Below are positions 1 through 64,000 of a stretch of DNA of 64,000 nt, in pieces; within the stretch, counting starts at the first letter, position 1; each line of letters begins with the position of its first letter. This stretch comes from an uncultured Ectothiorhodospiraceae bacterium (GTDB lineage: Bacteria; Pseudomonadota; Gammaproteobacteria; UBA6429; Thiohalophilaceae). Under the pieces are notes generated by a model, which was not told where the DNA came from, did not search any database, and saw only the letters and a program-made list of their open reading frames with translations. The position numbers were made by a program, and so were the translations under genes. The stretch is taken from assembly GCA_947258695.1 (NCBI GenBank), contig CAMYJG010000006.1, positions 1-64,000 of the forward strand. The letters are read 5' to 3'.

Positions 1-186
1 AGGCATAAGAGTAGATGTGCTATTTAAGGCGCCTATACCTACTGTTTCATATTGCCACGGACCATTGGGATTATTTGATGTCAAATAGTCTGTCTGACTA
101 TTATAAATAGATGTTGCTAAAACTATATTAGGGATAATTACTATCGATACAAATGTTAGTTTTATTACAAGCTTTATAAAGTTCAT
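1..186 (-). CDS. Secreted protein, 3' part outside the window
   Basis: An open frame starts at the ATG at 186 and runs off the left edge, giving 62 residues. The first 22 or so residues form a signal peptide (basic start, hydrophobic core, VLA cleavage-like end). The mature start contains an NPNGPWQY motif, which is typical of the N-terminal region of many exported bacterial proteins, including PEP-CTERM-type ones. A weak purine stretch lies upstream. The function cannot be told from this fragment. Real coding is likely because the signal peptide is well formed. Confidence 0.6.
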   Translation of the reverse strand, partial: MNFIKLVIKLTFVSIVIIPNIVLATSIYNSQTDYLTSNNPNGPWQYETVGIGALNSTSTLMP

Positions 187-239
187 TTTCCTACTCTTCC
201 AGTAATGATATTACAATATTGTAAATAAATTAAAATTAA

Positions 240-352
240 TTAATATGACCCGAATGGGTCATAGGGCGAACATAAACTGGATGTCTGCATTGGGTCGTTA
301 ACTGACATTAATATTAGCACTAATGATGCTATCAGACCTATTCCCATTAGAC
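240..352. repeat. Intergenic dispersed-repeat-like segment with hairpin
   Basis: A perfect 8-bp stem with a GAAT loop (244-251 with 256-263) is followed by a stretch reading GGGTCGTTAACTGACATTA (about 292-310). Segments of this kind recur between genes in many gammaproteobacterial genomes (from memory). No gene is seen in it. The hairpin lies upstream of the minus-strand gene at 186, so an operator role is possible but unsupported. Confidence 0.35.
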
Positions 353-385
353 GCAGCTGAGTATCAAAATTAAAACAGGATCATA

Positions 386-574
386 TTGAGCGTTTGTTTG
401 AGCACGATAAAGTGCGGAGCACCGTGCGAGTTCGCGAGTGCCTGTTTTTATTTTGATACGAGGGGATTGGAATTAACAATTCCAACAAGTCTTTGGGTGT
501 CTTTTTCTTTGGTTACTTTCTTTTGGACAAGCAAAAGAAAGTTACTTGCTGTCGGTCAACCACCGACGAAATAA
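386..574. repeat. Dispersed intergenic repeat with two hairpins
   Basis: This stretch holds an 8-bp stem with a 3-nt loop (467-474 with 478-485) and an 11-bp perfect stem with a 6-nt loop (515-525 with 532-542). The translated frame reads SLWVSFSLVTFFWTSKRK, a string often annotated as a spurious protein in unrelated gammaproteobacteria. That points to a repeated non-coding element rather than a gene. The rest of the 187-704 gap shows no coding potential. Confidence 0.5.
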
Positions 575-670
575 ACTTATATAAAAAGTAATATTCAGAC
601 GCAGCGTCGGGCTAATACCCTCTAATTTTAAATTCATAGAGGGGCACTACGAGTATGATCTACAAAATAG

Positions 671-692
671 ATTCCGGCTCGGAGTCCGGAAT
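671..692 (-). terminator. Hairpin after gltA, repeat-like
   Basis: Arms ATTCCGG (671-677) and CCGGAAT (686-692) form a 7-bp stem just downstream of the gltA stop. The following minus-strand bases are only weakly T-rich. The sequence looks like a common palindromic intergenic unit and may act as a weak terminator. Confidence 0.4.
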
Positions 693-704
693 GACGTTGG
701 AGTG

Positions 705-1862
705 TTACCGATCCTTTATAGGAACATATTGCCTTGTTGGCTCACCGGTATACACCTGGGTTGGACGGAATATACGGTTATCACTTAACTGTTCACGCCA
801 GTGCGCTAACCAACCGGCGGTGCGTGAGATAGCAAATATCGCGGTGAACTGATCTGCGGCTATACCCATTTCCTGGTAAAGAATACCTGAGTAAAAATCA
901 ACATTTGGAAACACACCTTTAGCTGCTAAACGATCTTCACAAATTTTCTCAACAGCTTTTGCGGTTTCAAACATCGGATTAATATCACCGCCACGGGCTT
1001 CGATAAATTCATCTACCAGTTTTTCTAAAATCGTGGCACGTGGATCTTTTGTTTTGTATTCACGATGTCCCATACCCCAGATGACTTCTTTATTTTTTAA
1101 CTTCTCATCAATATAGGCTTCTGCTTTATCTGGCGAACCGATTTCTTCAAGCATCTCGAGTACTTTTTGATTGGCACCACCATGTAAAGGACCAGACAAC
1201 GCACCAATCGCTGCGGCGATAACATTAAATGGGCTGGCCAGGGTTGAGGCATTTACTAATACGGAGAAAGTCGATGCGTTAATCGTATGTTCTGCGTGCA
1301 AGATTAAACAAACATCCATAATACGCGCCAACATTGGATCTGGTTCCTGACGCGTTAACATGTACAGAAAGTTTTCTGCATAAGATAAATCTTTACGCGG
1401 TTCAACCGGATCATAGCCGTTACGCACGTGTTGCCACATCGCGACCAGTGTTGCCATGCGTGACAGCATTTTTACCGTCATGTTGTGAATGTAATTTAAA
1501 TCACGGCATTCTTCGGCACCGGTTAGACATTCATTACCCGCGTAAAACATCCCCAAACTTGCTACGGCTGTTTGCAGCATGTCCATTGGGTGGCCGCTTT
1601 CGGGCAATGTTTTCATCAAATCACGAATATGATATTTAACGTGACGGTTTTCTTTTAATTGTTGTTCAAAGTCAGCTAACTCAGCAGAAGTGGGTAAACG
1701 TCCATCAAGTAATAACAGCGAAGTTTCTTCGAAGCTACTTTGCGCCGCAAGCTGCTCAATAGGATAACCACGATAGGCAAGTATGCCTTTTTCACCATCA
1801 ATATCAGAAATATTTGATTGAGTTGCGGGTACACCGGCTAAACCGGGAAGATATTCACTCAT
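705..1862 (-). CDS. gltA: Citrate synthase
   Basis: Condenses acetyl-CoA with oxaloacetate to citrate at the entry to the TCA cycle, in the cytoplasm. The 385-residue length fits the short citrate/methylcitrate synthase type rather than the roughly 430-residue E. coli GltA. Expected catalytic positions are present: His192 in AEHTINAS, His227 in GPLHGGAN, His266 in GMGHREYK and Asp322 in PNVDFYSG. It is transcribed away from erpA, with a terminator between them. Because short-form enzymes include methylcitrate synthases, strict substrate choice is not certain, but no prp genes are nearby. Confidence 0.93.
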   Translation of the reverse strand: MSEYLPGLAGVPATQSNISDIDGEKGILAYRGYPIEQLAAQSSFEETSLLLLDGRLPTSAELADFEQQLKENRHVKYHIRDLMKTLPESGHPMDMLQTAVASLGMFYAGNECLTGAEECRDLNYIHNMTVKMLSRMATLVAMWQHVRNGYDPVEPRKDLSYAENFLYMLTRQEPDPMLARIMDVCLILHAEHTINASTFSVLVNASTLASPFNVIAAAIGALSGPLHGGANQKVLEMLEEIGSPDKAEAYIDEKLKNKEVIWGMGHREYKTKDPRATILEKLVDEFIEARGGDINPMFETAKAVEKICEDRLAAKGVFPNVDFYSGILYQEMGIAADQFTAIFAISRTAGWLAHWREQLSDNRIFRPTQVYTGEPTRQYVPIKDR

Positions 1863-1977
1863 TACTGGCTCCGTTAAACCACAATTATTAATTAACGTTC
1901 ATCAAACCATTATTATATAAAACTTGTCTTACAGTTACTGTATTGACAAGGCTTTTATTATTCAGATTATCCGTAAT

Positions 1978-2013
1978 AAAAAAAGGTGGTTTAGCGCGTG
2001 CTTCACCACCTTT
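1978..2013 (-). terminator. Rho-independent terminator after erpA
   Basis: A 9-bp stem AAAGGTGGT/ACCACCTTT (1982-1990 with 2005-2013) is followed on the minus strand by a run of seven T (down to 1978). It separates erpA from gltA. Confidence 0.8.
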
Positions 2014-2032
2014 ACTACAGTATAGGAGATTT

Positions 2033-2386
2033 CTATATAGAAAAGGAAGAGCCGCAGCCACAGGTCGTGGTTGCATTGGGATTATTAATCACAAACATGG
2101 AGCCTTCAAGGCTGTCTTTAAAATCTACTTCAGCGCCTTCAAGGTATTGGTAGCTCATGGGGTCAACCACCACGGTCACACCATCATTTTCAACCGTCGT
2201 GTCACCATCTTGGATGTCTTCATCAAAAGTAAAGCCATACTGAAAACCTGAGCAACCGCCGCCAGTAACAAATACGCGTAATTTAAGGTTTGGATTACCT
2301 TCTTCCGCGATTAACTGCTTTACTTTATTAGCTGCATTATCGGTAAAAACCATACCGGTTTCAGTTACTGCTGCTGCACTACTCAT
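2033..2386 (-). CDS. erpA: Iron-sulfur cluster insertion protein ErpA
   Basis: A-type carrier that passes Fe-S clusters to apo-proteins, including the isoprenoid enzyme IspG in E. coli. The 117 residues cover the whole HesB/IscA fold. The three cluster-binding cysteines are Cys45 in GGCSGF and Cys109 and Cys111 in TCGCGSSF near the C-terminus. The sequence is closer to ErpA than to IscA because it ends in CGCGSSFSI and stands alone, without iscSU. It follows bactofilin by about 100 bp and ends at a strong terminator. Confidence 0.93.
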
Positions 2387-2489
2387 GGCTATTACTCCAC
2401 TTTCAATCTGTTCAAATTAAATATCGTTAAAAAAACAATTCTGGGCCGCCTATTATGCAATAACCCAGTAAAACAATCAAGATTAGGGC

Positions 2490-2897
2490 CTACGCTTCTT
2501 CAGTACTCTCTTCACTCACGCTAGGCTTATTCTTGTCTTCCTCGTGCATCAGTTTACCATTAACTTCTGCACCCATGGCCATTTCTATTAAACTGTAATA
2601 GACATTGCCGTGAACACGTGCCTGCGCCGCCAGTTCAACATGGCCACTTGCATGCAAATCGCCGATAATCGAGCCATTTACAACCACGTTAGGCACTTTT
2701 ACTTCACCTTCAATCGTACCACGTTCACTTAACGTTAACACCGAATCTTCCCCTTTTTCAGCAATAACGCTTCCTTTGACGGTGCCATCCACATGCAGAC
2801 CACCGCTAAAAATCACATCACCATGAATTTCCGTGTTCTGCCCAATCAACGAATCGATATGTGCAGTTTGTTTTGGTTTTTTACTCGGTCCCCACAT
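2490..2897 (-). CDS. Bactofilin family polymer-forming protein
   Basis: Bactofilins (DUF583) assemble into cytoplasmic, often membrane-associated filaments that position cell-wall or envelope machinery. This protein has a short basic tail, then a right-handed beta-helix of about 100 residues with repeated glycine/valine strands (HVDGTVKGSVIAE, TIEGEVKVPNVVVNGSIIGDL split by turns), and an acidic C-terminal tail. The start is the ATG at 2897, which has a GAGGAG ribosome site. A TTG 18 bases upstream is also in frame but less likely. The start overlaps the end of the DUF6776 gene by 17 bases, so the two are probably translationally coupled. Confidence 0.88.
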   Translation of the reverse strand: MWGPSKKPKQTAHIDSLIGQNTEIHGDVIFSGGLHVDGTVKGSVIAEKGEDSVLTLSERGTIEGEVKVPNVVVNGSIIGDLHASGHVELAAQARVHGNVYYSLIEMAMGAEVNGKLMHEEDKNKPSVSEESTEEA

Positions 2898-3615
2898 GGG
2901 CTTCTTTCTCCTCAATTGACCATTTTATTGTTTTTTCTATCATATCGCGTTGTCTGCCACGCGGTAATATTTGTACTTTGACACGAGATAATGAGAATCC
3001 TTCGGGGAATTCCACAATACCTTCAATATTCTGAAAATATTTAAAGCGGTAATTGATGTCTCGTTTCTTTCTGTTTGCGATAACATCTTTCAGCTCTAAT
3101 ACTTTTGGTTCGCCTTCCAGCAGGCCATCAAACCGCAGCTTTACCTTACCACTCACCAGGCGGCTATTTTTCAGCACCTGGGTCAACACCACTTTATAGC
3201 GATAACTGCGGGTGATGCCATTTTGCGATAAAAAAAAGTTCTGTAAATACAGCCCGGAGCTCGAATCTTTTGGTGAGACTATGCCGCGGTAAAACGCCAG
3301 CTCTTCTTTGTGCTCAAGCACTTCTGCCTGCAAAATCTTTAACGTGGTATCCAGCTCGTTATAGGCTTTTCGCTCAATTTGCGCGGCACGTTCCAGCACC
3401 GCTTTTTCTTCGCGCAATTGCTCGATTCTTTTTTCCAGGTGAACCTGGGTTTGCAACAAGCCTTCAATCTCGTTGCCCGCGTCCCGGCTATCGTAGCCAG
3501 CCAGGTAACGACCGTAATCGAATAATGTCCAACCACCAATCAATAATACAAATAAAACAATGACCCAGATAAATTTACTTTTCCAGGGTCGGTGTGCTTT
3601 TACAACTAAATTCAT
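2881..3615 (-). CDS. DUF6776 membrane-anchored coiled-coil protein
   Basis: A protein of 244 residues: a short basic N-terminus, one membrane segment (about 15-33), a coiled coil (about 50-105, rich in E, K, L), then a beta-rich periplasmic domain ending in basic residues. This matches the DUF6776 family, which is usually next to a bactofilin gene in gammaproteobacteria. It overlaps argC by one base upstream and bactofilin downstream. An inferred role is to link bactofilin filaments to the inner membrane or wall; no biochemical function is known to me. Confidence 0.75.
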   Translation of the reverse strand: MNLVVKAHRPWKSKFIWVIVLFVLLIGGWTLFDYGRYLAGYDSRDAGNEIEGLLQTQVHLEKRIEQLREEKAVLERAAQIERKAYNELDTTLKILQAEVLEHKEELAFYRGIVSPKDSSSGLYLQNFFLSQNGITRSYRYKVVLTQVLKNSRLVSGKVKLRFDGLLEGEPKVLELKDVIANRKKRDINYRFKYFQNIEGIVEFPEGFSLSRVKVQILPRGRQRDMIEKTIKWSIEEKEAHVGTE

Positions 3616-4655
3616 TAAGGCACCAACGCAATCGCCGTTAAACCGGCATTTTCTTTTAAGCCAAACATTATATTCATATTTTGCACGGCTTGACCCGCTG
3701 CACCTTTGACCAAGTTATCAATTACAGAAAGAATTACCACGGTATCTCCACCTTGTGGCACATGAATCGCGATACGGCAAAGATTTGCACCTTTCACTGA
3801 ACGTGTTTCAGGCAAACTGCCCGCTGGCATCACATCAACAAAGACTTCATCCGCATAGTGTTTTTCATACAGCGCTTGCAATTGCTCAGCCGTAATCGAT
3901 GCATCTTTTAAGCGGGAATAGCAAGTCGCTTCGATTCCCCGAATCATCGGCACCAGGTGCGGTACAAAGGTCAAACCCACTTCGGCTTTATTTGCTATGG
4001 CCAAACCCTGCTTGATTTCAGGTAAATGGCGGTGGCCCGCCACACCATAGGCTTTAAAACTTTCACTGCTTTCTGCCTGTAAGGCAGCCACGGAGGCCCC
4101 CCTACCGGCACCGCTGACGCCCGATTTAGCATCGGCAACTAAATGATCGGTTTCTACCAGTCCATTTTCAATCAGTGGTAAAAGCCCAAGTTGCACTGCC
4201 GTAGGATAACAACCTGGATTGGCAATCAGCCTGGCATTTTTAATTTCTGCCCGGTTCACTTCAGGTAAACCATAGACTGCCTGCTCAACCAAATCTGGGC
4301 AAGCGTGCTCCATGCCATACCATTTAGACCATTCCTGGATATCTTTAATCCTGAAATCGGCGGCAAGATCGATCACCTTAACACCCGCATCAACCAGTTC
4401 TTTGGCCATGGTCATGGCAATACCATTTGGAGTAGCAAAAAAGACCACGTCACAGTTGGTTAGCACCTTCATGTCAGGTTCGGAAAAAGCCAAATCAAGG
4501 TGACCACGTAAGTTGGGATACATCTCAGCAACAGGCAGGCCTTTTTCAGAACGCGAGGTAATCGCCTGAATTTCCACTTCCGGATGCGCTGCCAACAAAC
4601 GCAGTAATTCCACGCCTGTATAGCCTGTTCCACCTACAATGCCGACCTTAATCAT
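3615..4655 (-). CDS. argC: N-acetyl-gamma-glutamyl-phosphate reductase
   Basis: Reduces N-acetyl-glutamyl phosphate to the semialdehyde with NADPH, the third step of arginine synthesis, in the cytoplasm. The 346-residue protein starts with a Rossmann motif [12 protein letters not shown] (residues 5-16), has the catalytic Cys149 in NPGCYPT and the later conserved HRHLPEI segment. It is the first gene of a minus-strand run argC, DUF6776, bactofilin, erpA, as seen in other gammaproteobacteria. No other arginine gene is in the window. Confidence 0.95.
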
Positions 4656-4720
4656 GTTCCGTGCCTTACAACTTATATTAATAGAAGGCGTAATGATAAA
4701 GGATAAATGGCTGATACAAA

Positions 4721-4751
4721 AGAAAAAGCCCCGACCAAATGGCCGGGGCTT
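4721..4751 (-). terminator. Rho-independent terminator after the DsrE-porin operon
   Basis: An 11-bp stem with one A-C mismatch (4726-4736 with 4741-4751) and an AAAT loop is followed on the minus strand by TTTTTCT. It ends transcription 30 bases after the porin stop. Confidence 0.88.
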
Positions 4752-4781
4752 AATTTTGTTACCTACTAACTACAACAGCTT

Positions 4782-6173
4782 TTAGAATACAACCGTTGCT
4801 TGTACAGACAAACGGTCTTCAATTCCATTTAAGCCATTATGAAGGTTAGTAGTCATCGGCGTTAAAGGAGCACCTGCTGTAGATATAGGATCTTTAGGAG
4901 TTGCATCCCGCATAGCATAGTTCAAAGTCAATTTCGTTTTGCGGTTCAAGTGATACTGAACACCTAACGTTAGTGTTTTGAACTCTGCTGTTAATAACGC
5001 ATGAGTTGTTGAACGATTATATACATCATAGCGTGCATCTAATTCCCATTTTGTACCAGGAATATAGTACCCTACATCTAAATAGTAACCATCAGCTTCA
5101 CCATTAAGATCTTGTGTAGCAGCCACGGCGCCAATACCCAAGTTTGGTTTTTCAGGTCCCTGGAAGATCATTCCTTCACCAGTCATGTACTCTGCCGCAA
5201 TACGCCAGTTACCACCACGGTAACGTGCGCCAATACCTGAGCGTTTACGATCATATACAACTGCATTCGCAGTATCATCGTCTGTCAAATCAACTTTTCG
5301 TTTACCATTATGTGTCCAGGCAAACATTTTTAAGCCATGCGCCCATGGACCTTTACCACCAGCAATAAGCTTTTCTGAAGACCAATAAAGATATGTATCT
5401 TCACCATCAGCATGGCCACCTGTATTTAGACCATTACCATTACCTATCATAACTGCGTAACTGTGATCCCATCCACCAGATTTAAAGCTATCAAACACCT
5501 GGATACCAATATCACGCGCTGCACCAAAAGAATCCCAACTCGCTTCATTGGCAAAAAGAGGACCACCACCACTAGCACAACCAGCTGTGTCAGTATTATT
5601 AGCAGTAACTGTGCCACACGTTGGATTAACACCCGCAGTAAAACGCTCTAACATCATTTGATTTGATACATCTGTGAAGTTAATGTAATCAAAAGTAAAG
5701 ATACCCTGGAATACTTCTTCCGGACCCGGTGTTTTAAATAAACCCATACGAATACGAGCACCATCTATATGATTAAGTGTAATACTTGCATCAGTTAACA
5801 CAGCTGCTTGTTGTTGACCGAATTTGCCCCCATCAGTAATTGCATTTTGACCAAATTCAGCTAAAACAAAATAGTTAACATTACTATCTAATGGCAGCCC
5901 TGTACCACGAACACCAATACGTGCACGTTGTAATTGGAACTGGCTTTGCTTTTCTAAGTTTGGTCCAATTCGAGTAGGTTCTGCAGCAGTACTATCACTT
6001 GTATCTTTTTGATAAGTCGGTTGTAAGAAACCCCATACTTTAGCACGAGGTGCCGCTCCCTCACGTTCTGTACCTTGTAACATTAACCAGTTTACTGCGT
6101 TAGCTGTAGAAGCGAAGCCACCCAGCATTGCTGTAACTGTTGCAGCAAGTGCAACTTTTTTAAAATTCTTCAT
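4782..6173 (-). CDS. Porin, phosphate-selective porin O/P-like
   Basis: Outer-membrane beta-barrel of 463 residues. It has a clear signal peptide cut near ANA-V (residue 26), alternating strands throughout (for example RARIGVRGTGLP and ELDARYDVYNRS) and a terminal phenylalanine typical of BamA-inserted proteins. The overall pattern resembles OprO/OprP-type porins; the substrate cannot be told. It lies 35 bases after the secreted DsrE gene with its own AGGGGA ribosome site, so the two form one operon. That operon is divergent from an ECF sigma factor that may control it. A loop segment with two cysteines (around residues 181-195) could form a disulfide. Confidence 0.82.
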   Translation of the reverse strand: MKNFKKVALAATVTAMLGGFASTANAVNWLMLQGTEREGAAPRAKVWGFLQPTYQKDTSDSTAAEPTRIGPNLEKQSQFQLQRARIGVRGTGLPLDSNVNYFVLAEFGQNAITDGGKFGQQQAAVLTDASITLNHIDGARIRMGLFKTPGPEEVFQGIFTFDYINFTDVSNQMMLERFTAGVNPTCGTVTANNTDTAGCASGGGPLFANEASWDSFGAARDIGIQVFDSFKSGGWDHSYAVMIGNGNGLNTGGHADGEDTYLYWSSEKLIAGGKGPWAHGLKMFAWTHNGKRKVDLTDDDTANAVVYDRKRSGIGARYRGGNWRIAAEYMTGEGMIFQGPEKPNLGIGAVAATQDLNGEADGYYLDVGYYIPGTKWELDARYDVYNRSTTHALLTAEFKTLTLGVQYHLNRKTKLTLNYAMRDATPKDPISTAGAPLTPMTTNLHNGLNGIEDRLSVQATVVF

Positions 6174-6208
6174 TTTTATAATTCCCCTAAAACGTCTTAA
6201 ATTTTTTA

Positions 6209-6655
6209 TTAAGGTTTAACCAATGTATAACCTTTTTTTACCAAGTCGATAATACGTACCACACCCGCAGAAACAGTGACTGCTTTAGAGTTAAGTACTG
6301 GTGGCTTACCTAAAATTTTACCCATATTACGTGTTGTATTTGCACAAGCACTGAATGTAACACCGGCACCTGCTAAAGAGGCGATACGACCTTTATTTGT
6401 ATTCTCAGCAAATAACAAACGTAAACCCGGGCCAAAGGCAACGATTTCAATATCAACTGAATCCTGGCCGTAATGTTTAACCAGGTTATTAGCCACATTA
6501 AGCACTAATGTTTGTTTAAAAGGATTTGGATCACTGATTTGTAGAACAATTTTAGCGTCGGCTAAAGATTTATCTGCAGCAATCGCCTGGCCACCGATAA
6601 ACGGAGACGCCACTAATGCTAAAAGCGCAAACGCTTTTATGAGTTTTGACTTCAT
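6209..6655 (-). CDS. Secreted DsrE-like protein
   Basis: 148 residues with a signal peptide cut near AIA-A (26/27), so it is expected in the periplasm. The mature part has a DsrE/DsrF-type alpha/beta fold: an opening strand with a DPNPFKQTL segment, a middle IEIVAFGPGLRLL strand, and VTFSACANTTRNMG with Cys104 at the place of the usual DsrE-family cysteine. DsrE-type proteins often carry sulfur on such a cysteine; whether this one does is inference. Its C-terminal half lines up with the C-terminal domain of the anti-sigma protein encoded at 7498-8241. The ribosome site includes a run of seven G on the coding strand. Confidence 0.82.
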   Translation of the reverse strand: MKSKLIKAFALLALVASPFIGGQAIAADKSLADAKIVLQISDPNPFKQTLVLNVANNLVKHYGQDSVDIEIVAFGPGLRLLFAENTNKGRIASLAGAGVTFSACANTTRNMGKILGKPPVLNSKAVTVSAGVVRIIDLVKKGYTLVKP

Positions 6656-6754
6656 TTGATTCCCCCCCTCGAGGATTATGTAACAACGAGTTATCTCGCC
6701 TTGTAATATTTAGACTTGTTCTATTATTTTTATGTAAGAACGTGTCTTCAGATA

Positions 6755-6783
6755 TTAAGACGTAAAATACCGCATTTTATTCC
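6755..6783 (-). promoter_or_regulatory. Putative ECF-type promoter for the DsrE-porin operon
   Basis: On the minus strand, GGAATA (6783-6778) and CGTCTTAA (6762-6755) are separated by 15 bases, the layout of an ECF sigma -35/-10 pair. The same pair lies in front of the divergent sigma gene. The predicted leader is about 95 bases. No transcription start data exist here, so this is inference from the shared motif. Confidence 0.55.
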
Positions 6784-6872
6784 ATGAAAATAAAAAACTT
6801 TAAATAAAGCTATTATATAAGCATTTAATTAAATGCTTATTAAAAATAGGCATGCATATTTTTCAACAATTT

Positions 6873-6899
6873 GGAATATTTTTTAGTACTAATGCGTCT
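6873..6899 (+). promoter_or_regulatory. Putative ECF-type promoter for the sigma/anti-sigma operon
   Basis: GGAATA (6873-6878) and CGTCT (6895-6899) are 16 bases apart, matching the motif pair on the opposite strand in front of the DsrE gene. This suggests the sigma factor activates its own operon. The start codon lies 42 bases after the -10-like element. Confidence 0.55.
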
Positions 6900-6941
6900 G
6901 TTATAGTACGGACTCATTTTTTTGTTGTGAGTAGTTTTTAA

Positions 6942-7496
6942 ATGAATCCGTTTGACTTTATATGTCGTAGTCCAACGTTTAAAAAGCAGTTGGAAGAAAT
7001 GCGTCCTCGTTTATACAAGGTCGCATTTTCATGGTGTCATGCTGCAGACATCGCTGATGACCTGGTGCAAGACACCGTAATGAAAGCGATACGCAATGCA
7101 CATACATTACGAGATATACAAAAAATGAATAGTTGGTTATTTACTATTTTAGCTAATTGCTGGCGTGATTATTTAAGACAACAAAAACCAACAGATGATA
7201 TAGATGAGTGTATTTTTACGGATGATGATACACCTGAGTTCGCTCAAGAAAGGCAGAACATAACCGATATTGTTCAACAAGCTGTTGCTACCTTACCACA
7301 GGGGCAACGCCAGGTTTTATCACTTGTTGACCTGGAAGGTTTTTCATATGCCGAGGTTGCAGAAATTATTGGTATACCAACAGGTACAGTAATGAGCCGT
7401 TTAAACAGGGCAAGAAAAGCCTTAGCTGAACAGTTGTTGGAACTAAAAGAAAATTTTGCACTCTCACAAAGCGCGCAAATAAGGATTGTGAAATAA
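6942..7496 (+). CDS. ECF-type RNA polymerase sigma factor
   Basis: Directs RNA polymerase to a small set of promoters. The 184 residues contain a region 2 (about 16-82; DDLVQDTVMKA and MNSWLFTILANCWRDYLR) and a region 4 (about 107-165; TLPQGQRQVLSLVDLEGFSYAEVAEIIGIPTGTVMSRL), shown here only in pieces of the fold. No region 3 or extra domain is present. The stop is one base before the start of the anti-sigma gene, so the pair is co-transcribed and probably coupled. The short C-terminal tail after residue 165 is unremarkable. Confidence 0.92.
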   Translation: MNPFDFICRSPTFKKQLEEMRPRLYKVAFSWCHAADIADDLVQDTVMKAIRNAHTLRDIQKMNSWLFTILANCWRDYLRQQKPTDDIDECIFTDDDTPEFAQERQNITDIVQQAVATLPQGQRQVLSLVDLEGFSYAEVAEIIGIPTGTVMSRLNRARKALAEQLLELKENFALSQSAQIRIVK

Positions 7497-7497
7497 C

Positions 7498-8241
7498 ATG
7501 AATGACTATAACAATAAAAAATATTCAGATGAATATCTGAATGCATTCATTGATGATGAGTTAGATACGTCAGAAAAAACAGAAATTCTGTCTGAAGTTC
7601 GCCACGACTCTGAACTAAGTCAACGTGTTTGCCAGTTACAAAAACTACATAACCTGGTGCAACTTTCTTACGAAAGTATTGAAGTACCAGAGCGCCATAA
7701 AAATAAAAACAGTGCTGTTGCTAAAAGTCGCTTTAAGTGGTTAGCTGCTGCTTCTTTATTTTTAGCCATAGGTTCTCTAACCGGATGGGTATCACATCAA
7801 CAGTTTGGTACTACAAAAACCAGCTTAGCTGAAATTGCTCATGTTACGCAGTTAAAGCCTGCTGATGAAAAATCTGAACTGTGGAAAGTGATGTTACATG
7901 TCAGCACCGATGATCCAAACCGTTTAAATATTATTTTAAATGAAACAGAAGCATTACTAAAAAGTTATGCTGAATCATCCCGTAAACTTGAGTTAGAAAT
8001 TCTTACGAATAATAAAGGCATGACCTTAGTTACCGATAATGGGGAACCTTACTCCAAACGTTTACGGAAATTACAAAGTAAATATCAAAACCTGGTATTG
8101 ATGGCGTGTGGTGAAACATTAAAACGAATCAGTGCAACTCACAAGCAACTGCCGCTACTGCCAAAAACCAGTGTTGTATCTTCTGCTTTAAACCAGATTG
8201 TAAAACGCAAAAAAGAAGGCTGGACCTATATCCGGATTTAA
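7498..8241 (+). CDS. Membrane anti-sigma factor with a C-terminal DsrE-like domain
   Basis: 247 residues in three parts. Residues 1-60 look like an anti-sigma domain (FIDDELDTSEKTEIL, RHDSELSQRVC) but lack the full zinc H-C-C set. Residues 80-98 are one membrane segment. Residues 128-247 resemble a DsrE fold: WKVMLHVSTDDPNRL, then a middle strand LELEILTNN, then LVLMACGETLKR with Cys204, ending GWTYIRI. This domain would face the periplasm, so the protein could release the sigma factor when the DsrE domain changes state. The domain homology to the secreted protein at 6209-6655 is judged by eye. It could also be annotated simply as a hypothetical DsrE protein. Confidence 0.8.
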   Translation: MNDYNNKKYSDEYLNAFIDDELDTSEKTEILSEVRHDSELSQRVCQLQKLHNLVQLSYESIEVPERHKNKNSAVAKSRFKWLAAASLFLAIGSLTGWVSHQQFGTTKTSLAEIAHVTQLKPADEKSELWKVMLHVSTDDPNRLNIILNETEALLKSYAESSRKLELEILTNNKGMTLVTDNGEPYSKRLRKLQSKYQNLVLMACGETLKRISATHKQLPLLPKTSVVSSALNQIVKRKKEGWTYIRI

Positions 8242-8270
8242 ACCTTCGCCACTCCTATTCATCCCTTATT

Positions 8271-8488
8271 GTCATTGCGAGTGTAGCAAAGCAATCTCTA
8301 GATAAGTGATATTCATAATGAGATTACTACGGGCGTCCTGCCCTTCGCCCTACAGGCCAAGCAAAGCTTGTTTAAAATCGTTCCTACGATTTTATGCCGC
8401 AGTCATTCCATTCCCTCGATGCCAGAACGTGTAGAACACGTTAGGGTAATACTGACGAAACGCGCAGCGGTTCATTAAGTGCAATGAC
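8271..8488. repeat. MITE-like element with CATTGC terminal inverted repeats
   Basis: The ends GTCATTGC (8271-8278) and GCAATGAC (8481-8488) are exact inverted repeats, about 218 bp apart. Inside are two more hairpins: AAAATCGT/ACGATTTT (8374-8381 with 8386-8393) and AACGTGT/ACACGTT (8426-8432 with 8436-8442). The left end GCGAGTGTAGCAAAGCAATCTC resembles the ends of the element at 17069-17152. No open frame is present. This fills the gap between the anti-sigma gene and the ClC gene. Confidence 0.6.
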
Positions 8489-8541
8489 CAGAAAAACCAG
8501 ATCGTTCCCATCAGCCTGATCGTGTTAAGATCAGCCACATT

Positions 8542-9852
8542 ATGTATAAACTCCACTATCGCAGAACCAAACGACGCCTGCTCTCTGCTAACAAGTGGAA
8601 AGTCCGCCTGGCATTCTGGCTCGCAGCCATCATGGTTGGCCTGGTTACTGTAAGTTTTACCCTGTTAGGTAATACCGCCGATCAATTTTTCCGACAGTTG
8701 CATACAGGCTCACCCTATCTTGCATATCTACTGACACCCATAGGGCTAGCCATTATTGCCTGGCTGGTTAAAGTCTATTTCCCCGGTACAGAAGGTAGTG
8801 GTATTCCACAGGCGATTGCTGCTACTTCTATGAAAAACAATCGACTACGCGAGGCTATCCTCTCCATCCGTATCGCGTTGGCAAAAATTGGCCTGACCTG
8901 CATGGGACTCATGTGTGGTGCCTCTATTGGCACTATGGGCCCCGCCGTCCACATCGGCGCTTCCATTATGCATTCACTGCGACGCCTGAAATTCTTCCGC
9001 GGCCTGGATATGACACGGGGACTGATCCTGGCTGGCGGGGCAGCAGGTATCTCGGCAGCTTTCAACACACCACTTGCCGGGATCATGTTTGCTATAGAGG
9101 AAATGAGTCGCTCCTATGAAGATAAAACCACTGGCACACTATTAATAGCCGTGATCATTGCCGGGGTAACCGCGCTGGCCATCATGGGTGACTACACTTA
9201 CTTTGGTTCAACTTCGGTTAGCCTATCCATGCTTGATGCCTGGCCAGCAGTGTTAACGCTGGGGATAACCGGTGGCCTGTTGGGTGGCATATTCAGCATG
9301 ATGCTGATTTATGGCAGCCGTGCCATTGCCCCTGTAGTTTCTGTGTATCCAATACGTGTCGCTTTTATTTGTGGTCTGTTTTTAAGCCTGCTCGGTTTTA
9401 TCTCAGGAGGTAGCACTTATGGCACCGGTTACGAGGAAGCGAAGTTAATAATGAGCGGTGAAGAAGCCATGGCAGGTTTTAGTATTTACAAGTTACTTGC
9501 TACGGTGGCTTCTTATTTAAGTGGTATTCCCGGCGGTATTTTTGCCCCATCACTTTCCGTTGGCGCGGGACTTGGCGCAGACCTGGCCGGCCTCTTCAGT
9601 GATATCCCGGTATCTGGTATCGTGCTACTGGCAATGGTCGGCTATTTTACCGGCGTGGTACAAACTCCGATTACCGCTTTTATTATTGTCATGGAGTTGA
9701 ATGATACGCCTTCCATGATACTGCCGTTAATGGCAACGGCATTACTGGCCAAGGGGGTATCCTACCTGGTCTGCCCAACACCAATTTACCAGGCACTGGC
9801 AGATGCCTACCTGTATAAAACTACTCATAAAGAAGAAAAGAGTTCGAGTTAA
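8542..9852 (+). CDS. ClC-family chloride channel/transporter
   Basis: 436-residue inner-membrane protein with about 10-12 membrane helices and the ClC signature sites: GSGIPQ (about 93-98), the GASIGTMGPAVHIG segment, FAIEEMS and GIPGGIFAPSLSVG. In most ClC proteins the second site reads G(K/R)EGP, and its glutamate is the external gate and proton residue. Here codon 132 is ATG, giving Met at that place. The second glutamate pair in FAIEEM is kept. The change suggests an ungated or uncoupled anion conduit, which is inference. No CBS domains follow. It is followed at one base by the TlpA gene. Confidence 0.9.
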   Translation: MYKLHYRRTKRRLLSANKWKVRLAFWLAAIMVGLVTVSFTLLGNTADQFFRQLHTGSPYLAYLLTPIGLAIIAWLVKVYFPGTEGSGIPQAIAATSMKNNRLREAILSIRIALAKIGLTCMGLMCGASIGTMGPAVHIGASIMHSLRRLKFFRGLDMTRGLILAGGAAGISAAFNTPLAGIMFAIEEMSRSYEDKTTGTLLIAVIIAGVTALAIMGDYTYFGSTSVSLSMLDAWPAVLTLGITGGLLGGIFSMMLIYGSRAIAPVVSVYPIRVAFICGLFLSLLGFISGGSTYGTGYEEAKLIMSGEEAMAGFSIYKLLATVASYLSGIPGGIFAPSLSVGAGLGADLAGLFSDIPVSGIVLLAMVGYFTGVVQTPITAFIIVMELNDTPSMILPLMATALLAKGVSYLVCPTPIYQALADAYLYKTTHKEEKSSS

Positions 9853-9853
9853 T

Positions 9854-10372
9854 ATGAAAACAAAAGATATCCTGATTACACTTTTTGCTATTTTGATATT
9901 AAGCAGTATTGCTTATTTATGGGTGGCCCCGTCTGGCGCACAAAAAGCGCCTGACATCACCTTGCAACTAATTGATGGAAAAAAATTACAACTTTCCAGC
10001 TTAAAGAACAAACCTGTTTTAATTACGTTCTGGGCAACGTCTTGCCCGGGCTGTATTAAAGAAATGCCTCACTTAATTGAACTGTATGAAGAATTACATC
10101 CTAAAGGATTAGAAATTATTGGTATAGCCATGCCCTATGACCGGCCCGACTATGTGATGGAAATGATCAAGCGCAAAAAAGTACCTTACCCGATTGCTCT
10201 CGATCTAAAGGGCGAAGCAATTCGTGCTTTCGGCAATGTAAGTTTAACCCCGACAACTTTCCTAATTGATAACAAAGGAAAAATTGTTAAAAAGAAAATT
10301 GGTGAGATGAAAATGGCAGCCTGGAAAAGTAGAATTATATCTATTCTTAATAAAGGTAAAACCGGGGCCTGA
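9854..10372 (+). CDS. TlpA-family thiol:disulfide oxidoreductase
   Basis: 172 residues with an N-terminal membrane anchor (about 6-24) and a periplasmic thioredoxin fold. The active site is CPGC (Cys64 and Cys67) in TFWATSCPGC, with the cis-proline segment SLTPTTFLID. It probably reduces or oxidises periplasmic disulfides; the partner is unknown. The start chosen is the ATG at 9854, one base after the ClC stop; the longer frame from 9803 lies inside the ClC gene. HemJ follows two bases after the stop, so the three genes form an operon. Confidence 0.85.
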   Translation: MKTKDILITLFAILILSSIAYLWVAPSGAQKAPDITLQLIDGKKLQLSSLKNKPVLITFWATSCPGCIKEMPHLIELYEELHPKGLEIIGIAMPYDRPDYVMEMIKRKKVPYPIALDLKGEAIRAFGNVSLTPTTFLIDNKGKIVKKKIGEMKMAAWKSRIISILNKGKTGA

Positions 10373-10374
10373 GT

Positions 10375-10797
10375 ATGTGGTTAAAAGCCTTACATTTAAT
10401 TTTTATGGTGACCTGGTTTGCCGGTTTATTTTATTTACCTCGTCTATTTGTTTATCACGCATCATCAGAAGATAAAATTAGCCGTGATCGTTTTAAAATC
10501 ATGGAACGAAAACTTTTTTACGGCATTATGACACCCGGCGCTATATTAACCATCGTCTTTGGAATCGCGATGTTAATTGATTATGCCTGGGCAAGTTTTG
10601 GACAGGATTTGTGGTTACACATAAAACTGGCACTGATCATTCTGTTAGTCATATATCATATTATGTGCGGTAAATATGTTGCAGATTTTAAACGTGACGA
10701 TAACAAACACTCCCATGTTTATTACCGTTGGTTCAATGAAGCACCAGTATTGATCCTGGTTGCTATTATTATTCTGGCCTCAGTCAAGCCTTTTTAA
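10375..10797 (+). CDS. hemJ: Protoporphyrinogen IX oxidase HemJ
   Basis: Membrane enzyme that oxidises protoporphyrinogen IX in heme synthesis. The 140-residue length, four membrane helices and opening WLKALHLIFMVTWFAGLFYLPRLFVYH are characteristic; the histidine in KALH near the start and the conserved helix-3 HIKL segment fit the family. CopD-like membrane proteins are the main alternative, but the FAGLFYLPRLFVYH string is specific for HemJ. It ends the ClC-tlpA-hemJ operon and sits just before a Fur-box gene set. Confidence 0.88.
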   Translation: MWLKALHLIFMVTWFAGLFYLPRLFVYHASSEDKISRDRFKIMERKLFYGIMTPGAILTIVFGIAMLIDYAWASFGQDLWLHIKLALIILLVIYHIMCGKYVADFKRDDNKHSHVYYRWFNEAPVLILVAIIILASVKPF

Positions 10798-10843
10798 AAA
10801 CCTCAGCCAAACGACACCTAACCACAAGAAAATCAATATTAAC

Positions 10844-10865
10844 GCAAATGATAATGATTTGCATT
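10844..10865 (+). promoter_or_regulatory. Fur box upstream of the cytochrome gene
   Basis: GCAAATGATAATGATTTGCATT has perfect 6-bp inverted ends GCAAAT/ATTTGC around GATAATG and matches the Fur consensus (GATAATGATWATCATTATC) closely. It lies about 75 bases before the start of the c-type cytochrome, a usual place for iron repression. Confidence 0.8.
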
Positions 10866-10941
10866 TAGAGCCCCGTTAATTTATAGTGCCTTTCAAATAT
10901 CCTCATGGTGTGAAAGACCTGCAATAAAACGGAATCTCTAA

Positions 10942-11424
10942 ATGAAAAAGCACAGCTTGCTCCTTCCTATTATTTTACTCTTTTTAAATCAATCTGTTAG
11001 CGCCTCAGACTGGCGACAGGCGGCTAAATCAAATGACAAAATTAATAACCTGGTACAAGTGATGCCTGGCGCCTCTACCCTGATGCTGCAAATGGAAGAG
11101 CGGTATCGAAACCTGTACTGGTCAGCTAAACAAAAAAAATGGGAGTTTGCTGAATACCAGATCGAAGAAATGCAAGATCTGATTCAAACCCTGATGATTA
11201 CTCGCCCAAAACGCAAAAAAACAGCCCTGAAATTTTTTCAAACGGCTTTTAAACATTTTCCCGTTGCTTTAAAAAAACAAAACTGGTCCTATTTTGAAAA
11301 TAGCTTTGAATATATGCGTAAGCAATGCATGACCTGCCACGTTGAAAATGATCATGCTTTTATAGTTTTACCTAAACAGCCACGTATCGGAAATAGCCTG
11401 GTTCTGGAATCACAAACACAATAA
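10942..11424 (+). CDS. Periplasmic mono-heme c-type cytochrome
   Basis: 160 residues with a signal peptide cut near VSA-S (about 21). The mature part is mainly helical, and one heme site CMTCH (Cys129, Cys132, His133) lies near the C-terminus, as in class II (cytochrome c'-like) proteins. A Fur box precedes it, and a second Fur box precedes the following porin, so both are expected to rise in iron-poor cells. A role in electron delivery for iron reduction is inferred from context. I do not recognise a named family beyond this. Confidence 0.75.
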   Translation: MKKHSLLLPIILLFLNQSVSASDWRQAAKSNDKINNLVQVMPGASTLMLQMEERYRNLYWSAKQKKWEFAEYQIEEMQDLIQTLMITRPKRKKTALKFFQTAFKHFPVALKKQNWSYFENSFEYMRKQCMTCHVENDHAFIVLPKQPRIGNSLVLESQTQ

Positions 11425-11631
11425 TATTTTAAAAAATAGCCTGTTTTAGCATCACCAGGGCACTAAAAAGATTTTTTATATATCGCTGCTGTATACAAAA
11501 CCCAGGCTAGTATCCCGTCACAAGCAATCCACTATTTATCAAATAGTTTAATAATTTCAGCGAGTTATGTTGTTTTCAATCATTTATTGGCAGTAATGAC
11601 TCGCATAATCCATGACAACCCATCTAAATAT

Positions 11632-11651
11632 AAATGAGAATGATTTGCATT
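11632..11651 (+). promoter_or_regulatory. Fur box upstream of the His-rich porin
   Basis: AAATGAGAATGATTTGCATT shares the core of the Fur box at 10844 and of the consensus. It lies about 66 bases before the porin start. The rest of the 11425-11717 gap shows no gene. Confidence 0.78.
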
Positions 11652-11717
11652 AAGCTTTCTTTTTCAGTATAGTTCCACCATACCTAATGACATTTATATT
11701 TATTGATGAGGAATAAC

Positions 11718-12884
11718 ATGAACACATTTAAGAAAACTGCGCTGTTGGCAGCAATATTGAGCACGCCTCTCGTGGCACAGGCCGCAACAAGCTCTGAACT
11801 ACAACAGGAAATTAATGCGCTGAAAAAACAAAATAAAATGATCATGGAGCGTATGGATGCTTCCATGGACATGATGGAAAACAAAAAATCTGGCCATGGT
11901 CATGGCAGTAGAGGCACAACAACAGTTGGTGGTTATGGTGAACTTCATTACAACAACCTGAATGGCGAAGGTGGTGCTTCTGACAAAACAGAAATGGATT
12001 TCCATCGTTTCGTATTATTCTTTGGTCACGAGTTTTCTAAAGATATTCGCTTCTTTTCCGAGCTTGAACTAGAGCATTCTTTAGCGGGAGATGGCGCAGA
12101 TAAACCAGGTGAAGTGGAACTGGAACAGGCCTATATCGAGTTTGACATTAATAACACGATGCGCGCCAAAGGTGGTTTATTCCTTGTTCCGGTTGGTATT
12201 ATGAATGAAACTCACGAACCGAATACCTTTTACGGCACCGAACGTAACCCGGTAGAAAAAAATATCATTCCAGCTACCTGGTGGGAAGCCGGTGCTGCTT
12301 TAAGTGGTGAATTCAGTAAAGGGCTATCTTATGATTTAGCTCTAACATCAGGCCTCGACCTTAATACAGCCGATAAAATTCGTTCTGGTCGTCAAAAAGT
12401 CGCTGAAGCACGTGCTGACTCTCTAATGATCACGGGTCGCCTCAAGTATACAGGTACTCCTGGACTTGAACTGGCAACCACTGTTGCGACCATAGATGAT
12501 TACACCCAGGGTCAGGGTACTAAAAACGGTGCAACTATGATTGAAGCGCACGCTGTATATAATACGGGTAACTTTGGATTACGCGCTTTATATGCAACAT
12601 GGGATGTTGATGGTAAAACCACAGGCTACGATGAACAATCAGGTTGGTATATTGAGCCGTCATACAAAATCAGTCCAAAACTTGGCGTATTTGCACGCTA
12701 CAATAAATACGACAACCAGGCTGGAACAGGTGGAGCTGGTGATACAGAAAAAAAGCAAACGGATATTGGCGTGAATTACTGGCCACATGAAGATGTTGTT
12801 ATTAAAGTTGATTACCAAACTCAGGACAACGCCAATAACGCAGACCAAAACGGTTTTAATATTGGCATTGGTTATCAATTCTAA
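11718..12884 (+). CDS. Outer-membrane porin with His-rich linker, Fur-regulated
   Basis: 388 residues: a signal peptide cut near AQA-A (about 22), a short coiled coil (about 28-58, with several methionines), a GHGHGS histidine stretch, then a beta-barrel ending in GIGYQF. The terminal phenylalanine fits BamA insertion. The start at 11718 is chosen because GATGAGG lies just upstream; TTG and ATG codons at 11703 and 11706 are less likely. The His and Met stretch may bind metal. The Fur box upstream and the flavin and PepSY genes downstream suggest a role in iron uptake. Confidence 0.82.
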   Translation: MNTFKKTALLAAILSTPLVAQAATSSELQQEINALKKQNKMIMERMDASMDMMENKKSGHGHGSRGTTTVGGYGELHYNNLNGEGGASDKTEMDFHRFVLFFGHEFSKDIRFFSELELEHSLAGDGADKPGEVELEQAYIEFDINNTMRAKGGLFLVPVGIMNETHEPNTFYGTERNPVEKNIIPATWWEAGAALSGEFSKGLSYDLALTSGLDLNTADKIRSGRQKVAEARADSLMITGRLKYTGTPGLELATTVATIDDYTQGQGTKNGATMIEAHAVYNTGNFGLRALYATWDVDGKTTGYDEQSGWYIEPSYKISPKLGVFARYNKYDNQAGTGGAGDTEKKQTDIGVNYWPHEDVVIKVDYQTQDNANNADQNGFNIGIGYQF

Positions 12885-12908
12885 GACTTCAATAAATCAA
12901 CTATACTG

Positions 12909-12942
12909 TCCGGCTTCAGTATTTACTGAGGCCGGATTTTTT
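12909..12942 (+). terminator. Terminator after the His-rich porin
   Basis: An 11-bp stem with one G-T pair (12909-12919 with 12926-12936) is followed by ATTTTTT. The next gene begins only 14 bases later, so it probably attenuates rather than stops transcription into the FMN-binding gene. Confidence 0.75.
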
Positions 12943-12955
12943 AGCTTAAGAAATT

Positions 12956-13465
12956 ATGAAAAAATATAGTTTAACTTTTCTTTTTTTATTTCTGACCGTG
13001 TCAGCATTACATGCCCGGGGAACATACCAGGAACCGGCCGCATTTTTAGAAGATACTTTTAAAGGCAATGTTCCTGTTGCAAAAAAAATATGGCTCACCG
13101 GTGATACCGGTAAAACGGTAACAACAATTCTGCAACACAAGCCTGATCGCCTGCGGGTTCGTTACTGGAAACAAGAACAGCGTAGTGCATGGATACTGGA
13201 AGAAATTGGTAAAGAAAAACCGATTACCGTTGGTTTTGTTATTAACAATAATAAAATTGAAAGAGTGAAAGTCTTAATTTTTCGTGAAAGCCGTGGTGAT
13301 GAAGTTCGTCATGATTTTTTTACTCGCCAGTTTAGCGAGGCAAAAATAAAACCTGATACTTCTCTTAATCAGAATATTGATGGTATCTCTGGTGCAACCA
13401 TGTCTGTACGCGCTTTAACAAAGTTATCGCGGGTAGCATTATTTTTATCTTCTAAAATACAATAA
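12956..13465 (+). CDS. Periplasmic FMN-binding domain protein
   Basis: 169 residues with a signal peptide cut near LHA-R (20). The rest is an FMN_bind fold ending in DGISGATMSVRALTKL; SGATMS (145-150) lies where the flavin-linking Ser/Thr sits in covalently flavinylated proteins (usual form SGAT with a following S/T). The link itself cannot be shown from sequence and no ApbE gene is in the window. The gene is followed at two bases by a PepSY membrane protein, a pairing seen in periplasmic metal or flavin reductase systems. Confidence 0.8.
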   Translation: MKKYSLTFLFLFLTVSALHARGTYQEPAAFLEDTFKGNVPVAKKIWLTGDTGKTVTTILQHKPDRLRVRYWKQEQRSAWILEEIGKEKPITVGFVINNNKIERVKVLIFRESRGDEVRHDFFTRQFSEAKIKPDTSLNQNIDGISGATMSVRALTKLSRVALFLSSKIQ

Positions 13466-13467
13466 CC

Positions 13468-14247
13468 ATGACACGACATAAAAAACACGGCATTAAATTA
13501 CGTTCGATGTATCAATGGCACCGCTATATTGGTGTAAGCATTGCACTATTTATTATCATATTATCTGTTACAGGTATTATGCTAAACCATACAGAACAAC
13601 TTAACCTGAATGAAAAATATGTTGAGTCAGATTTTCTACTTAACCATTACGGAATATCTGTACCGAAAAAAATTAAAAGTTTTCCTGCAGCTAAACACTG
13701 GGTAAGCCAATGGGACAATCAATTATACTTAAATTCAAAACCAATCAGAATAACTGATGAAAATATTGTTGGAGCTATTTTCATACAAAACATGATAATC
13801 ATTGCTCAGAGCAATACTTTATATATTTTTACTCCTGACGGTGAATTAGTTGAGCGTGTTTCAGGTAGCGATGGCATTCCTTCTGGAATAGAAGCCATCG
13901 GTATAACAGATAAAAACCTGATTTCTGTAAGAGCAGCAACTGGGAATTTTACTACGAACGAAGATCTACTATTCTGGAAAAAATCACCGGCGGCAATTAG
14001 TATCTGGTCTGATTCTGCAAAATTACCTAAAGCACTTCAGCAAACCATTCTTGGGCTTTATCGTGGTAAAGGATTAAGTCTGGAACGCATTGTTCTTGAT
14101 CTTCACAGTGGCAGAATATTTGGTGGCTGGGGTGTTTACTTCATGGATCTTATCGCTATATTTATGATATTTCTTGCCTCAAGTGGAACCTGGTTATGGG
14201 TTATGAGATATGTAAAAAGGAAACAACATGAAAAACATAAACACTAA
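13468..14247 (+). CDS. PepSY-associated membrane protein
   Basis: 259 residues with two membrane helices (about 22-42 and 222-245) and a periplasmic domain between. The opening MYQWHRYIGVSIALF and GIMLNHTEQ, and the last helix with SSGTWLWVMRYVKR, fit the PepSY_TM family, which often carries hemes on membrane histidines (His18 and His36 here are candidates). Members such as FpvG reduce siderophore iron in the periplasm. Together with the FMN protein it may form an inner-membrane electron path to ferric iron; this is inference. Confidence 0.75.
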   Translation: MTRHKKHGIKLRSMYQWHRYIGVSIALFIIILSVTGIMLNHTEQLNLNEKYVESDFLLNHYGISVPKKIKSFPAAKHWVSQWDNQLYLNSKPIRITDENIVGAIFIQNMIIIAQSNTLYIFTPDGELVERVSGSDGIPSGIEAIGITDKNLISVRAATGNFTTNEDLLFWKKSPAAISIWSDSAKLPKALQQTILGLYRGKGLSLERIVLDLHSGRIFGGWGVYFMDLIAIFMIFLASSGTWLWVMRYVKRKQHEKHKH

Positions 14248-14315
14248 ATTCAAGTGGTAAAGTTTACTATTGAAAAATATGTTAAGCCCATAGCGTCGAA
14301 TATTATTACGGCCTT

Positions 14316-15512
14316 TTAGTAGCTCAACGGAGAATAAGGCAAAAATACAGTAAAAACCGTCCCTTCGCCCAGAGTACTGTTTACTTCAATATAACCATTT
14401 ATAATATTAACAATTTTTTCTACCAGGCTTAAGCCTAAACCCAAGCCTTCATAAGAACGATTTAAAGATGAGTCAGCCTGGTGAAAAGCAGTAAATATCT
14501 GTTCGATGGTTTGTTCCGTCATTCCACAGCCACTGTCTTTTATTTCAAAACATAACCAGTCTGCACTATCTTTTTTCTCTACCGTGCTTGTTAATATGAC
14601 TTCGCCCGCTTCAGTAAATTTATTGCCATTAAGTAATAACTCGTAAAGAACCTTCATTAGCAAGGCAAGATCTTGTTCAAAGGGCTCAACATCATCATGC
14701 TTAAAAATCAGTTTATTACCACTGCCCAGATAATCTTTCTCTAAACGATATTGAAGCTGAGATTCAACCATGGGCAAATCTATGGGGATATAATCAACCC
14801 GTACTTTACCGGCAGTCAGGTCAGAAAGTTGTAGTAAATTATTTACAACCTGAAGCAGGTTCTCTCCCGCACGATGAATATTTTCTACATAAGATGATAC
14901 ATCATCATTATCAGAGTCCCTTAATTCTTCTTCTAACAATGAACTGTAACCCTGAATAACATTTAATGGTGTTCGTAGTTCATGGCTTATCATTCCCAGG
15001 AACTCATCTTTCGTTTTATTTGTTCTAAGTAATTCTCGTTCAGCATGTTTAATTTCTGAAATATCAATAAATGATTCGACGATAACTTTATCACTGCCTT
15101 CGTCACTGACAAATGAACTATGTACAATATGTTTATCATTATTTACACATGCAATTTGCTTTAAATGTACCTCGCTACTATTTTCCCTTATTGAAGCGTA
15201 CTTATAAAAGTCATAATCTTTAAAATATTTATTACAATGCTGGCCTTTCATTTTCTCAACTTCTGTTGAGAGTATATTTCCGGCTGCCGCGTTTACATGA
15301 ATAATTTCCTGCTTTTCATCCATAAGGATGACGCCAAAGGGAACTTTATCTATCAATTTATTGATTAAAGAAATTTGCCCGGTATTAACCAGCGAGTGTG
15401 CTTTTAGTCTTTCTTCCAGATCTTTATTTTGTGTACGTAGCAGCGCCACTTCTTCCTGTAAAGCGAGTAGCTGTTGTTCAATGTCAATACTGCTAGTTTT
15501 TGGACCGGACAA
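14316..15512 (-). CDS. Soluble PAS sensor histidine kinase
   Basis: 398 residues without a membrane segment. Order: coiled coil (about 10-40), PAS domain (about 48-155), HisKA with His177 in MISHELRTPLN, and HATPase (DSGCGM, GLGLGLSLVEKI). No receiver or HPt domain is attached. The start is a TTG at 15512, with AGGA 9 bases upstream; no ATG is near. It converges on the PepSY gene and diverges from thiD. The partner regulator is not adjacent, so the pathway is unknown. Confidence 0.87.
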   Translation of the reverse strand: MSGPKTSSIDIEQQLLALQEEVALLRTQNKDLEERLKAHSLVNTGQISLINKLIDKVPFGVILMDEKQEIIHVNAAAGNILSTEVEKMKGQHCNKYFKDYDFYKYASIRENSSEVHLKQIACVNNDKHIVHSSFVSDEGSDKVIVESFIDISEIKHAERELLRTNKTKDEFLGMISHELRTPLNVIQGYSSLLEEELRDSDNDDVSSYVENIHRAGENLLQVVNNLLQLSDLTAGKVRVDYIPIDLPMVESQLQYRLEKDYLGSGNKLIFKHDDVEPFEQDLALLMKVLYELLLNGNKFTEAGEVILTSTVEKKDSADWLCFEIKDSGCGMTEQTIEQIFTAFHQADSSLNRSYEGLGLGLSLVEKIVNIINGYIEVNSTLGEGTVFTVFLPYSPLSY

Positions 15513-15600
15513 GCTGAAATTCCTTTAAGGTAATTAGCTATACTTATTTTAGTCTATATTAGATTATAATTGACTGCTATATGTGTAACAAAAGTATTCA

Positions 15601-16401
15601 ATGATCATGACGCAACTTCATCCAACCGTTTTATGTTTATCTGGTTTTGACCCAAGTGGTGGCGCGGGTATACAGGCTGATATTGAGAGCATTGCCAGTA
15701 TGGGAGCTCATGCAGTACCTGTCATTACTGCCCTTACCGTGCAGGACACGCAAAATGTTGCTTCTTTTCAAGCTGTCGACAAGCATTTATTTCTCGATCA
15801 AGCCAATAAGCTACTTGAAGATGTACCGGTACAAGCAATTAAAATTGGCATGACCAGTTCTCTTAGTATTATTGAGTCTATAAACAGCCTACTGAAACAA
15901 TACCCCGATTTACCCGTCATTTATGATCCTGTTTTAGCGGCAGGCGGCGGAACAAGTTTAACTGAAACTGACATGCTGTCAGTCATTCAAGAACTGATAT
16001 TACCCTTCACTAGCATTCTCACCCCCAATAGCCAGGAAGCCCGGCTGCTCAGTGACACTGAAGACCTGAAGGCATCTGCTGAAAAATTAATGAATCATGG
16101 CTGTGAGTCCGTTTTGATTACCGGTAGCCACGAAAACAGCGAACACGTTGATAACTTATGGTTTGATCAGGGCCAATACGTGGAAACATTTAGTTGGGAT
16201 CGTTTACCGCATGAGTACCACGGGTCTGGTTGCACCCTGGCATCGGCTATTGCGGCACTTGTCGCCCAGGGTTTGGATGGCTTTAATGCCGTTAACGAAG
16301 CCCAGGAATATAGCTGGAATACATTAAAACATGCTTTTAAGATCAGTCACCAGGGCCAGCTGATACCGAACCGTTTTTATTGGCAACATGCTGATGAATA
16401 A
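15601..16401 (+). CDS. thiD: Hydroxymethylpyrimidine/phosphomethylpyrimidine kinase
   Basis: Phosphorylates HMP and HMP-P for thiamine synthesis in the cytoplasm. 266 residues with the ribokinase-type features CLSGFDPSGGAGIQADI at the N-terminus and the GSGCTLASAIAA anion-hole segment near residue 210-220. An ATG at 15607 is an alternative start. It overlaps thiE by 14 bases. No TPP riboswitch fold is evident in the short upstream region. Confidence 0.93.
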   Translation: MIMTQLHPTVLCLSGFDPSGGAGIQADIESIASMGAHAVPVITALTVQDTQNVASFQAVDKHLFLDQANKLLEDVPVQAIKIGMTSSLSIIESINSLLKQYPDLPVIYDPVLAAGGGTSLTETDMLSVIQELILPFTSILTPNSQEARLLSDTEDLKASAEKLMNHGCESVLITGSHENSEHVDNLWFDQGQYVETFSWDRLPHEYHGSGCTLASAIAALVAQGLDGFNAVNEAQEYSWNTLKHAFKISHQGQLIPNRFYWQHADE

Positions 16402-17035
16402 TAAGAAATTATCGGGACTGTACGCAATAACTGATCCTGAGTTGATGGCTGATAATCTGATAATCAAAGCTGAACAGGCAATTCTAGGTGGTATCAGCGT
16501 TCTTCAATACCGAAACAAAACCGCACCACCTGAACAACAAGAACAAGAAGCGACTACCCTGGCAAAATTATGTAACAAACATAACGTTATTTTTCTGATT
16601 AACGATAATGTCGAGCTGGCAGTTAAAGTGAATGCAGATGGGGTTCATCTTGGACAAAAAGATACTCAACTAGAGCAAGCACGAACACGATTAGGTAAAA
16701 ATAAAATCATTGGTGTAACCTGCCATAACCAAATAAAGCTTGCGCAATTAGCACAACAGCAAGGTGCAGATTATGTCGCTTTTGGTCGTTTCTTTCACTC
16801 ACAGACCAAGCCATCAGCTCCACAGGCAGAATTATCACTGTTAACTGAAGCCCAACAACTTATCACAATTCCAATTGTGGCCATTGGCGGTATTACCCAT
16901 GCAAGAGCACCACAATTACTCAAGCAAGGTGTCGATATGCTTGCGGTTATTCACGGGCTTTTTGGCCAGGATGATATTTTAACGGCCACCCGAGATTTTG
17001 TTGAAATAATCAATTCACCTAAAGCCCCACTCTGA
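16388..17035 (+). CDS. thiE: Thiamine phosphate synthase
   Basis: Joins HMP-PP and thiazole phosphate to thiamine phosphate. 215 residues, a TIM barrel with the expected LYAITDPE start, QYRNK, NDNVELAVKVNADGVHLGQ and AIGGIT segments. The start overlaps thiD; ATG at 16394 is also possible. Together they give thiD-thiE; the thiazole branch genes are not in the window. Confidence 0.93.
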   Translation: MLMNNKKLSGLYAITDPELMADNLIIKAEQAILGGISVLQYRNKTAPPEQQEQEATTLAKLCNKHNVIFLINDNVELAVKVNADGVHLGQKDTQLEQARTRLGKNKIIGVTCHNQIKLAQLAQQQGADYVAFGRFFHSQTKPSAPQAELSLLTEAQQLITIPIVAIGGITHARAPQLLKQGVDMLAVIHGLFGQDDILTATRDFVEIINSPKAPL

Positions 17036-17068
17036 TTTATAATATGGCCAAACAAATTAAGTATCCAC

Positions 17069-17152
17069 ATCATTGCGAGCGCAGCGTGGCAATCTCATAG
17101 TTAATTGCATGTAGTCCAGAGATTGCTTCGTCACTACGTTCCTCGCAATGAC
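17069..17152. repeat. MITE-like inverted repeat before hemL
   Basis: The ends CATTGCGAG (17071-17079) and CTCGCAATG (17142-17150) are exact inverted repeats, and the homology continues imperfectly inward (GGCAATCTC with GAGATTGC). About 84 bp long, with no open frame. The same terminal sequence starts the element at 8271. Confidence 0.7.
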
Positions 17153-17177
17153 CATGCAACTGAATAAAGGAAATTTT

Positions 17178-18458
17178 ATGTCCCGCTCAAGCCAACTTTT
17201 TACTGCAGCTCAAAAACATATTCCCGGTGGTGTTAACTCACCCGTGCGTGCATTTAAAGGTGTCGGTGGTGATCCGGTCTTTTTCAAAAAAGCAAAAGGC
17301 CCTTATGTCTATGATGAGGATGATAATCAATATATTGATTACGTTGCTTCCTGGGGACCAATGATAGTTGGCCATGCACACCCGGATGTTTTACAAAGTG
17401 TGCAAGCTACCATGGAAAATGGGCTCAGCTTCGGTGCACCAACTGAACTGGAAACACAAATGGCGGATAAAGTTTGCGAGCTTGTTCCCTCTATGGATAT
17501 GGTCCGCATGGTCAGCTCCGGCACAGAAGCGACCATGAGTGCATTACGCCTGGCGCGTGGTTATACCGGCCGGGATAAAATTGTGAAGTTTGAAGGTTGC
17601 TACCATGGACATTCAGATTCGTTACTGGTGAAAGCAGGTTCAGGCGCTTTAACATTAGGTGTACCTACTTCACCGGGTGTACCCGCAGCCTTAGCAGAGC
17701 ATACGATAACCTTAAGCTATAACGATATTGAACAAGTTAAAAAAACGTTTGACGAAATCGGCAGTGAAATAGCCTGTATTATTGTTGAGCCAGTGGCTGG
17801 TAATATGAATTGCGTTCCACCTGTAGCCGGTTTCCTTGAAGGCTTACGTGAAGTTTGTGACAAACATGGCAGTGTTTTAATACTTGATGAAGTAATGACC
17901 GGCTTTCGTGTTTCTTTAAGTGGTGCCCAGGGGTATTACAACATAAAACCTGACTTAACTACTTTAGGGAAAGTCATTGGTGGTGGCATGCCTGTTGGTG
18001 CATTTGGTGGTAAACGCGAAATAATGCAACAGATTGCCCCGCTTGGCCCGGTTTACCAGGCAGGCACGTTATCTGGTAACCCTGTCGCCATGGCAGCAGG
18101 CTTAACAACACTCAACATTATTTCGCAAGCGGGTTTTTACGACAGATTAAGTCAACAAACCGAAAAGCTGGTTAAAGGTTTAGAGGAACGTGCAGCAAAA
18201 GCGAACATTCCGTTTACCACCAACCAGGCGGGCGCGATGTTTGGCTACTTTTTCACAGAAGAAAAAAATATCAGCAGCTTTGAACAAGTCAGCGGCTGTG
18301 ATGCTGAGCGCTTTAAAAAGTTTTATCACGGTATGCTTGAAGAAGGTGTCTACCTGGCGCCATCGTCTTATGAAGCGGGTTTTGTGTCCAGCACGCACAG
18401 TGATGAGGATATCGCTAAAACACTGGATGCAGCTGAAAAAGTATTTTCAAGCTTATAA
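17178..18458 (+). CDS. hemL: Glutamate-1-semialdehyde 2,1-aminomutase
   Basis: PLP enzyme that makes 5-aminolevulinate from glutamate-1-semialdehyde in the C5 heme pathway. 426 residues from the ATG at 17178, which has AAGGAAA upstream; a frame from 17148 lies in the repeat and is less likely. Key segments: [32 protein letters not shown] split across the cofactor site, LDEVMTGFR and the PLP lysine in [10 protein letters not shown]. It stands alone as a transcription unit. Confidence 0.95.
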
Positions 18459-18582
18459 AATAGACGCTAAAAACAACTTTCGCACGGATGCGTATTGTTT
18501 TAAAAATACTCAACAAAACAAAAATTCACTCAAAAAGTTAAATATTAGCTAAGCCTTCTCAGTAATCACGCCGGACGTGGCG

Positions 18583-18588
18583 TATAAT
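18583..18588 (+). promoter_or_regulatory. Perfect TATAAT just before the DedA start
   Basis: TATAAT ends 6 bases before the ATG at 18595. A transcript starting 7 bases after the -10 would begin at the ATG itself, so the mRNA may be leaderless. No good -35 element is seen, so support is modest. Confidence 0.35.
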
Positions 18589-18594
18589 GTTCAT

Positions 18595-20568
18595 ATGTCA
18601 GAAGATATCATTGCAAAGCTGGTTCTCACATTACAACAGCACTCGACGCTTACCTTATTATTTGTTTTTCTTATTGCCTTTAGTGAGTCACTAATTATTG
18701 TCGGACTCATCGTACCCGGTGCCGTTCTGATGATTATCATCGGCGCACTGATAGCGATGAATGCACTGGATTTCTGGCCAGCTGTAGTTTGTGCCATTCT
18801 CGGTGCTATTTCAGGTGATAGTCTTAGCTACTGGCTGGGTAAACGCTATCAATATAAACTGCAAACCATCTGGCCACTCTCTCGTCATCCAGAGCTAATG
18901 GATCGCGCTAATGCTTTTTTTCAAAAGCATGGCGTAAAAAGTATTGTTTTATCACGCTTCATAGGTCTTTTACGTCCGGTCATTCCTGCAGTTGCCGGGA
19001 TGTCAAAAATGCCGGGCAAAATATTTCTTAGTGCAAACATAGGCTCCGCCATTATCTGGGCTCCCTTGTATTTACTGCCAGGCCTTTTATTTGGTCTTTC
19101 TATCGAAATGGCCAGTGAGTTTGCCGGCAAGTTTATATTACTGGTTATTTTCTTATTGCTCATTATCATTTTTGCATTGTGGGCTATCCAGCGCTTGTAC
19201 GTTTTTTCAAAACCATATCAAGACAAAGCCATTACCTGGTTATTAAACTGGGGTCAAAAACATGAAATTGCCGGTGAAGTACCTGCAGCTATTTTTGATA
19301 AAAGCCATCCTGAATTACGTGGTTTGATTGCGGTAGCCGTTATTATTTTCATCCTTACTGTTACTTTAAACCAGTTGTATCATGGCGTTATTATTCATTA
19401 CGACTTACTACCGTTTGATATTAATTCTTTTAACCAGTTAATCTATCACCGGCTACAAGCCCTGCGTTCGCCTCCATTTGACAATATCATGTTATGGCTG
19501 AGCTACATCAGTAGTACTCAATTTATAGCTTTACTCTATTTTTTCCTGGGTAGTTTTTTAATTTATAAAAAAGATCTGTTCTCTCTGTGGCACTGGTTAG
19601 CCGCCATCACCTTGCCTCTGTTACTCACACCCTGGCTGGGTAACTCGTTAACAAGCAAATTACAGGAAAATTTAAACTTAGAGATACAATCCATGACGTT
19701 TGCTTCTGTAATTTCAGCACTGGGATTTTTGACGGTTATTATTAACTCAGGCTTGTCATTTTCCAGGCAGAAAATTATTTATTATTTATCTGCAACATTA
19801 GTTTTATTTCTAATGTTGTCACAGCTATATTTTGCTCAGCAGGTTGTTAGCCAGGTTATTACTGGCTTAATTATTGGCCTGCTGTGGTTTAACTTATTAG
19901 CCATTGCATATCGCCGGCATTCGCAAAAAACGATGATAAATAAAAATCGTAAATGGCTGATTATTATCACGCTGTCACTCTTGATTTATCCGTTTTTCAA
20001 AACAATTGAACATGATGATATTCATCTTGCTGATGATGATTACCAGGTTATGGGTACAGCTAGCTGGTTAGAAACGGGCTGGGAACTGTTGCCAGTAAAA
20101 AGAGAAGGTATTAACTCAAATAAAAATAGCTTATTTAATTTACAATGGCTCGGCACTCAAAGTGAAATAGCTACCTATTTATCACAAAACGGATTTGTAA
20201 AAAGCAAGAATACGGCAAAATCACTTTCAAACTGGTTTTTAGATAACATTAAAATCAACCAGCTGCCAATATTGCCTCATATCCATAAAGGTGAATACGA
20301 AAGCCTGCGCTATTATCGTTATGAAAAAGGGCAACAAGAATTAACCGTTATTCGGTTATGGCAGTCAAAGTATAAACTAACACAAGATAAACCTTTACGG
20401 CCTCTCTGGTTTGGAAATGTTAGTTTTATGAAATTAAAAAATAACCTGGGCGTTTCTTACCTGGTTACCAAGGAAAAAGCGGTCAAACAATTAACGCTAG
20501 CGAATAAAAACTTAACCATCAATGCAAAAGTAATACCAGAAAACAGGATTATTTTCCTGCTGAAGTAA
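18595..20568 (+). CDS. DedA / PAP2-like / LssY C-terminal fusion membrane protein
   Basis: 657 residues. The first 200 are a DedA domain with the family motifs (ESLIIVGLIVPG, GDSLSYWLGKRYG-like, FIGLLRPVIPAVAG). The middle has six or so helices that match the PAP2 part of LssY-type proteins, and the last 170 residues fit LssY_C (LFNLQWLGT, WFGNVS). In the PAP2 part the catalytic motifs are gone: the PSGH place reads QSMTFASV, and the SRxxxGxHxxSD place reads SQLYFAQQVVSQ (about 409-420). Phosphatase activity is therefore unlikely. The start at 18595 rests on the TATAAT immediately upstream; a GTG at 18577 is an alternative. Confidence 0.8.
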   Translation: MSEDIIAKLVLTLQQHSTLTLLFVFLIAFSESLIIVGLIVPGAVLMIIIGALIAMNALDFWPAVVCAILGAISGDSLSYWLGKRYQYKLQTIWPLSRHPELMDRANAFFQKHGVKSIVLSRFIGLLRPVIPAVAGMSKMPGKIFLSANIGSAIIWAPLYLLPGLLFGLSIEMASEFAGKFILLVIFLLLIIIFALWAIQRLYVFSKPYQDKAITWLLNWGQKHEIAGEVPAAIFDKSHPELRGLIAVAVIIFILTVTLNQLYHGVIIHYDLLPFDINSFNQLIYHRLQALRSPPFDNIMLWLSYISSTQFIALLYFFLGSFLIYKKDLFSLWHWLAAITLPLLLTPWLGNSLTSKLQENLNLEIQSMTFASVISALGFLTVIINSGLSFSRQKIIYYLSATLVLFLMLSQLYFAQQVVSQVITGLIIGLLWFNLLAIAYRRHSQKTMINKNRKWLIIITLSLLIYPFFKTIEHDDIHLADDDYQVMGTASWLETGWELLPVKREGINSNKNSLFNLQWLGTQSEIATYLSQNGFVKSKNTAKSLSNWFLDNIKINQLPILPHIHKGEYESLRYYRYEKGQQELTVIRLWQSKYKLTQDKPLRPLWFGNVSFMKLKNNLGVSYLVTKEKAVKQLTLANKNLTINAKVIPENRIIFLLK

Positions 20569-20570
20569 AA

Positions 20571-21167
20571 TCAAATCATCTCCATAGAGACTAATAATGG
20601 CTGAAGATATTCCATTCGCTCATTTACATCGGAAATTACCAGCATATTTTGTTTATCCTTTAAACTAAGAGGTAACAGCTCTATTAACCTTGCACTGACC
20701 CAGTCTAAATCATCGTAATGCTTTTCCATGGTCGTGTATGGAGGTTCGAGCCTGCTTATAATTTGTTGTAGTAAATTAATATGCTCTTCACTGTCATGGG
20801 CAGTTTGGGTTTTAATAAAATCAGGTAATAGTTCTATTTCAGCAATAGTCAGTTGATTGTCTTTAACATCTGTTGATAAAACCCGGAAACGTTGTTGCCC
20901 TTTTAATGTAATACCCAGCATACCGTCATTACGTTTATGCCAGTAAGATATAAAACTCAACGTTCCAAACTCATGGACTTTTGCAGCTGCCCCAGATTCA
21001 TGCCCTTTCTCAATCAATATCACACCGATGCCACTTTCTGTTTTCATGCAGTCACTGATCATATCCAGGTAACGGGGCTCAAAAATACGCAGTGGTAAGA
21101 CACCGCCCGGAAACAACACAGTATCGAGTGGAAACAAAGGTATTGTTAAGTTGTCTAAAACATCCAT
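20571..21167 (-). CDS. LON substrate-binding domain protein
   Basis: 198 residues, a stand-alone N-terminal domain of the Lon protease (PUA-like), with LFPLDTVLFPGGVLPLRIFEPRYL at the start split over strands. No ATPase or protease part is present. Such proteins are common in proteobacteria; their role is not settled. The ATG at 21167 is chosen over the TTG at 21173. It ends the run membrane protein, mpl, ubiX, LON. Confidence 0.85.
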   Translation of the reverse strand: MDVLDNLTIPLFPLDTVLFPGGVLPLRIFEPRYLDMISDCMKTESGIGVILIEKGHESGAAAKVHEFGTLSFISYWHKRNDGMLGITLKGQQRFRVLSTDVKDNQLTIAEIELLPDFIKTQTAHDSEEHINLLQQIISRLEPPYTTMEKHYDDLDWVSARLIELLPLSLKDKQNMLVISDVNERMEYLQPLLVSMEMI

Positions 21168-21239
21168 GCTCAATTAACTTTTATTAAAAATTTATCAGAC
21201 TATTATTGTGGCACATAATAACGAAATTCCCAGTGATAT

Positions 21240-21854
21240 TTACTCACCCCAGCGAGGTTGTAGTTTATTCTCAACTTTCAGGTGATCCAGAATACGAGAC
21301 ACCATAAAATCAATAATTTCATCAAGGTTTTTGGGGTTGTGATAAAACCCCGGATTGGCAGGCATTATAGTTGCCCCAGCCTGTGACAGGCGTAACATGT
21401 TTTCCAGGTGAATATTTGAAAAAGGTGTTTCCCTCACTACCATGATAAGTTGCCTTTTTTCTTTTAACATCACATCTGCTGCACGTTCAAGCAAGTTATC
21501 ACTGTTACCATTTGCGATTGCTGCCAGGGTACCCGTGGTGCAGGGACAAACGACCATTGACATTGCCTTGTGTGATCCACTTGCGACAGGGGCTGTCCAT
21601 TGTTCCTGACTAAAAACTTCGATCTGTCCCTCTTTCGCTTTATAAAGCTCAGTAAAAAAACGGGCCATCTCAGCTGATTTTGCCGGTACTTTTAAGTCTG
21701 TTTCCATCGATAAAACTATTTGCGCCGCCTTGGATACCATTAAGTAAACCGGAGAACCTGCTTCAACTAAACATTGTAGTAACCGTAATGCATACTGCAC
21801 ACCTGAGGCACCAGTTAATGCTAATATAACCGGAGTTTGTTTATTATCTGTCAT
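21240..21854 (-). CDS. ubiX: Flavin prenyltransferase UbiX
   Basis: Makes prenylated FMN for the UbiD decarboxylase of ubiquinone synthesis. 204 residues of flavodoxin-like fold with LALTGASGVQYALRLL at the start, PCTTGTLAAIANGNSDNLLERAADV (cofactor site, given as its key stretch PCTTGTLAAIA) and the conserved late RETPFS and PANPGFYHNP segments. It lies 12 bases after mpl. ubiD is not in the window. Confidence 0.94.
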   Translation of the reverse strand: MTDNKQTPVILALTGASGVQYALRLLQCLVEAGSPVYLMVSKAAQIVLSMETDLKVPAKSAEMARFFTELYKAKEGQIEVFSQEQWTAPVASGSHKAMSMVVCPCTTGTLAAIANGNSDNLLERAADVMLKEKRQLIMVVRETPFSNIHLENMLRLSQAGATIMPANPGFYHNPKNLDEIIDFMVSRILDHLKVENKLQPRWGE

Positions 21855-21866
21855 ACTTTCAAATCT

Positions 21867-23231
21867 CTAATTAAACTTTTCGTTTAAGGCATCCAGTATT
21901 CGTTGATGAATGCCTTCAAAGCCACCATTACTCATAATGACAATATGATCACCCGGTTTAATATCCAACATAATCTTATCAATAATAGCCTGAGTTGAAG
22001 AAAATACCTGTATCGTGTCAGCATTTTTTAACACCGCACTCATATCCCAGCCCAGATTATCCGCCTGGTAGCAATAGACATCATCCGCCTCAGCTAAAGA
22101 AGCCGCTAATGAATTTTTATGCACTCCCATTTTCATGGTATTTGAACGTGGTTCAAGAATCGCTACTATTCTTTTGCTACCTACATTCTTACGCAAACCG
22201 TCTAAGGTAAGTTTGATTGCCGTAGGATGATGAGCAAAATCGTCATACACAGTAATATCATTGATCACACCACGAATTTCCATGCGCCGCTTAATACCTT
22301 TAAAACCAGACAAGCTCTCTACCGATAACTCAGCGGGGATTCCAGCGTGTCGTGCAGCAGCAATTGCTGCCAGTGCATTCAGCATATTATGTTCACCCAG
22401 CATTGACCACTTTGCAGAAGCGACTTTTTCTGAGTTAAAAAAGACATCAAATTCCTGACCATCAGCGGTAACAGGTTTTGCCTGCCATTGTTTTGTTTTT
22501 TTGCCAGAAAAATATTCTATCGGTGTCCAACAACCTTTTTTTATTGTTTGCTCAAGATAGAGATCATCTTGGTGACTAATGACTAAGCCATTTGCTGGTA
22601 CGGTACGTAACAAATGATGAAACTGGGTTTGTATCGCTTCAATATCAGGGAATATATCGGCATGATCATACTCAAGATTATTTAAGATCAATGTACGCGG
22701 ATGATAATGTACAAACTTTGAACGTTTATCAAAAAAAGCCGTATCATACTCATCAGCTTCAACAACAAAAAATGGGGTATCGCCTAAACGCGCAGAAATA
22801 CCAAAATTACCGGGAATCCCTCCAATTAAAAACCCGGGGGATAAATTATTATCCTCTAATAGCCAGGCTAATAAACTCGCTGTTGAGGTTTTGCCATGCG
22901 TTCCTGCTACAGCCAACACCCAACGATCCTGTAAAACGAAATCAAGCAACCACTGCGCACCCGAAGTATAACGTAAGCCTTGTTCTAACACCGCCTCTAC
23001 CGCCGGGTTTCCTCGTGACAGCGCATTTCCGATCACAACAATGTCTGGTTCTGGCTTTAAATGCTTTGGATCATACCCTTGTTTGAGAATAATACCCTGC
23101 TCTTCAAGTTGCGTACTCATTGGTGGGTACACATTTTCGTCAGAACCACTAACAGTATGACCTAACTCACGCGCAAGCAGTGCCAGACCGCCCATAAATG
23201 TGCCACAAATACCAAGAATATGAATGTGCAT
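21867..23231 (-). CDS. mpl: Murein tripeptide ligase Mpl
   Basis: Recycles murein by joining the tripeptide L-Ala-D-Glu-meso-DAP to UDP-MurNAc with ATP. 454 residues with the Mur-ligase order: N-terminal domain (HIHILGICGTFMGGLA), the ATP loop GTHGKTSTASLL, the central EADEYDTAFFDKRSKF segment and the C-terminal domain with ILEPRSNTMKMG. The ATG at 23231 has AGGA 8 bases upstream; a GTG at 23249 is less likely. Mpl is largely restricted to gram-negative bacteria. Confidence 0.94.
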   Translation of the reverse strand: MHIHILGICGTFMGGLALLARELGHTVSGSDENVYPPMSTQLEEQGIILKQGYDPKHLKPEPDIVVIGNALSRGNPAVEAVLEQGLRYTSGAQWLLDFVLQDRWVLAVAGTHGKTSTASLLAWLLEDNNLSPGFLIGGIPGNFGISARLGDTPFFVVEADEYDTAFFDKRSKFVHYHPRTLILNNLEYDHADIFPDIEAIQTQFHHLLRTVPANGLVISHQDDLYLEQTIKKGCWTPIEYFSGKKTKQWQAKPVTADGQEFDVFFNSEKVASAKWSMLGEHNMLNALAAIAAARHAGIPAELSVESLSGFKGIKRRMEIRGVINDITVYDDFAHHPTAIKLTLDGLRKNVGSKRIVAILEPRSNTMKMGVHKNSLAASLAEADDVYCYQADNLGWDMSAVLKNADTIQVFSSTQAIIDKIMLDIKPGDHIVIMSNGGFEGIHQRILDALNEKFN

Positions 23232-23254
23232 AAATTTTTTCCTAAGCACCTGGT

Positions 23255-23773
23255 TTAAGGAGTTTGCGATGGCAATAAATAATCCGCCAAAAGAATACCA
23301 AAAAGCATATAACTCACCGACAATATCATAGCCATTAAAAAGCTGACTGATAATGCATGCCGAAAAATATGTGCATTTACCGCAATGCGCCAGACATTAT
23401 CAATTAAAATAAGTAAAATATATGACTTAACCTGTTGTTCTACCGAGTTCATCATCAGCAAAGCGGGCAACAAAATCAGGCTGATATATAAACCAGAACC
23501 CGCGATTGCAGTGATAGTTTGCAACCCACGTTCTTTATAGCCAACCAGGTATAATAATAAATAAATTGCCGCTAAAAGTAACAGGTTATAAATAATGATG
23601 GTTTTAACAATATCAACATTTGACAACTTTGGTAGAAGAATAGAGGTAGCGACCGTATCAGCTATCATGCCAAAAAATATGACGGCAAGCAGCAGAATAA
23701 TACTTTTTGGTAATTCCTGTGGTCCCGTTTGTAAACGGCAAATAGACCAGAAAATTCTGTGTAAGTGCAACAT
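23255..23773 (-). CDS. Multi-pass membrane protein of unknown function
   Basis: 172 residues with about four or five membrane helices (about 25-45, 58-78, 85-108, 115-130 and 145-167). The arrangement is reminiscent of Yip1-type small membrane proteins, but no firm motif is seen. It is 23 bases upstream of mpl and transcribed with it. I do not recognise a function. Confidence 0.6.
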   Translation of the reverse strand: MLHLHRIFWSICRLQTGPQELPKSIILLLAVIFFGMIADTVATSILLPKLSNVDIVKTIIIYNLLLLAAIYLLLYLVGYKERGLQTITAIAGSGLYISLILLPALLMMNSVEQQVKSYILLILIDNVWRIAVNAHIFRHALSVSFLMAMILSVSYMLFGILLADYLLPSQTP

Positions 23774-23910
23774 GTAAGAGCTTTACTCTTTTCCCGAGAT
23801 ATTGCTATTAAACCAATATCTTACCCTGCATGACTCGTACAAGAAATAGCATTTTGTTAATATATGAACTTAATCAACTTTACGGACTTTACTGGGTGGC
23901 AGGTTACATC

Positions 23911-25077
23911 ATGGGTGAAAATAATTACGAAATACTATATGTCGATAATGCTGAAAAACTCACACAACTTTGCCAGCAAATCCAGTCCGCCCCACTTCTA
24001 ATACTTGATACTGAATTTGTTCGGGAAAAAACCTATCGGGCTAAATTGTGTCTTATCCAGATAGCGACAGATGATATTGTTGCTTGTATTGATCCTATCG
24101 CATTACATGATATTAGCCCGTTAATGGAGATCATTAATGATCAAAGCAAAATAAAAATACTGCATTCAGCCCGACAAGACTATGAAATATTTTATGACTT
24201 GAATAAGGAATTACCTCAGCCTCTGTTTGATTCTCAACTTGCTGCCAGTTTATTAGGTTACGGAGAGCAAGTCGGGTATGGCGCATTGGTTAACAAAATG
24301 CTCGGCGTACAACTTGATAAAGCCCATACAAGGACAGACTGGAGCAAGCGCCCGTTAAGTAAAGCTCAAATTCGCTATGCCAGTGACGATGTCTTTTATT
24401 TACGCCAACTATACCCGCTATTAAAAAACAAACTCATTGAGCTAGGCAGGGAAAACTGGTTACAAGAGGAATTTGATGCCTTGTGCCAGCCGGAACTATT
24501 TATTACCCACCCGGAAGATGCCTGGCAAAGGGTTAAAGGTATTAACCGTTTACGACCACGGCAATTAGCCGCGGCAAAAAATATTGCAAAATGGCGTGAA
24601 GAAATGGCGATTGAAAAAGATCGACCTAGACGCTGGATTTTAGCCGATGATATTCTGCTCACCGCGGCACAATTACTACCTAAAAACGAGTCACAACTCG
24701 AAAGCATCGCCAATATTAAAAAAGCGGTTATTGAAAATTCAGGGCATATTATTCTTGATTGTGTTAAAAAAGCATGTGAACTGAACGAATCTGAATTACC
24801 TTCAGTCGTAAAACCCAAACGCCTTAGTCCTGAACAGGAAGTTATTGCAGATTTATTACTGACGCAACTAAAGTTAATTGCGAATGAGCATAATATCAGT
24901 CCTGCAAATATAGCAAATAGAAAAGCAATTGAAAAAGTCATCGCAGGGGAAACAGGGGTACCTTTATTATCTGGCTGGCGATTTCAACTGGCTGGAAATA
25001 AAATTCAGCAATTACTTTCCGGGAAATCTTATCTGCATATTCGAAATAATAAAGTATTACTCACCGAGATGCCCTGA
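23911..25077 (+). CDS. rnd: Ribonuclease D
   Basis: 3'-to-5' exonuclease of the DEDD family that trims tRNA and other small RNAs. 388 residues from the ATG at 23911: exonuclease domain with Asp33/Glu35 in LDTEFVRE, HSARQDYEIF, and the YASDDV segment with the last acidic residue, then two HRDC domains (about 215-290 and 300-385). The longer frame from 23830 adds residues with no homology. E. coli RNase D is of similar length (375). Confidence 0.9.
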   Translation: MGENNYEILYVDNAEKLTQLCQQIQSAPLLILDTEFVREKTYRAKLCLIQIATDDIVACIDPIALHDISPLMEIINDQSKIKILHSARQDYEIFYDLNKELPQPLFDSQLAASLLGYGEQVGYGALVNKMLGVQLDKAHTRTDWSKRPLSKAQIRYASDDVFYLRQLYPLLKNKLIELGRENWLQEEFDALCQPELFITHPEDAWQRVKGINRLRPRQLAAAKNIAKWREEMAIEKDRPRRWILADDILLTAAQLLPKNESQLESIANIKKAVIENSGHIILDCVKKACELNESELPSVVKPKRLSPEQEVIADLLLTQLKLIANEHNISPANIANRKAIEKVIAGETGVPLLSGWRFQLAGNKIQQLLSGKSYLHIRNNKVLLTEMP

Positions 25078-25107
25078 ATAATCAATAGCCTATTTTTTAT
25101 TTCTGTT

Positions 25108-26256
25108 ATGAAAAAAAATAAATCTTATCATTATCCCTGGCGCTACAATAATACATTTCATGTATTGGTTGATGGTGATGATTTTTTTTCTTCGATGTTA
25201 ACTGAAATAAAAAAAGCAAAAACCAGCGTTTTATTTGAAGCCTATTTATTTGAGTCTGGTAATACTGCAGACTTATTTATAAAAGAACTGTGTCTTGCAA
25301 AAAAACGGGGGGTTAATACACGTGTCTTACTCGATGAGTATGGTACAAAAAAATTAAACCGCGCTGATAAAGATAAACTTACTAACGCTGAAGTTGAATT
25401 ATTACTCTACAACCCGGTTAATTTCCTACATATGAGTAAAAGCCTGAAGCGAGATCATCGAAAACTACTGACGATTGATGATCACACCGCCTTTATTGGA
25501 GGTGCCGGTATTACCGATGAATTTAATCCCGAGACAAGCAATAATTATTGGCACGATGTCATGGTTAAAATTAATGGTGATATTGTTCCTGATCTTGTTC
25601 ATTCTTTTAACACCATATGGAACAAGCAAAAACCTGCCCATACGACAGAAAATAAACCTTCTGTACATGAAACAGATTCAACTAAGGATAAAGCTCGAAT
25701 CCTGGTAGCTTCTGGGGCAGAGCAAAATGAAATAATAAGAGCCATTGTTTCCCGTATTCGTAGTAGTAAAGATAAAATATGGCTGACCTCACCTTACTTC
25801 ATCAGCAGCTGGAAAATAAGACGGGCCTTGCGAGCCGCGGCTAAAAAAGGTGTTGATGTCAGGCTGATTTTTCCAGGGCCACATAGTGATCATAAATGGA
25901 TTACTTATGGCACAAGGCGATACTACCAACGACTATTAAAAGCGAATGTAGCTGTGTATGAATATCAGCCACGCTTTACCCATAGTAAAGTAATTTTATG
26001 CGATAACTGGTTTACTGTCGGCTCAAGCAACCTTGACCGTTGGAACCAGTTTCTAAACCTCGATGCGAATATTGAAATTTACGATAAGCATAGCCATCAA
26101 CAAATAATTAATTTATTTGAATCGGATTTTTCAGATAGTCAATTAATAATATTAAACCAATGGTCTAGCCGTTCTTTTATTCAACAATTTAAAGAATGGA
26201 TTTCAGGTATTGTTATTAACTGGCTGGGCTATATCAGCAGGAAGTTCAGGCGTTAA
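25108..26256 (+). CDS. Phospholipase D-like cardiolipin synthase
   Basis: 382 residues with two HKD motifs: His117-Lys119-Asp124 in DHRKLLTIDD and His292-Lys294-Asp299 in THSKVILCD. The second is followed by the family signature GSSNLDRW. No N-terminal membrane helices are present, as in ClsB; it probably joins phosphatidylglycerol or related lipids at the inner membrane. A PLD nuclease or other phosphatidyl transfer is possible. The C-terminal 25 residues are hydrophobic and basic and may bind membrane. It converges on the RR-phosphatase gene. Confidence 0.82.
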   Translation: MKKNKSYHYPWRYNNTFHVLVDGDDFFSSMLTEIKKAKTSVLFEAYLFESGNTADLFIKELCLAKKRGVNTRVLLDEYGTKKLNRADKDKLTNAEVELLLYNPVNFLHMSKSLKRDHRKLLTIDDHTAFIGGAGITDEFNPETSNNYWHDVMVKINGDIVPDLVHSFNTIWNKQKPAHTTENKPSVHETDSTKDKARILVASGAEQNEIIRAIVSRIRSSKDKIWLTSPYFISSWKIRRALRAAAKKGVDVRLIFPGPHSDHKWITYGTRRYYQRLLKANVAVYEYQPRFTHSKVILCDNWFTVGSSNLDRWNQFLNLDANIEIYDKHSHQQIINLFESDFSDSQLIILNQWSSRSFIQQFKEWISGIVINWLGYISRKFRR

Positions 26257-26259
26257 TAC

Positions 26260-27426
26260 TTAATCAGGTGTTTGCTGTGTATTTAAAACTATCAAGGACA
26301 TATCGTCATGCGCCTTCTCTCCATCAAGATGAGAAGTCACCGCATCGACAATATTATTGCGTAAATCTACTGCGTTAATATCAGTTTTTAATAACTGCAA
26401 TAACATATCTTCATCAAAGGCTTTACCTGCAGCATTTTCCGCTTCAATTAAACCATCCGAATATAAGACGATTGAATTATTTCCTTCGCAGCTAACAAAT
26501 TCAGTGGTCTCATCGAATGATTCATCAGGTAATATCCCTAATGCTAAATGTGTTGATTCAAACCGCTTAACAACTTTTTTCTTTTCATTGGTCACAAAAA
26601 CAGGTGGGTTACCACCATTCCATACTTCAACGACATTATTTCTGAAATCAACAAGTAATAATGAAAGGGCAACAAAACGATTTATTGGCATAATCGATTT
26701 AAGTTGTTTATTCATTCGCTTAGCTATCTGGCCAATTGAATAACCTTTTTTCGCCATATGATAAAAAGTTTGTGATACCGGCAATAAAGGTAGTGCCGCG
26801 GTTAAGCCATGCCCGGTGGAATCTGCATGCAACAAATAAAAACGATGGTCTGAATGCTTTTCTGCAACGATCAAGTCACCACTAAATCTTGTTGCAGGTG
26901 TATGCCAGACATGAAAATCATGCCCTTCAAGATGCCCGGTATCAAATAAACTTTCCATTAAATCGTAAGCCATCTCCTGCTCACGCTCTTCAGCTTTCTG
27001 GTATTGCTGAAGCTCTAACATGGTGTCAGAAAGTTTATTTTGTATATCAGAAATACGTTGAACCGCTTTTAGTTTTGCACCAAGAATATTGAACTCTATC
27101 GGCTTAGTAATATAATCATCACCGCCTACATCAAGCCCCTTAATTTTATCTTCTTCAGAGGCAAGCGCGCTCATAAAAATTACCGGGATCCAGACATCAT
27201 CGGATAAGGCTTTTATTTTTGCGGTCGCTTCAAGCCCACTCATACCGCCCATCATAATATCCATTAAAATAATATCGGGAGTTTCAGACTTGAATTTCTC
27301 AATCGCTTCTTCACCTGACTCAGCAGTAATAACTTCATAATCTTGTTTTAGAAGATACTGGCTAAGGACTTTAATATTAACTATGTTATCGTCAACGGCT
27401 AATATTTTTGTTTTAGATTTACTCAT
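26260..27426 (-). CDS. Response regulator with PP2C/SpoIIE phosphatase domain
   Basis: 388 residues. A receiver domain (1-125, phospho-acceptor Asp56 in IILMDIMM, Lys at the KPIEF site), a coiled linker (about 128-160), then a SpoIIE/RsbU-type phosphatase with HADSTGHGLTAALP, VEVWNGGNPPVF, LYSDGLIEA and AHDDMSLIVL metal-site acids. Such proteins act on anti-anti-sigma factors or other phosphoproteins. No STAS or anti-sigma partner is adjacent. It is 14 bases after the HD-GYP regulator and surely co-transcribed. The ATG at 27426 is preferred to the GTG at 27429. Confidence 0.9.
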   Translation of the reverse strand: MSKSKTKILAVDDNIVNIKVLSQYLLKQDYEVITAESGEEAIEKFKSETPDIILMDIMMGGMSGLEATAKIKALSDDVWIPVIFMSALASEEDKIKGLDVGGDDYITKPIEFNILGAKLKAVQRISDIQNKLSDTMLELQQYQKAEEREQEMAYDLMESLFDTGHLEGHDFHVWHTPATRFSGDLIVAEKHSDHRFYLLHADSTGHGLTAALPLLPVSQTFYHMAKKGYSIGQIAKRMNKQLKSIMPINRFVALSLLLVDFRNNVVEVWNGGNPPVFVTNEKKKVVKRFESTHLALGILPDESFDETTEFVSCEGNNSIVLYSDGLIEAENAAGKAFDEDMLLQLLKTDINAVDLRNNIVDAVTSHLDGEKAHDDMSLIVLNTQQTPD

Positions 27427-27440
27427 CACTTATGATATTT

Positions 27441-28502
27441 TTATTCTTTTTCGGCGTAATGTTCGCGAATTTGTAGAATTTCAGGAAGGATACCTAAAAA
27501 AAGTTCTACTAAATTGGGGTCGAAATGTTTTCCGCTTTGTTCTTTTAAAAATGCAACAGTCTCATCAACTGGCCATGCTTTCTTATAAGGTCGTTCTGTT
27601 GTCAGGGCATCAAAAACATCCGCTATCGCGACAACTCTGCCGGTTAAGGGAATGTCTTCGCCGACTAAACCGCCCGGGTAACCTGTACCATCCCATTTTT
27701 CATGATGACTTTGCGCAATTTCTGCCGCCATATTCATTAAATTAAAATCGGAACCCGATAGAATTTCTACACCAATATCGACATGGGTTTTCATAATTTC
27801 CCATTCATCAGGATCAAGTTTTCCTGGCTTCATTAACACGCTGTCTGGAATACCAATTTTACCTATATCATGCATCGGACTGGCATTGAGAACCGTTTCA
27901 GCATCCTGTTCTGACATCCCTGCTGCTAAAGCAAGCTGCTGTGAATAACGACTCATACGTATAATGTGATAACCGGTCATATCATCACGGTACTCAGCAG
28001 CACGACCTAAACGCCGGATAACTTCCAGCCGGGTATCATTTAACTCCTGAGTTCGTTCTTTCACTTTTCCATCAAGAATGATATTTTGGTTCTTCATGGC
28101 TTTAGTCATAATTCTGACTTCAAGCATATTTCGAATACGCGTCATTAACTCAACACGATCAAACGGCTTCGCTAAGAAATCCCGGGCACCTAAATCAAGG
28201 GCTTTGATCCGTGATTCACGATCACTTTGCGCTGTTAAAACAATAATTGGTGGGTAATCCGGATCAACTTCGCGAATTCTGCTTAAAACTTCGTAACCGT
28301 CCATCACAGGCATGTTTAAATCTAGCAATACCAGGTCACTATTTTGTTCCATATAAATTGATTCGACCTGGGTCGGATCAGTCGTGGAAATAACGTTTAG
28401 ATAACCATCAATATCCAGCATTTTTTCTATCAGGGTGACATTTGCTGGTTGATCGTCAACGATTAATATTTTGGCTTCTTTTATATTTTTTTCTTCAATC
28501 AT
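27441..28502 (-). CDS. Response regulator with HD-GYP domain
   Basis: 353 residues. Receiver domain with Asp61 in LVLLDLNMP, a linker helix (about 125-160), and an HD-GYP domain with His211-Asp212 in MHDIGKIG, HHEKWDGTGYP (GYP 274-276) and VADVFDALT. This fold hydrolyses c-di-GMP to pGpG or GMP; all the usual metal and GYP residues are present. First gene of a two-gene unit with the phosphatase regulator, which suggests both outputs answer one kinase. Confidence 0.92.
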   Translation of the reverse strand: MIEEKNIKEAKILIVDDQPANVTLIEKMLDIDGYLNVISTTDPTQVESIYMEQNSDLVLLDLNMPVMDGYEVLSRIREVDPDYPPIIVLTAQSDRESRIKALDLGARDFLAKPFDRVELMTRIRNMLEVRIMTKAMKNQNIILDGKVKERTQELNDTRLEVIRRLGRAAEYRDDMTGYHIIRMSRYSQQLALAAGMSEQDAETVLNASPMHDIGKIGIPDSVLMKPGKLDPDEWEIMKTHVDIGVEILSGSDFNLMNMAAEIAQSHHEKWDGTGYPGGLVGEDIPLTGRVVAIADVFDALTTERPYKKAWPVDETVAFLKEQSGKHFDPNLVELFLGILPEILQIREHYAEKE

Positions 28503-28663
28503 ACTATTTGTAGATAAATGTGTTTAACTGTCCAGTGGTAAAGAGTTTATCGGCAAGGTGGTTAAAAATATTAACCCTTATTTCATTATTTACTGTGAAA
28601 ATTTAACACTGTTACAATTCGATTAAATTGAGCCGATATATGCATTATTTTTATATGCCTTAA

Positions 28664-28698
28664 ACTAAAAATGCGGGCATATTGCCCGCATTTTTAGT
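28664..28698. terminator. Strong bidirectional terminator after adk
   Basis: A perfect 16-bp stem (28664-28679 with 28683-28698), with TAT as loop and T-runs on both strands, sits 20 bases after the adk stop and before the HD-GYP regulator. Confidence 0.9.
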
Positions 28699-28717
28699 CA
28701 CTTCTCAACAAGAAAAA

Positions 28718-29926
28718 TCAACGTTTTTTACGTGAACTTTTCTTCTTTGCCTTTTTCTTTGCCTTTTTCTTGGCTTTTTTCTTCGCTACTTTTTTCTTGG
28801 CTTTCTTCTTAGCTGCTTTCTTTTTCGCCTTTTTCTTGGCTTTCTTCTTAGCGACTTTCTTCTTCGCCTTTTTCTTGGCTTTTTTCTTGGTTACTTTTTT
28901 CTTGGCCTTCTTCTTAGCGACTTTCTTCTTGGCCTTTTTCTTAGCGACTTTCTTTTTCGCCTTTTTCTTGGCTTTTTTCTTGGTTACTTTTTTCTTGGCC
29001 TTCTTCTTGGCGACTTTCTTCTTCGCCTTTTTCTTGGCTTTTTTCTTCATTACTTTTTTCTTGGCCTTCTTCTTGGCGACTTTCTTCTTAGCGACCTTCT
29101 TCTTCGCTGTTTTCTTCTTAGCGGCTTTTTTCTTGCTTGTTTTTTTCTTGGTTACTTTTTTCTTTTTAGCCGCTGATTTTTTACTGGCTTTTTTCTTTTT
29201 CGCTGCTTTTTTAGCAGGAGCAGCTTGCGCTGGTTTCTGTTCTGCAGCAATTGCTTCAGATTTAGCTTCTATACTGCTTGGTAAACTTTCCAAAACACGT
29301 TGAATAGCCGAGAAAATTGAATCAACTTCACCAACCCCGCGTACAGTACGTAATTTTCCTTGTTTACGGAAATAATCCACCAAGGGTGCAGTTTCTGCTT
29401 CATAAACTTTTAATCGGTTGCTGATGGTATCTTCATTATCATCTGCCCGATGTTCTAATCCGCCACCACATTTATCACAACGCCCCTCGATACGAGGAGG
29501 AGAAGTATGAACATTGTACATTTGGCCACATGAACCACAGGTGCGACGACCCGTTAAACGCTGCATTAAAATATTAAACTCGACATCAATCAATAATGCT
29601 GCCTGAAGTGGTTTACCAACTTCATCAAGTAATTCGTCCAGTGCTTCTGCCTGCGGAATATTGCGAGGAAAGCCATCGAGAATAAAACCATTTTGAGCAT
29701 CACTTTCGGCAAGACGTTCCTTAATCATACCTAGTACGATTTCATCGGAGACCAGTTGACCGGCATCCATGGCTTGTTTTGCTTTCATCCCTAATGGTGA
29801 GCCTGCTTTTACTGCTGCACGTAATAAATCGCCTGTTGAGATTTGTGGAATAGCATATTTATCAACTAGCAGTTTAGCTTGTGTGCCTTTTCCGCCGCCC
29901 GGGGCACCTATTAATACGATTCTCAT
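28718..29926 (-). CDS. adk: Adenylate kinase with a long lysine-repeat tail
   Basis: Interconverts ATP, ADP and AMP. Residues 1-214 are a complete enzyme: P-loop GAPGGGKGTQ (8-17), the zinc LID cysteines 130, 133, 150 and 153, and LDGFPRN. Bacterial Adk normally ends near residue 215-220. Here a linker rich in Ala/Gln (215-238) is followed by about 164 residues of which roughly two thirds are lysine, in KKKA, KKKV and KKKVT units. The tail is like histone-H1-type proteins. Its DNA (28721-29212) is a purine-rich repeat on the coding strand. The kinase part has no missing residue. The frame stays open throughout, so it is not a simple frameshift. Confidence 0.93.
   Translation of the reverse strand: MRIVLIGAPGGGKGTQAKLLVDKYAIPQISTGDLLRAAVKAGSPLGMKAKQAMDAGQLVSDEIVLGMIKERLAESDAQNGFILDGFPRNIPQAEALDELLDEVGKPLQAALLIDVEFNILMQRLTGRRTCGSCGQMYNVHTSPPRIEGRCDKCGGGLEHRADDNEDTISNRLKVYEAETAPLVDYFRKQGKLRTVRGVGEVDSIFSAIQRVLESLPSSIEAKSEAIAAEQKPAQAAPAKKAAKKKKASKKSAAKKKKVTKKKTSKKKAAKKKTAKKKVAKKKVAKKKAKKKVMKKKAKKKAKKKVAKKKAKKKVTKKKAKKKAKKKVAKKKAKKKVAKKKAKKKVTKKKAKKKAKKKVAKKKAKKKAKKKAAKKKAKKKVAKKKAKKKAKKKAKKKSSRKKR
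28721..29212 (-). repeat. Lysine-codon tandem repeat within adk
   Basis: This is the DNA of the basic tail. A block of about 22 codons (VT or VM, then KKKAKKKAKKK, then VAKKKAKKK) recurs three times, with shorter KKKA units between. Synonymous codons vary between copies, so selection on the protein is likely rather than recent slippage alone. Confidence 0.85.
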
Positions 29927-30387
29927 TATTCTTATACTCCATTAACTCGGTTTTTAATCTTGTTATGTTCGCGTCTGGATTCCAACACTTTCAAGTCAAT
30001 CCATTTTCTAATAATCAGCGTTAAGCATTAAAACTAATCGTTGATCTCCACTAAGTCAATGCAATTGACTGTGAATTTTGATGTGCTTTTAAATATTTTC
30101 AAATAACAATATTAATAAATTCTGACAGTATTCTGCTCAAGTACTCATAAATAAGCGGTTATTAGCGAAATAAGCAATAAAAACCCATTGCCTATACCAG
30201 CATAGCCCTTAAATATGACAATAAATGGTGCAAATCACGCTAATCACAACAAATATCAAGTTATTGGGTGTGATGTCGATAAAGCGCTCATAATTATGTG
30301 TTTTTGCGACATGCTGTTAGAATAGCCGGCCTTTTTCTGCTGCTAATAGCATGCAATTTTTTCTGTGTAATCACGAGGATTAAACAT
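29927..30387. other. Intergenic region between adk and ppa
   Basis: 461 AT-rich bases with no convincing frame. It contains one 7-bp palindrome with a 3-base centre (30054-30060 with 30064-30070) that could be an operator. It must hold both divergent promoters, but no strong -35/-10 pair is seen by eye. Confidence 0.5.
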
Positions 30388-30936
30388 ATGAACCTGGATA
30401 GAGTAAGCACCGGTAAAAATGTCCCTGATGAAGTAAACGTTATCATTGAAATTCCATCTCATAGTGATCCCGTCAAATACGAAGTCGATAAAGAGACTGG
30501 CGCGATGTTTGTTGACCGCTTTATGAATACCGCGATGCACTATCCCTGTAACTACGGCTATATCCCGCACACCCTTTCAGAAGACGGGGATCCGGTTGAT
30601 GTATTGGTAATCACCCCAATTCCTCTGATTAGTGGCTCAGTCATTACCTGTCGTGTTATTGGTATGTTGAACATGACCGATGAAGCCGGCCCGGATGCCA
30701 AGCTGCTGGCCGTGCCTATTACAAAACTATGCAAACTGTATAAAGACATTAAAGGCCCAGATGATGCGCCGCAGCAGTTGCTAGCTCAAATCACCCATTT
30801 CTTCGAGCATTACAAAGATCTTGAAGAAGGCAAATGGGTAAAAGTTGAAGGTTGGGTTGGCCCTGATGAAGCAAAAGCGGAGATCAACTCTGGGATACAA
30901 CGCTACCAGGACGCACCAGAAAAACCTTGTTTCTAA
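30388..30936 (+). CDS. ppa: Inorganic pyrophosphatase
   Basis: Hydrolyses pyrophosphate and so drives biosynthesis. 182 residues of family I fold with the metal site DGDPVDVLV and the early KYEVDKETG segment. The ATG at 30388 has GAGGA upstream; a frame from 30298 adds a hydrophobic stretch with no homology. A phosphoesterase gene follows at 12 bases. Confidence 0.95.
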
Positions 30937-30948
30937 CAGAGTCATATC

Positions 30949-31506
30949 ATGAAAGTATGTATTGTTTCAGACAGTCACGATAACCGTTTTTTGCTTGCCG
31001 CGGCGGTTAATGATGCTAAATCACGAGGCGCAGAAGCTGTGCTGCACTGTGGTGACGTGGTTGCGCCAACTACATTGAGAGTACTCAATCCAATTGGCTT
31101 ACCGGTACACGTGATTCATGGCAACAATACCGGCGACATGTACAGCATGTCGCGTCTTTCTCACCATCAAGACAACGTTATTCAATATTATGGTCAGGAT
31201 GCCGGCATTGAGCTTGCTGGCAAAAAGATTTTCATGGTGCACTATCCTCACTATGCCGAAGCCATGGGCACAACGGGTGATTGGGATATTGTTTGCTGTG
31301 GCCATGACCATAAGGCCAGTATCCGGGATATAAAAAATATTAAGAATGAAACAACCTTATATATTAACCCCGGCACCGTAGGCGGAATTGGTGCTGCACC
31401 CACTTACGTCATGGGCGACATGGAAAGCATGGTATTTGAAATTTGTGAAGTGCCGGTTGATGATGAGCTAAGCTACAACAAAGTCCCGGTGTCTAAACAT
31501 AGCTAA
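30949..31506 (+). CDS. YfcE-like metallophosphoesterase
   Basis: 185 residues of calcineurin-like fold: SDSHDN (metal), HCGDVV, HGNNTGD, CGHDHKA and NPGTVGG. This matches the YfcE/MJ0936 phosphodiesterase family. The physiological substrate is unknown. Co-transcribed with ppa. It converges on moaE across a G/C-rich inverted repeat. Confidence 0.9.
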   Translation: MKVCIVSDSHDNRFLLAAAVNDAKSRGAEAVLHCGDVVAPTTLRVLNPIGLPVHVIHGNNTGDMYSMSRLSHHQDNVIQYYGQDAGIELAGKKIFMVHYPHYAEAMGTTGDWDIVCCGHDHKASIRDIKNIKNETTLYINPGTVGGIGAAPTYVMGDMESMVFEICEVPVDDELSYNKVPVSKHS

Positions 31507-31531
31507 TATAATACTCTGGATAAATTTATTC

Positions 31532-31622
31532 CCTCCCCCTTTAAGGGGGGAGGGCTAGGGTGGGGTGAAGTAATATATAACTTTCCCCTCCCCCCTAACC
31601 CCCTCCCTAAGGGAGGGGGAAA
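31532..31622. repeat. G/C-rich palindromic intergenic repeat
   Basis: Runs CCCTCCCCCTTTAAGG and GGGGAGGG fold on themselves, and a second set (CCCCTCCCCCC, CCTCCCTAAGGGAGG) pairs with the first, giving nested inverted repeats of about 90 bp. It lies between the convergent phosphoesterase and moaE genes, where it may stop transcription both ways. Similar units are common between genes in proteobacteria. Confidence 0.7.
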
Positions 31623-31657
31623 TAAGAGCAAGTTCTTAACTACTGCCTGCAATAACT

Positions 31658-32086
31658 CTAAGTATTTTTATCTACCCAGCGCTCACCTTCTACCAGGTTT
31701 TCCTTTTTCCAGAACGGCGCGCGTGATTTCAATTCTTCCATCAGGTATCGGCTGGCATCGAATGCCGCGGCCCGATGTGCAGACCACACCGCAACCAACA
31801 CGATTGGGTCATTAGGTAGCATTTCGCCAATACGGTGAACAATCAGTGAATCAAGGATATCCCATTTTTTAGCCGCTTCTTCGCTGATTTTTTGCAGGTA
31901 CTTTTCGGTCATACCAGGGTAATGCTCAAGTAACATTGCCTCAACATCATCACCCTGGTTAAATTCACGCATGCTGCCAACAAATACCGCCGTAGCGCCA
32001 TATTTTCCGGCAAAACCTGCTGCTGATTGATACTCTAACAAGCGTTGGTAAGGCTCAAAAGGTGAATCTTTAATTTCAATTAACAT
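31658..32086 (-). CDS. moaE: Molybdopterin synthase catalytic subunit MoaE
   Basis: With MoaD, adds two sulfurs to cPMP to form molybdopterin. 142 residues with FVGSMREFNQG, the HRIG, SAHRAAAFDAS and PFWKKE segments that carry the active lysines. ATG at 32086 chosen; the GTG just before is in frame. It directly follows the moaD stop. Confidence 0.94.
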   Translation of the reverse strand: MLIEIKDSPFEPYQRLLEYQSAAGFAGKYGATAVFVGSMREFNQGDDVEAMLLEHYPGMTEKYLQKISEEAAKKWDILDSLIVHRIGEMLPNDPIVLVAVWSAHRAAAFDASRYLMEELKSRAPFWKKENLVEGERWVDKNT

Positions 32087-32089
32087 CAC

Positions 32090-32323
32090 TTAGCCACCCG
32101 TCACAGGAGGAAAAAAAGCAACCTCGTCCCCGGCTTTAACAGCATGAGTAGATTCAACATAATCCATGTTAACCGCCATTAAAGTATTTTCAGGTATGCT
32201 CATATCATTGGTTGTCGTATTCCATACATCAGCAACGGTTTTCACCACGTTTTCACTGACTTCAGCTTCGGGCTGCCCGACTTGCTCTCTTAAACTAGCA
32301 AAAAATTTAACTGTAATTGACAT
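32090..32323 (-). CDS. moaD: Molybdopterin synthase sulfur carrier MoaD
   Basis: 77-residue ubiquitin-like carrier ending in VTGG, the tail that is thiocarboxylated by MoeB. FFASLREQVG and AFFPPVTGG are typical. It is first in the moaD-moaE unit and divergent from moaC. No moaA, moaB, moeA or moeB is in the window. Confidence 0.93.
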   Translation of the reverse strand: MSITVKFFASLREQVGQPEAEVSENVVKTVADVWNTTTNDMSIPENTLMAVNMDYVESTHAVKAGDEVAFFPPVTGG

Positions 32324-32429
32324 AAAAAAGACGTTCTCTGCATTTGCGTATTAAAGCACGCAAGCCTATCATGATTTAACTATCTAACCAATCATGATAA
32401 TCGTAACCCATTGATTTATAAGGACTAGC

Positions 32430-32921
32430 ATGTCAGATTTAACCCATTTTAATAGCCGTGGAGAAGCCCACATGGTGGATGTCGGTGACAAAAATCAAAC
32501 TCACCGCACCGCTGTTTGCGAAGGCCGCATTACGATGCAGGCAGAGACGTTAGAAAAAATTCTACAAGGCGATCATAAAAAAGGCGATGTCCTTGGGATA
32601 GCCAGAATAGCCGGCATTATGGCTTCGAAAAAAACCTCTGAGCTGATTCCCTTGTGTCACCCACTGATGCTGACTCATGTCGATATCGACTTTACCCCAG
32701 AGCCAGAAAATAACAGCATTTACTGTACTTGCCAGGTAGAAACACGTGGCCAAACTGGTGTTGAAATGGAAGCGTTAACCGCCATCCAGGTCGCATTACT
32801 CACCATTTATGACATGTGTAAAGCCGTTGATCGGGGTATGAGCATGACGGGTATCCGCTTGATTGAGAAAAAAGGGGGAAAATCAGGTCATTGGCAACAA
32901 ACAGATAAAAAGCCGGCCTAG
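32430..32921 (+). CDS. moaC: Cyclic pyranopterin monophosphate synthase MoaC
   Basis: Makes cPMP in molybdenum cofactor synthesis, after MoaA. 163 residues with MVDVGDK, IPLCHPL (active site) and the [11 protein letters not shown] segment at the C-terminal site. A weak AAGGA precedes the ATG. Divergent from moaDE. Confidence 0.95.
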
Positions 32922-33073
32922 TAGGGAAAATATGGTTTAAACCTACCTGTCATATAAGGGAAATATAATAAAAAAAATCTAAACTTTCTCAAAAAGAAGG
33001 CGATAAATACTATAAGAGCCTTTAATGTAATCTCTATTTACATAAATAGTTTAGCGATACAGGGAATCAATTT

Positions 33074-34072
33074 ATGACGCTTAGTTATAAACAACCATTC
33101 ATAGTATTTTTTTCTTTTTTTATAATCTTGTGTTTACACATAAGCCTGTCTACTTCGGTGTTTGCTAACCCCGGAGACTGGGGTATGGTGCAACGCTTCA
33201 ATAAACAACTAAAGCTCGCCAATGCTGGAAATGTTAAGGCTATGTACGATGTAGGCAAACTTTATGAACGTGGTCGTGGTGTTAATAAAGATATCGCCAC
33301 AGCCGCCGGTTGGTTTCAAAAAGCATCAAATGGTGATTATGCACCTGCCCAGGCTCGATTAGGCATACTCTATTTTGAAGGTAGAGGTGTCAAACAAAAT
33401 TATGCGAAAGCATTAAAGCTACTCAACTCAGCAGCAAAAGAAAATGTCCCGAGCGCCCAGTACCAACTCGCCAATATGTATGAACTTGGTACAGGGGTAA
33501 AACAAAATTTACAACAATCCATATCCTGGTATAAACAAGCCGATAAATACGGCTATTACCTGGCAAAAGCAAAAGTCATCCGCTTACAAAAACTGTTGGA
33601 CAGTGGTGGCACTATTAAACGCAAGGCAACCCCCCAGGCCGTTGCCAAGGCTAAGCAAGCACCATCCCCGATTATTCAAATGATTTTAAATGGACGCTGG
33701 CATAAACGAAATAAACCTGTCGGCTACTTACCCTCTGCTATAGCAAATTGCACTAAAGATTCTTACAGTAAAATGCGTTGTATCTCGACCTCACAGGAGC
33801 GTGATACCGGTACAGAAGTGATTACTTACAATACAGAAAGCATAATTAACACCAAAGGTAAAAAGAATTTTGAAATCGTCTATTCCAACAACGTACTCGA
33901 AGTAACGGCACATGCCGCTGTTGATGGCGATGGTGAGGTCATCGAACAGGCACCATTAAGAATAAAAAAAGGCAAGCAAGGTAAAAGTAAAACACTAAGC
34001 TGTAGCCTGAAAAATAAAAACACACTTAGCTGTAGCAAAGGCACATCCACCTTTGAATTAGTTAATTTGTAA
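33074..34072 (+). CDS. Secreted Sel1-repeat protein
   Basis: 332 residues with a signal peptide cut near VFA-N (about 32). Three Sel1 (TPR-like) repeats follow (about 52-88, 89-124, 125-162; each with an A-x-x-x-L-G-x-L/M-Y-x-x-G-x-G-V pattern), then a basic linker and a C-terminal beta-rich domain with paired cysteines (for example CSLKNKNTLSC). Sel1 repeats bind proteins; the partner is unknown. The C-terminal domain is not one I recognise. Confidence 0.8.
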   Translation: MTLSYKQPFIVFFSFFIILCLHISLSTSVFANPGDWGMVQRFNKQLKLANAGNVKAMYDVGKLYERGRGVNKDIATAAGWFQKASNGDYAPAQARLGILYFEGRGVKQNYAKALKLLNSAAKENVPSAQYQLANMYELGTGVKQNLQQSISWYKQADKYGYYLAKAKVIRLQKLLDSGGTIKRKATPQAVAKAKQAPSPIIQMILNGRWHKRNKPVGYLPSAIANCTKDSYSKMRCISTSQERDTGTEVITYNTESIINTKGKKNFEIVYSNNVLEVTAHAAVDGDGEVIEQAPLRIKKGKQGKSKTLSCSLKNKNTLSCSKGTSTFELVNL

Positions 34073-34126
34073 CACACTGGTAAATTAAAATTTTTTTATT
34101 CAGCTTAACTGACATACAATATCCGT

Positions 34127-34795
34127 ATGTCAGTTTCTCCCCCTCGCAGTGAACAAGAGTTACTCAATCGTGCAAGACAACTTGCAGGACTAACACTTTA
34201 TGATCTGGCTGATAAATTTAATCAACCCGTTCCTAAAGACACGCGCCATGCCAAAGGCTGGATAGGCCAATTAGTTGAATCCACTTTAGGGGCAACCGCA
34301 TCCTCATTGGCTGAACCCGACTTTCAACTTATTGGCATTGAATTAAAAACATTACCATTAACAGCCAGTGGCAAGCCGAAAGAATCAACCTATGTTTGTA
34401 CTGTTCCGTTAACAAATTTACATGAGCAGGAATGGACAACCTGTTGGTTAAAAAGAAAGTTACAACGCGTGCTCTGGCTACCGTTACAAGCTGACAATCG
34501 AATTCCACTTGCTGAACGACAAATAGGCAATGCGATTATCTGGAGCCCAAGTGATGCGGAAATATCTCAGCTACAACAGGACTGGGAAGAATTAATGGAG
34601 CTGGTCTGCCTGGGTAGATTGGAACAAATCACATCGCATATGGGTCACTATTTACAAATACGACCTAAAGGCGCAAATGCAAAATCGTTAACCACAACAT
34701 TGGATGAAGAAGGCCGCTCGATAAAAACATTACCGCGTGGTTTTTATTTACGTCCTGAATTTACACAACGAATTATCCAGGCCAATTACGCGTAA
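34127..34795 (+). CDS. mutH: DNA mismatch repair endonuclease MutH
   Basis: Nicks the unmethylated strand at hemimethylated GATC after MutS/MutL signalling. 222 residues, family length. The active-site acids and lysine (D, E, K) sit in DFQLIGIELKTL (about 65-76), and the DNA-binding RPKGANAK segment is near the end. Its presence implies a Dam-type methylase elsewhere in the genome and is a marker of a subset of gammaproteobacteria. Confidence 0.95.
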   Translation: MSVSPPRSEQELLNRARQLAGLTLYDLADKFNQPVPKDTRHAKGWIGQLVESTLGATASSLAEPDFQLIGIELKTLPLTASGKPKESTYVCTVPLTNLHEQEWTTCWLKRKLQRVLWLPLQADNRIPLAERQIGNAIIWSPSDAEISQLQQDWEELMELVCLGRLEQITSHMGHYLQIRPKGANAKSLTTTLDEEGRSIKTLPRGFYLRPEFTQRIIQANYA

Positions 34796-34800
34796 TAAAA

Positions 34801-34930
34801 TTCTCAGCCACGAAGGACGCGAAGAGCACAAAGAAAAATATAAGAACAAGAATTTTTGATTGATAATATTTGAATCATTTTTGACACAATAGATCTTTTC
34901 TTTGTGTCATTGGTGTTCTTAGTGGCTAAA
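34801..34930. repeat. Imperfect inverted repeat after mutH
   Basis: The left arm (34801-34837) and the right arm (34895-34930) are inverted copies with about three-quarters identity, ending in CACAAAGAAAA/TTTTCTTTGTG. The sequence AGCCACGAAGGACGCGAAG recurs widely between bacterial genes. No frame is present. It lies between the convergent mutH and GltS-like genes and could act as a terminator. Confidence 0.65.
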
Positions 34931-34948
34931 TAACTTTTCTTTTCAAAC

Positions 34949-36454
34949 TTAAATGGGTGGTTTAACATCCGGATGTAATTCATCCAGCCCTATCGATAAA
35001 CCATTTTCTGTCACAATACGGGCATGAAAACGCTTTAACTCTCTTGGCTCTTTTACCCCACATGAATGCGCAATCACTCCCACTTCATGCTTAATGTTTT
35101 TTGCGAAGTTCGCTACGCGTACAGCTTTATGTTCAGGATTCAGGCCTTTTTGTAATCGTTTGTTATGCGTTGTTATTCCGGTTGGACAGGTATTTTTATT
35201 ACATTGCAATGCCTGGATACAGCCAAGTGAAAACATAAAACCACGGGCCGAAGTAATAAAGTCTGTGCCAATACATAATGCCCAGGCAACGTCTGTCGGG
35301 GTAATTAACTTGCCTGAACTAATCACTTTAATACGATCACGTAAGCCATATTCAATCAGCTTATCTATCAATTTGGGTAAGCTTTCACGTAATGGTAAAC
35401 CAACATCATCCATTAATGACATCGGTGCTGCCCCTGTTCCTCCATCGGCACTATCTATTGTTATAAAATCAGGTGCTGAATCCGGGCCGCGTTGTTTAAT
35501 CGTTTTCATTAAATTATCAAGCCAGCCGTAGGCGCCGAGTACCATTTTAATTCCAACAGGTTTATCAGCGGCTTGTCGTACTTTATGTATCATGTCCAGT
35601 AACTCGTCTACCGAGTTGATATCTGGATGACGATTTGGACTAATCGAAGCGACATGTGGTTTGATACCACGAATGGCTGCAATTTCTTCTGTGACCTTGA
35701 CTGCGGGCAATATGCCACCTTTACCCGGCTTAGCACCCTGGCTCAATTTAAGTTCAAACATTTTTACCTGTGGGTGGGCAGCCACTTCTTTTATTTTTTC
35801 TATATCTAATTCACCTGCAAGATTACGCACACCATATTTAGCCGTACCAATTTGCATAACCAGGTCAGCGCCGCCTTCTAAATGCCAGGGAGATAAACCA
35901 CCTTCACCCGTATTCATCCAACAACCTGCCTGGTAAGCTCCCCGCGATAACGCTAATACCGCTGGTTTTGATAATGCACCATAGCTCATACCGGAAATAT
36001 TAATCAGTGAATCGGTGGTGTAAGGGTTTGCGCACGACTCACCTATCGTGATCGCTTTGGTTTTAACCGCATCATCATCTAAAGTTGGGAAGGGGCAGTT
36101 CACAAATAAAACTGTGCCAGGAAAACTTAAATCCCGGGTCGAACCAAAAGCCTGGTTATTCGTCGTGTTCTTAGCTGCCCGGTAAACCCATGATCTCTGT
36201 GAACGGTTGAACGGCAATTCCTCTCTATCCATGGCAAAGAAATACTGACGAAAAAATTCACCAAGGTTCTCAAATAAATAACGGAAGCGACCAATAACAG
36301 GATAGTTACGCCTAATGGCTTGTTTGTTTTGTGTTATATCTAAAATAAAGGTGACAACAATCGCCAGCGCAACCAGACCAATAACAAAGATAAAAAGTGC
36401 CGACATAATCTGTAAGGCAGTCAAAAAGAAATCTGAGAAATTATTATCCGGCAT
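34949..36454 (-). CDS. Membrane-anchored FMN-binding glutamate-synthase-like protein
   Basis: 501 residues. One N-terminal membrane helix (about 10-38), then a GltS-type alpha/beta barrel: SGMSYGALSKPAVLALSRGA, GEGG, GAKPGKGG, DSADGGTGAAPM and a 3Fe-4S-type cysteine stretch (CIQALQCNKNTCPTGI). It lacks the glutaminase and the NADPH subunit, so glutamate formation is unproven. A paralog fused to CDGSH domains is at 41296. Stand-alone proteins of this family have unknown substrates. Confidence 0.85.
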   Translation of the reverse strand: MPDNNFSDFFLTALQIMSALFIFVIGLVALAIVVTFILDITQNKQAIRRNYPVIGRFRYLFENLGEFFRQYFFAMDREELPFNRSQRSWVYRAAKNTTNNQAFGSTRDLSFPGTVLFVNCPFPTLDDDAVKTKAITIGESCANPYTTDSLINISGMSYGALSKPAVLALSRGAYQAGCWMNTGEGGLSPWHLEGGADLVMQIGTAKYGVRNLAGELDIEKIKEVAAHPQVKMFELKLSQGAKPGKGGILPAVKVTEEIAAIRGIKPHVASISPNRHPDINSVDELLDMIHKVRQAADKPVGIKMVLGAYGWLDNLMKTIKQRGPDSAPDFITIDSADGGTGAAPMSLMDDVGLPLRESLPKLIDKLIEYGLRDRIKVISSGKLITPTDVAWALCIGTDFITSARGFMFSLGCIQALQCNKNTCPTGITTHNKRLQKGLNPEHKAVRVANFAKNIKHEVGVIAHSCGVKEPRELKRFHARIVTENGLSIGLDELHPDVKPPI

Positions 36455-36565
36455 GACTTTCTCCCTGTTACAATTGTTGGATAACTAAGTACTACACACA
36501 TTGACAACATATAATTTAATTATATTCATAAACCACAAAATTTTATTATCTTCAGGTTATTTTTT

Positions 36566-37378
36566 ATGGACGAAAAACAAGCAATAACTTCTATCTTCAA
36601 CCTGGTTGCAAGTAAATACGACAACCCATCATTACGATTTTTTCCTGCTTGCGCAGATAAAATGATGGAGCACATCAACATTAAACCAGGTAACCAGGTG
36701 CTGGATATCGCAACAGGAACCGGCGTGGTTGCTATGGCAGCGGCACAATGCCTGGGTAACAAAGGCCAGGTAGATGCCATCGATTTATCTGAAAACATGC
36801 TTCAATCCGCTCAATCGAAGTTACAAGATGCCGGTTTTGAGAATGTTAAGTTTCAGGTCATGGATGCAGAAAATCTGGAATTCGACAGTGACTCTTTTGA
36901 TGTGATTACCTGCTCTTACGGCCTGTTTTTTATCCCAGATATGTCAGCCGCTCTAAAAAGCTGGTTACGCGTATTAAAACCCGGCGGTAAATTGATATTC
37001 AGTAGTTTTGCGCCTTCGGCTTTTCAGCCCTTGAGCGATATCTTTATAAAAAACCTGGCGGAGTACGATGTCATTCCGCCTACACCTCGCTGGTTAAAAC
37101 TTGCGGAAGAAGATTTGTGTAAACAAATACTGCTGGATAATGGTTTTGTAAACCCACAAGTCATTAAATCTCAACTGGGATATAACCTGGATGAGTTTAG
37201 TCATTGGTGGGAAGCCGTGCAAAGCGCCGGCTACCGAGGGTTATACGAACAGTTGCCAGAAGAACATCGTGCGAAATTCAAAGAAAATCATCAACGGGAA
37301 ATCGACAAACTCAAAACCAGCGATGGTATCTGGATGGATGTGCAAACCTTGTTTTCGACAGCAATAAAACCCAAATAA
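36566..37378 (+). CDS. SAM-dependent methyltransferase, UbiE/COQ5-like
   Basis: 270 residues with the class I pattern: VLDIATGTGVVAMAAA (motif I, about 46-61), AIDLSENML (motif II) and DVITCSYGLFFIPD (later strand). The nearest pattern is UbiE-like C-methyltransferase, but the C-terminal half with WWEAVQSAGYRGL differs, so it is probably a different substrate. Start ATG at 36566. Stands alone. Confidence 0.82.
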   Translation: MDEKQAITSIFNLVASKYDNPSLRFFPACADKMMEHINIKPGNQVLDIATGTGVVAMAAAQCLGNKGQVDAIDLSENMLQSAQSKLQDAGFENVKFQVMDAENLEFDSDSFDVITCSYGLFFIPDMSAALKSWLRVLKPGGKLIFSSFAPSAFQPLSDIFIKNLAEYDVIPPTPRWLKLAEEDLCKQILLDNGFVNPQVIKSQLGYNLDEFSHWWEAVQSAGYRGLYEQLPEEHRAKFKENHQREIDKLKTSDGIWMDVQTLFSTAIKPK

Positions 37379-37483
37379 CCCTAGAAGATAATGGTTAAAA
37401 TTGTCTGTTATATAAGCAAATCCTGATGTTTTTTCGTTATAATAGCCAACCGAAAATTTCAGGTTTTACAGTAGGAGTTATAA

Positions 37484-38170
37484 ATGAGTGAATCAAACGA
37501 CATCAGTGCATCATTATCAGGCGAAGAACGCCAGGAAATTGCTGTCAGACTCAGTGAGATGCAAACAAAGTTTAAAAACTTGCCTGCTGATGCGACGCCA
37601 CTAGAAAAAGCATTAACTCAACTTGATATTTCAGAGCTGATGCTGGCTTTAGATCTTAAGGAAGAAGCATGGAACGAAGCGCGTGCGACATTTGATACCT
37701 TTATCAAAAATGAACAATGGCAACATGCGGTTGAAGCTTGCAACGTGATGTACCAAACCGAGCAACCCGCTTCTATTGTGGCGTTAGGCCATGGTGTTTG
37801 GTTAGCAGTTACCTATCCAATCGAGGCCGATACCTCTATTGCTGTGCTCAATCATATTGTTGATGAAACACCCGCTGATTCAGATGGTGCCGCGGTTGCT
37901 GCAATGGCAGGTTATTATATTGCCGATATTCGTTCTACCGATGAAAATCACGACAGTATGACTTTCCTGGCAAAAACCATTTTAGGCAATGTTGCTAAGC
38001 GCCACAGTAATGTGCAAACACAAAAAGAAATGGATGCCTGGTTATTTAAGCTTGAATTAAAAGATCCTGAAGTCTTTTTACCACGCCTGTCTTTAGTGGT
38101 TAGCTCGATTGTTGAAGATAACTGGTGGTTTGATAAGGATGATCTGCGTTCACGTTTACCGGTAAACTAA
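37484..38170 (+). CDS. Conserved protein of unknown function, TPR-like
   Basis: 228 residues, acidic, mainly helical, without signal peptide or membrane segment. The helical pairs (LEKALTQLDISELMLALDLKEEAWNEA region) suggest a TPR-like fold. It has a GGAG ribosome site 7 bases before the ATG and lies 11 bases upstream of the DUF2058 gene, with which it is co-transcribed. I do not recognise the family. Confidence 0.7.
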   Translation: MSESNDISASLSGEERQEIAVRLSEMQTKFKNLPADATPLEKALTQLDISELMLALDLKEEAWNEARATFDTFIKNEQWQHAVEACNVMYQTEQPASIVALGHGVWLAVTYPIEADTSIAVLNHIVDETPADSDGAAVAAMAGYYIADIRSTDENHDSMTFLAKTILGNVAKRHSNVQTQKEMDAWLFKLELKDPEVFLPRLSLVVSSIVEDNWWFDKDDLRSRLPVN

Positions 38171-38181
38171 GAGAACATATC

Positions 38182-38724
38182 ATGGCTAATGCATTTCAGG
38201 ACCAGTTTCTTAAAGCCGGGGTTGTGTCTAAGCAACAGGTAAAAAAGGCACAATCCGCTGCCAATAAAAAGAAAAAAGAACAACGTTCTAAAAAAGAAAA
38301 ACCGGTTGATGAAAACAAGCTTAAAGCCCAGCAAGTCGCAAAAGAAAAAGCCGAACGGGATAAAGCGTTAAACCTGAGAAAAGAAGAACAGGCAAAGCAA
38401 AAAGCCATATCAGCAGAAATTGATCAGCTCATTACAAAAAACCTCGTTCAACGTGATGATGAGTGCGATATTGTTTATAACTTCGAGCATCGAAAAAAGG
38501 TCAATCGCATTTATGTTAATGCCGATATGAAACAACAAATTGTCGATGGCAAAGTGGGCATTGCCCGCATAGAAGGCCGCTATGAACTGGTGCCTAAAAT
38601 CATTGCTGAAAAAATTCAGCAACGAAACGATAAACGGGTAATATTATTCGAGCCTGAAGAAACTGTTATTGACGAAAATGATCCCTACGCTGAATTCCAG
38701 GTGCCTGATGATTTAACCTGGTAA
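38182..38724 (+). CDS. DUF2058 protein (YaiL-like)
   Basis: 180 residues: an N-terminal FQDQFLKAGVVSKQQVKKA segment, a long highly charged lysine/glutamate helix (about 25-75) and a C-terminal domain with CDIVYNFEHRKKVNRIYV and GRYELVP. This matches DUF2058, known in E. coli as YaiL, described as nucleoprotein or polynucleotide-associated. Exact role unknown. The stop is three bases from the end of the convergent HD-GYP gene. Confidence 0.88.
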   Translation: MANAFQDQFLKAGVVSKQQVKKAQSAANKKKKEQRSKKEKPVDENKLKAQQVAKEKAERDKALNLRKEEQAKQKAISAEIDQLITKNLVQRDDECDIVYNFEHRKKVNRIYVNADMKQQIVDGKVGIARIEGRYELVPKIIAEKIQQRNDKRVILFEPEETVIDENDPYAEFQVPDDLTW

Positions 38725-38727
38725 CGA

Positions 38728-40692
38728 TTAAACGTGTTTATGTTTTTCATACACTTCCATAATTTGTGGAAGTGCTGTTTTAAACGCTTTTACCACTTCA
38801 GGATCAAAGTGTTTACCCGATTCTTCATCAATTAATTTTAATGCTTTTTCTACCGGCCAGGCTTGCTTATAAGGTCGACGCGATGTTAGTGCATCAAAAA
38901 CATCCGCTAACGCTACAATACGTGCAGACAATGGAATTTCCTGTCCCTTACGTTGATAAGGGTAACCACTACCATCGTATTTTTCATGATGGCCTTCTGC
39001 AATTTCAATCCCGATTTTAAACATTGAATACCCTGCCTGGTTAACCTGTTGTTCACAACGACGTAATACATCCGCACCAATAACAGGATGTTGCTTCATC
39101 TCAGCCCATTCTTCTTCAGTCAGTTTTCCCGGCTTTAATAATATGCTGTCTTCTATACCAACCTTACCTATATCATGCATCGGCGCAAAATGATAAACAT
39201 GGCGGGGGTAACTACTTTTAAACTCGCCCTGGTATATACCTTCATCATAAAGTTGCTGAGCCAGTATGTATGAATACAAACTCATACGAACAAGGTGATC
39301 ACCTGTTTCAGGATCGCGACTTTCCGCCAACTTGGCCAAACCTTCTACCGCGGAAACAACCAGGCTTTCCATGCCTATTGTTCGATCAAAGGCGCTACTA
39401 ACTTGCACGGTAATATTATTTAATAGCTCTTTATGTGAGCTATAGTATGCTTTCTTTTTCGATGTCGCACACACCAGTAAGGCCCGTTCTTTACCGCTGA
39501 TACGCAATGGAATAACAATCATAGAATGCAATTTCATTTGCAGCAGACGACTAAAGACACCATCCTCACCTTTTATATCTTTTAGATCTTCTTCCAGATC
39601 ATCATAGCTAATGACATGATCTTCATTGAACACCCTTTCAATGATAGGGTGAGAATTTAATACTGCATCCCCCTCATGTAATATTTGTTCTTTTTTAGAA
39701 TAAATATGTCCAATCACCATTTTTTCTTGTTCAACATCCATTCTTAACATTGCCACCCATTCTATCGGTAACAGGGTATTAAATTCCTGGTAAATAAACT
39801 TGATAATTTCATCCAGGTTGGTGGCCTGGTATATCCGGTTTGTTAAACCAAACAATGAATTTATTTTTGCGGTGAGGCGATTAAAGCTGGAGGTTAGCTG
39901 CCCTAATTCTTTGCTGTCACTAACGTCAACCTGGTGAGAAAGCTCACCAAGTGCCACGCGGTTAAAAGCATCAACCGTCATCGACATCGGCTTGAATACT
40001 TTTTTATAAACCACAAAAAAAATAGTCAGCGCGATAAGCAAGGATAAAACAATCGATGTCCGGTTTAACAAAGTAATTTGTTGTAATTTCAACTCCATCA
40101 TATTTCTAAATGCCGCCGTCAGGCTAGTGGCTGCAAGAATCAGGTTGTCTTCATTATAAAGTACATACTGGGCCGCCGCTTCCAGCCTGGGCTCGTTTAG
40201 ATTAACTCCCAGCTCTTTGTTCAAACCCGCTTTGAAGTTGTCCCATGACTGGGATGCTTTAACCAGCTCATTTCGTGCTGTTTTATTCCAGGTACAATAA
40301 ATCGGATCATACTCATCTGAAATTTTTGCTACGCTCTTTTTAGTTTGGCGAAGGCTAAGAAATTCATTTTGAAAAAGTTCTGGTGCCAGTTTACGGGCTT
40401 TAAATGAATCAATAATCTTGTCGTAGCGAGAGATGAGCATTTGTAGCTGGTTATGGTACAAAGCAACATCACGATAATAACTTTTATAATCTCGTGGTGC
40501 GTTGTCGGCATAGCCAGCACTGTGATTTATTATTAACTGGCTTATCACTCTTAGCTGGCCGGATAAATTTAAAATCAGGTAATCATGTTTACGTAAGTTC
40601 AGTAAATAAAGTGTACTTGAAACAATGACGGCTAATACAATAAATTGTATTCCCAGTGCTGTTGCAATTTGTACCTTTAATGATCGAAACAA
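38728..40692 (-). CDS. Membrane HAMP-GAF-HD-GYP c-di-GMP phosphodiesterase
   Basis: 654 residues. Two membrane helices (about 8-30 and 215-235) flank a periplasmic helical sensor; then HAMP (about 235-288), GAF (about 300-440) and HD-GYP (about 460-650) with MHDIGKVGIED, HHEKYDGSGYP and LADVFDALTSRRPYK. All catalytic residues look present, so it should degrade c-di-GMP. Signal unknown. Second HD-GYP protein in the window. Confidence 0.92.
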   Translation of the reverse strand: MFRSLKVQIATALGIQFIVLAVIVSSTLYLLNLRKHDYLILNLSGQLRVISQLIINHSAGYADNAPRDYKSYYRDVALYHNQLQMLISRYDKIIDSFKARKLAPELFQNEFLSLRQTKKSVAKISDEYDPIYCTWNKTARNELVKASQSWDNFKAGLNKELGVNLNEPRLEAAAQYVLYNEDNLILAATSLTAAFRNMMELKLQQITLLNRTSIVLSLLIALTIFFVVYKKVFKPMSMTVDAFNRVALGELSHQVDVSDSKELGQLTSSFNRLTAKINSLFGLTNRIYQATNLDEIIKFIYQEFNTLLPIEWVAMLRMDVEQEKMVIGHIYSKKEQILHEGDAVLNSHPIIERVFNEDHVISYDDLEEDLKDIKGEDGVFSRLLQMKLHSMIVIPLRISGKERALLVCATSKKKAYYSSHKELLNNITVQVSSAFDRTIGMESLVVSAVEGLAKLAESRDPETGDHLVRMSLYSYILAQQLYDEGIYQGEFKSSYPRHVYHFAPMHDIGKVGIEDSILLKPGKLTEEEWAEMKQHPVIGADVLRRCEQQVNQAGYSMFKIGIEIAEGHHEKYDGSGYPYQRKGQEIPLSARIVALADVFDALTSRRPYKQAWPVEKALKLIDEESGKHFDPEVVKAFKTALPQIMEVYEKHKHV

Positions 40693-40942
40693 AAGACGCT
40701 CCTGAAACCAGCCGCATAAAAAAATTAGACCTGTTTTTTACAATATTGTTCACATCTATATCTTGTCCTTATGTATCGGCTCTGGCAATAAAAACCTGAA
40801 AAGTTTCAGTGAGATAGCTCAAATATTTTATATATTACCTTTAAAATAGGCCTATAAATAACACATCATTCCTGTTCTACTTGGAAAATAGTCGATATTT
40901 GGCATAAAATTAGAATATGAATTATTTATTACGATGCAGATT

Positions 40943-41281
40943 ATGACCAGTTTTAAAATTACAAATGATGATGTCGGCGTGCGTGGATTACAGGAAGGGA
41001 ATAAAACACCTGTCATAACCGGACCAGTGAAGCCTGTTACAGCAAGTAAGCCCGTACAAAAATCACCTGAGAATTTACCTGTCAAGACTTTACAGACCGA
41101 TCGAAGAAGTCATAATGATCATCAGTCACAACGCCGACAGTTTGACCGCCGTCAGACAGATACTGCCGTGTTACTCGATACTCGAAGCCAGCATGATCGG
41201 CGAACAAAATCGGGACGAAGTGACGATGTTACGACAAACAACAACGTCACTACTTTACGTGGTATCGATGAGGAAGTTTAA
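40943..41281 (+). CDS. Small Arg-rich hypothetical protein
   Basis: 112 residues from ATG 40943. The N-terminal half is Pro/Lys/Val rich, and the second half has repeated DRR/RRQ units (DRRSHND, RRQFDRRQ, QHDRRT). Similar short proteins with (D)RR repeats occur in gammaproteobacteria, but none has a known role. No signal peptide. The start is uncertain (40934 is also in frame). It is convergent with the CDGSH-GltS gene. Confidence 0.5.
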   Translation: MTSFKITNDDVGVRGLQEGNKTPVITGPVKPVTASKPVQKSPENLPVKTLQTDRRSHNDHQSQRRQFDRRQTDTAVLLDTRSQHDRRTKSGRSDDVTTNNNVTTLRGIDEEV

Positions 41282-41295
41282 GGTTATTACTACCT

Positions 41296-42831
41296 TTAAC
41301 CTAATCCTGAAAAACTCACACCTGACAAAAGGGCCATTTCTCGATGCCAGGTTGCAAGGTCATTTTTATTAAACTCACTTAAACTGGCATGACCACAAGC
41401 ACGTGCCATAACACTCATTAATTCTGCTGAAGCAGTAAAGAAATTATTTAATTGTTCTGCTGATTTTTCGATATTTAACCGTTGTCTCAAATCAGCTTTT
41501 TGTGTCGCAATTCCAGCAGGACAATTATTACTATTACAGATCCTTGCCGCCACACAGCCGATTGCCTGCATTGCACTATTTGATAGTGCAATCCCATCCG
41601 CACCTAATGCCAAGGCTTTTACAAAATCAACCGGTACACGTAAACCACCTGTAATAATAAGCGTCACATCGCCACTTTTATCTTGTTCATCAAGATAGCG
41701 ACGTGCTCGTGCTAAAGCAGGAATAGTAGGAACACTGATATGGTTGCGAAACATTTCAGGTGCCGCACCAGTTCCACCGCCTCGGCCATCGAGGATAATA
41801 TAATCAGCGCTTGCATCTAATGCGAACTGAATATCTTGTTCTATGTGATTGGCGCTCAGTTTAAAGCCAACCGGTATACCATCGGTAACTTCTCTTACCC
41901 TGTCAGCAAACCGTTTAAAATCATCAACGCTTGAAAGTTCTTTAAAGGTCGGTGGCGATACCGCCGCTTCACCTTCTTTAATTCCTCTTACCTGTGAAAT
42001 TTTCCCAATATTTTTAGCCCCCGGTAAATGACCACCGGTTCCGGTCTTGGCACCCTGCCCACCTTTAAAATGAAAGGCCTGGACTTTAGTTAATAACTCT
42101 TCTTTATAGCCAAAACCTGCACTCGCTAACTCATAAAAGTAGCGTGAGTTAGAAGCTTGCTCTTCGGGTAACATTCCTCCTTCACCAGAACAGATGCCGG
42201 TACCGGCTAGCTCTGCTCCTTTAGCTAAGGCTATCTTGGCTTCTTCAGATAACGCACCGTAACTCATGTCTGAAACAAATAACGGGATATCGAGATTTAA
42301 AGGCTTATTCGCTTTTGGCCCGATCACAAGTTGTGTTTTAACCGGATGATCTTCCATTAAAGGTTTTCTCGCCATTTGCGCAGTCATGATCTGTAAATCA
42401 TCCCAATGTGGCAATTCAACACGAGGTACTCCCATTGAAACCATGGGGCCATGATGGCCAACTTTAGCTAAACCTTCACGAGCAAGTTGATGAATATAAG
42501 TGACCGTGGGTTCTTCCAATGTATCTATCGCTGTTGGTAACTCACCCGCTTTTGCTTGTACGCCTGGCCCTTCTGTACCAATCTGTTCCTGGCTAAAGTT
42601 ATTATGCGTACCATCACAAAAAGGCGCATTTGCTGTATGTTTACATGCACATAAATAAGCATCGCCCTCTTCTTCAGAAACAATAACCTTGGGGGTAAAA
42701 TCCGTACCAACATGTGAACCATCACAAAAGGGTTGGCTCTTAGAACGACCACAAGTACAGAAATGGTATTCCTGTCCTTTGCCTAAGGTCACCTTAACCG
42801 GTTTATTATCGGCGATAACGGGATTACTCAT
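41296..42831 (-). CDS. CDGSH iron-sulfur / glutamate-synthase-like fusion
   Basis: 511 residues. Two CDGSH motifs head the protein: CTCGRSKSQPFCDGSH (about 25-40) and CACKHTANAPFCDGTH (about 61-76), each a 3-Cys-1-His 2Fe-2S site. A GltS-type FMN barrel follows (SDMSYGALSEEAKIALAKGA, GEGGMLP, GGQGAKTGTGGH, DGRGGGTGAAP) with the cysteine stretch CNSNNCPAGIATQ. No amidotransferase. A stand-alone CDGSH protein is at 44849. The fusion suggests that the CDGSH domains feed electrons to the barrel, which is inference. Confidence 0.88.
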   Translation of the reverse strand: MSNPVIADNKPVKVTLGKGQEYHFCTCGRSKSQPFCDGSHVGTDFTPKVIVSEEEGDAYLCACKHTANAPFCDGTHNNFSQEQIGTEGPGVQAKAGELPTAIDTLEEPTVTYIHQLAREGLAKVGHHGPMVSMGVPRVELPHWDDLQIMTAQMARKPLMEDHPVKTQLVIGPKANKPLNLDIPLFVSDMSYGALSEEAKIALAKGAELAGTGICSGEGGMLPEEQASNSRYFYELASAGFGYKEELLTKVQAFHFKGGQGAKTGTGGHLPGAKNIGKISQVRGIKEGEAAVSPPTFKELSSVDDFKRFADRVREVTDGIPVGFKLSANHIEQDIQFALDASADYIILDGRGGGTGAAPEMFRNHISVPTIPALARARRYLDEQDKSGDVTLIITGGLRVPVDFVKALALGADGIALSNSAMQAIGCVAARICNSNNCPAGIATQKADLRQRLNIEKSAEQLNNFFTASAELMSVMARACGHASLSEFNKNDLATWHREMALLSGVSFSGLG

Positions 42832-43063
42832 ATTTACGTCCTTTTAAAAACTTTTCAAATTAATAATTTCTAAATAAATCAACATTATCACATGGACTGT
42901 GAGAGCTTAAAGTGAAAGGCGAAAGCCAACGAAAAAAATGGGTTTACAATAAGGCCGCTCTCGCACTTCCCTGTGCTTTACAGCACCTGAACATCCCTGT
43001 TCAATGTAAATGAATTTTTTGAGGTGGTTTTCAACGCAGCAATTTATGATCTCACTGTTCATG
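42832..43063. other. Intergenic region between CDGSH-GltS and pirin genes
   Basis: 232 bases without a supported gene. It has several small hairpin-like repeats (for example CACTTCCCTGTGC) and a purine-rich stretch. The frame at 42907-43104 lacks a plausible start site and overlaps the pirin gene. Confidence 0.4.
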
Positions 43064-43816
43064 TTAATCCACGAAGGGGCCATGCTGACGTATCGGCTCA
43101 CCATGCGGTTTACCCATACACAACATAAAGTGGCTATCGGTTAAAGCTTCAATTTCAAGCTCATTGATTTTCTCAAAAAAGAACGCTTCACGGGCATCAA
43201 CTGTTTCTCCGTTAACCTTCAGTTTTCCTGTTAACAAATAAATAAATCCACGAAAATCTTGTGGAACCTTTTCCGTTAATTTTGCAACTAAATCAAGGTT
43301 AACATCTAAATAGCGTACCGGCGTTTTTAGCTTAACCGGTGATTCATCACCAACGATAACGCGAACGATAACACCATCTTTTTTTATCTCGGGTATATTT
43401 TCTTTATCTACCTGTTGATAATCGGGATCAATGGTTTTTAAACGTTTAGCCAGGTTAATCCATAACTGTATGCCGTTACTCATGCCTTTATCACTTGGCA
43501 TTTCAGAATGTTCTATGCCTTTACCCGCGGTAAAACGCTGTGCCCCACCAGTGGTGACTATTGACTGGTTGCCGAGGTTATCCTTATGTTCAATGCTGCC
43601 ACTAAACATATAGGTAATGGCTTCAAAGCCGCGGTGCGGATGCGTCGGAAAACCATGCCCTGCACCAATATTAAAATTGTCCCATAATACAAACGGATCA
43701 TAATTCATCATTTTACTGCTGACTGGGAATAAACGATTCACATCCACACCATCACCTTCGCTCATTTCCATGGCGGGTTTAATAAACGTGGTATTTTCAG
43801 TTGTAGTGGTTTCCAT
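43064..43816 (-). CDS. Pirin family protein
   Basis: 250-residue double cupin with the iron-site pattern HPHRGFEAITYMFSG and EHSEMP in the N-terminal cupin. Bacterial pirins include quercetinases and redox-linked regulators. It starts one base inside the YqjG stop, so it is translated in the same unit (DoxX, CDGSH, YqjG, pirin). Confidence 0.9.
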   Translation of the reverse strand: METTTTENTTFIKPAMEMSEGDGVDVNRLFPVSSKMMNYDPFVLWDNFNIGAGHGFPTHPHRGFEAITYMFSGSIEHKDNLGNQSIVTTGGAQRFTAGKGIEHSEMPSDKGMSNGIQLWINLAKRLKTIDPDYQQVDKENIPEIKKDGVIVRVIVGDESPVKLKTPVRYLDVNLDLVAKLTEKVPQDFRGFIYLLTGKLKVNGETVDAREAFFFEKINELEIEALTDSHFMLCMGKPHGEPIRQHGPFVD

Positions 43817-44775
43817 TACATGTCCCCCCTGTTATGTGGTTGAGTAAGATCCTGTTCTGGCCCTAAAGGCACAATGCGTGTTGGATTGATCATGTCATGA
43901 CTGTAATAGTAATGATATTTGATATGATCAAAATTCGTTGTATCAGCTATCCCTTGATACTGGTAAAGCTCTAACATAAAGTTAAACAGGTTAGGATAAT
44001 CCGCAATGCGTTTTTTATTGCATTTAAAATGCCCGACATACACCGCATCAAAACGAATTAACGTTACAAACAAGCGCCAGTCAGCTTCAGTTAATACATT
44101 ACCGGTTAAATAACGGTTCTGACTTAATATCGATTCAACTTTATCTAAGGCATTGAACAAACTGTTATAGGCTTTTTCATAAGCCTTCTGGGTTGTCGCA
44201 AAACCGGTTCGATATACACCATTATTAATATTGTCATAAACCAAGCTATTGATTTCATCAATCTCTGTTCGTTTATCTTCAGGATAAAAATCAAGTGCAC
44301 GTGCTTCTTCATCGTCAATCAAATGATTAAACGCGCTATTTAATATACGAATAATTTCAGAGGATTCATTATTGACTATCGTTTGATTTTTTTTATCCCA
44401 TAAAACAGGTACAGTTACAATTCCACTGTAATCAGCTTGCGCTTTTGTATAAATTTCATGCATACGATTATAGTTATATAACGTATCGCCAGTCGCCGCG
44501 GGGTAATTATCTTTAAAGTCCCAGCCCAGGTTATCCATAAAAGGATGAACCACCGATACGCTAATCATATCTTCAAGTTTTTTTAACTTACGAAAAATCA
44601 AAGTACGGTGTGCCCATGGGCAAGCATAAGAAACGTATAAATGATAACGCCCTTTTTCTGCCTCATCCGCTGTGATGATGTCACGAAACTGCGAATCTTT
44701 TCTAACGTATTCACCATCATCACTGACCTTATCAAACCAGTCTTCTTTTATTTGTCCGTTAATTAGTAAACTCAC
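43816..44775 (-). CDS. yqjG: Glutathionyl-hydroquinone reductase
   Basis: Removes glutathione from glutathionyl-hydroquinones. 319 residues with the Xi-class GST signature YACPWAHRTLI (Cys at about 52) and the later WRLFVTLIRFDAVY and YPNLFNFMLELYQ segments. E. coli YqjG has 328 residues. It is in the same unit as CDGSH and DoxX, which fits quinone or electrophile stress. Confidence 0.92.
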   Translation of the reverse strand: MSLLINGQIKEDWFDKVSDDGEYVRKDSQFRDIITADEAEKGRYHLYVSYACPWAHRTLIFRKLKKLEDMISVSVVHPFMDNLGWDFKDNYPAATGDTLYNYNRMHEIYTKAQADYSGIVTVPVLWDKKNQTIVNNESSEIIRILNSAFNHLIDDEEARALDFYPEDKRTEIDEINSLVYDNINNGVYRTGFATTQKAYEKAYNSLFNALDKVESILSQNRYLTGNVLTEADWRLFVTLIRFDAVYVGHFKCNKKRIADYPNLFNFMLELYQYQGIADTTNFDHIKYHYYYSHDMINPTRIVPLGPEQDLTQPHNRGDM

Positions 44776-44812
44776 GATATTGTCCTTAAATAATTACATT
44801 TATTCAAAATAT

Positions 44813-44836
44813 CCAGGTGACTATTAAGTCACCTGG
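44813..44836 (-). terminator. Hairpin between CDGSH and yqjG
   Basis: A perfect 10-bp stem CCAGGTGACT/AGTCACCTGG with an ATTA loop lies 13 bases after the CDGSH stop. The T-tract on the minus strand is short (ATATTTTG), so it may attenuate rather than stop. Confidence 0.6.
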
Positions 44837-44848
44837 GTAACAGTATTT

Positions 44849-45085
44849 TTACTTGCTATGTGAACCATCACAAAAAGGTGCATTCGCTGTTTTTTTGCAA
44901 GCACATAAATACACCGTTTCAGTTTTCTCAGCAGTAAATTCTTTTGGTTGAAATTCCGTACCCTGGTGAGAGCCATCACAAAAAGGCTGATTCTTACTTT
45001 TTCCACAAGAACACCAGTAATATGACTGACCGGCTTCAACCTCTACCGCACACGGTTCATTTTGAGGACTTAATGGTTCTGACAT
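44849..45085 (-). CDS. Small CDGSH iron-sulfur protein
   Basis: 78 residues with two CDGSH motifs: CSCGKSKNQPFCDGSH and CACKKTANAPFCDGSH. The layout equals the N-terminal part of the GltS fusion at 41296, so the two are paralogs. It probably binds two 2Fe-2S clusters and acts as an electron carrier. It lies between DoxX and YqjG. Confidence 0.92.
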   Translation of the reverse strand: MSEPLSPQNEPCAVEVEAGQSYYWCSCGKSKNQPFCDGSHQGTEFQPKEFTAEKTETVYLCACKKTANAPFCDGSHSK

Positions 45086-45129
45086 TTTCTTCTCCTTAGT
45101 ATTGTTACTTTATCTGTTGTCTATTTTAT

Positions 45130-45501
45130 TTATTTACGATTTTCTAAACTAAATGCACCCGGACCATGCTCGGCTAATAATAACAAGCCACCAGCAATAG
45201 CGAAGTTTTTCATAAACAAAATCATCTGCATCTGCTCACCCAGATTGCTGTGGAAGATTATCGCGGCCACGACGGTAAAAGCCGCTAATGCATATGACAC
45301 TAAACGTGTTTGCCATCCCACGATTAAAGCCAGGCCACCACCGGCTTCCAAGATAATAACCAGCGGTAATAACATACCGGGCACCCCCATTGCCTCCATG
45401 TAGCCCTGGGTACCGGCATAGCCAGTGATTTTTGAAATACCCGCCAATAAAAAAATATGGGCCAGCAATATTCGGGCAACTACGCTACTATATTTACTCA
45501 T
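45130..45501 (-). CDS. DoxX family membrane protein
   Basis: 123 residues with four membrane helices and the conserved RILLAHIFLLAGISKI opening and GGLALIVGWQTR middle. DoxX proteins are quinone-linked membrane proteins; in this context they often join stress genes. First gene of the LysR-divergent unit. Confidence 0.9.
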   Translation of the reverse strand: MSKYSSVVARILLAHIFLLAGISKITGYAGTQGYMEAMGVPGMLLPLVIILEAGGGLALIVGWQTRLVSYALAAFTVVAAIIFHSNLGEQMQMILFMKNFAIAGGLLLLAEHGPGAFSLENRK

Positions 45502-45551
45502 TGTCCTTCTCCTCGTGTTTAATTAAGCTGTTAAAACATACTATAGAGCAA

Positions 45552-45566
45552 TTTATTAGATATAAA
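45552..45566 (+). promoter_or_regulatory. Candidate LysR box
   Basis: TTTATTAGATATAAA is a perfect inverted repeat (TTTAT/ATAAA) with an internal T-N11-A, the usual LysR-type core. It lies in the gap between the divergent doxX and lysR genes. Confidence 0.45.
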
Positions 45567-45615
45567 AGTACAATAATTTGCTGAAATACATCAGTTTAAT
45601 TGATATATTAACCGT

Positions 45616-46512
45616 ATGAAGACGCATCCTCGAGTAACATTAGACCAATGGCGAGTTTTCCAGGCCATTATTGAACAAGGTGGTTATGCCCAGGCTGCCG
45701 CTAGCTTGCATCGCAGCCAGTCTGCGATTAGCTATTCCATGTCACGCTTGCAAGAACAACTGGGTATCGCCCTGCTAAAAATAGAAGGCCGTAAAGCGAT
45801 GCTAACCGATGAAGGCCAAATCTTATTAAACCGCTCCCAACAACTCATCGAGGAAGCCAGTGAAATAGAGAATTTTGCTCACCACTTATCCCGGGGGCGG
45901 GAAGCTGAAATTAAACTGGTGGTGGATGCCGCGTTTCCTAATGACCTGTTAATGAATGCCTTGTCTCGCTTTGCCAGTCAAAGCCAGGGAACCCGGGTTC
46001 AACTCAGGGAGGTCATTCTCTCCGGCGCGATTGATGCCCTGGTCAGCGATGCTGCTGAGCTGGTTATCGGCGTTGAAACCCCTGCAGGTTATCTCTCAGA
46101 TCCAATCATTAATGTCGAAATGATTGCCGTTGCACACCAAAGCCACCCATTGAATCAATTAAATCGAAAAATTAACGCGACCGACCTCGCCCAACACATG
46201 CACGTGGTCATTAGTGATTCTGGTCAACATGAGAAAATGGATGTTGGCTATTTAAGCGCACAGGATCGCTGGACTGTCAGTAGCATTGATAGTGCCCTCA
46301 ATGCCATTGAACATGGACTTGGTTATGGCTGGATACCCAGTAATCGCTTAATCGAACCTTTAGCCGATGGCCGTCTTAAACCGCTATTGCTGGAACAAGG
46401 TGCAAGTTACAAAGCCTATCTGTATATGAGCTATGGTCATCCTCAGAATATAGGACCGGCAACCCGCGAACTGGCTGAGATTATAAAAGATACAGTGGAA
46501 AGAATTATTTAA
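45616..46512 (+). CDS. LysR-type transcriptional regulator
   Basis: 298 residues with an N-terminal winged helix (about 10-65; QAAASLHRSQSAISYSMSRLQEQLG) and a C-terminal sensor domain (about 92-295). It is divergent from doxX, CDGSH, yqjG and pirin, so that unit is its likely target. The inducer cannot be told. It is convergent with the FAAL gene. Confidence 0.92.
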   Translation: MKTHPRVTLDQWRVFQAIIEQGGYAQAAASLHRSQSAISYSMSRLQEQLGIALLKIEGRKAMLTDEGQILLNRSQQLIEEASEIENFAHHLSRGREAEIKLVVDAAFPNDLLMNALSRFASQSQGTRVQLREVILSGAIDALVSDAAELVIGVETPAGYLSDPIINVEMIAVAHQSHPLNQLNRKINATDLAQHMHVVISDSGQHEKMDVGYLSAQDRWTVSSIDSALNAIEHGLGYGWIPSNRLIEPLADGRLKPLLLEQGASYKAYLYMSYGHPQNIGPATRELAEIIKDTVERII

Positions 46513-46571
46513 GTGGTTTGTCTGTTAGCAGCTGCTACTTCAACCGGTCAAAAACAGTCATCATATTGAAT

Positions 46572-48521
46572 TTAAATCTTATCTTGCAAAAATTTCGCTA
46601 ATTCAATAATGGTTTGATGTTCAAATAAATCGGTGACATCCACCTTTTCGGGATAACGATCATCAATTTGTTGATGAATTTCAGCTAAGGTTAATGAGCT
46701 TATGCCTGACTCAAAGAAATTATCATTAACACCTAAACTGCTATCCTCAATCACGTTATCGCAAATCGATTTAATTTCCTGCTCTAATGGCGACAGGTTT
46801 TCATCAGTTGTTTCTGCTTTAGGTTGTTGTAATGAACTGATTTCATTTAACACATCGGTATATTCACCATTAGCATAGGCATCACCGAGCATACGGCGTT
46901 GCACTTTTCCGCTGGTGGTTTTCGGTATGCGGTTGACCGGAATAACATGGTCAATCTCCAGACCAGATTGTTCATTTAATGACTTAGCCGCTTGTTTCGC
47001 TAAACCAATGAAATCTTTGATGTCTGCGCGGTATAAAATAAAGATTATCAACTCGTCACGTTGTAGCTTTTCACTCCAGACGCCATAGACCACCACTTTA
47101 CCAAGCTCCAGGCCTTCGATGTCAAGTAACAGGTCTTCCAGATCATGCGGGTAATAATTTAAACCGTTAGCAAAAATAATATCTTTGGCACGACCGGTAA
47201 TAATTAATTCCTGGTTTGTAATAAATCCCAGGTCACCGGTATCTAACCAGCCATCCGAAGTAATCGCGGCATGATTGGCTTCTTCGTTTTTATAGTAACC
47301 TTTGGTCACGTTCGGGCCACTGATCTGAATGCTGCCTACCGTTTCATCGGCAAAAACAGTTTCTTTATCGGCTATGCGTACTAAACAATCTAAAACTGGC
47401 TTACCGACAATGGCAAAACTTAATGCATCCGAATTATTTGCTTCAACAAATTTAATTGTCTCACCGACATTTAAGTTGTGGCGATCTACATGCACAGCGC
47501 GATACTCTTCACCAGCAACAGGAAATGAAACTGCTAATGTTGCTTCTGCCATGCCGTACACGGTAAACATGGTTTCACGTTTTAAACCGTAATCTTTCAT
47601 GGTGTCTAAGAAGGTGTCACATAAATCGGTTGAAATCGGTTCTGCGCCATTATAAATAAGACGAACACAAGATAAGTCGACATTGTCCAGGGATTTCTTG
47701 CTTAATGATTTTAGAAAATGTTTATAACCAAAGTTAGGCGAGCATAAAACAGTCGCTTTTTTCTCACTGACTTTTTCTAACCAGAGTACGGGGCGACGAC
47801 TAAACAAATCGGTTGCCATTAAACATTGAGTCATATTGTAAGCCACCATATTTAAATGGAAGCCGATCAAACCCATGTCGTGGGTTAAAGGCATCCAGCT
47901 AAAGCTGATATCTTGATCGCTATAATGTGCACCTTCTCCGATAGCATTCAGATTAGTGATAATATTTTTATGCGTCAGCATAACGCCTTTCGGATCACTG
48001 GTTGAACCGGACGAGAACTGGATAAAGGCTAAGTCATCAGGCTGTGGGGTATATATTTCACCTTTACCGGATACCGCAGTAACTTCACTGACTAATAACG
48101 TTTTTTCTTTTATTTGTGTATACGCAGCCAATGCCTGGTTGTCATTTGCATATTGCTGTAAACGTTCAGTCAAATCATCCGAGGTATACAGGTGGGGTCG
48201 CTCTAACTTGGAAAAAATTTTAAATAATTTAGAACGATGCTCATCACTGATACCTACCGCGATAGGGACAGGAATAATGCCGCCTAAAATACAGCCCCAA
48301 AAAATATCAATAAAATTTTCATTACTACGTAGAAAAATAATACATTCGTCGCCCTGCTTTAAACCACGTTGTTGCAATGCATAAAGTCGGTTTTGAGCAC
48401 GATCGTATAAATCAGCATAACTGATGGTAACTTCTTTATCTTTACCATCAATATAAGTAATAAAACGGTCGGTGCTGGAATGTTGTTGTAATGTTTCAAC
48501 CAGGTTAGAAAATGCGATCAT
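46572..48521 (-). CDS. Fatty acyl-AMP ligase with C-terminal ACP domain
   Basis: 649 residues. An adenylation domain (1-555) with FSSGSTSDPKGVMLTHKN, YGMAEATLAVSF, DTGDLGF and TSGKVQRRML, then an acyl carrier domain (about 575-649) with the phosphopantetheine serine at 609 in GISSLTLAE. It should load an acyl group on its own carrier. The P450 gene is 22 bases upstream and co-transcribed; the required phosphopantetheinyl transferase is encoded divergently next to them. Confidence 0.88.
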   Translation of the reverse strand: MIAFSNLVETLQQHSSTDRFITYIDGKDKEVTISYADLYDRAQNRLYALQQRGLKQGDECIIFLRSNENFIDIFWGCILGGIIPVPIAVGISDEHRSKLFKIFSKLERPHLYTSDDLTERLQQYANDNQALAAYTQIKEKTLLVSEVTAVSGKGEIYTPQPDDLAFIQFSSGSTSDPKGVMLTHKNIITNLNAIGEGAHYSDQDISFSWMPLTHDMGLIGFHLNMVAYNMTQCLMATDLFSRRPVLWLEKVSEKKATVLCSPNFGYKHFLKSLSKKSLDNVDLSCVRLIYNGAEPISTDLCDTFLDTMKDYGLKRETMFTVYGMAEATLAVSFPVAGEEYRAVHVDRHNLNVGETIKFVEANNSDALSFAIVGKPVLDCLVRIADKETVFADETVGSIQISGPNVTKGYYKNEEANHAAITSDGWLDTGDLGFITNQELIITGRAKDIIFANGLNYYPHDLEDLLLDIEGLELGKVVVYGVWSEKLQRDELIIFILYRADIKDFIGLAKQAAKSLNEQSGLEIDHVIPVNRIPKTTSGKVQRRMLGDAYANGEYTDVLNEISSLQQPKAETTDENLSPLEQEIKSICDNVIEDSSLGVNDNFFESGISSLTLAEIHQQIDDRYPEKVDVTDLFEHQTIIELAKFLQDKI

Positions 48522-48543
48522 AATACTTAAATAACTTCCAATT

Positions 48544-49857
48544 TTATCTTCTTGTTAACTTCATCATTATATTTGTTTTACTGCGCAGATTAACCTGCGG
48601 ATCAATCTCTACCGCTTCTTGTTCCGCCAGTTCTAACTTAAATTGTTGCGCCATGGTGCCAAGATGAATCTGCATTTCAACAATACTGAAATAATCGCCG
48701 ATACAACGACGTGGCCCGGCTGAAAAAGGAATAAAGGCAAACTTATGACGTTTTTTTACTTCATCAGGCAAAAAATGATCCGGGTTAAACTCTTCCGGCT
48801 TATCCCAATGCTGTGGATGGCGGTGTATAAAATACGGTGCAAAAAAGATATTAGTACCGGCAGGAATATTATAGCCACCGATAGTATCATCAGCGATTGC
48901 TGTTCTTGAATAAAGCCAGACCGGTGGATATAAGCGTAAGGTTTCTTCAAGCACCTGCTGAGTAAACTGCAAAGTAGCCACTTCTGCAAAAGTAGGAATA
49001 TCACCGGCTACGTTACTATCGACTTCATCATGTAATTTTTTTTCTTCTTCAGGATGAAGCGCTAATAAATACCAGGCCCAGTTTAAAGTAGTGGCACCGG
49101 TTTCATGCCCGGCAATGATCATCGTCATGACTTCATCGATGATTTCTTTATCACTCATGCCTTCACCGGAATCTTTATCCACTGCTTGCATAAATGCTTC
49201 GAGGAAATCATCATAACGTTTAGATGATTCACGACGCTCATTAATTAATTGTTGCACTAAAGACTGTAAAGCCCGGAACTTCATAACAAATTGAATATCA
49301 CGCGCCAGGTCTTGAGTCAGAACGTCAAACGGATTTTGTCCTTCCTGTTGTGTCAGCTTATCCAGGTCATCACTGAACAGGCAGCGCAGTATAATCTCGA
49401 GTGACAGTTCACTCATGTCAGCAGTAAGATTAATTAACTCGTTGTTATCTGCTTTTTCTTGCCACTTAGCTAACCAGTCCTGATTCGCTTTTTGCATCTT
49501 CTGCGCCAGGCCATCGATACACTTACGGCTAAAAGCCGGCTGGATCATTCTTCGCTGTTTACGCCAAAACGCACCATCGCTGACAATAATGCCATTCCCC
49601 AACAGCATTTTTACCCGCTCAAAACCCGGGCCTTTTTTATAGTTTTCATGGTTTTTCACCAGGATGGCTTTCACCGCATCCGGATCATTGATCAAAATCG
49701 TATTATTAGCCCGGGTAACGGGTTTTATCAGGCAAAAATCACCGTATTCTGCGATATAATCTGCCACCTTTGGAAACGACTCATCCGTGGTATTCAGATC
49801 ATACGGCGTATCCGGGCCAGCAGGTAAATTGAGTGTTTGAGCTTGAGTTGAGGTCAT
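48544..49857 (-). CDS. Cytochrome P450
   Basis: 437 residues from ATG 49857 (a TTG at 49878 is in frame). It has the I-helix AGHETGATTL, the EETLRLYPP (ExxR) motif and the heme site FSAGPRRCIGD with Cys385. No membrane anchor. As it is co-transcribed with an acyl-AMP ligase-ACP, it may oxidise a carrier-bound fatty acid, which is inference. The redox partner is not in the unit. Confidence 0.9.
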   Translation of the reverse strand: MTSTQAQTLNLPAGPDTPYDLNTTDESFPKVADYIAEYGDFCLIKPVTRANNTILINDPDAVKAILVKNHENYKKGPGFERVKMLLGNGIIVSDGAFWRKQRRMIQPAFSRKCIDGLAQKMQKANQDWLAKWQEKADNNELINLTADMSELSLEIILRCLFSDDLDKLTQQEGQNPFDVLTQDLARDIQFVMKFRALQSLVQQLINERRESSKRYDDFLEAFMQAVDKDSGEGMSDKEIIDEVMTMIIAGHETGATTLNWAWYLLALHPEEEKKLHDEVDSNVAGDIPTFAEVATLQFTQQVLEETLRLYPPVWLYSRTAIADDTIGGYNIPAGTNIFFAPYFIHRHPQHWDKPEEFNPDHFLPDEVKKRHKFAFIPFSAGPRRCIGDYFSIVEMQIHLGTMAQQFKLELAEQEAVEIDPQVNLRSKTNIMMKLTRR

Positions 49858-49879
49858 TTTATGGATTGTTTGGGACAAA

Positions 49880-50569
49880 ATGTCAGTATCGATACTATAT
49901 TATAAAGTCAGTCAGGAAAGAATAAGTTCGCCACAACTATCTGCACAAATTGCTGACTGGGTTGAAGAATTACCCGAAATTAAGCGACAACAGATCCTGC
50001 GATTACGCCAGCCAAAAGATCAACTATTGTCGTTAGCCGGTCTGCAACTTCTAAAGCTGGGCATTTCTGAACTCACCGGCCTGCCTTTTTCTCTGAACCA
50101 GCTTCAGTTCCCTGATAAAGCCAAACCCTATTTTGATAGCAATATTGACTTCAATATCTCGCATTCAGGTGATGTGGTTTGTTGTGTAATATCTGAGCAA
50201 TTCAAAGTAGGCATCGATGTGGAATTGCATCGTCAGGTTACCCCTGCGACGATGAATAAATTCTTAAATGACGCTGCAATTCCACTTAACGAAGATAGTG
50301 CTAAAAACCGGCAACAACAGTTTTTTGATATCTGGACTAAAAACGAAGCCATTATTAAAGCGGCTAATTTTGGTTCGATATTTAACATGCATGATCTGAA
50401 ATACCAACAAGATGGTGCTTATTATCAGGATCAGTTCTGGTATACCTACCCGGTTGAAATTCTTTGTGCCGATGAAAATAAAGAATATACTTGTCACATT
50501 GCTTGTTCAGAAAAAATCAGCAATAGTGCAGATAAAAAAATTAAAGCCCAATATGTTTCTCAATTATAA
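49880..50569 (+). CDS. 4'-Phosphopantetheinyl transferase
   Basis: 229 residues of the Sfp type, with KPYF, FNISHSGDVV, VGIDVEL and the FFDIWTKNEAIIKA segment (usual WTxKEA). It moves the phosphopantetheine arm from CoA to carrier proteins, presumably the ACP domain encoded at 46572. Start codons of this gene and the P450 are only 22 bases apart on opposite strands; no ribosome site is seen before 49880. Confidence 0.9.
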   Translation: MSVSILYYKVSQERISSPQLSAQIADWVEELPEIKRQQILRLRQPKDQLLSLAGLQLLKLGISELTGLPFSLNQLQFPDKAKPYFDSNIDFNISHSGDVVCCVISEQFKVGIDVELHRQVTPATMNKFLNDAAIPLNEDSAKNRQQQFFDIWTKNEAIIKAANFGSIFNMHDLKYQQDGAYYQDQFWYTYPVEILCADENKEYTCHIACSEKISNSADKKIKAQYVSQL

Positions 50570-50581
50570 AAGGTACTTACT

Positions 50582-51262
50582 ATGCGGACTATGACATGGA
50601 AGCGTAAGCTTGGTTACGCAATTCTCCGCCCGATAATAAAATTCATTATGTCGTTTTTCTGGTGGACCTGTCGTGTTGAAAAAATCATCGGCGATGAGCA
50701 TGCACAACAATTAATTGAGAAAGGCGAACCTATTATTCCCTGTTACTGGCACCAGATGCATATTTTTGGTTCCTGGTATATGCGACAACTACAAAAGCGT
50801 GGTCTTAAAATTGGTTTTTTAATTAGTCCATCGGTGGATGGTGAGATACCGGCAAAAATAGTTGAGTCCTGGGGCGCTGTTGCCATTCGTGGTTCAAGTA
50901 ACCGAACCGGTGCCCGCGCTTTAAAAGACATGTATAACACGATTGTTAAAGATAAGATCTCACCGGTGACCACATCCGATGGTCCAACCGGTCCCATACA
51001 TAAATTTAAACAAGGGGCTGTCATGCTGGCACAACTCACTCAAAGCCCAATGTTGCCCATTGCTTATAGCGCAAGTCGTTACTGGGAATTAAGTTCATGG
51101 GACAAGTTTATTATCCCCAAACCTTTTTCACGTATTGTCATTGCGATTGGCGAACCACACATGATTGATAAAAAACTCAATGCAGAAGAAATGGAAGCCG
51201 CACGATTAAAAATGGAAAAGGATATGAATGACTTAATCGATCAAGCAAGAAATGCCTTATAA
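50582..51262 (+). CDS. DUF374 lysophospholipid acyltransferase-like protein
   Basis: 226 residues with an N-terminal hydrophobic helix and the acyltransferase pattern YWHQMHIFG (usual HQ/HxxxxD region), ISPSVDGEI, RGSSNRTG and TSDGPTGP. Members of the DUF374 family are thought to acylate lipids or lipid A-related sugars. It follows the PPTase by 12 bases. An acyl-ACP donor from the nearby ligase is possible. Confidence 0.85.
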   Translation: MRTMTWKRKLGYAILRPIIKFIMSFFWWTCRVEKIIGDEHAQQLIEKGEPIIPCYWHQMHIFGSWYMRQLQKRGLKIGFLISPSVDGEIPAKIVESWGAVAIRGSSNRTGARALKDMYNTIVKDKISPVTTSDGPTGPIHKFKQGAVMLAQLTQSPMLPIAYSASRYWELSSWDKFIIPKPFSRIVIAIGEPHMIDKKLNAEEMEAARLKMEKDMNDLIDQARNAL

Positions 51263-51272
51263 CTTTATAGTT

Positions 51273-52829
51273 TTATCTTGAAAGTTCACTACGCACATTT
51301 TCTAAAACATTTTTCATATGTATTGAGTCTTGCTGGATTTTAGTAAACTCATCGACAGACAACGGTTTACTAAAGAGGAAGCCCTGGATAGTTTTACAAC
51401 CCAGCGCATGTAAATAAGAAAGTTCCTGTGCCGTCTCAACACCTTCAGCGACAACATCAAGGCGTAAGCTGTGGGACAACGCCATAATGGCGGTTACAAT
51501 AGCAGCGTTATCACCTGCACTTCTGTCCTGAACATTGGTAATAAAAGAACGATCTATTTTTAAGGTATCGATTGGGAATTTTTTCAGGTAACTTAAAGAA
51601 GAATAGCCGGTACCAAAATCATCAATCGAAATTGCCACACCGAGTTTTTTAACCTCATGCAGGATATCAATATTTTTTGTAACATCTTCCATCAAACAAC
51701 TTTCAGTCAATTCAACCTCAAGATATTTGGCCTCGAGTTCTGTTTCTTTTAAGGCCAGTTCAATGCGTTCAATAAAATCACCTTGTTTAAACTGCTTACT
51801 TGAAACATTAACTGAAACAGCTAATGGTTCCAGCCCCTGCTCTTGCCATGCTTTATTGAGACGACAAGATTCACGTAACACCCAGTCACCCACTTCAACG
51901 ATCATCCCGCTTTCTTCTAACAGGGGAATAAATTCTAGTGGTGAAACTATTCCACGTTCAGGATGCATCCAGCGAATTAAAGCTTCCATACCTTTGATAT
52001 TACCAGTCGCGGCATCCACTTTAGGTTGAAAATACAAACAAAACTCACCTTGTTCCAGCGCCTTACGTAAATCGTATTCTTCATTCAGGCGTTTTGTATT
52101 AACGATATTCATATCGCTATTGTAATATCGGTAAGCATTACCACCTGACTGTTTCGCATTGTCTAATGCTAACGCAGCGTACTGGCTTAAATTATCAACT
52201 GAGCCTTCATCGGTAGGATAAACAGAGATACCATAACTTAATTTTAAAATGATGTTTTCCCCGTCAACTTGAAACGGGTCACTCATGCCTTTTATGATGC
52301 GTTGTAATGCACGATCCACTTCTTCTTTGTGATCGATAAGATTCATAATCAAACCAAATCCACTTCCGCCCAGCCGGGCAACTGTATCACTATCCCGTAC
52401 TAAGTTATGTAAGCGCGATGCAATTTCAGAAATTAATACATCCCCTTTTTTATAGCCATAGTGATGGTTAATTTCCGATAACTTATCAATATCCAGGTTA
52501 ACCACTGCAAGAACTTTATCGTGCCGCTTTGCCAGTGCTAGTGCAGTTTCAAGATGCTCAAGATAAAGAGGATGATTGGGTAAATGCGTTAACGAATCAT
52601 GTAATTGCTCGTTGGATACAACTACTGCATTTTTGTTTGAAAACCTTAATACAAAGTTAATCAGGGTAAAGACTGACAAAGTTATAAAAGCAGTGACATA
52701 AAACGCCACCGGCAAAGTGAAAATTTGCTGTGTCTGTAAAATAACTAACGATAAAACAACAAGTGTCAGTAGCAATAATATATAAGTAAAGCGTTCAGAC
52801 TGAATAAAGGGGGCTTTTAACAATTTCAC
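51273..52829 (-). CDS. Membrane GGDEF-EAL protein with degenerate GGDEF
   Basis: 518 residues. Two membrane helices (about 12-35 and 40-62), then GGDEF-type (about 75-235) and EAL-type (about 250-505) domains. The GGDEF signature reads GGSGF (near 153), so diguanylate cyclase activity is unlikely. The EAL part keeps EALIRW, the ELTES and DDFGTGYSSL segments and DTLKIDRSF, so it is a likely c-di-GMP phosphodiesterase. A GTP-sensing role for the broken GGDEF is possible. Confidence 0.9.
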   Translation of the reverse strand: MKLLKAPFIQSERFTYILLLLTLVVLSLVILQTQQIFTLPVAFYVTAFITLSVFTLINFVLRFSNKNAVVVSNEQLHDSLTHLPNHPLYLEHLETALALAKRHDKVLAVVNLDIDKLSEINHHYGYKKGDVLISEIASRLHNLVRDSDTVARLGGSGFGLIMNLIDHKEEVDRALQRIIKGMSDPFQVDGENIILKLSYGISVYPTDEGSVDNLSQYAALALDNAKQSGGNAYRYYNSDMNIVNTKRLNEEYDLRKALEQGEFCLYFQPKVDAATGNIKGMEALIRWMHPERGIVSPLEFIPLLEESGMIVEVGDWVLRESCRLNKAWQEQGLEPLAVSVNVSSKQFKQGDFIERIELALKETELEAKYLEVELTESCLMEDVTKNIDILHEVKKLGVAISIDDFGTGYSSLSYLKKFPIDTLKIDRSFITNVQDRSAGDNAAIVTAIMALSHSLRLDVVAEGVETAQELSYLHALGCKTIQGFLFSKPLSVDEFTKIQQDSIHMKNVLENVRSELSR

Positions 52830-52975
52830 AAACTTTCCGATACCATTATTTATATTTATAGAGTTGGTATCGGAATTTAGCTGACAATCTTTAGTTAATT
52901 TAATGCCTGGCTATGCTATAAAATTTACTAAAGGGAAAAGAAAATAACCTGTAACATATTGATATCAATAGATAT

Positions 52976-53440
52976 TTATATCAGCTCAGATTTTTTCAGG
53001 TGTTCCCGGAACAGGTGAAATAACTCAGACCTCTCAACCGGTTTAGCCAAAAAGCCATTTGCGCCAACCCGCAAGCCCCAAAACTTCTCGGTAGCCTGCT
53101 CATTACCACTAATAATGATAATTGGAATTGTCTTGGTCGCTTCGTCTTTGCGTAAAATTCGTGTCGCCTGAAAACCATTTAGGCCAGGCATTATCACATC
53201 CATCAAGATTAAATCAGGGCTGTGAATTTTCGCCATCTCAATGCCTTCTTCACCGTTTGCAGCACTGATAATACTGTAACCTGTTGGTTCCAGCGTTTTC
53301 TTTAAAACAGCGATCGCCGTTTTGGAGTCATCAACAATGAGAATTGTTGCTTCATCTGGAAGTTTTACCCGCTCGTTACTTCGCCTTTCCTGGTCATTAT
53401 TCTGACCACCACCAAACATCGATTTCAGATTAAAAGCCAT
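52976..53440 (-). CDS. Single-domain response regulator, PilH-like
   Basis: 154 residues: a basic N-terminal extension (about 1-30) and one receiver domain with LIVDDSKTAI, the phospho-acceptor Asp in LILMDVIMPG and the KPVER lysine. It resembles PilH/PilG-type regulators of twitching motility, but no pil gene is adjacent. The ATG at 53440 is chosen; the earlier ATG at 53452 is also in frame. Confidence 0.83.
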   Translation of the reverse strand: MAFNLKSMFGGGQNNDQERRSNERVKLPDEATILIVDDSKTAIAVLKKTLEPTGYSIISAANGEEGIEMAKIHSPDLILMDVIMPGLNGFQATRILRKDEATKTIPIIIISGNEQATEKFWGLRVGANGFLAKPVERSELFHLFREHLKKSELI

Positions 53441-53595
53441 AATTTTTTCCATAAAATGGGTAATTTCAGACTATTCTATCGAATATTTCAAAAACAGCAA
53501 GAGAAGACATTTATAGTATTAACTCAGAATAAAGATTAATATTATTTCCGAATAATTTCGAATTTTCCCAAGCGCAAGCAAAGCCCATAAATACG

Positions 53596-54864
53596 ATGAA
53601 GCACATAACAAACCGATATTTAGGACAGTTCATAATTTTTTTCATCTGCTGCCTGTTATCGATAAAAACTGGCTTGGCCAAAAATGAAATCGTCGTAGCC
53701 GTTTCATCAGGGGATGAAATTAATGTTGAAAAATACCCTGCCTCCGGAAAATACCTGCTACTGTGGCCGGCTCCGGAATATGGCTTACGCGGAGCACACC
53801 GTTCCCTGGCAAATCTGTTGAGCAAGCAAAATATTGAAGTGTGGCATGCGGATATCCTGCAATCGCTATTCTTACCGCAAAGCTCGACCTCGATTAAAAA
53901 ACTAGATGGTAAGCATGTCGCGGACTTAATCGAATATGCGCATCAGAAAACGGGGAAAAAAGTCATTCTCGCTGGTGACTCCTATGCAAGCATCAGTGCA
54001 TTAATGGCTGCACATCAATGGCAAAAAAGACAACACGCTCAACCATACCTGGTTGGGGCCATCCTGTTTTCTCCCTATACCTATTCTACAATTCCACCAC
54101 TCGGGCAATTACCTGAATATATGCCCATCATTTCAGCAACTAATATTCCGATCATGATTTACCAGGGGAAAAATATCGGTAACATTGGCCAATTTGATAC
54201 CCTGGTGCAAAAGCTGCAGCAACATGGCAACCCGGTTTATACCCGTCTTATAGCAAAAGAGATAAGTTTATTTTACCAAGATGAGCCGACTAATAAAATG
54301 TTGCGCCAGATGAAACCTTTGGCCAATAACATAAAAAAAATGATTTCTATTTTAGAAAAACACCCCCTGCCTAAAAAGCCTGTTGCATTAAAAAAAGCGA
54401 AACATAAAAAAAGCGGGATTGATATTTACTTAAAAAAATACCGGGGCTCCATCAAGCCGATTCCGATTCACCTGAAAGATGCGTATGGCAGGCTTGTAAA
54501 TAAAGCAAGCTATACAGATAAGGTATATGTTATTAATTTCTGGGCAACCTGGTGTCCCCCCTGTGTTGAGGAAATACCATCACTAAACCGGCTAAAGGAA
54601 AAAATGCAAGGCAAGCCTTTTGAGTTGATATCGATTAATTATGCTGAAGATAAAACCACTATCCTCAATTTTCTGAAAAAAGTAAAAGTCGATTTTCCCG
54701 TTTTACTTGATCATGATGGCTCCTTCGCCAAGCAATGGAACGTGATTACTTACCCATCAACGTTTGTTATCGATAAAAAAGGGAATATCAAGTATGGTGT
54801 CAATGCCGCTATCGAATGGGACTCGCCTGAGTTTATAGAAAAAATTAATGCTTTACTCCAATAA
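53596..54864 (+). CDS. Alpha/beta hydrolase-like / TlpA thioredoxin fusion
   Basis: 422 residues. A signal peptide or anchor (about 10-28), then an alpha/beta-hydrolase-like domain (about 45-250; LLLWPAPEYGLRG and VILAGDSYAS with Ser129 as candidate nucleophile), and a TlpA thioredoxin domain (about 285-422) with FWATWCPPC (Cys320, Cys323) and a TYPSTFVID cis-proline segment. The hydrolase type is not recognised with confidence. I know of no common family with this order. The DUF2799 gene follows, overlapping frames only if a long start is used. Confidence 0.78.
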   Translation: MKHITNRYLGQFIIFFICCLLSIKTGLAKNEIVVAVSSGDEINVEKYPASGKYLLLWPAPEYGLRGAHRSLANLLSKQNIEVWHADILQSLFLPQSSTSIKKLDGKHVADLIEYAHQKTGKKVILAGDSYASISALMAAHQWQKRQHAQPYLVGAILFSPYTYSTIPPLGQLPEYMPIISATNIPIMIYQGKNIGNIGQFDTLVQKLQQHGNPVYTRLIAKEISLFYQDEPTNKMLRQMKPLANNIKKMISILEKHPLPKKPVALKKAKHKKSGIDIYLKKYRGSIKPIPIHLKDAYGRLVNKASYTDKVYVINFWATWCPPCVEEIPSLNRLKEKMQGKPFELISINYAEDKTTILNFLKKVKVDFPVLLDHDGSFAKQWNVITYPSTFVIDKKGNIKYGVNAAIEWDSPEFIEKINALLQ

Positions 54865-54883
54865 TCAGAATTCGAGGTTAGAG

Positions 54884-55513
54884 ATGCTTGATAAAATAAA
54901 ATATATTTTTATATTCATAACCATCACTATGCTTATTTCATCATGTGCGACACTAAATAAAGATGAATGTAAAACTGCAAACTGGCGAACTATTGGATAT
55001 GAAGACGGCACAAAAGGTCATAAAGCCTCGAGAATTGGCCAGCATCGTTCTGCCTGTGCAGAGCATGGTATTAGTCCAGATTTAAATCTATACAACCAGG
55101 GCCGAGAGCAAGGTTTGAAAAAATATTGTATCCCTACTACTGCCTATCGAAAAGGCTTGTCTGGTTACAGTTACAATGGTGTATGTGCTGGTTATAATGA
55201 AAAAATATTTGTCGATGCATTTAATTATGGTTTGACCATATATAAAGCTAAACGTCGATTAAATAATCTTAAAAATAAATATTCTCGGGAACTGGATTAT
55301 ATTTCCGGGTTAGAAGCTGAACTGCATGAGAAAGAAGACTGGCTGGTGAGCGGAAAACTCTCAAAAGTTAAAGCCCTTATCATTTTAAAAGAATCAAAAG
55401 AAATCGCTGAAGAAATAGGAAGAGCAAAAAGCAACCTGCAGATTCTTGATGGGGAAATTTATGATCAAAAGCAACATATTATACATTTAAAGCAACAATA
55501 TAATTATCACTGA
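54884..55513 (+). CDS. DUF2799 lipoprotein
   Basis: 209 residues. A lipoprotein signal with LISSC lipobox, then the DUF2799 pattern (WRTIGYEDGTKGHK, CAEHGI, YNQGREQGL, YCIPTTAYRKG), then a coiled-coil tail (about 125-209). GAGGT precedes the ATG by 6 bases; the frame from 54848 overlaps the hydrolase gene and lacks homology. Function unknown. Downstream of the hydrolase-TlpA gene, 19 bases from its stop. Confidence 0.85.
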   Translation: MLDKIKYIFIFITITMLISSCATLNKDECKTANWRTIGYEDGTKGHKASRIGQHRSACAEHGISPDLNLYNQGREQGLKKYCIPTTAYRKGLSGYSYNGVCAGYNEKIFVDAFNYGLTIYKAKRRLNNLKNKYSRELDYISGLEAELHEKEDWLVSGKLSKVKALIILKESKEIAEEIGRAKSNLQILDGEIYDQKQHIIHLKQQYNYH

Positions 55514-55515
55514 GA

Positions 55516-57414
55516 TTAATTATTAGCCGCTTCGAGCTGCTCACTAATTTCCAGCCAGTCAAATTCGACTTGTTGCAAGGAGCTTTCAACTTCGGCCTGA
55601 TCTTTTAATAGTTTTTTTAAGTTTTCTTTATTGCTTTCATTGTATATCGCATTATCAGATAGCTTTTCTTCGAGCAATGATTTGCTTGAGCTTAACTCCT
55701 GCAATTGTTTCTCAAGATTTTTTAATTTATTTTGCAAGGGTTTTAACAGTTTTCTTTTTTCAGCCGATTGCTGTCTTAATGCTTTCTTATTTAAAGCATC
55801 ATCTTGCGGCATTTCATTTTCAGTTGTTGAAGCAGACAGTGACTTAAGCTGCTGACTCAGCCATTGACGATAATCATCTAAGCTACCATCAAATTCAACG
55901 ACACGGCCGTTTGCCACCAGGTAAAAATTATCTGACACTGTTCTTAATAAATGGCGGTCATGCGAAACAATGATCATCGCGCCATCAAACTCCTGCATTG
56001 CAATAGTTAGCGCATGTCGCATTTCAAGGTCAAGATGATTAGTTGGTTCATCCAGCAATAATAAATTTGGCTTTTGATATACCAATAAAGCCAATACTAA
56101 ACGTGCTTTTTCGCCACCAGACAACGGGGCAACAGGTTCAATGGCCATATCATTATTAAAGGCAAAGCCTCCAAGGTATTTACGCAGATCATTTTCAGTT
56201 GCTTTCGGATCAATACGCTGCAAATGCAATAAGGGGCTTGCTTCAAAATCCAGCTGTTCAAGCTGGTGTTGGGCAAAATACCCGATGTTTAAATCTTTAG
56301 CTGTTGTTATATTTCCACTTAATGCTTTTAACTCGCCTGATAGTAATTTAATTAAGGTCGATTTACCTGCACCATTATGCCCAAGCAAACCAATGCGATC
56401 CCCCGGATGAATATTGAGTTTAACATTGGATAAAAGCGGCGCCGCACTATAACCAACTGCAACATCGATTAAAGTAATAAGTGGATTAGGCATTTTATCT
56501 GCCTGGCGGAAACTAAAACTAAAAGGCGAATCAACATGTGCCGGGGCTATCAGCTCCATCCGTTCTAATGCTTTAACCCGACTTTGTGCCTGTTTTGCTT
56601 TTGTGGCTTTAGCCCGAAAGCGCTCAACAAACTTATGCATATGTTGCACTTCACGTTGTTGTTTTTCATAGGCTGATTGTTGCGAAGCTAACTGTTCCGC
56701 GCGACGAATTTCAAAAGAAGAATAATTACCGGCATATAATGCTATTCCCTGGTTTTCGATATGTGCAATATTATCTGCCACGTTATCCAAAAATTCGCGG
56801 TCATGTGAAATTAATAACAGTGTGCCTTTATAATTATTAAGCCATGCTTCAAGCCAAATTACTGCATCCAAATCCAGGTGATTCGTTGGTTCATCAAGTA
56901 ACAGGATATCTGAACGACACATTAATGCTTGTGCCAGGTTAAGGCGCATACGCCAGCCACCTGAAAACATTTTTACTTCACATTGTTCTTGCTCACTACT
57001 GAAACCTAAACCATGGAGTAATGTTGCAGCACGACTAATCGCGGTATAACCATCAATGGCTTCCATTTCAGCATATAAATGTGCTAACTCTTCACCCTGG
57101 TTATTCTCTTCTGCTTGTTTAATTTCTTTTTCCAGCTTCCTTAACTGAATATCACCGTCCAGAACATATTCGAGTGCTGTCTTATCCAGCGCGGGCGTTT
57201 CCTGTGCAACATGAGCAATCACAAGATCTTTAGGTAAAGACACATCACCTGTATCAGCATGCAGAGCACCAAGAATTAAAGAAAATAAACTTGATTTACC
57301 AACACCATTAGCGCCGGTAATACCCACCTTTTGCCCATGATGAATGGTTACATTAACATCATGTAATAATTCGCGCGGACCACGGCGTAATGATAAATTT
57401 ACAAATTTAAGCAT
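55516..57414 (-). CDS. yheS: ABC-F ATPase, YheS-like
   Basis: 632 residues with two ABC domains: Walker A GANGVGKSSL and GHNGAGKSTL, signatures FSGGWRMRLN and LSGGEKARLVL, Walker B LLLDEPTNHLD in both, an arm and linker between (about 240-290) and a C-terminal coiled coil (about 545-632). No membrane part. ABC-F proteins act on the ribosome; the length (E. coli YheS 637) and coiled coil favour YheS over EttA or Uup. Confidence 0.9.
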   Translation of the reverse strand: MLKFVNLSLRRGPRELLHDVNVTIHHGQKVGITGANGVGKSSLFSLILGALHADTGDVSLPKDLVIAHVAQETPALDKTALEYVLDGDIQLRKLEKEIKQAEENNQGEELAHLYAEMEAIDGYTAISRAATLLHGLGFSSEQEQCEVKMFSGGWRMRLNLAQALMCRSDILLLDEPTNHLDLDAVIWLEAWLNNYKGTLLLISHDREFLDNVADNIAHIENQGIALYAGNYSSFEIRRAEQLASQQSAYEKQQREVQHMHKFVERFRAKATKAKQAQSRVKALERMELIAPAHVDSPFSFSFRQADKMPNPLITLIDVAVGYSAAPLLSNVKLNIHPGDRIGLLGHNGAGKSTLIKLLSGELKALSGNITTAKDLNIGYFAQHQLEQLDFEASPLLHLQRIDPKATENDLRKYLGGFAFNNDMAIEPVAPLSGGEKARLVLALLVYQKPNLLLLDEPTNHLDLEMRHALTIAMQEFDGAMIIVSHDRHLLRTVSDNFYLVANGRVVEFDGSLDDYRQWLSQQLKSLSASTTENEMPQDDALNKKALRQQSAEKRKLLKPLQNKLKNLEKQLQELSSSKSLLEEKLSDNAIYNESNKENLKKLLKDQAEVESSLQQVEFDWLEISEQLEAANN

Positions 57415-57548
57415 GCCAGCAGTTTAACAGATCGTGCAGTAATATGGTTTTCTTCCAGGCATATTCACATCTCAGCAATTAAATTGCTAGCAACAGTCTA
57501 TTTTCTTATCTATTATAGCTATAGTTGATTAAATCTTAGGAATTTATC

Positions 57549-58076
57549 ATGAACAAACATTTGGTTATCTCAGCACTGGGCAATGATCAACCAGGTATTG
57601 TTAACGAGTTATCAAAAGCTATTCTTAATCAAGGCGGCAACATTACTGAAAGCCGGATGACCGTTTTAGGTGGTGAGTTTGCCATGATGTTACTGGTAAC
57701 GGGTAGCCCGGAATGTATCGATAATATTATTTCCAGGCTTGATAAAACTGGTGAGAAATTAAACTTAACGATAATTGCAAAAGAAACACAGCCACAGACC
57801 TCTGAGTCAAAACGACTACCATACCAGATTACAGTGGTTTCTATGGATCATCCCGGTATTGTTCATGATATTTCTGATTTTCTTTCCAGCCGGCGACTCA
57901 ATATTGAAGAAATAGAAACTAAGACTTACCCGGCTGCACATACCGGTACACCAATGTTTTCTCTGGATATGACCATTAGTATCCCGGCTGATAGTTCTGT
58001 ACGATCTTTACGCGATGAATTTATCACTTTTTGCGATGATTTGAATTTAGATGCGAGTTTAGAAAGTAAACGTTAA
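57549..58076 (+). CDS. gcvR: Glycine cleavage regulator GcvR-like, double ACT
   Basis: 175 residues with two ACT domains: ALGNDQPGIVNELSKAI (about 10-26) and VSMDHPGIVHDISDFL (about 97-112). This fits GcvR, which binds GcvA and blocks gcvTHP activation. No gcv gene is in the window, so the exact partner is inferred. Divergent from yheS. Confidence 0.88.
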   Translation: MNKHLVISALGNDQPGIVNELSKAILNQGGNITESRMTVLGGEFAMMLLVTGSPECIDNIISRLDKTGEKLNLTIIAKETQPQTSESKRLPYQITVVSMDHPGIVHDISDFLSSRRLNIEEIETKTYPAAHTGTPMFSLDMTISIPADSSVRSLRDEFITFCDDLNLDASLESKR

Positions 58077-58140
58077 ACCTATTCCAGAATATTCGCGCTT
58101 TCTTATAAACCAGTTACCAGGCTTACTATCAATGGTTAGT

Positions 58141-58178
58141 AAACCTTTGTGAACAAGTTAAACCTTTGTGAACAAGTT
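58141..58178. repeat. 19-bp tandem direct repeat
   Basis: AAACCTTTGTGAACAAGTT is repeated exactly at 58141-58159 and 58160-58178, between gcvR and the hybrid kinase. It may be a recent duplication; no function is seen. The rest of 58077-58295 is AT-rich and without a gene. Confidence 0.85.
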
Positions 58179-58295
58179 AAACTTTTCTGTTCTAAATCAA
58201 TATATCCTTTCATTTACTGTTATATTCTCTATAACTATATTAATAGTATAAACACTAACAACATACAATATTTCCCCTTAATAATGTAATGATAT

Positions 58296-61200
58296 ATGGA
58301 TCAAAAAAATTCTCATAAAAAAATAAATGTATTGGTTCATAGATCTGGATTTTTTCAGGTATTGAGCGGTTTCATACTACTGCTATTAACTTCCATTTGT
58401 GTGGCAAGCGATGTTTCTCTACAGAAAACGATAAAACAAGATAACAATACCGTTTTGCGTGTTGTTGGCTGGGATGTGTATGCAGACCCGGTAACCAAGA
58501 ATAAAACTATCGGCTATAAAGAATTTGAAAAGAAGCATGGTGTCACGATTGAGTTTACGCCCTTAAATAACCTTGATGACATTATTACGGCGACTGAATC
58601 TTCAACAGATTATGATGTCATTATAGTATCTAACGAAGGGATTCATATCTTGTCGCAAATGGAACTCATCGCCCCTTTGCAAATAAAACAGTTACCTAAT
58701 TTTCAAGATTTATATCCCAGCCTAAAGTTAAGTAAATGGATTAAGCATAATAATCAGCTTAAAGCAGTTCCATGGGCATGGGGTCCGACGGGGTTACTTT
58801 TTAACACGAAAACAATAGCAGAACCTGATAGCTGGAATATATTATGGGACGAAAGATACCAGGGAAAAATATCATTATGGGATGACGTGTCCATGATATG
58901 GACAACAGCACTTACTTTAGGTCATAAAAATATTTATAACCTGACCCAGACGCAACTCGATGAAGTAAAACATAAGTTAATTCAACTAAATAACCAGGTA
59001 TTTGATTACTATAGCGGTGGCGACCAGGCGGAAGAGTTTATCGAGCATGGGCATATATCTATGTTAAATAGCTGGTATGACCCTTCTGCAAGGTTACGCA
59101 AACAAGGTCATCAACTAAAGATGATTATTCCAAAAGAAGGGGCTGTCGGTATGTTTGACAGTTATTTAATAAGTTCAAGTTCAAGCAAGACCACACTTGC
59201 GCACCAATATATCAACTTTCAAATCAGCAATAACATTCAAACAGAAATGTTTCGAGTTACAGGATTAATTCCTGCAAATAGCAAAACAAAGAACTTTCTA
59301 AATAAAGATGAGATAAATTTCTTACCTGTAAATGAAGAGAATTATTTCAAGAAAATGTTGCTTTGGGACGTAATGCCAAGAAAGCATCTCTATGACAAAG
59401 TGCTTAATGAAGTTAAACAAGACCTGCAAAAAAGGAGCAAAACTTCTGTCGAGTTAAAATTAACAGCCCATGAAAAAAAATGGCTAGCCGAAAATCCTAC
59501 GGTAAAGTTTACAGGTGACCCAAACTGGTTACCTTATGAAGCTTTTAAAGCTGACGGCACATACATAGGGATTGTTTCAGAACATATTAAATTAATCTCT
59601 GAGAAAACCGGGTTAATATTTAAAATGAGCCCCAGTAAAACATGGACTGAATCAACTGATAAAGCAAAACAAGGTATAGTAGATGTACTTTCAGAAACAG
59701 ATGACTCAGATTTAAGTACACACCTTGAGTTTACCACCCCCTATATTTCTAACCCTATTGTCATAGCAATGTCCAGCAAGGAAAACTATATTGAAAACAT
59801 CACCAGCATTAAAAATAAAAAAATCGCACTAATTAAAGACTATGGTTATGCCTCAAAAATTCGAAAAAAATATTCAAATATTAATTTTATCACTGTAGAA
59901 AATATACAATCTGGCTTGCTTGCAGTATCTACAGGTGAAGTCAATGCACTATTATGTACACATGCATTATGTAGTTATACTATTTCCGAGTTAGGACTAA
60001 ATGACGTTAGAATTACCGGAAGAACAGAATTTGATACCAAGCTTGCTCTCGGAGTGCAAAAGAATCAACATAATCTTTTATCTATACTCAATAAAGCAAT
60101 TGCAATAATCACTCCTGCAGAACAACAATTGATATTTGATAAATGGATAAAAGATAAATATGTTGAAAAAATTGATTACACACTTGTCTATCAAATCGTA
60201 GTTGTTGCTATACTACTTTTATTCTTATTCATATTCTGGAATCGCCGTTTAGAACATGAGGTTAAAGAACGCACAAAAGAACTCACTATTGCTCGTGATG
60301 AGGCACAACGTGCAAACCAAAGTAAATCAGCTTTTTTATCCCGCATGAGCCATGAGCTACGCACGCCACTGAATGCTATTCTTGGCTTTTCCCAGATTCT
60401 AGAGCTTAATACCGATAATAGTTTTAAAGATGATGACCTCGAGTCTATCGATGAAATTAGTATAGCAGGCAAACATTTACTGGAACTTATTAACGAGGTA
60501 CTTGATCTATCACAAATTGAAACCGGGGATTTAAAATTAAAAATAAAAGATATAGAACTAACCGAAATCGTTAATGGATCCCTTGCCTTAATTAAACCTC
60601 TGATAGAAAAATCAAATATTGAGATTATATCCCCGGCTAGCAGTGAACAAATCTATGTCATGGCTGATCGTGTACGTATCAAACAAATAATTATTAACTT
60701 ACTGGCAAATGCAATTAAATATAATACTGAAAATGGAAAAATTGAGCTTACATATGAAAAGCGAGACAACATAATTTTATTATCATTTAAAGATACTGGA
60801 ATAGGTATAGCAGCTGAATTTCATGAACATGTTTTTGAGCCCTTTGAGCGGCTAAATGCTAATACAACTAATATTGAAGGCACAGGTATTGGCTTAGCAC
60901 TTTCGAGAAAATTGATTCAGCTTATGGATGGCAATATTGGATTTACCAGTGAAGAAGGAAAGGGATCAACCTTCTGGATAGAAATGAAACAAGGCAGTAA
61001 TAATGTTTCTCAAAGTACTGTCAAATCAGTAAGCCATCCAGAGTACAAGACTGATAATAAAAATTCTATTTTATATGTAGAAGACAACCCCGCTAATCTT
61101 CGTTTGGTATCACGTCTTTTGAAAAAACAGGAAGGGGTAACTCTTTATGATGCACCAAATGGCTCTGTCGCAATGGATTTATTGTCATCGCCGAATAAAT

Positions 61201-61430
61201 TTACTCTCATTCTTCTGGATATCCAGTTACCCGGTGATATCAACGGTTTTGAAATATTAAAAGTAATCAGAGCTAACCCGGAAAATCCTGATATCCCTGT
61301 TATTGCTATTAGCGCTAATGCTACGGAACACGATATAAAAGAAGGTTTACGTGCTGGTTTCGATGAATATATAACTAAGCCAATCAATATTATTAACTTT
61401 ATGAATACGATAAACTCTTTTTTAAAATAA
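58296..61430 (+). CDS. Hybrid sensor kinase with two solute-binding sensor domains
   Basis: 1044 residues. A membrane anchor or signal (about 20-37), a PotD-like polyamine-type solute-binding domain (about 50-365; VVGWDVYADP, GYKEFEKKHGVTIEF), an SBP_bac_3 amino-acid-type domain (about 385-620), a membrane helix (about 627-649), a coiled coil, HisKA with His686 in RMSHELRTPLN, HATPase (LLANAIKYN, GTGIGLAL), and a receiver domain with Asp975 in LLDIQLPGD. No HPt. It would sense two different periplasmic ligands. No partner is adjacent. Confidence 0.9.
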   Translation: MDQKNSHKKINVLVHRSGFFQVLSGFILLLLTSICVASDVSLQKTIKQDNNTVLRVVGWDVYADPVTKNKTIGYKEFEKKHGVTIEFTPLNNLDDIITATESSTDYDVIIVSNEGIHILSQMELIAPLQIKQLPNFQDLYPSLKLSKWIKHNNQLKAVPWAWGPTGLLFNTKTIAEPDSWNILWDERYQGKISLWDDVSMIWTTALTLGHKNIYNLTQTQLDEVKHKLIQLNNQVFDYYSGGDQAEEFIEHGHISMLNSWYDPSARLRKQGHQLKMIIPKEGAVGMFDSYLISSSSSKTTLAHQYINFQISNNIQTEMFRVTGLIPANSKTKNFLNKDEINFLPVNEENYFKKMLLWDVMPRKHLYDKVLNEVKQDLQKRSKTSVELKLTAHEKKWLAENPTVKFTGDPNWLPYEAFKADGTYIGIVSEHIKLISEKTGLIFKMSPSKTWTESTDKAKQGIVDVLSETDDSDLSTHLEFTTPYISNPIVIAMSSKENYIENITSIKNKKIALIKDYGYASKIRKKYSNINFITVENIQSGLLAVSTGEVNALLCTHALCSYTISELGLNDVRITGRTEFDTKLALGVQKNQHNLLSILNKAIAIITPAEQQLIFDKWIKDKYVEKIDYTLVYQIVVVAILLLFLFIFWNRRLEHEVKERTKELTIARDEAQRANQSKSAFLSRMSHELRTPLNAILGFSQILELNTDNSFKDDDLESIDEISIAGKHLLELINEVLDLSQIETGDLKLKIKDIELTEIVNGSLALIKPLIEKSNIEIISPASSEQIYVMADRVRIKQIIINLLANAIKYNTENGKIELTYEKRDNIILLSFKDTGIGIAAEFHEHVFEPFERLNANTTNIEGTGIGLALSRKLIQLMDGNIGFTSEEGKGSTFWIEMKQGSNNVSQSTVKSVSHPEYKTDNKNSILYVEDNPANLRLVSRLLKKQEGVTLYDAPNGSVAMDLLSSPNKFTLILLDIQLPGDINGFEILKVIRANPENPDIPVIAISANATEHDIKEGLRAGFDEYITKPINIINFMNTINSFLK

Positions 61431-61450
61431 AATTCTATGTAACTTTTCTT

Positions 61451-62203
61451 CTAATTACTATCCTGGCCATACACGATTATTCGTCCTTTTCCTCCTTCTT
61501 TAGATTTATACATAGCACCATCGGCTTCCCGCATTGCTTCATCAACACCGATCATGTTTTCACCGATAATCCGAATACCAAAACTGGCACCTACTTGTAG
61601 TTCATCTCCCTGGTAATTAAAAGGCTCGGATATAATTTTCTGCAATTTTTCCGCCAGGCTAATTGATTCTTTAATTGCCAGGGGCAGGTTACTGTTCAAT
61701 CGATTTAATAAAATAACAAACTCATCACCGCCAATGCGACTCGCCTCATCTTCTGCCCGAATATGTTTTTTCAAACGATTAGCTATTTCTACCAGGAGAG
61801 CGTCGCCTGCAAAATGCCCATAAGTATCATTGACCGGCTTAAAATCATCGAGGTCAACTAATAATAAGGCCGCATAATATTTATGTCGTACACATTCCGC
61901 GATAAGCTTTTCAATATTCCTGACTAACACCCTACGATTAGGTAAACCTGTTAGTTGATCGGTATAAGCCATGTTTGAAAGCTGGGTTAAAACTTCATCT
62001 CGCGCCAATATAAACGGTTTAATAATCCAGAGGTAAAAAAAAGGAGAGGCTAGCAGGACTAATAATACTACATCTATAATCGCTGCTTTAATGAAACTAA
62101 GCTCATATGGCAAGTATTCAAAACCCACCATGACCACCAACTCTACTAACGAGATAATGATCGCCATTCGAATAATAATTGTTTTTAGTGCTAAATTTGG
62201 CAT
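61451..62203 (-). CDS. Diguanylate cyclase with membrane anchor
   Basis: 250 residues: two membrane helices (about 10-32 and 38-60), then a GGDEF domain (about 80-245) with the intact signature RIGGDEF and LTGLPNRR. No EAL domain or other sensor. It should make c-di-GMP. No RxxD inhibitory site is obvious just before GGDEF. Confidence 0.9.
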   Translation of the reverse strand: MPNLALKTIIIRMAIIISLVELVVMVGFEYLPYELSFIKAAIIDVVLLVLLASPFFYLWIIKPFILARDEVLTQLSNMAYTDQLTGLPNRRVLVRNIEKLIAECVRHKYYAALLLVDLDDFKPVNDTYGHFAGDALLVEIANRLKKHIRAEDEASRIGGDEFVILLNRLNSNLPLAIKESISLAEKLQKIISEPFNYQGDELQVGASFGIRIIGENMIGVDEAMREADGAMYKSKEGGKGRIIVYGQDSN

Positions 62204-62328
62204 TTCTTTTATCTCAACCGCTTATTGCAGAATATGACAATATCTAAACTACTTTAAATAGTTTAGATTAATAACACTAAAGTTAAAGCCAGATTAAACC
62301 TAATATGATAAAAAACAAGAATACTTTT

Positions 62329-63528
62329 TTATTTTATAGCCGGTATGACTTTACTCGCGGCTTGTTTTGCGCGTTTTCTTGCATCTTCAACGGTATGACC
62401 ATAAGCAAGTGCAACCCCCATGCGACGTTTTTCAAAGGCTTCCGGTTTACCAAATAATCGAATATCTGTTTGTGGCACAGCAAGTGCCTTTTCAACACCA
62501 TTAAATGCAATCCCTTTTTCATTCATCTGGCCATAAATCACGGCACTGGCGCCAGGTTCACGTAATGCGGTTGATACTGGTAAGCCTAAAATTGCACGTG
62601 CATGAAGTTCAAATTCATTCTGGTATTGTGTTGCCATGGTTGCCATCCCGGTATCATGTGGGCGTGGGCTAACTTCGCTAAACCAGACATCATCACCTTT
62701 AATAAATAGCTCAACACCAAATAAACCCCGGCCACCTAAATTACCGGTTACTGCTTTAGCGATGTCTTGCGATTTTTGTATAGCTGCAGCACTCATTGCC
62801 TGTGGTTGCCAGCTTTCAACATAATCCCCGTCTACCTGAATATGCCCTATTGGCTCACAAAAGTGTGTTTCTATTTCTCCACTTTCATTTAATGCGCGCA
62901 CGGTTAATAACGTAATCTCATAATCAAACTTAATCATTTCTTCAACAATTACTCGTCCACGATCAACCCGACCGCCACTTTTTGCATAATCCCAGGCAAC
63001 TTTTATATCGGCTTCAGATTTTATGGTTGACTGACCTTTACCCGAAGAAGACATAACAGGTTTTATAATACAGGGGTAACCAATACCATTGTCGATGGCC
63101 TGTTTTATTTCCTGCTCACTTTCGGCGAAAGCATATTTTGAGGTAGGTACACCAAGTTCTTCTGCCGCAAGGCAGCGGATACCCTCACGATTCATCGTCA
63201 ATTGAGTTGCTCGTGCCTTAGGGATAACTTCAGCTAATCCTTGCTCTTCTATTTGGGCTAGCATTTGCGTATCGAGCGCTTCAATTTCAGGCACAATTAG
63301 ATGTGGTTGTTCTTTTTTTACTAACTCAAGCACTTCTGTCCCATCCGCCATATTAATAGCATAGGCTCGATGAGCAACCTGGTGACCAGGGGCATTCTCA
63401 TAGCGATCGACCGCAATAACTTCAACACCTAATCGTTGTAATGCTATGATAACTTCTTTTCCTAACTCGCCTGAGCCAAGTAACATAACGCGTTTTGCTG
63501 TAGCTGATAGGGGTGTTCCTATTTTCAT
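62329..63528 (-). CDS. purT: Formate-dependent GAR transformylase PurT
   Basis: ATP-grasp enzyme that makes formyl-GAR from GAR and formate, step three of purine synthesis. 399 residues with [13 protein letters not shown], the ATP-grasp [10 protein letters not shown] and [13 protein letters not shown] segments, close to E. coli PurT (392). No purine riboswitch or PurR box was noticed. Stands alone. Confidence 0.94.
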
Positions 63529-63558
63529 ATTAAGCCTTATTTATATGTTTTGAACATT

Positions 63559-63643
63559 AAACCACAAAGGAGACAGAGCTGCACAGAGCCAACACTAAAT
63601 TTATAATAATTTTTCTCCGTGTACCTCGGTACACTCTGTGGTC
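63559..63643. repeat. Imperfect inverted repeat between purT and the ATPase gene
   Basis: AACCACAAAGGAGACAGAG on the left and CTCTGTGGTC on the right (63634-63643) form an imperfect inverted repeat of about 85 bp. The design resembles the repeat after mutH (34801). It has no frame. Confidence 0.55.
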
Positions 63644-63713
63644 AAAGATTTACGGACATCAGCCGCAAACTATCTTACAATAGCCTGTATAAGAGATTAT
63701 TCGGAGAAAACGA

Positions 63714-64000
63714 GTGAAACTCAGTGTAGATGAATTCAGGAACTGGCAACATAAAAGTATCACCTTGTTGGGCATGTCAGGTGTAGGTAAAACACGGCTC
63801 TCAAATATGCTGCCAACAGATGAATGGTTTCATTTTTCGGGTGATTATAGAATTGGTACTCATTACCTTGATGAACCAATCCTGGATAATATAAAAAAAC
63901 AGGCGATGCAAGTTCCGTTTTTACGTGATTTATTACGCTCTGATTCTATTTATATACAAAATAATATCAGCGTGAATAATCTGCAACCGGTTTCCAGTTT
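63714..64000 (+). CDS. P-loop ATPase-like protein, cut by the window end
   Basis: A GTG start at 63714 has GGAG upstream. The 95 visible residues start with KLSVDEFRNWQ, then a P-loop GMSGVGKT (about 21-28), and continue with FSGDYRIGTHYLDEP. The pattern resembles shikimate-kinase-type ATPases of unknown function. The 3' end lies beyond the window. Confidence 0.72.
   Translation, partial: MKLSVDEFRNWQHKSITLLGMSGVGKTRLSNMLPTDEWFHFSGDYRIGTHYLDEPILDNIKKQAMQVPFLRDLLRSDSIYIQNNISVNNLQPVSS

Follow-up and report, generated by a model that had tools for sequence, protein, structure and literature searches.

What would an ECF sigma factor paired with a DsrE-type membrane protein sense, and which genes would it switch? 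The question is raised by two divergent operons in the window, i.e., the whole stretch of 64,000 nucleotides (64 kb) that was analysed. The rightward operon encodes an ECF sigma factor of 184 aa (6942..7496, + strand) and an anti-sigma of 247 aa with one transmembrane segment and a C-terminal DsrE domain (7498..8241, + strand), the ORF of which starts one base past the sigma stop codon. The leftward operon encodes a secreted DsrE-family protein of 148 aa with a signal-peptide-like N-terminus (6209..6655, - strand) and, as its second gene, an outer-membrane porin of 463 aa (4782..6173, - strand). All four ORFs were found where the initial annotation, made from the letters of the window, had placed them, as were the two cysteines that it singled out, Cys204 of the anti-sigma (in LMACGET) and Cys104 of the secreted protein (in FSACANT). 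The sigma factor consists of regions 2 and 4 only (Sigma70_r2 and Sigma70_r4_2) and belongs to the ECF superfamily TIGR02937 (E 1.7e-29), and the porin matches Porin_4 (PF13609) at E 2.2e-6, barely above the cut-off.

Domains and fold of the two DsrE proteins

The AlphaFold model of the anti-sigma (mean pLDDT 85.5, mostly >90 in the DsrE part) divides the protein into an N-terminal helical domain at residues 11-59 (helices 11-18, 24-36 and 38-59), a transmembrane segment at ~78-103 and a DsrE domain at 128-247. Among 80 homologues, lysine and arginine residues around the transmembrane segment averaged 3.8 on its N side vs 0.9 on its C side, so the C-terminal DsrE part is predicted to be periplasmic and the N-terminal helical domain cytoplasmic. 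The N-terminus gave weak zf-HC2 matches in 14 homologues and weak RseA_N matches in three. As modelled, with a helical domain ahead of a single transmembrane segment, the protein is an anti-sigma of the class I (membrane) kind, and the adjacency of the two genes suggests that it binds the ECF sigma encoded next to it.

The DsrE identity of residues 128-247 had been proposed from resemblance, together with a structural comparison of both DsrE-like parts with DsrEFH. A single-sequence search of the anti-sigma with Pfam DsrE (PF02635) was sub-threshold (E 0.0022, 18.6 bits vs a gathering cut-off of 22.7), and the same family matched 31 of the 80 homologues at E <=0.01 (best 2.1e-8). A profile of the 80 anti-sigmas matched the DsrE-family structure MTH1491 (1l1s) at E 4.9e-18, Foldseek aligned the model with 1l1s at TM 0.87 by target length, and a second structural alignment (VIA) gave Z scores of 17.1 to 1l1s, 11.8 to TusBCD and 11.6 to DsrEFH. 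By its model, this region is a true DsrE fold, and the proposed identity was upheld. In an unrooted quick tree from a short alignment, all 80 anti-sigma DsrE domains lay to the same side of a branch with full support, a topology consistent with a single fusion.

For the secreted protein, the single-sequence Pfam DsrE match was below the cut-off (E 0.019), a profile of 46 secreted partners matched 1l1s at E 3.2e-28, and the AlphaFold model (mean pLDDT 87.8, mostly >90 in the DsrE part) matched 1l1s with TM 0.94 by target length; as modelled, the partner is a DsrE fold with a conserved cysteine. Cys104, which is conserved in at least 90% of secreted partners, closes strand 100-104 of this model at the same position as Cys204, which closes strand 199-204 (the third core strand) of the anti-sigma model and aligns with a cysteine of MTH1491. 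Cys204 was invariant in 29 of 29 relatives and then in 80 of 80 members of a larger homologue set, across which D19 and W242 are invariant as well; Cys45, in the cytoplasmic part, is the sole other frequent anti-sigma cysteine (68/80).

Conservation of the unit and its promoters

The anti-sigma query matched 51 of 96 relatives at E 0.001, some of them in the DsrE part only, and 180 stretches of species genomes encode a relative of it, the named ones being largely from sulfur oxidisers. Linkage was counted over 55 testable loci, i.e., those with enough flank. A sigma gene adjoins the DsrE anti-sigma gene in 54 of these loci, a secreted DsrE gene lies within 2.5 kb in 41 (29 divergent, 10 downstream) and a porin homologue is present at 31, and, outside these families, none was shared by more than 14 of the 81 clustered loci. 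The arrangement is not chance, and the co-occurrence across genomes on which the proposed circuit had been made to depend holds throughout the class. A need for an adjacent secreted DsrE was rejected, as 14 of the 55 testable loci have none nearby; furthermore, in one genome without a linked partner the unlinked dsrE region had no promoter site, and together these results suggest that the partner may not be essential.

An ECF-type promoter-like site, GGAATA-N15/16-CGTC, stands ahead of both operons: GGAATAAAATGCGGTATTTTACGTC (6759..6783, - strand) precedes the dsrE-porin operon and GGAATATTTTTTAGTACTAATGCGTC (6873..6898, + strand) precedes the sigma/anti-sigma operon. A matrix trained without the window placed these two sites at the top of the 64 kb (28.6 and 22.1, respectively), the next site scoring 16.0 at 48728. 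When a wider motif was used (GGAAN, spacer 15-18, CGTC; expectation from shuffles), it was found to precede 64 of 84 sigma genes elsewhere (1.2 expected), 38 of 73 dsrE genes (1.0 expected) and only 5 of 39 porins (0.7 expected), the low last count fitting a porin gene that comes second in its operon. The suggestion of the initial annotation that the sigma raises DsrE and porin thus finds support at the sequence level, in a common promoter on both sides that is kept in many genomes.

Genome-wide, the source genome contained eight exact motif hits vs four and five with reversed controls; three of the six non-local hits were within long ORFs and the others had no recognisable sulfur target. A matrix scan found no site at this genome's DsrE paralogues or in its soxB region. 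A wide regulon in the source genome was rejected on these results, and, because its own soxB region is siteless, the targets predicted here are local genes only, i.e., a regulon confined to the divergon.

Association with SoxB and sox promoters

The link to sulfur proved firmer than could have been known from the window, through near-complete co-occurrence with SoxB and through sox promoters that carry the motif in some lineages. In a sample of 370 genomes of the class, 71 of which had a full-length anti-sigma match, SoxB was found in 70 of these 71 vs 92 of the 299 others (Fisher 9e-29, without species-tree correction); by family, the approximate value was 9e-16, and the association spans about 39 families. 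The anti-sigma system marks sulfur oxidisers.

We compared regions of up to ~15 kb around soxB in 40 anti-sigma genomes and in 40 SoxB genomes without the anti-sigma. The exact motif occurred at 22 sites in 14 of the 40 anti-sigma loci vs two sites in two of the 40 others, control patterns gave about two sites, and most of the sites immediately precede soxX, soxB or a transporter gene of the YeeE/TsuA-like (SoxT-like) kind. With the matrix trained on sigma/dsrE promoters, and after exclusion of seven loci that had been chosen for their motif or linkage, sites were present in 10 of 40 soxB promoters with the anti-sigma vs 0 of 39 without it (p 0.001) and in 7 of 16 vs 2 of 21 soxX promoters, respectively (p 0.024). 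On the SoxB tree, ~4 pairs of 11 were for this association and 0.3 against, which is not significant (median p 0.125). The two exceptions among the genomes counted as lacking the anti-sigma are G101 and G359, both with soxX sites; each gave anti-sigma-like matches at the N-terminus, none of them full-length. Because the GGAAT/CGTC consensus is general to the ECF26 type, these sites might also serve other ECF sigmas. To judge from these sequences, it appears that in many sulfur oxidisers a DsrE-built membrane protein restrains a switch for DsrE, porin and sometimes sox genes.

A candidate sensor of periplasmic sulfane sulfur

DsrE-family proteins carry sulfane sulfur on a cysteine. We consider it probable, at roughly 60%, that the sigma/anti-sigma pair senses periplasmic sulfane sulfur and works through Cys204. 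In such a mechanism, the cytoplasmic domain of the anti-sigma would hold the ECF sigma, and Cys204 of the periplasmic DsrE domain would accept or bind sulfane sulfur, as a persulfide, when the Sox system oxidises thiosulfate or another reduced sulfur compound. The sulfur might reach Cys204 directly or from Cys104 of the secreted DsrE carrier, and its presence on the anti-sigma would free the sigma, by proteolysis or conformational change. From the GGAATA-N15/16-CGTC promoters, the freed sigma would transcribe both divergent operons, its own and dsrE-porin, and in several lineages it would also transcribe soxX, soxB and the SoxT/TsuA-like transporter gene. The secreted DsrE could either activate or damp the response. 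A broader proposal, that this is a widespread and undescribed system of sulfur-oxidising gamma- and betaproteobacteria in which DsrE was fused once to an anti-sigma, reads periplasmic sulfane sulfur and switches sox directly in several lineages, with the secreted paralogue of DsrE in the role of carrier or co-sensor, seems to us evenly poised between right and wrong. The sensing of extracytoplasmic reduced sulfur for sox induction in gamma- and betaproteobacterial oxidisers becomes directly testable here, given a candidate sensor with a single cysteine to mutate, a promoter of defined sequence and hosts that can be cultured (Thiohalophilus, Thiohalobacter, Sulfurisoma and Sedimenticola); such a system would likewise bring DsrE into the repertoire of sensor domains known for anti-sigma factors.

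The sox and sulfur-pathway regulators found in the literature, i.e., SoxR, sHdrR (ArsR type) and CsoR TTHA1953 (PMC10451225, PMC12423496, PMC10318464), are cytoplasmic DNA-binding proteins, whereas the regulator here is a transmembrane anti-sigma with a DsrE domain predicted to be periplasmic. Control of thiosulfate-oxidation genes is common ground, as is sensing of sulfane sulfur by cysteine, which has been shown for SoxR and is proposed here; SoxR uses two sensing cysteines, in contrast to the one invariant, predicted periplasmic cysteine of the anti-sigma. The modelled fold is shared with MTH1491 (1l1s), DsrEFH (2hy5), TusBCD (2d1p) and PF02635, but DsrEFH and TusBCD are free cytoplasmic carriers, whereas the domain here is fused to an anti-sigma, is predicted to be periplasmic and has a secreted partner. 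The RseA/RseB and FecR types likewise have a membrane anti-sigma, a periplasmic sensor and possibly a periplasmic partner; unlike in these, the periplasmic part is here modelled as a DsrE fold, and the unit has no TonB-dependent receptor. Our literature search, with the 2021 ECF reclassification outside its scope, found no DsrE anti-sigma and no ECF control of sox.

The closest known kind, set beside this system by promoter consensus, is that of the ECF26 sigmas. ECF26 pairs control sulfite oxidation (S. meliloti RpoE4/RpoE1-SorT and Starkeya novella SigE-SorAB), with RpoE4 and SigE responding to sulfite and SnRpoE1 to tetrathionate (PMC3511301, PMC6527743). Their consensus of -35 GGAAT and -10 CGTC (PMC6527743) is matched by the motif here, a likeness of promoters. 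Both kinds pair an ECF sigma with an adjacent anti-sigma, and the response to sulfur compounds and the sulfur-oxidation targets next to the regulator are counted as shared, with the signal here a proposed one. The targets are SorT/SorAB and the hosts alpha- and betaproteobacteria for ECF26, in contrast to dsrE-porin and, in some lineages, sox in sulfur-oxidising gamma- and betaproteobacteria here; no DsrE sensor domain was found for the ECF26 pairs, either in passages of the two papers or in a literature search for DsrE and anti-sigma. By this precedent, and with Sox organisms able to produce sulfite, Cys204 might instead answer to sulfite or a polythionate, for the control of detoxification or uptake and with no persulfide as signal. 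We regard this as unlikely: the candidate targets comprise sox, dsrE and porin genes, and the family is known for carrying sulfane sulfur.

It is also conceivable, if quite improbable, that the secreted DsrE exerts negative feedback in the manner of RseB or CpxP, docking on the anti-sigma DsrE domain as a hetero-oligomer and keeping inhibition in place until sulfur loading removes it. The related folds of the two proteins, the common promoter motif of a co-regulated pair and the hetero-oligomers of DsrE-type subunits that DsrEFH and TusBCD form would all suit this arrangement, but the 14 of 55 loci that have no secreted DsrE nearby speak against it, and the invariance of Cys204 suggests that the sensor itself does chemistry or binds a ligand.

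Finally, sensing of sulfane sulfur through Cys204 is to be set against a general sensor of envelope or oxidative thiol stress, with DsrE a mere scaffold, Cys204 meeting oxidants and the sulfur link a correlation of lineage, which is highly improbable: envelope stress is a frequent signal for ECF systems, and porins are often among the targets of stress responses, but no result obtained here favours such a sensor, SoxB accompanies the anti-sigma in 70 of 71 genomes from about 39 families, the motif stands ahead of sox genes and the pair can be linked to the sox cluster. Such linkage was observed in G389, G182, G279 and G192, where the sigma/anti-sigma pair adjoins or sits inside a sox cluster; SoxA, X, B, Y and Z of the examples were checked against NCBIfam, with SoxY slightly below the cut-off. 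A constant placement of sox genes beside the unit was rejected, as most loci have none and soxB is no more than a few kb away in 4 of the 71 genomes. Among the neighbour families, one or more members of a SoxB-like gene cluster are probably something other than SoxB.

Variation in copy number and distribution

Tandem copies of the sigma factor and anti-sigma genes were observed at locus L068 (7834-11220), and loci L093 and L095 (about 9417-12429) each contained two secreted dsrE genes with a second sigma-like match on the 3' side. The system was also present at L086 and L105, whose records are labelled Acidobacteria and Desulfobacterales; these occurrences may reflect transfer, or else mis-binning.

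Additional promoter-like sites

A third promoter-like site was found in the window at 48728 (+), with a matrix score of 16.0. In the set of stretches L138, L153 and L137, one response-regulator gene was preceded by motif sites in two related genomes (G008 and G025), and a gene for a PstS-like binding protein also had a motif site on its 5' side.

Other genes in the window

A ClC-type chloride channel gene (8542-9852, +) lies a short way 3' of the anti-sigma gene, and such a gene was also a neighbor in some relatives' loci. Elsewhere, an adenylate kinase-like ORF (28718-29926, -; 402 aa in total) has a long, lysine/alanine-rich C-terminal tail.
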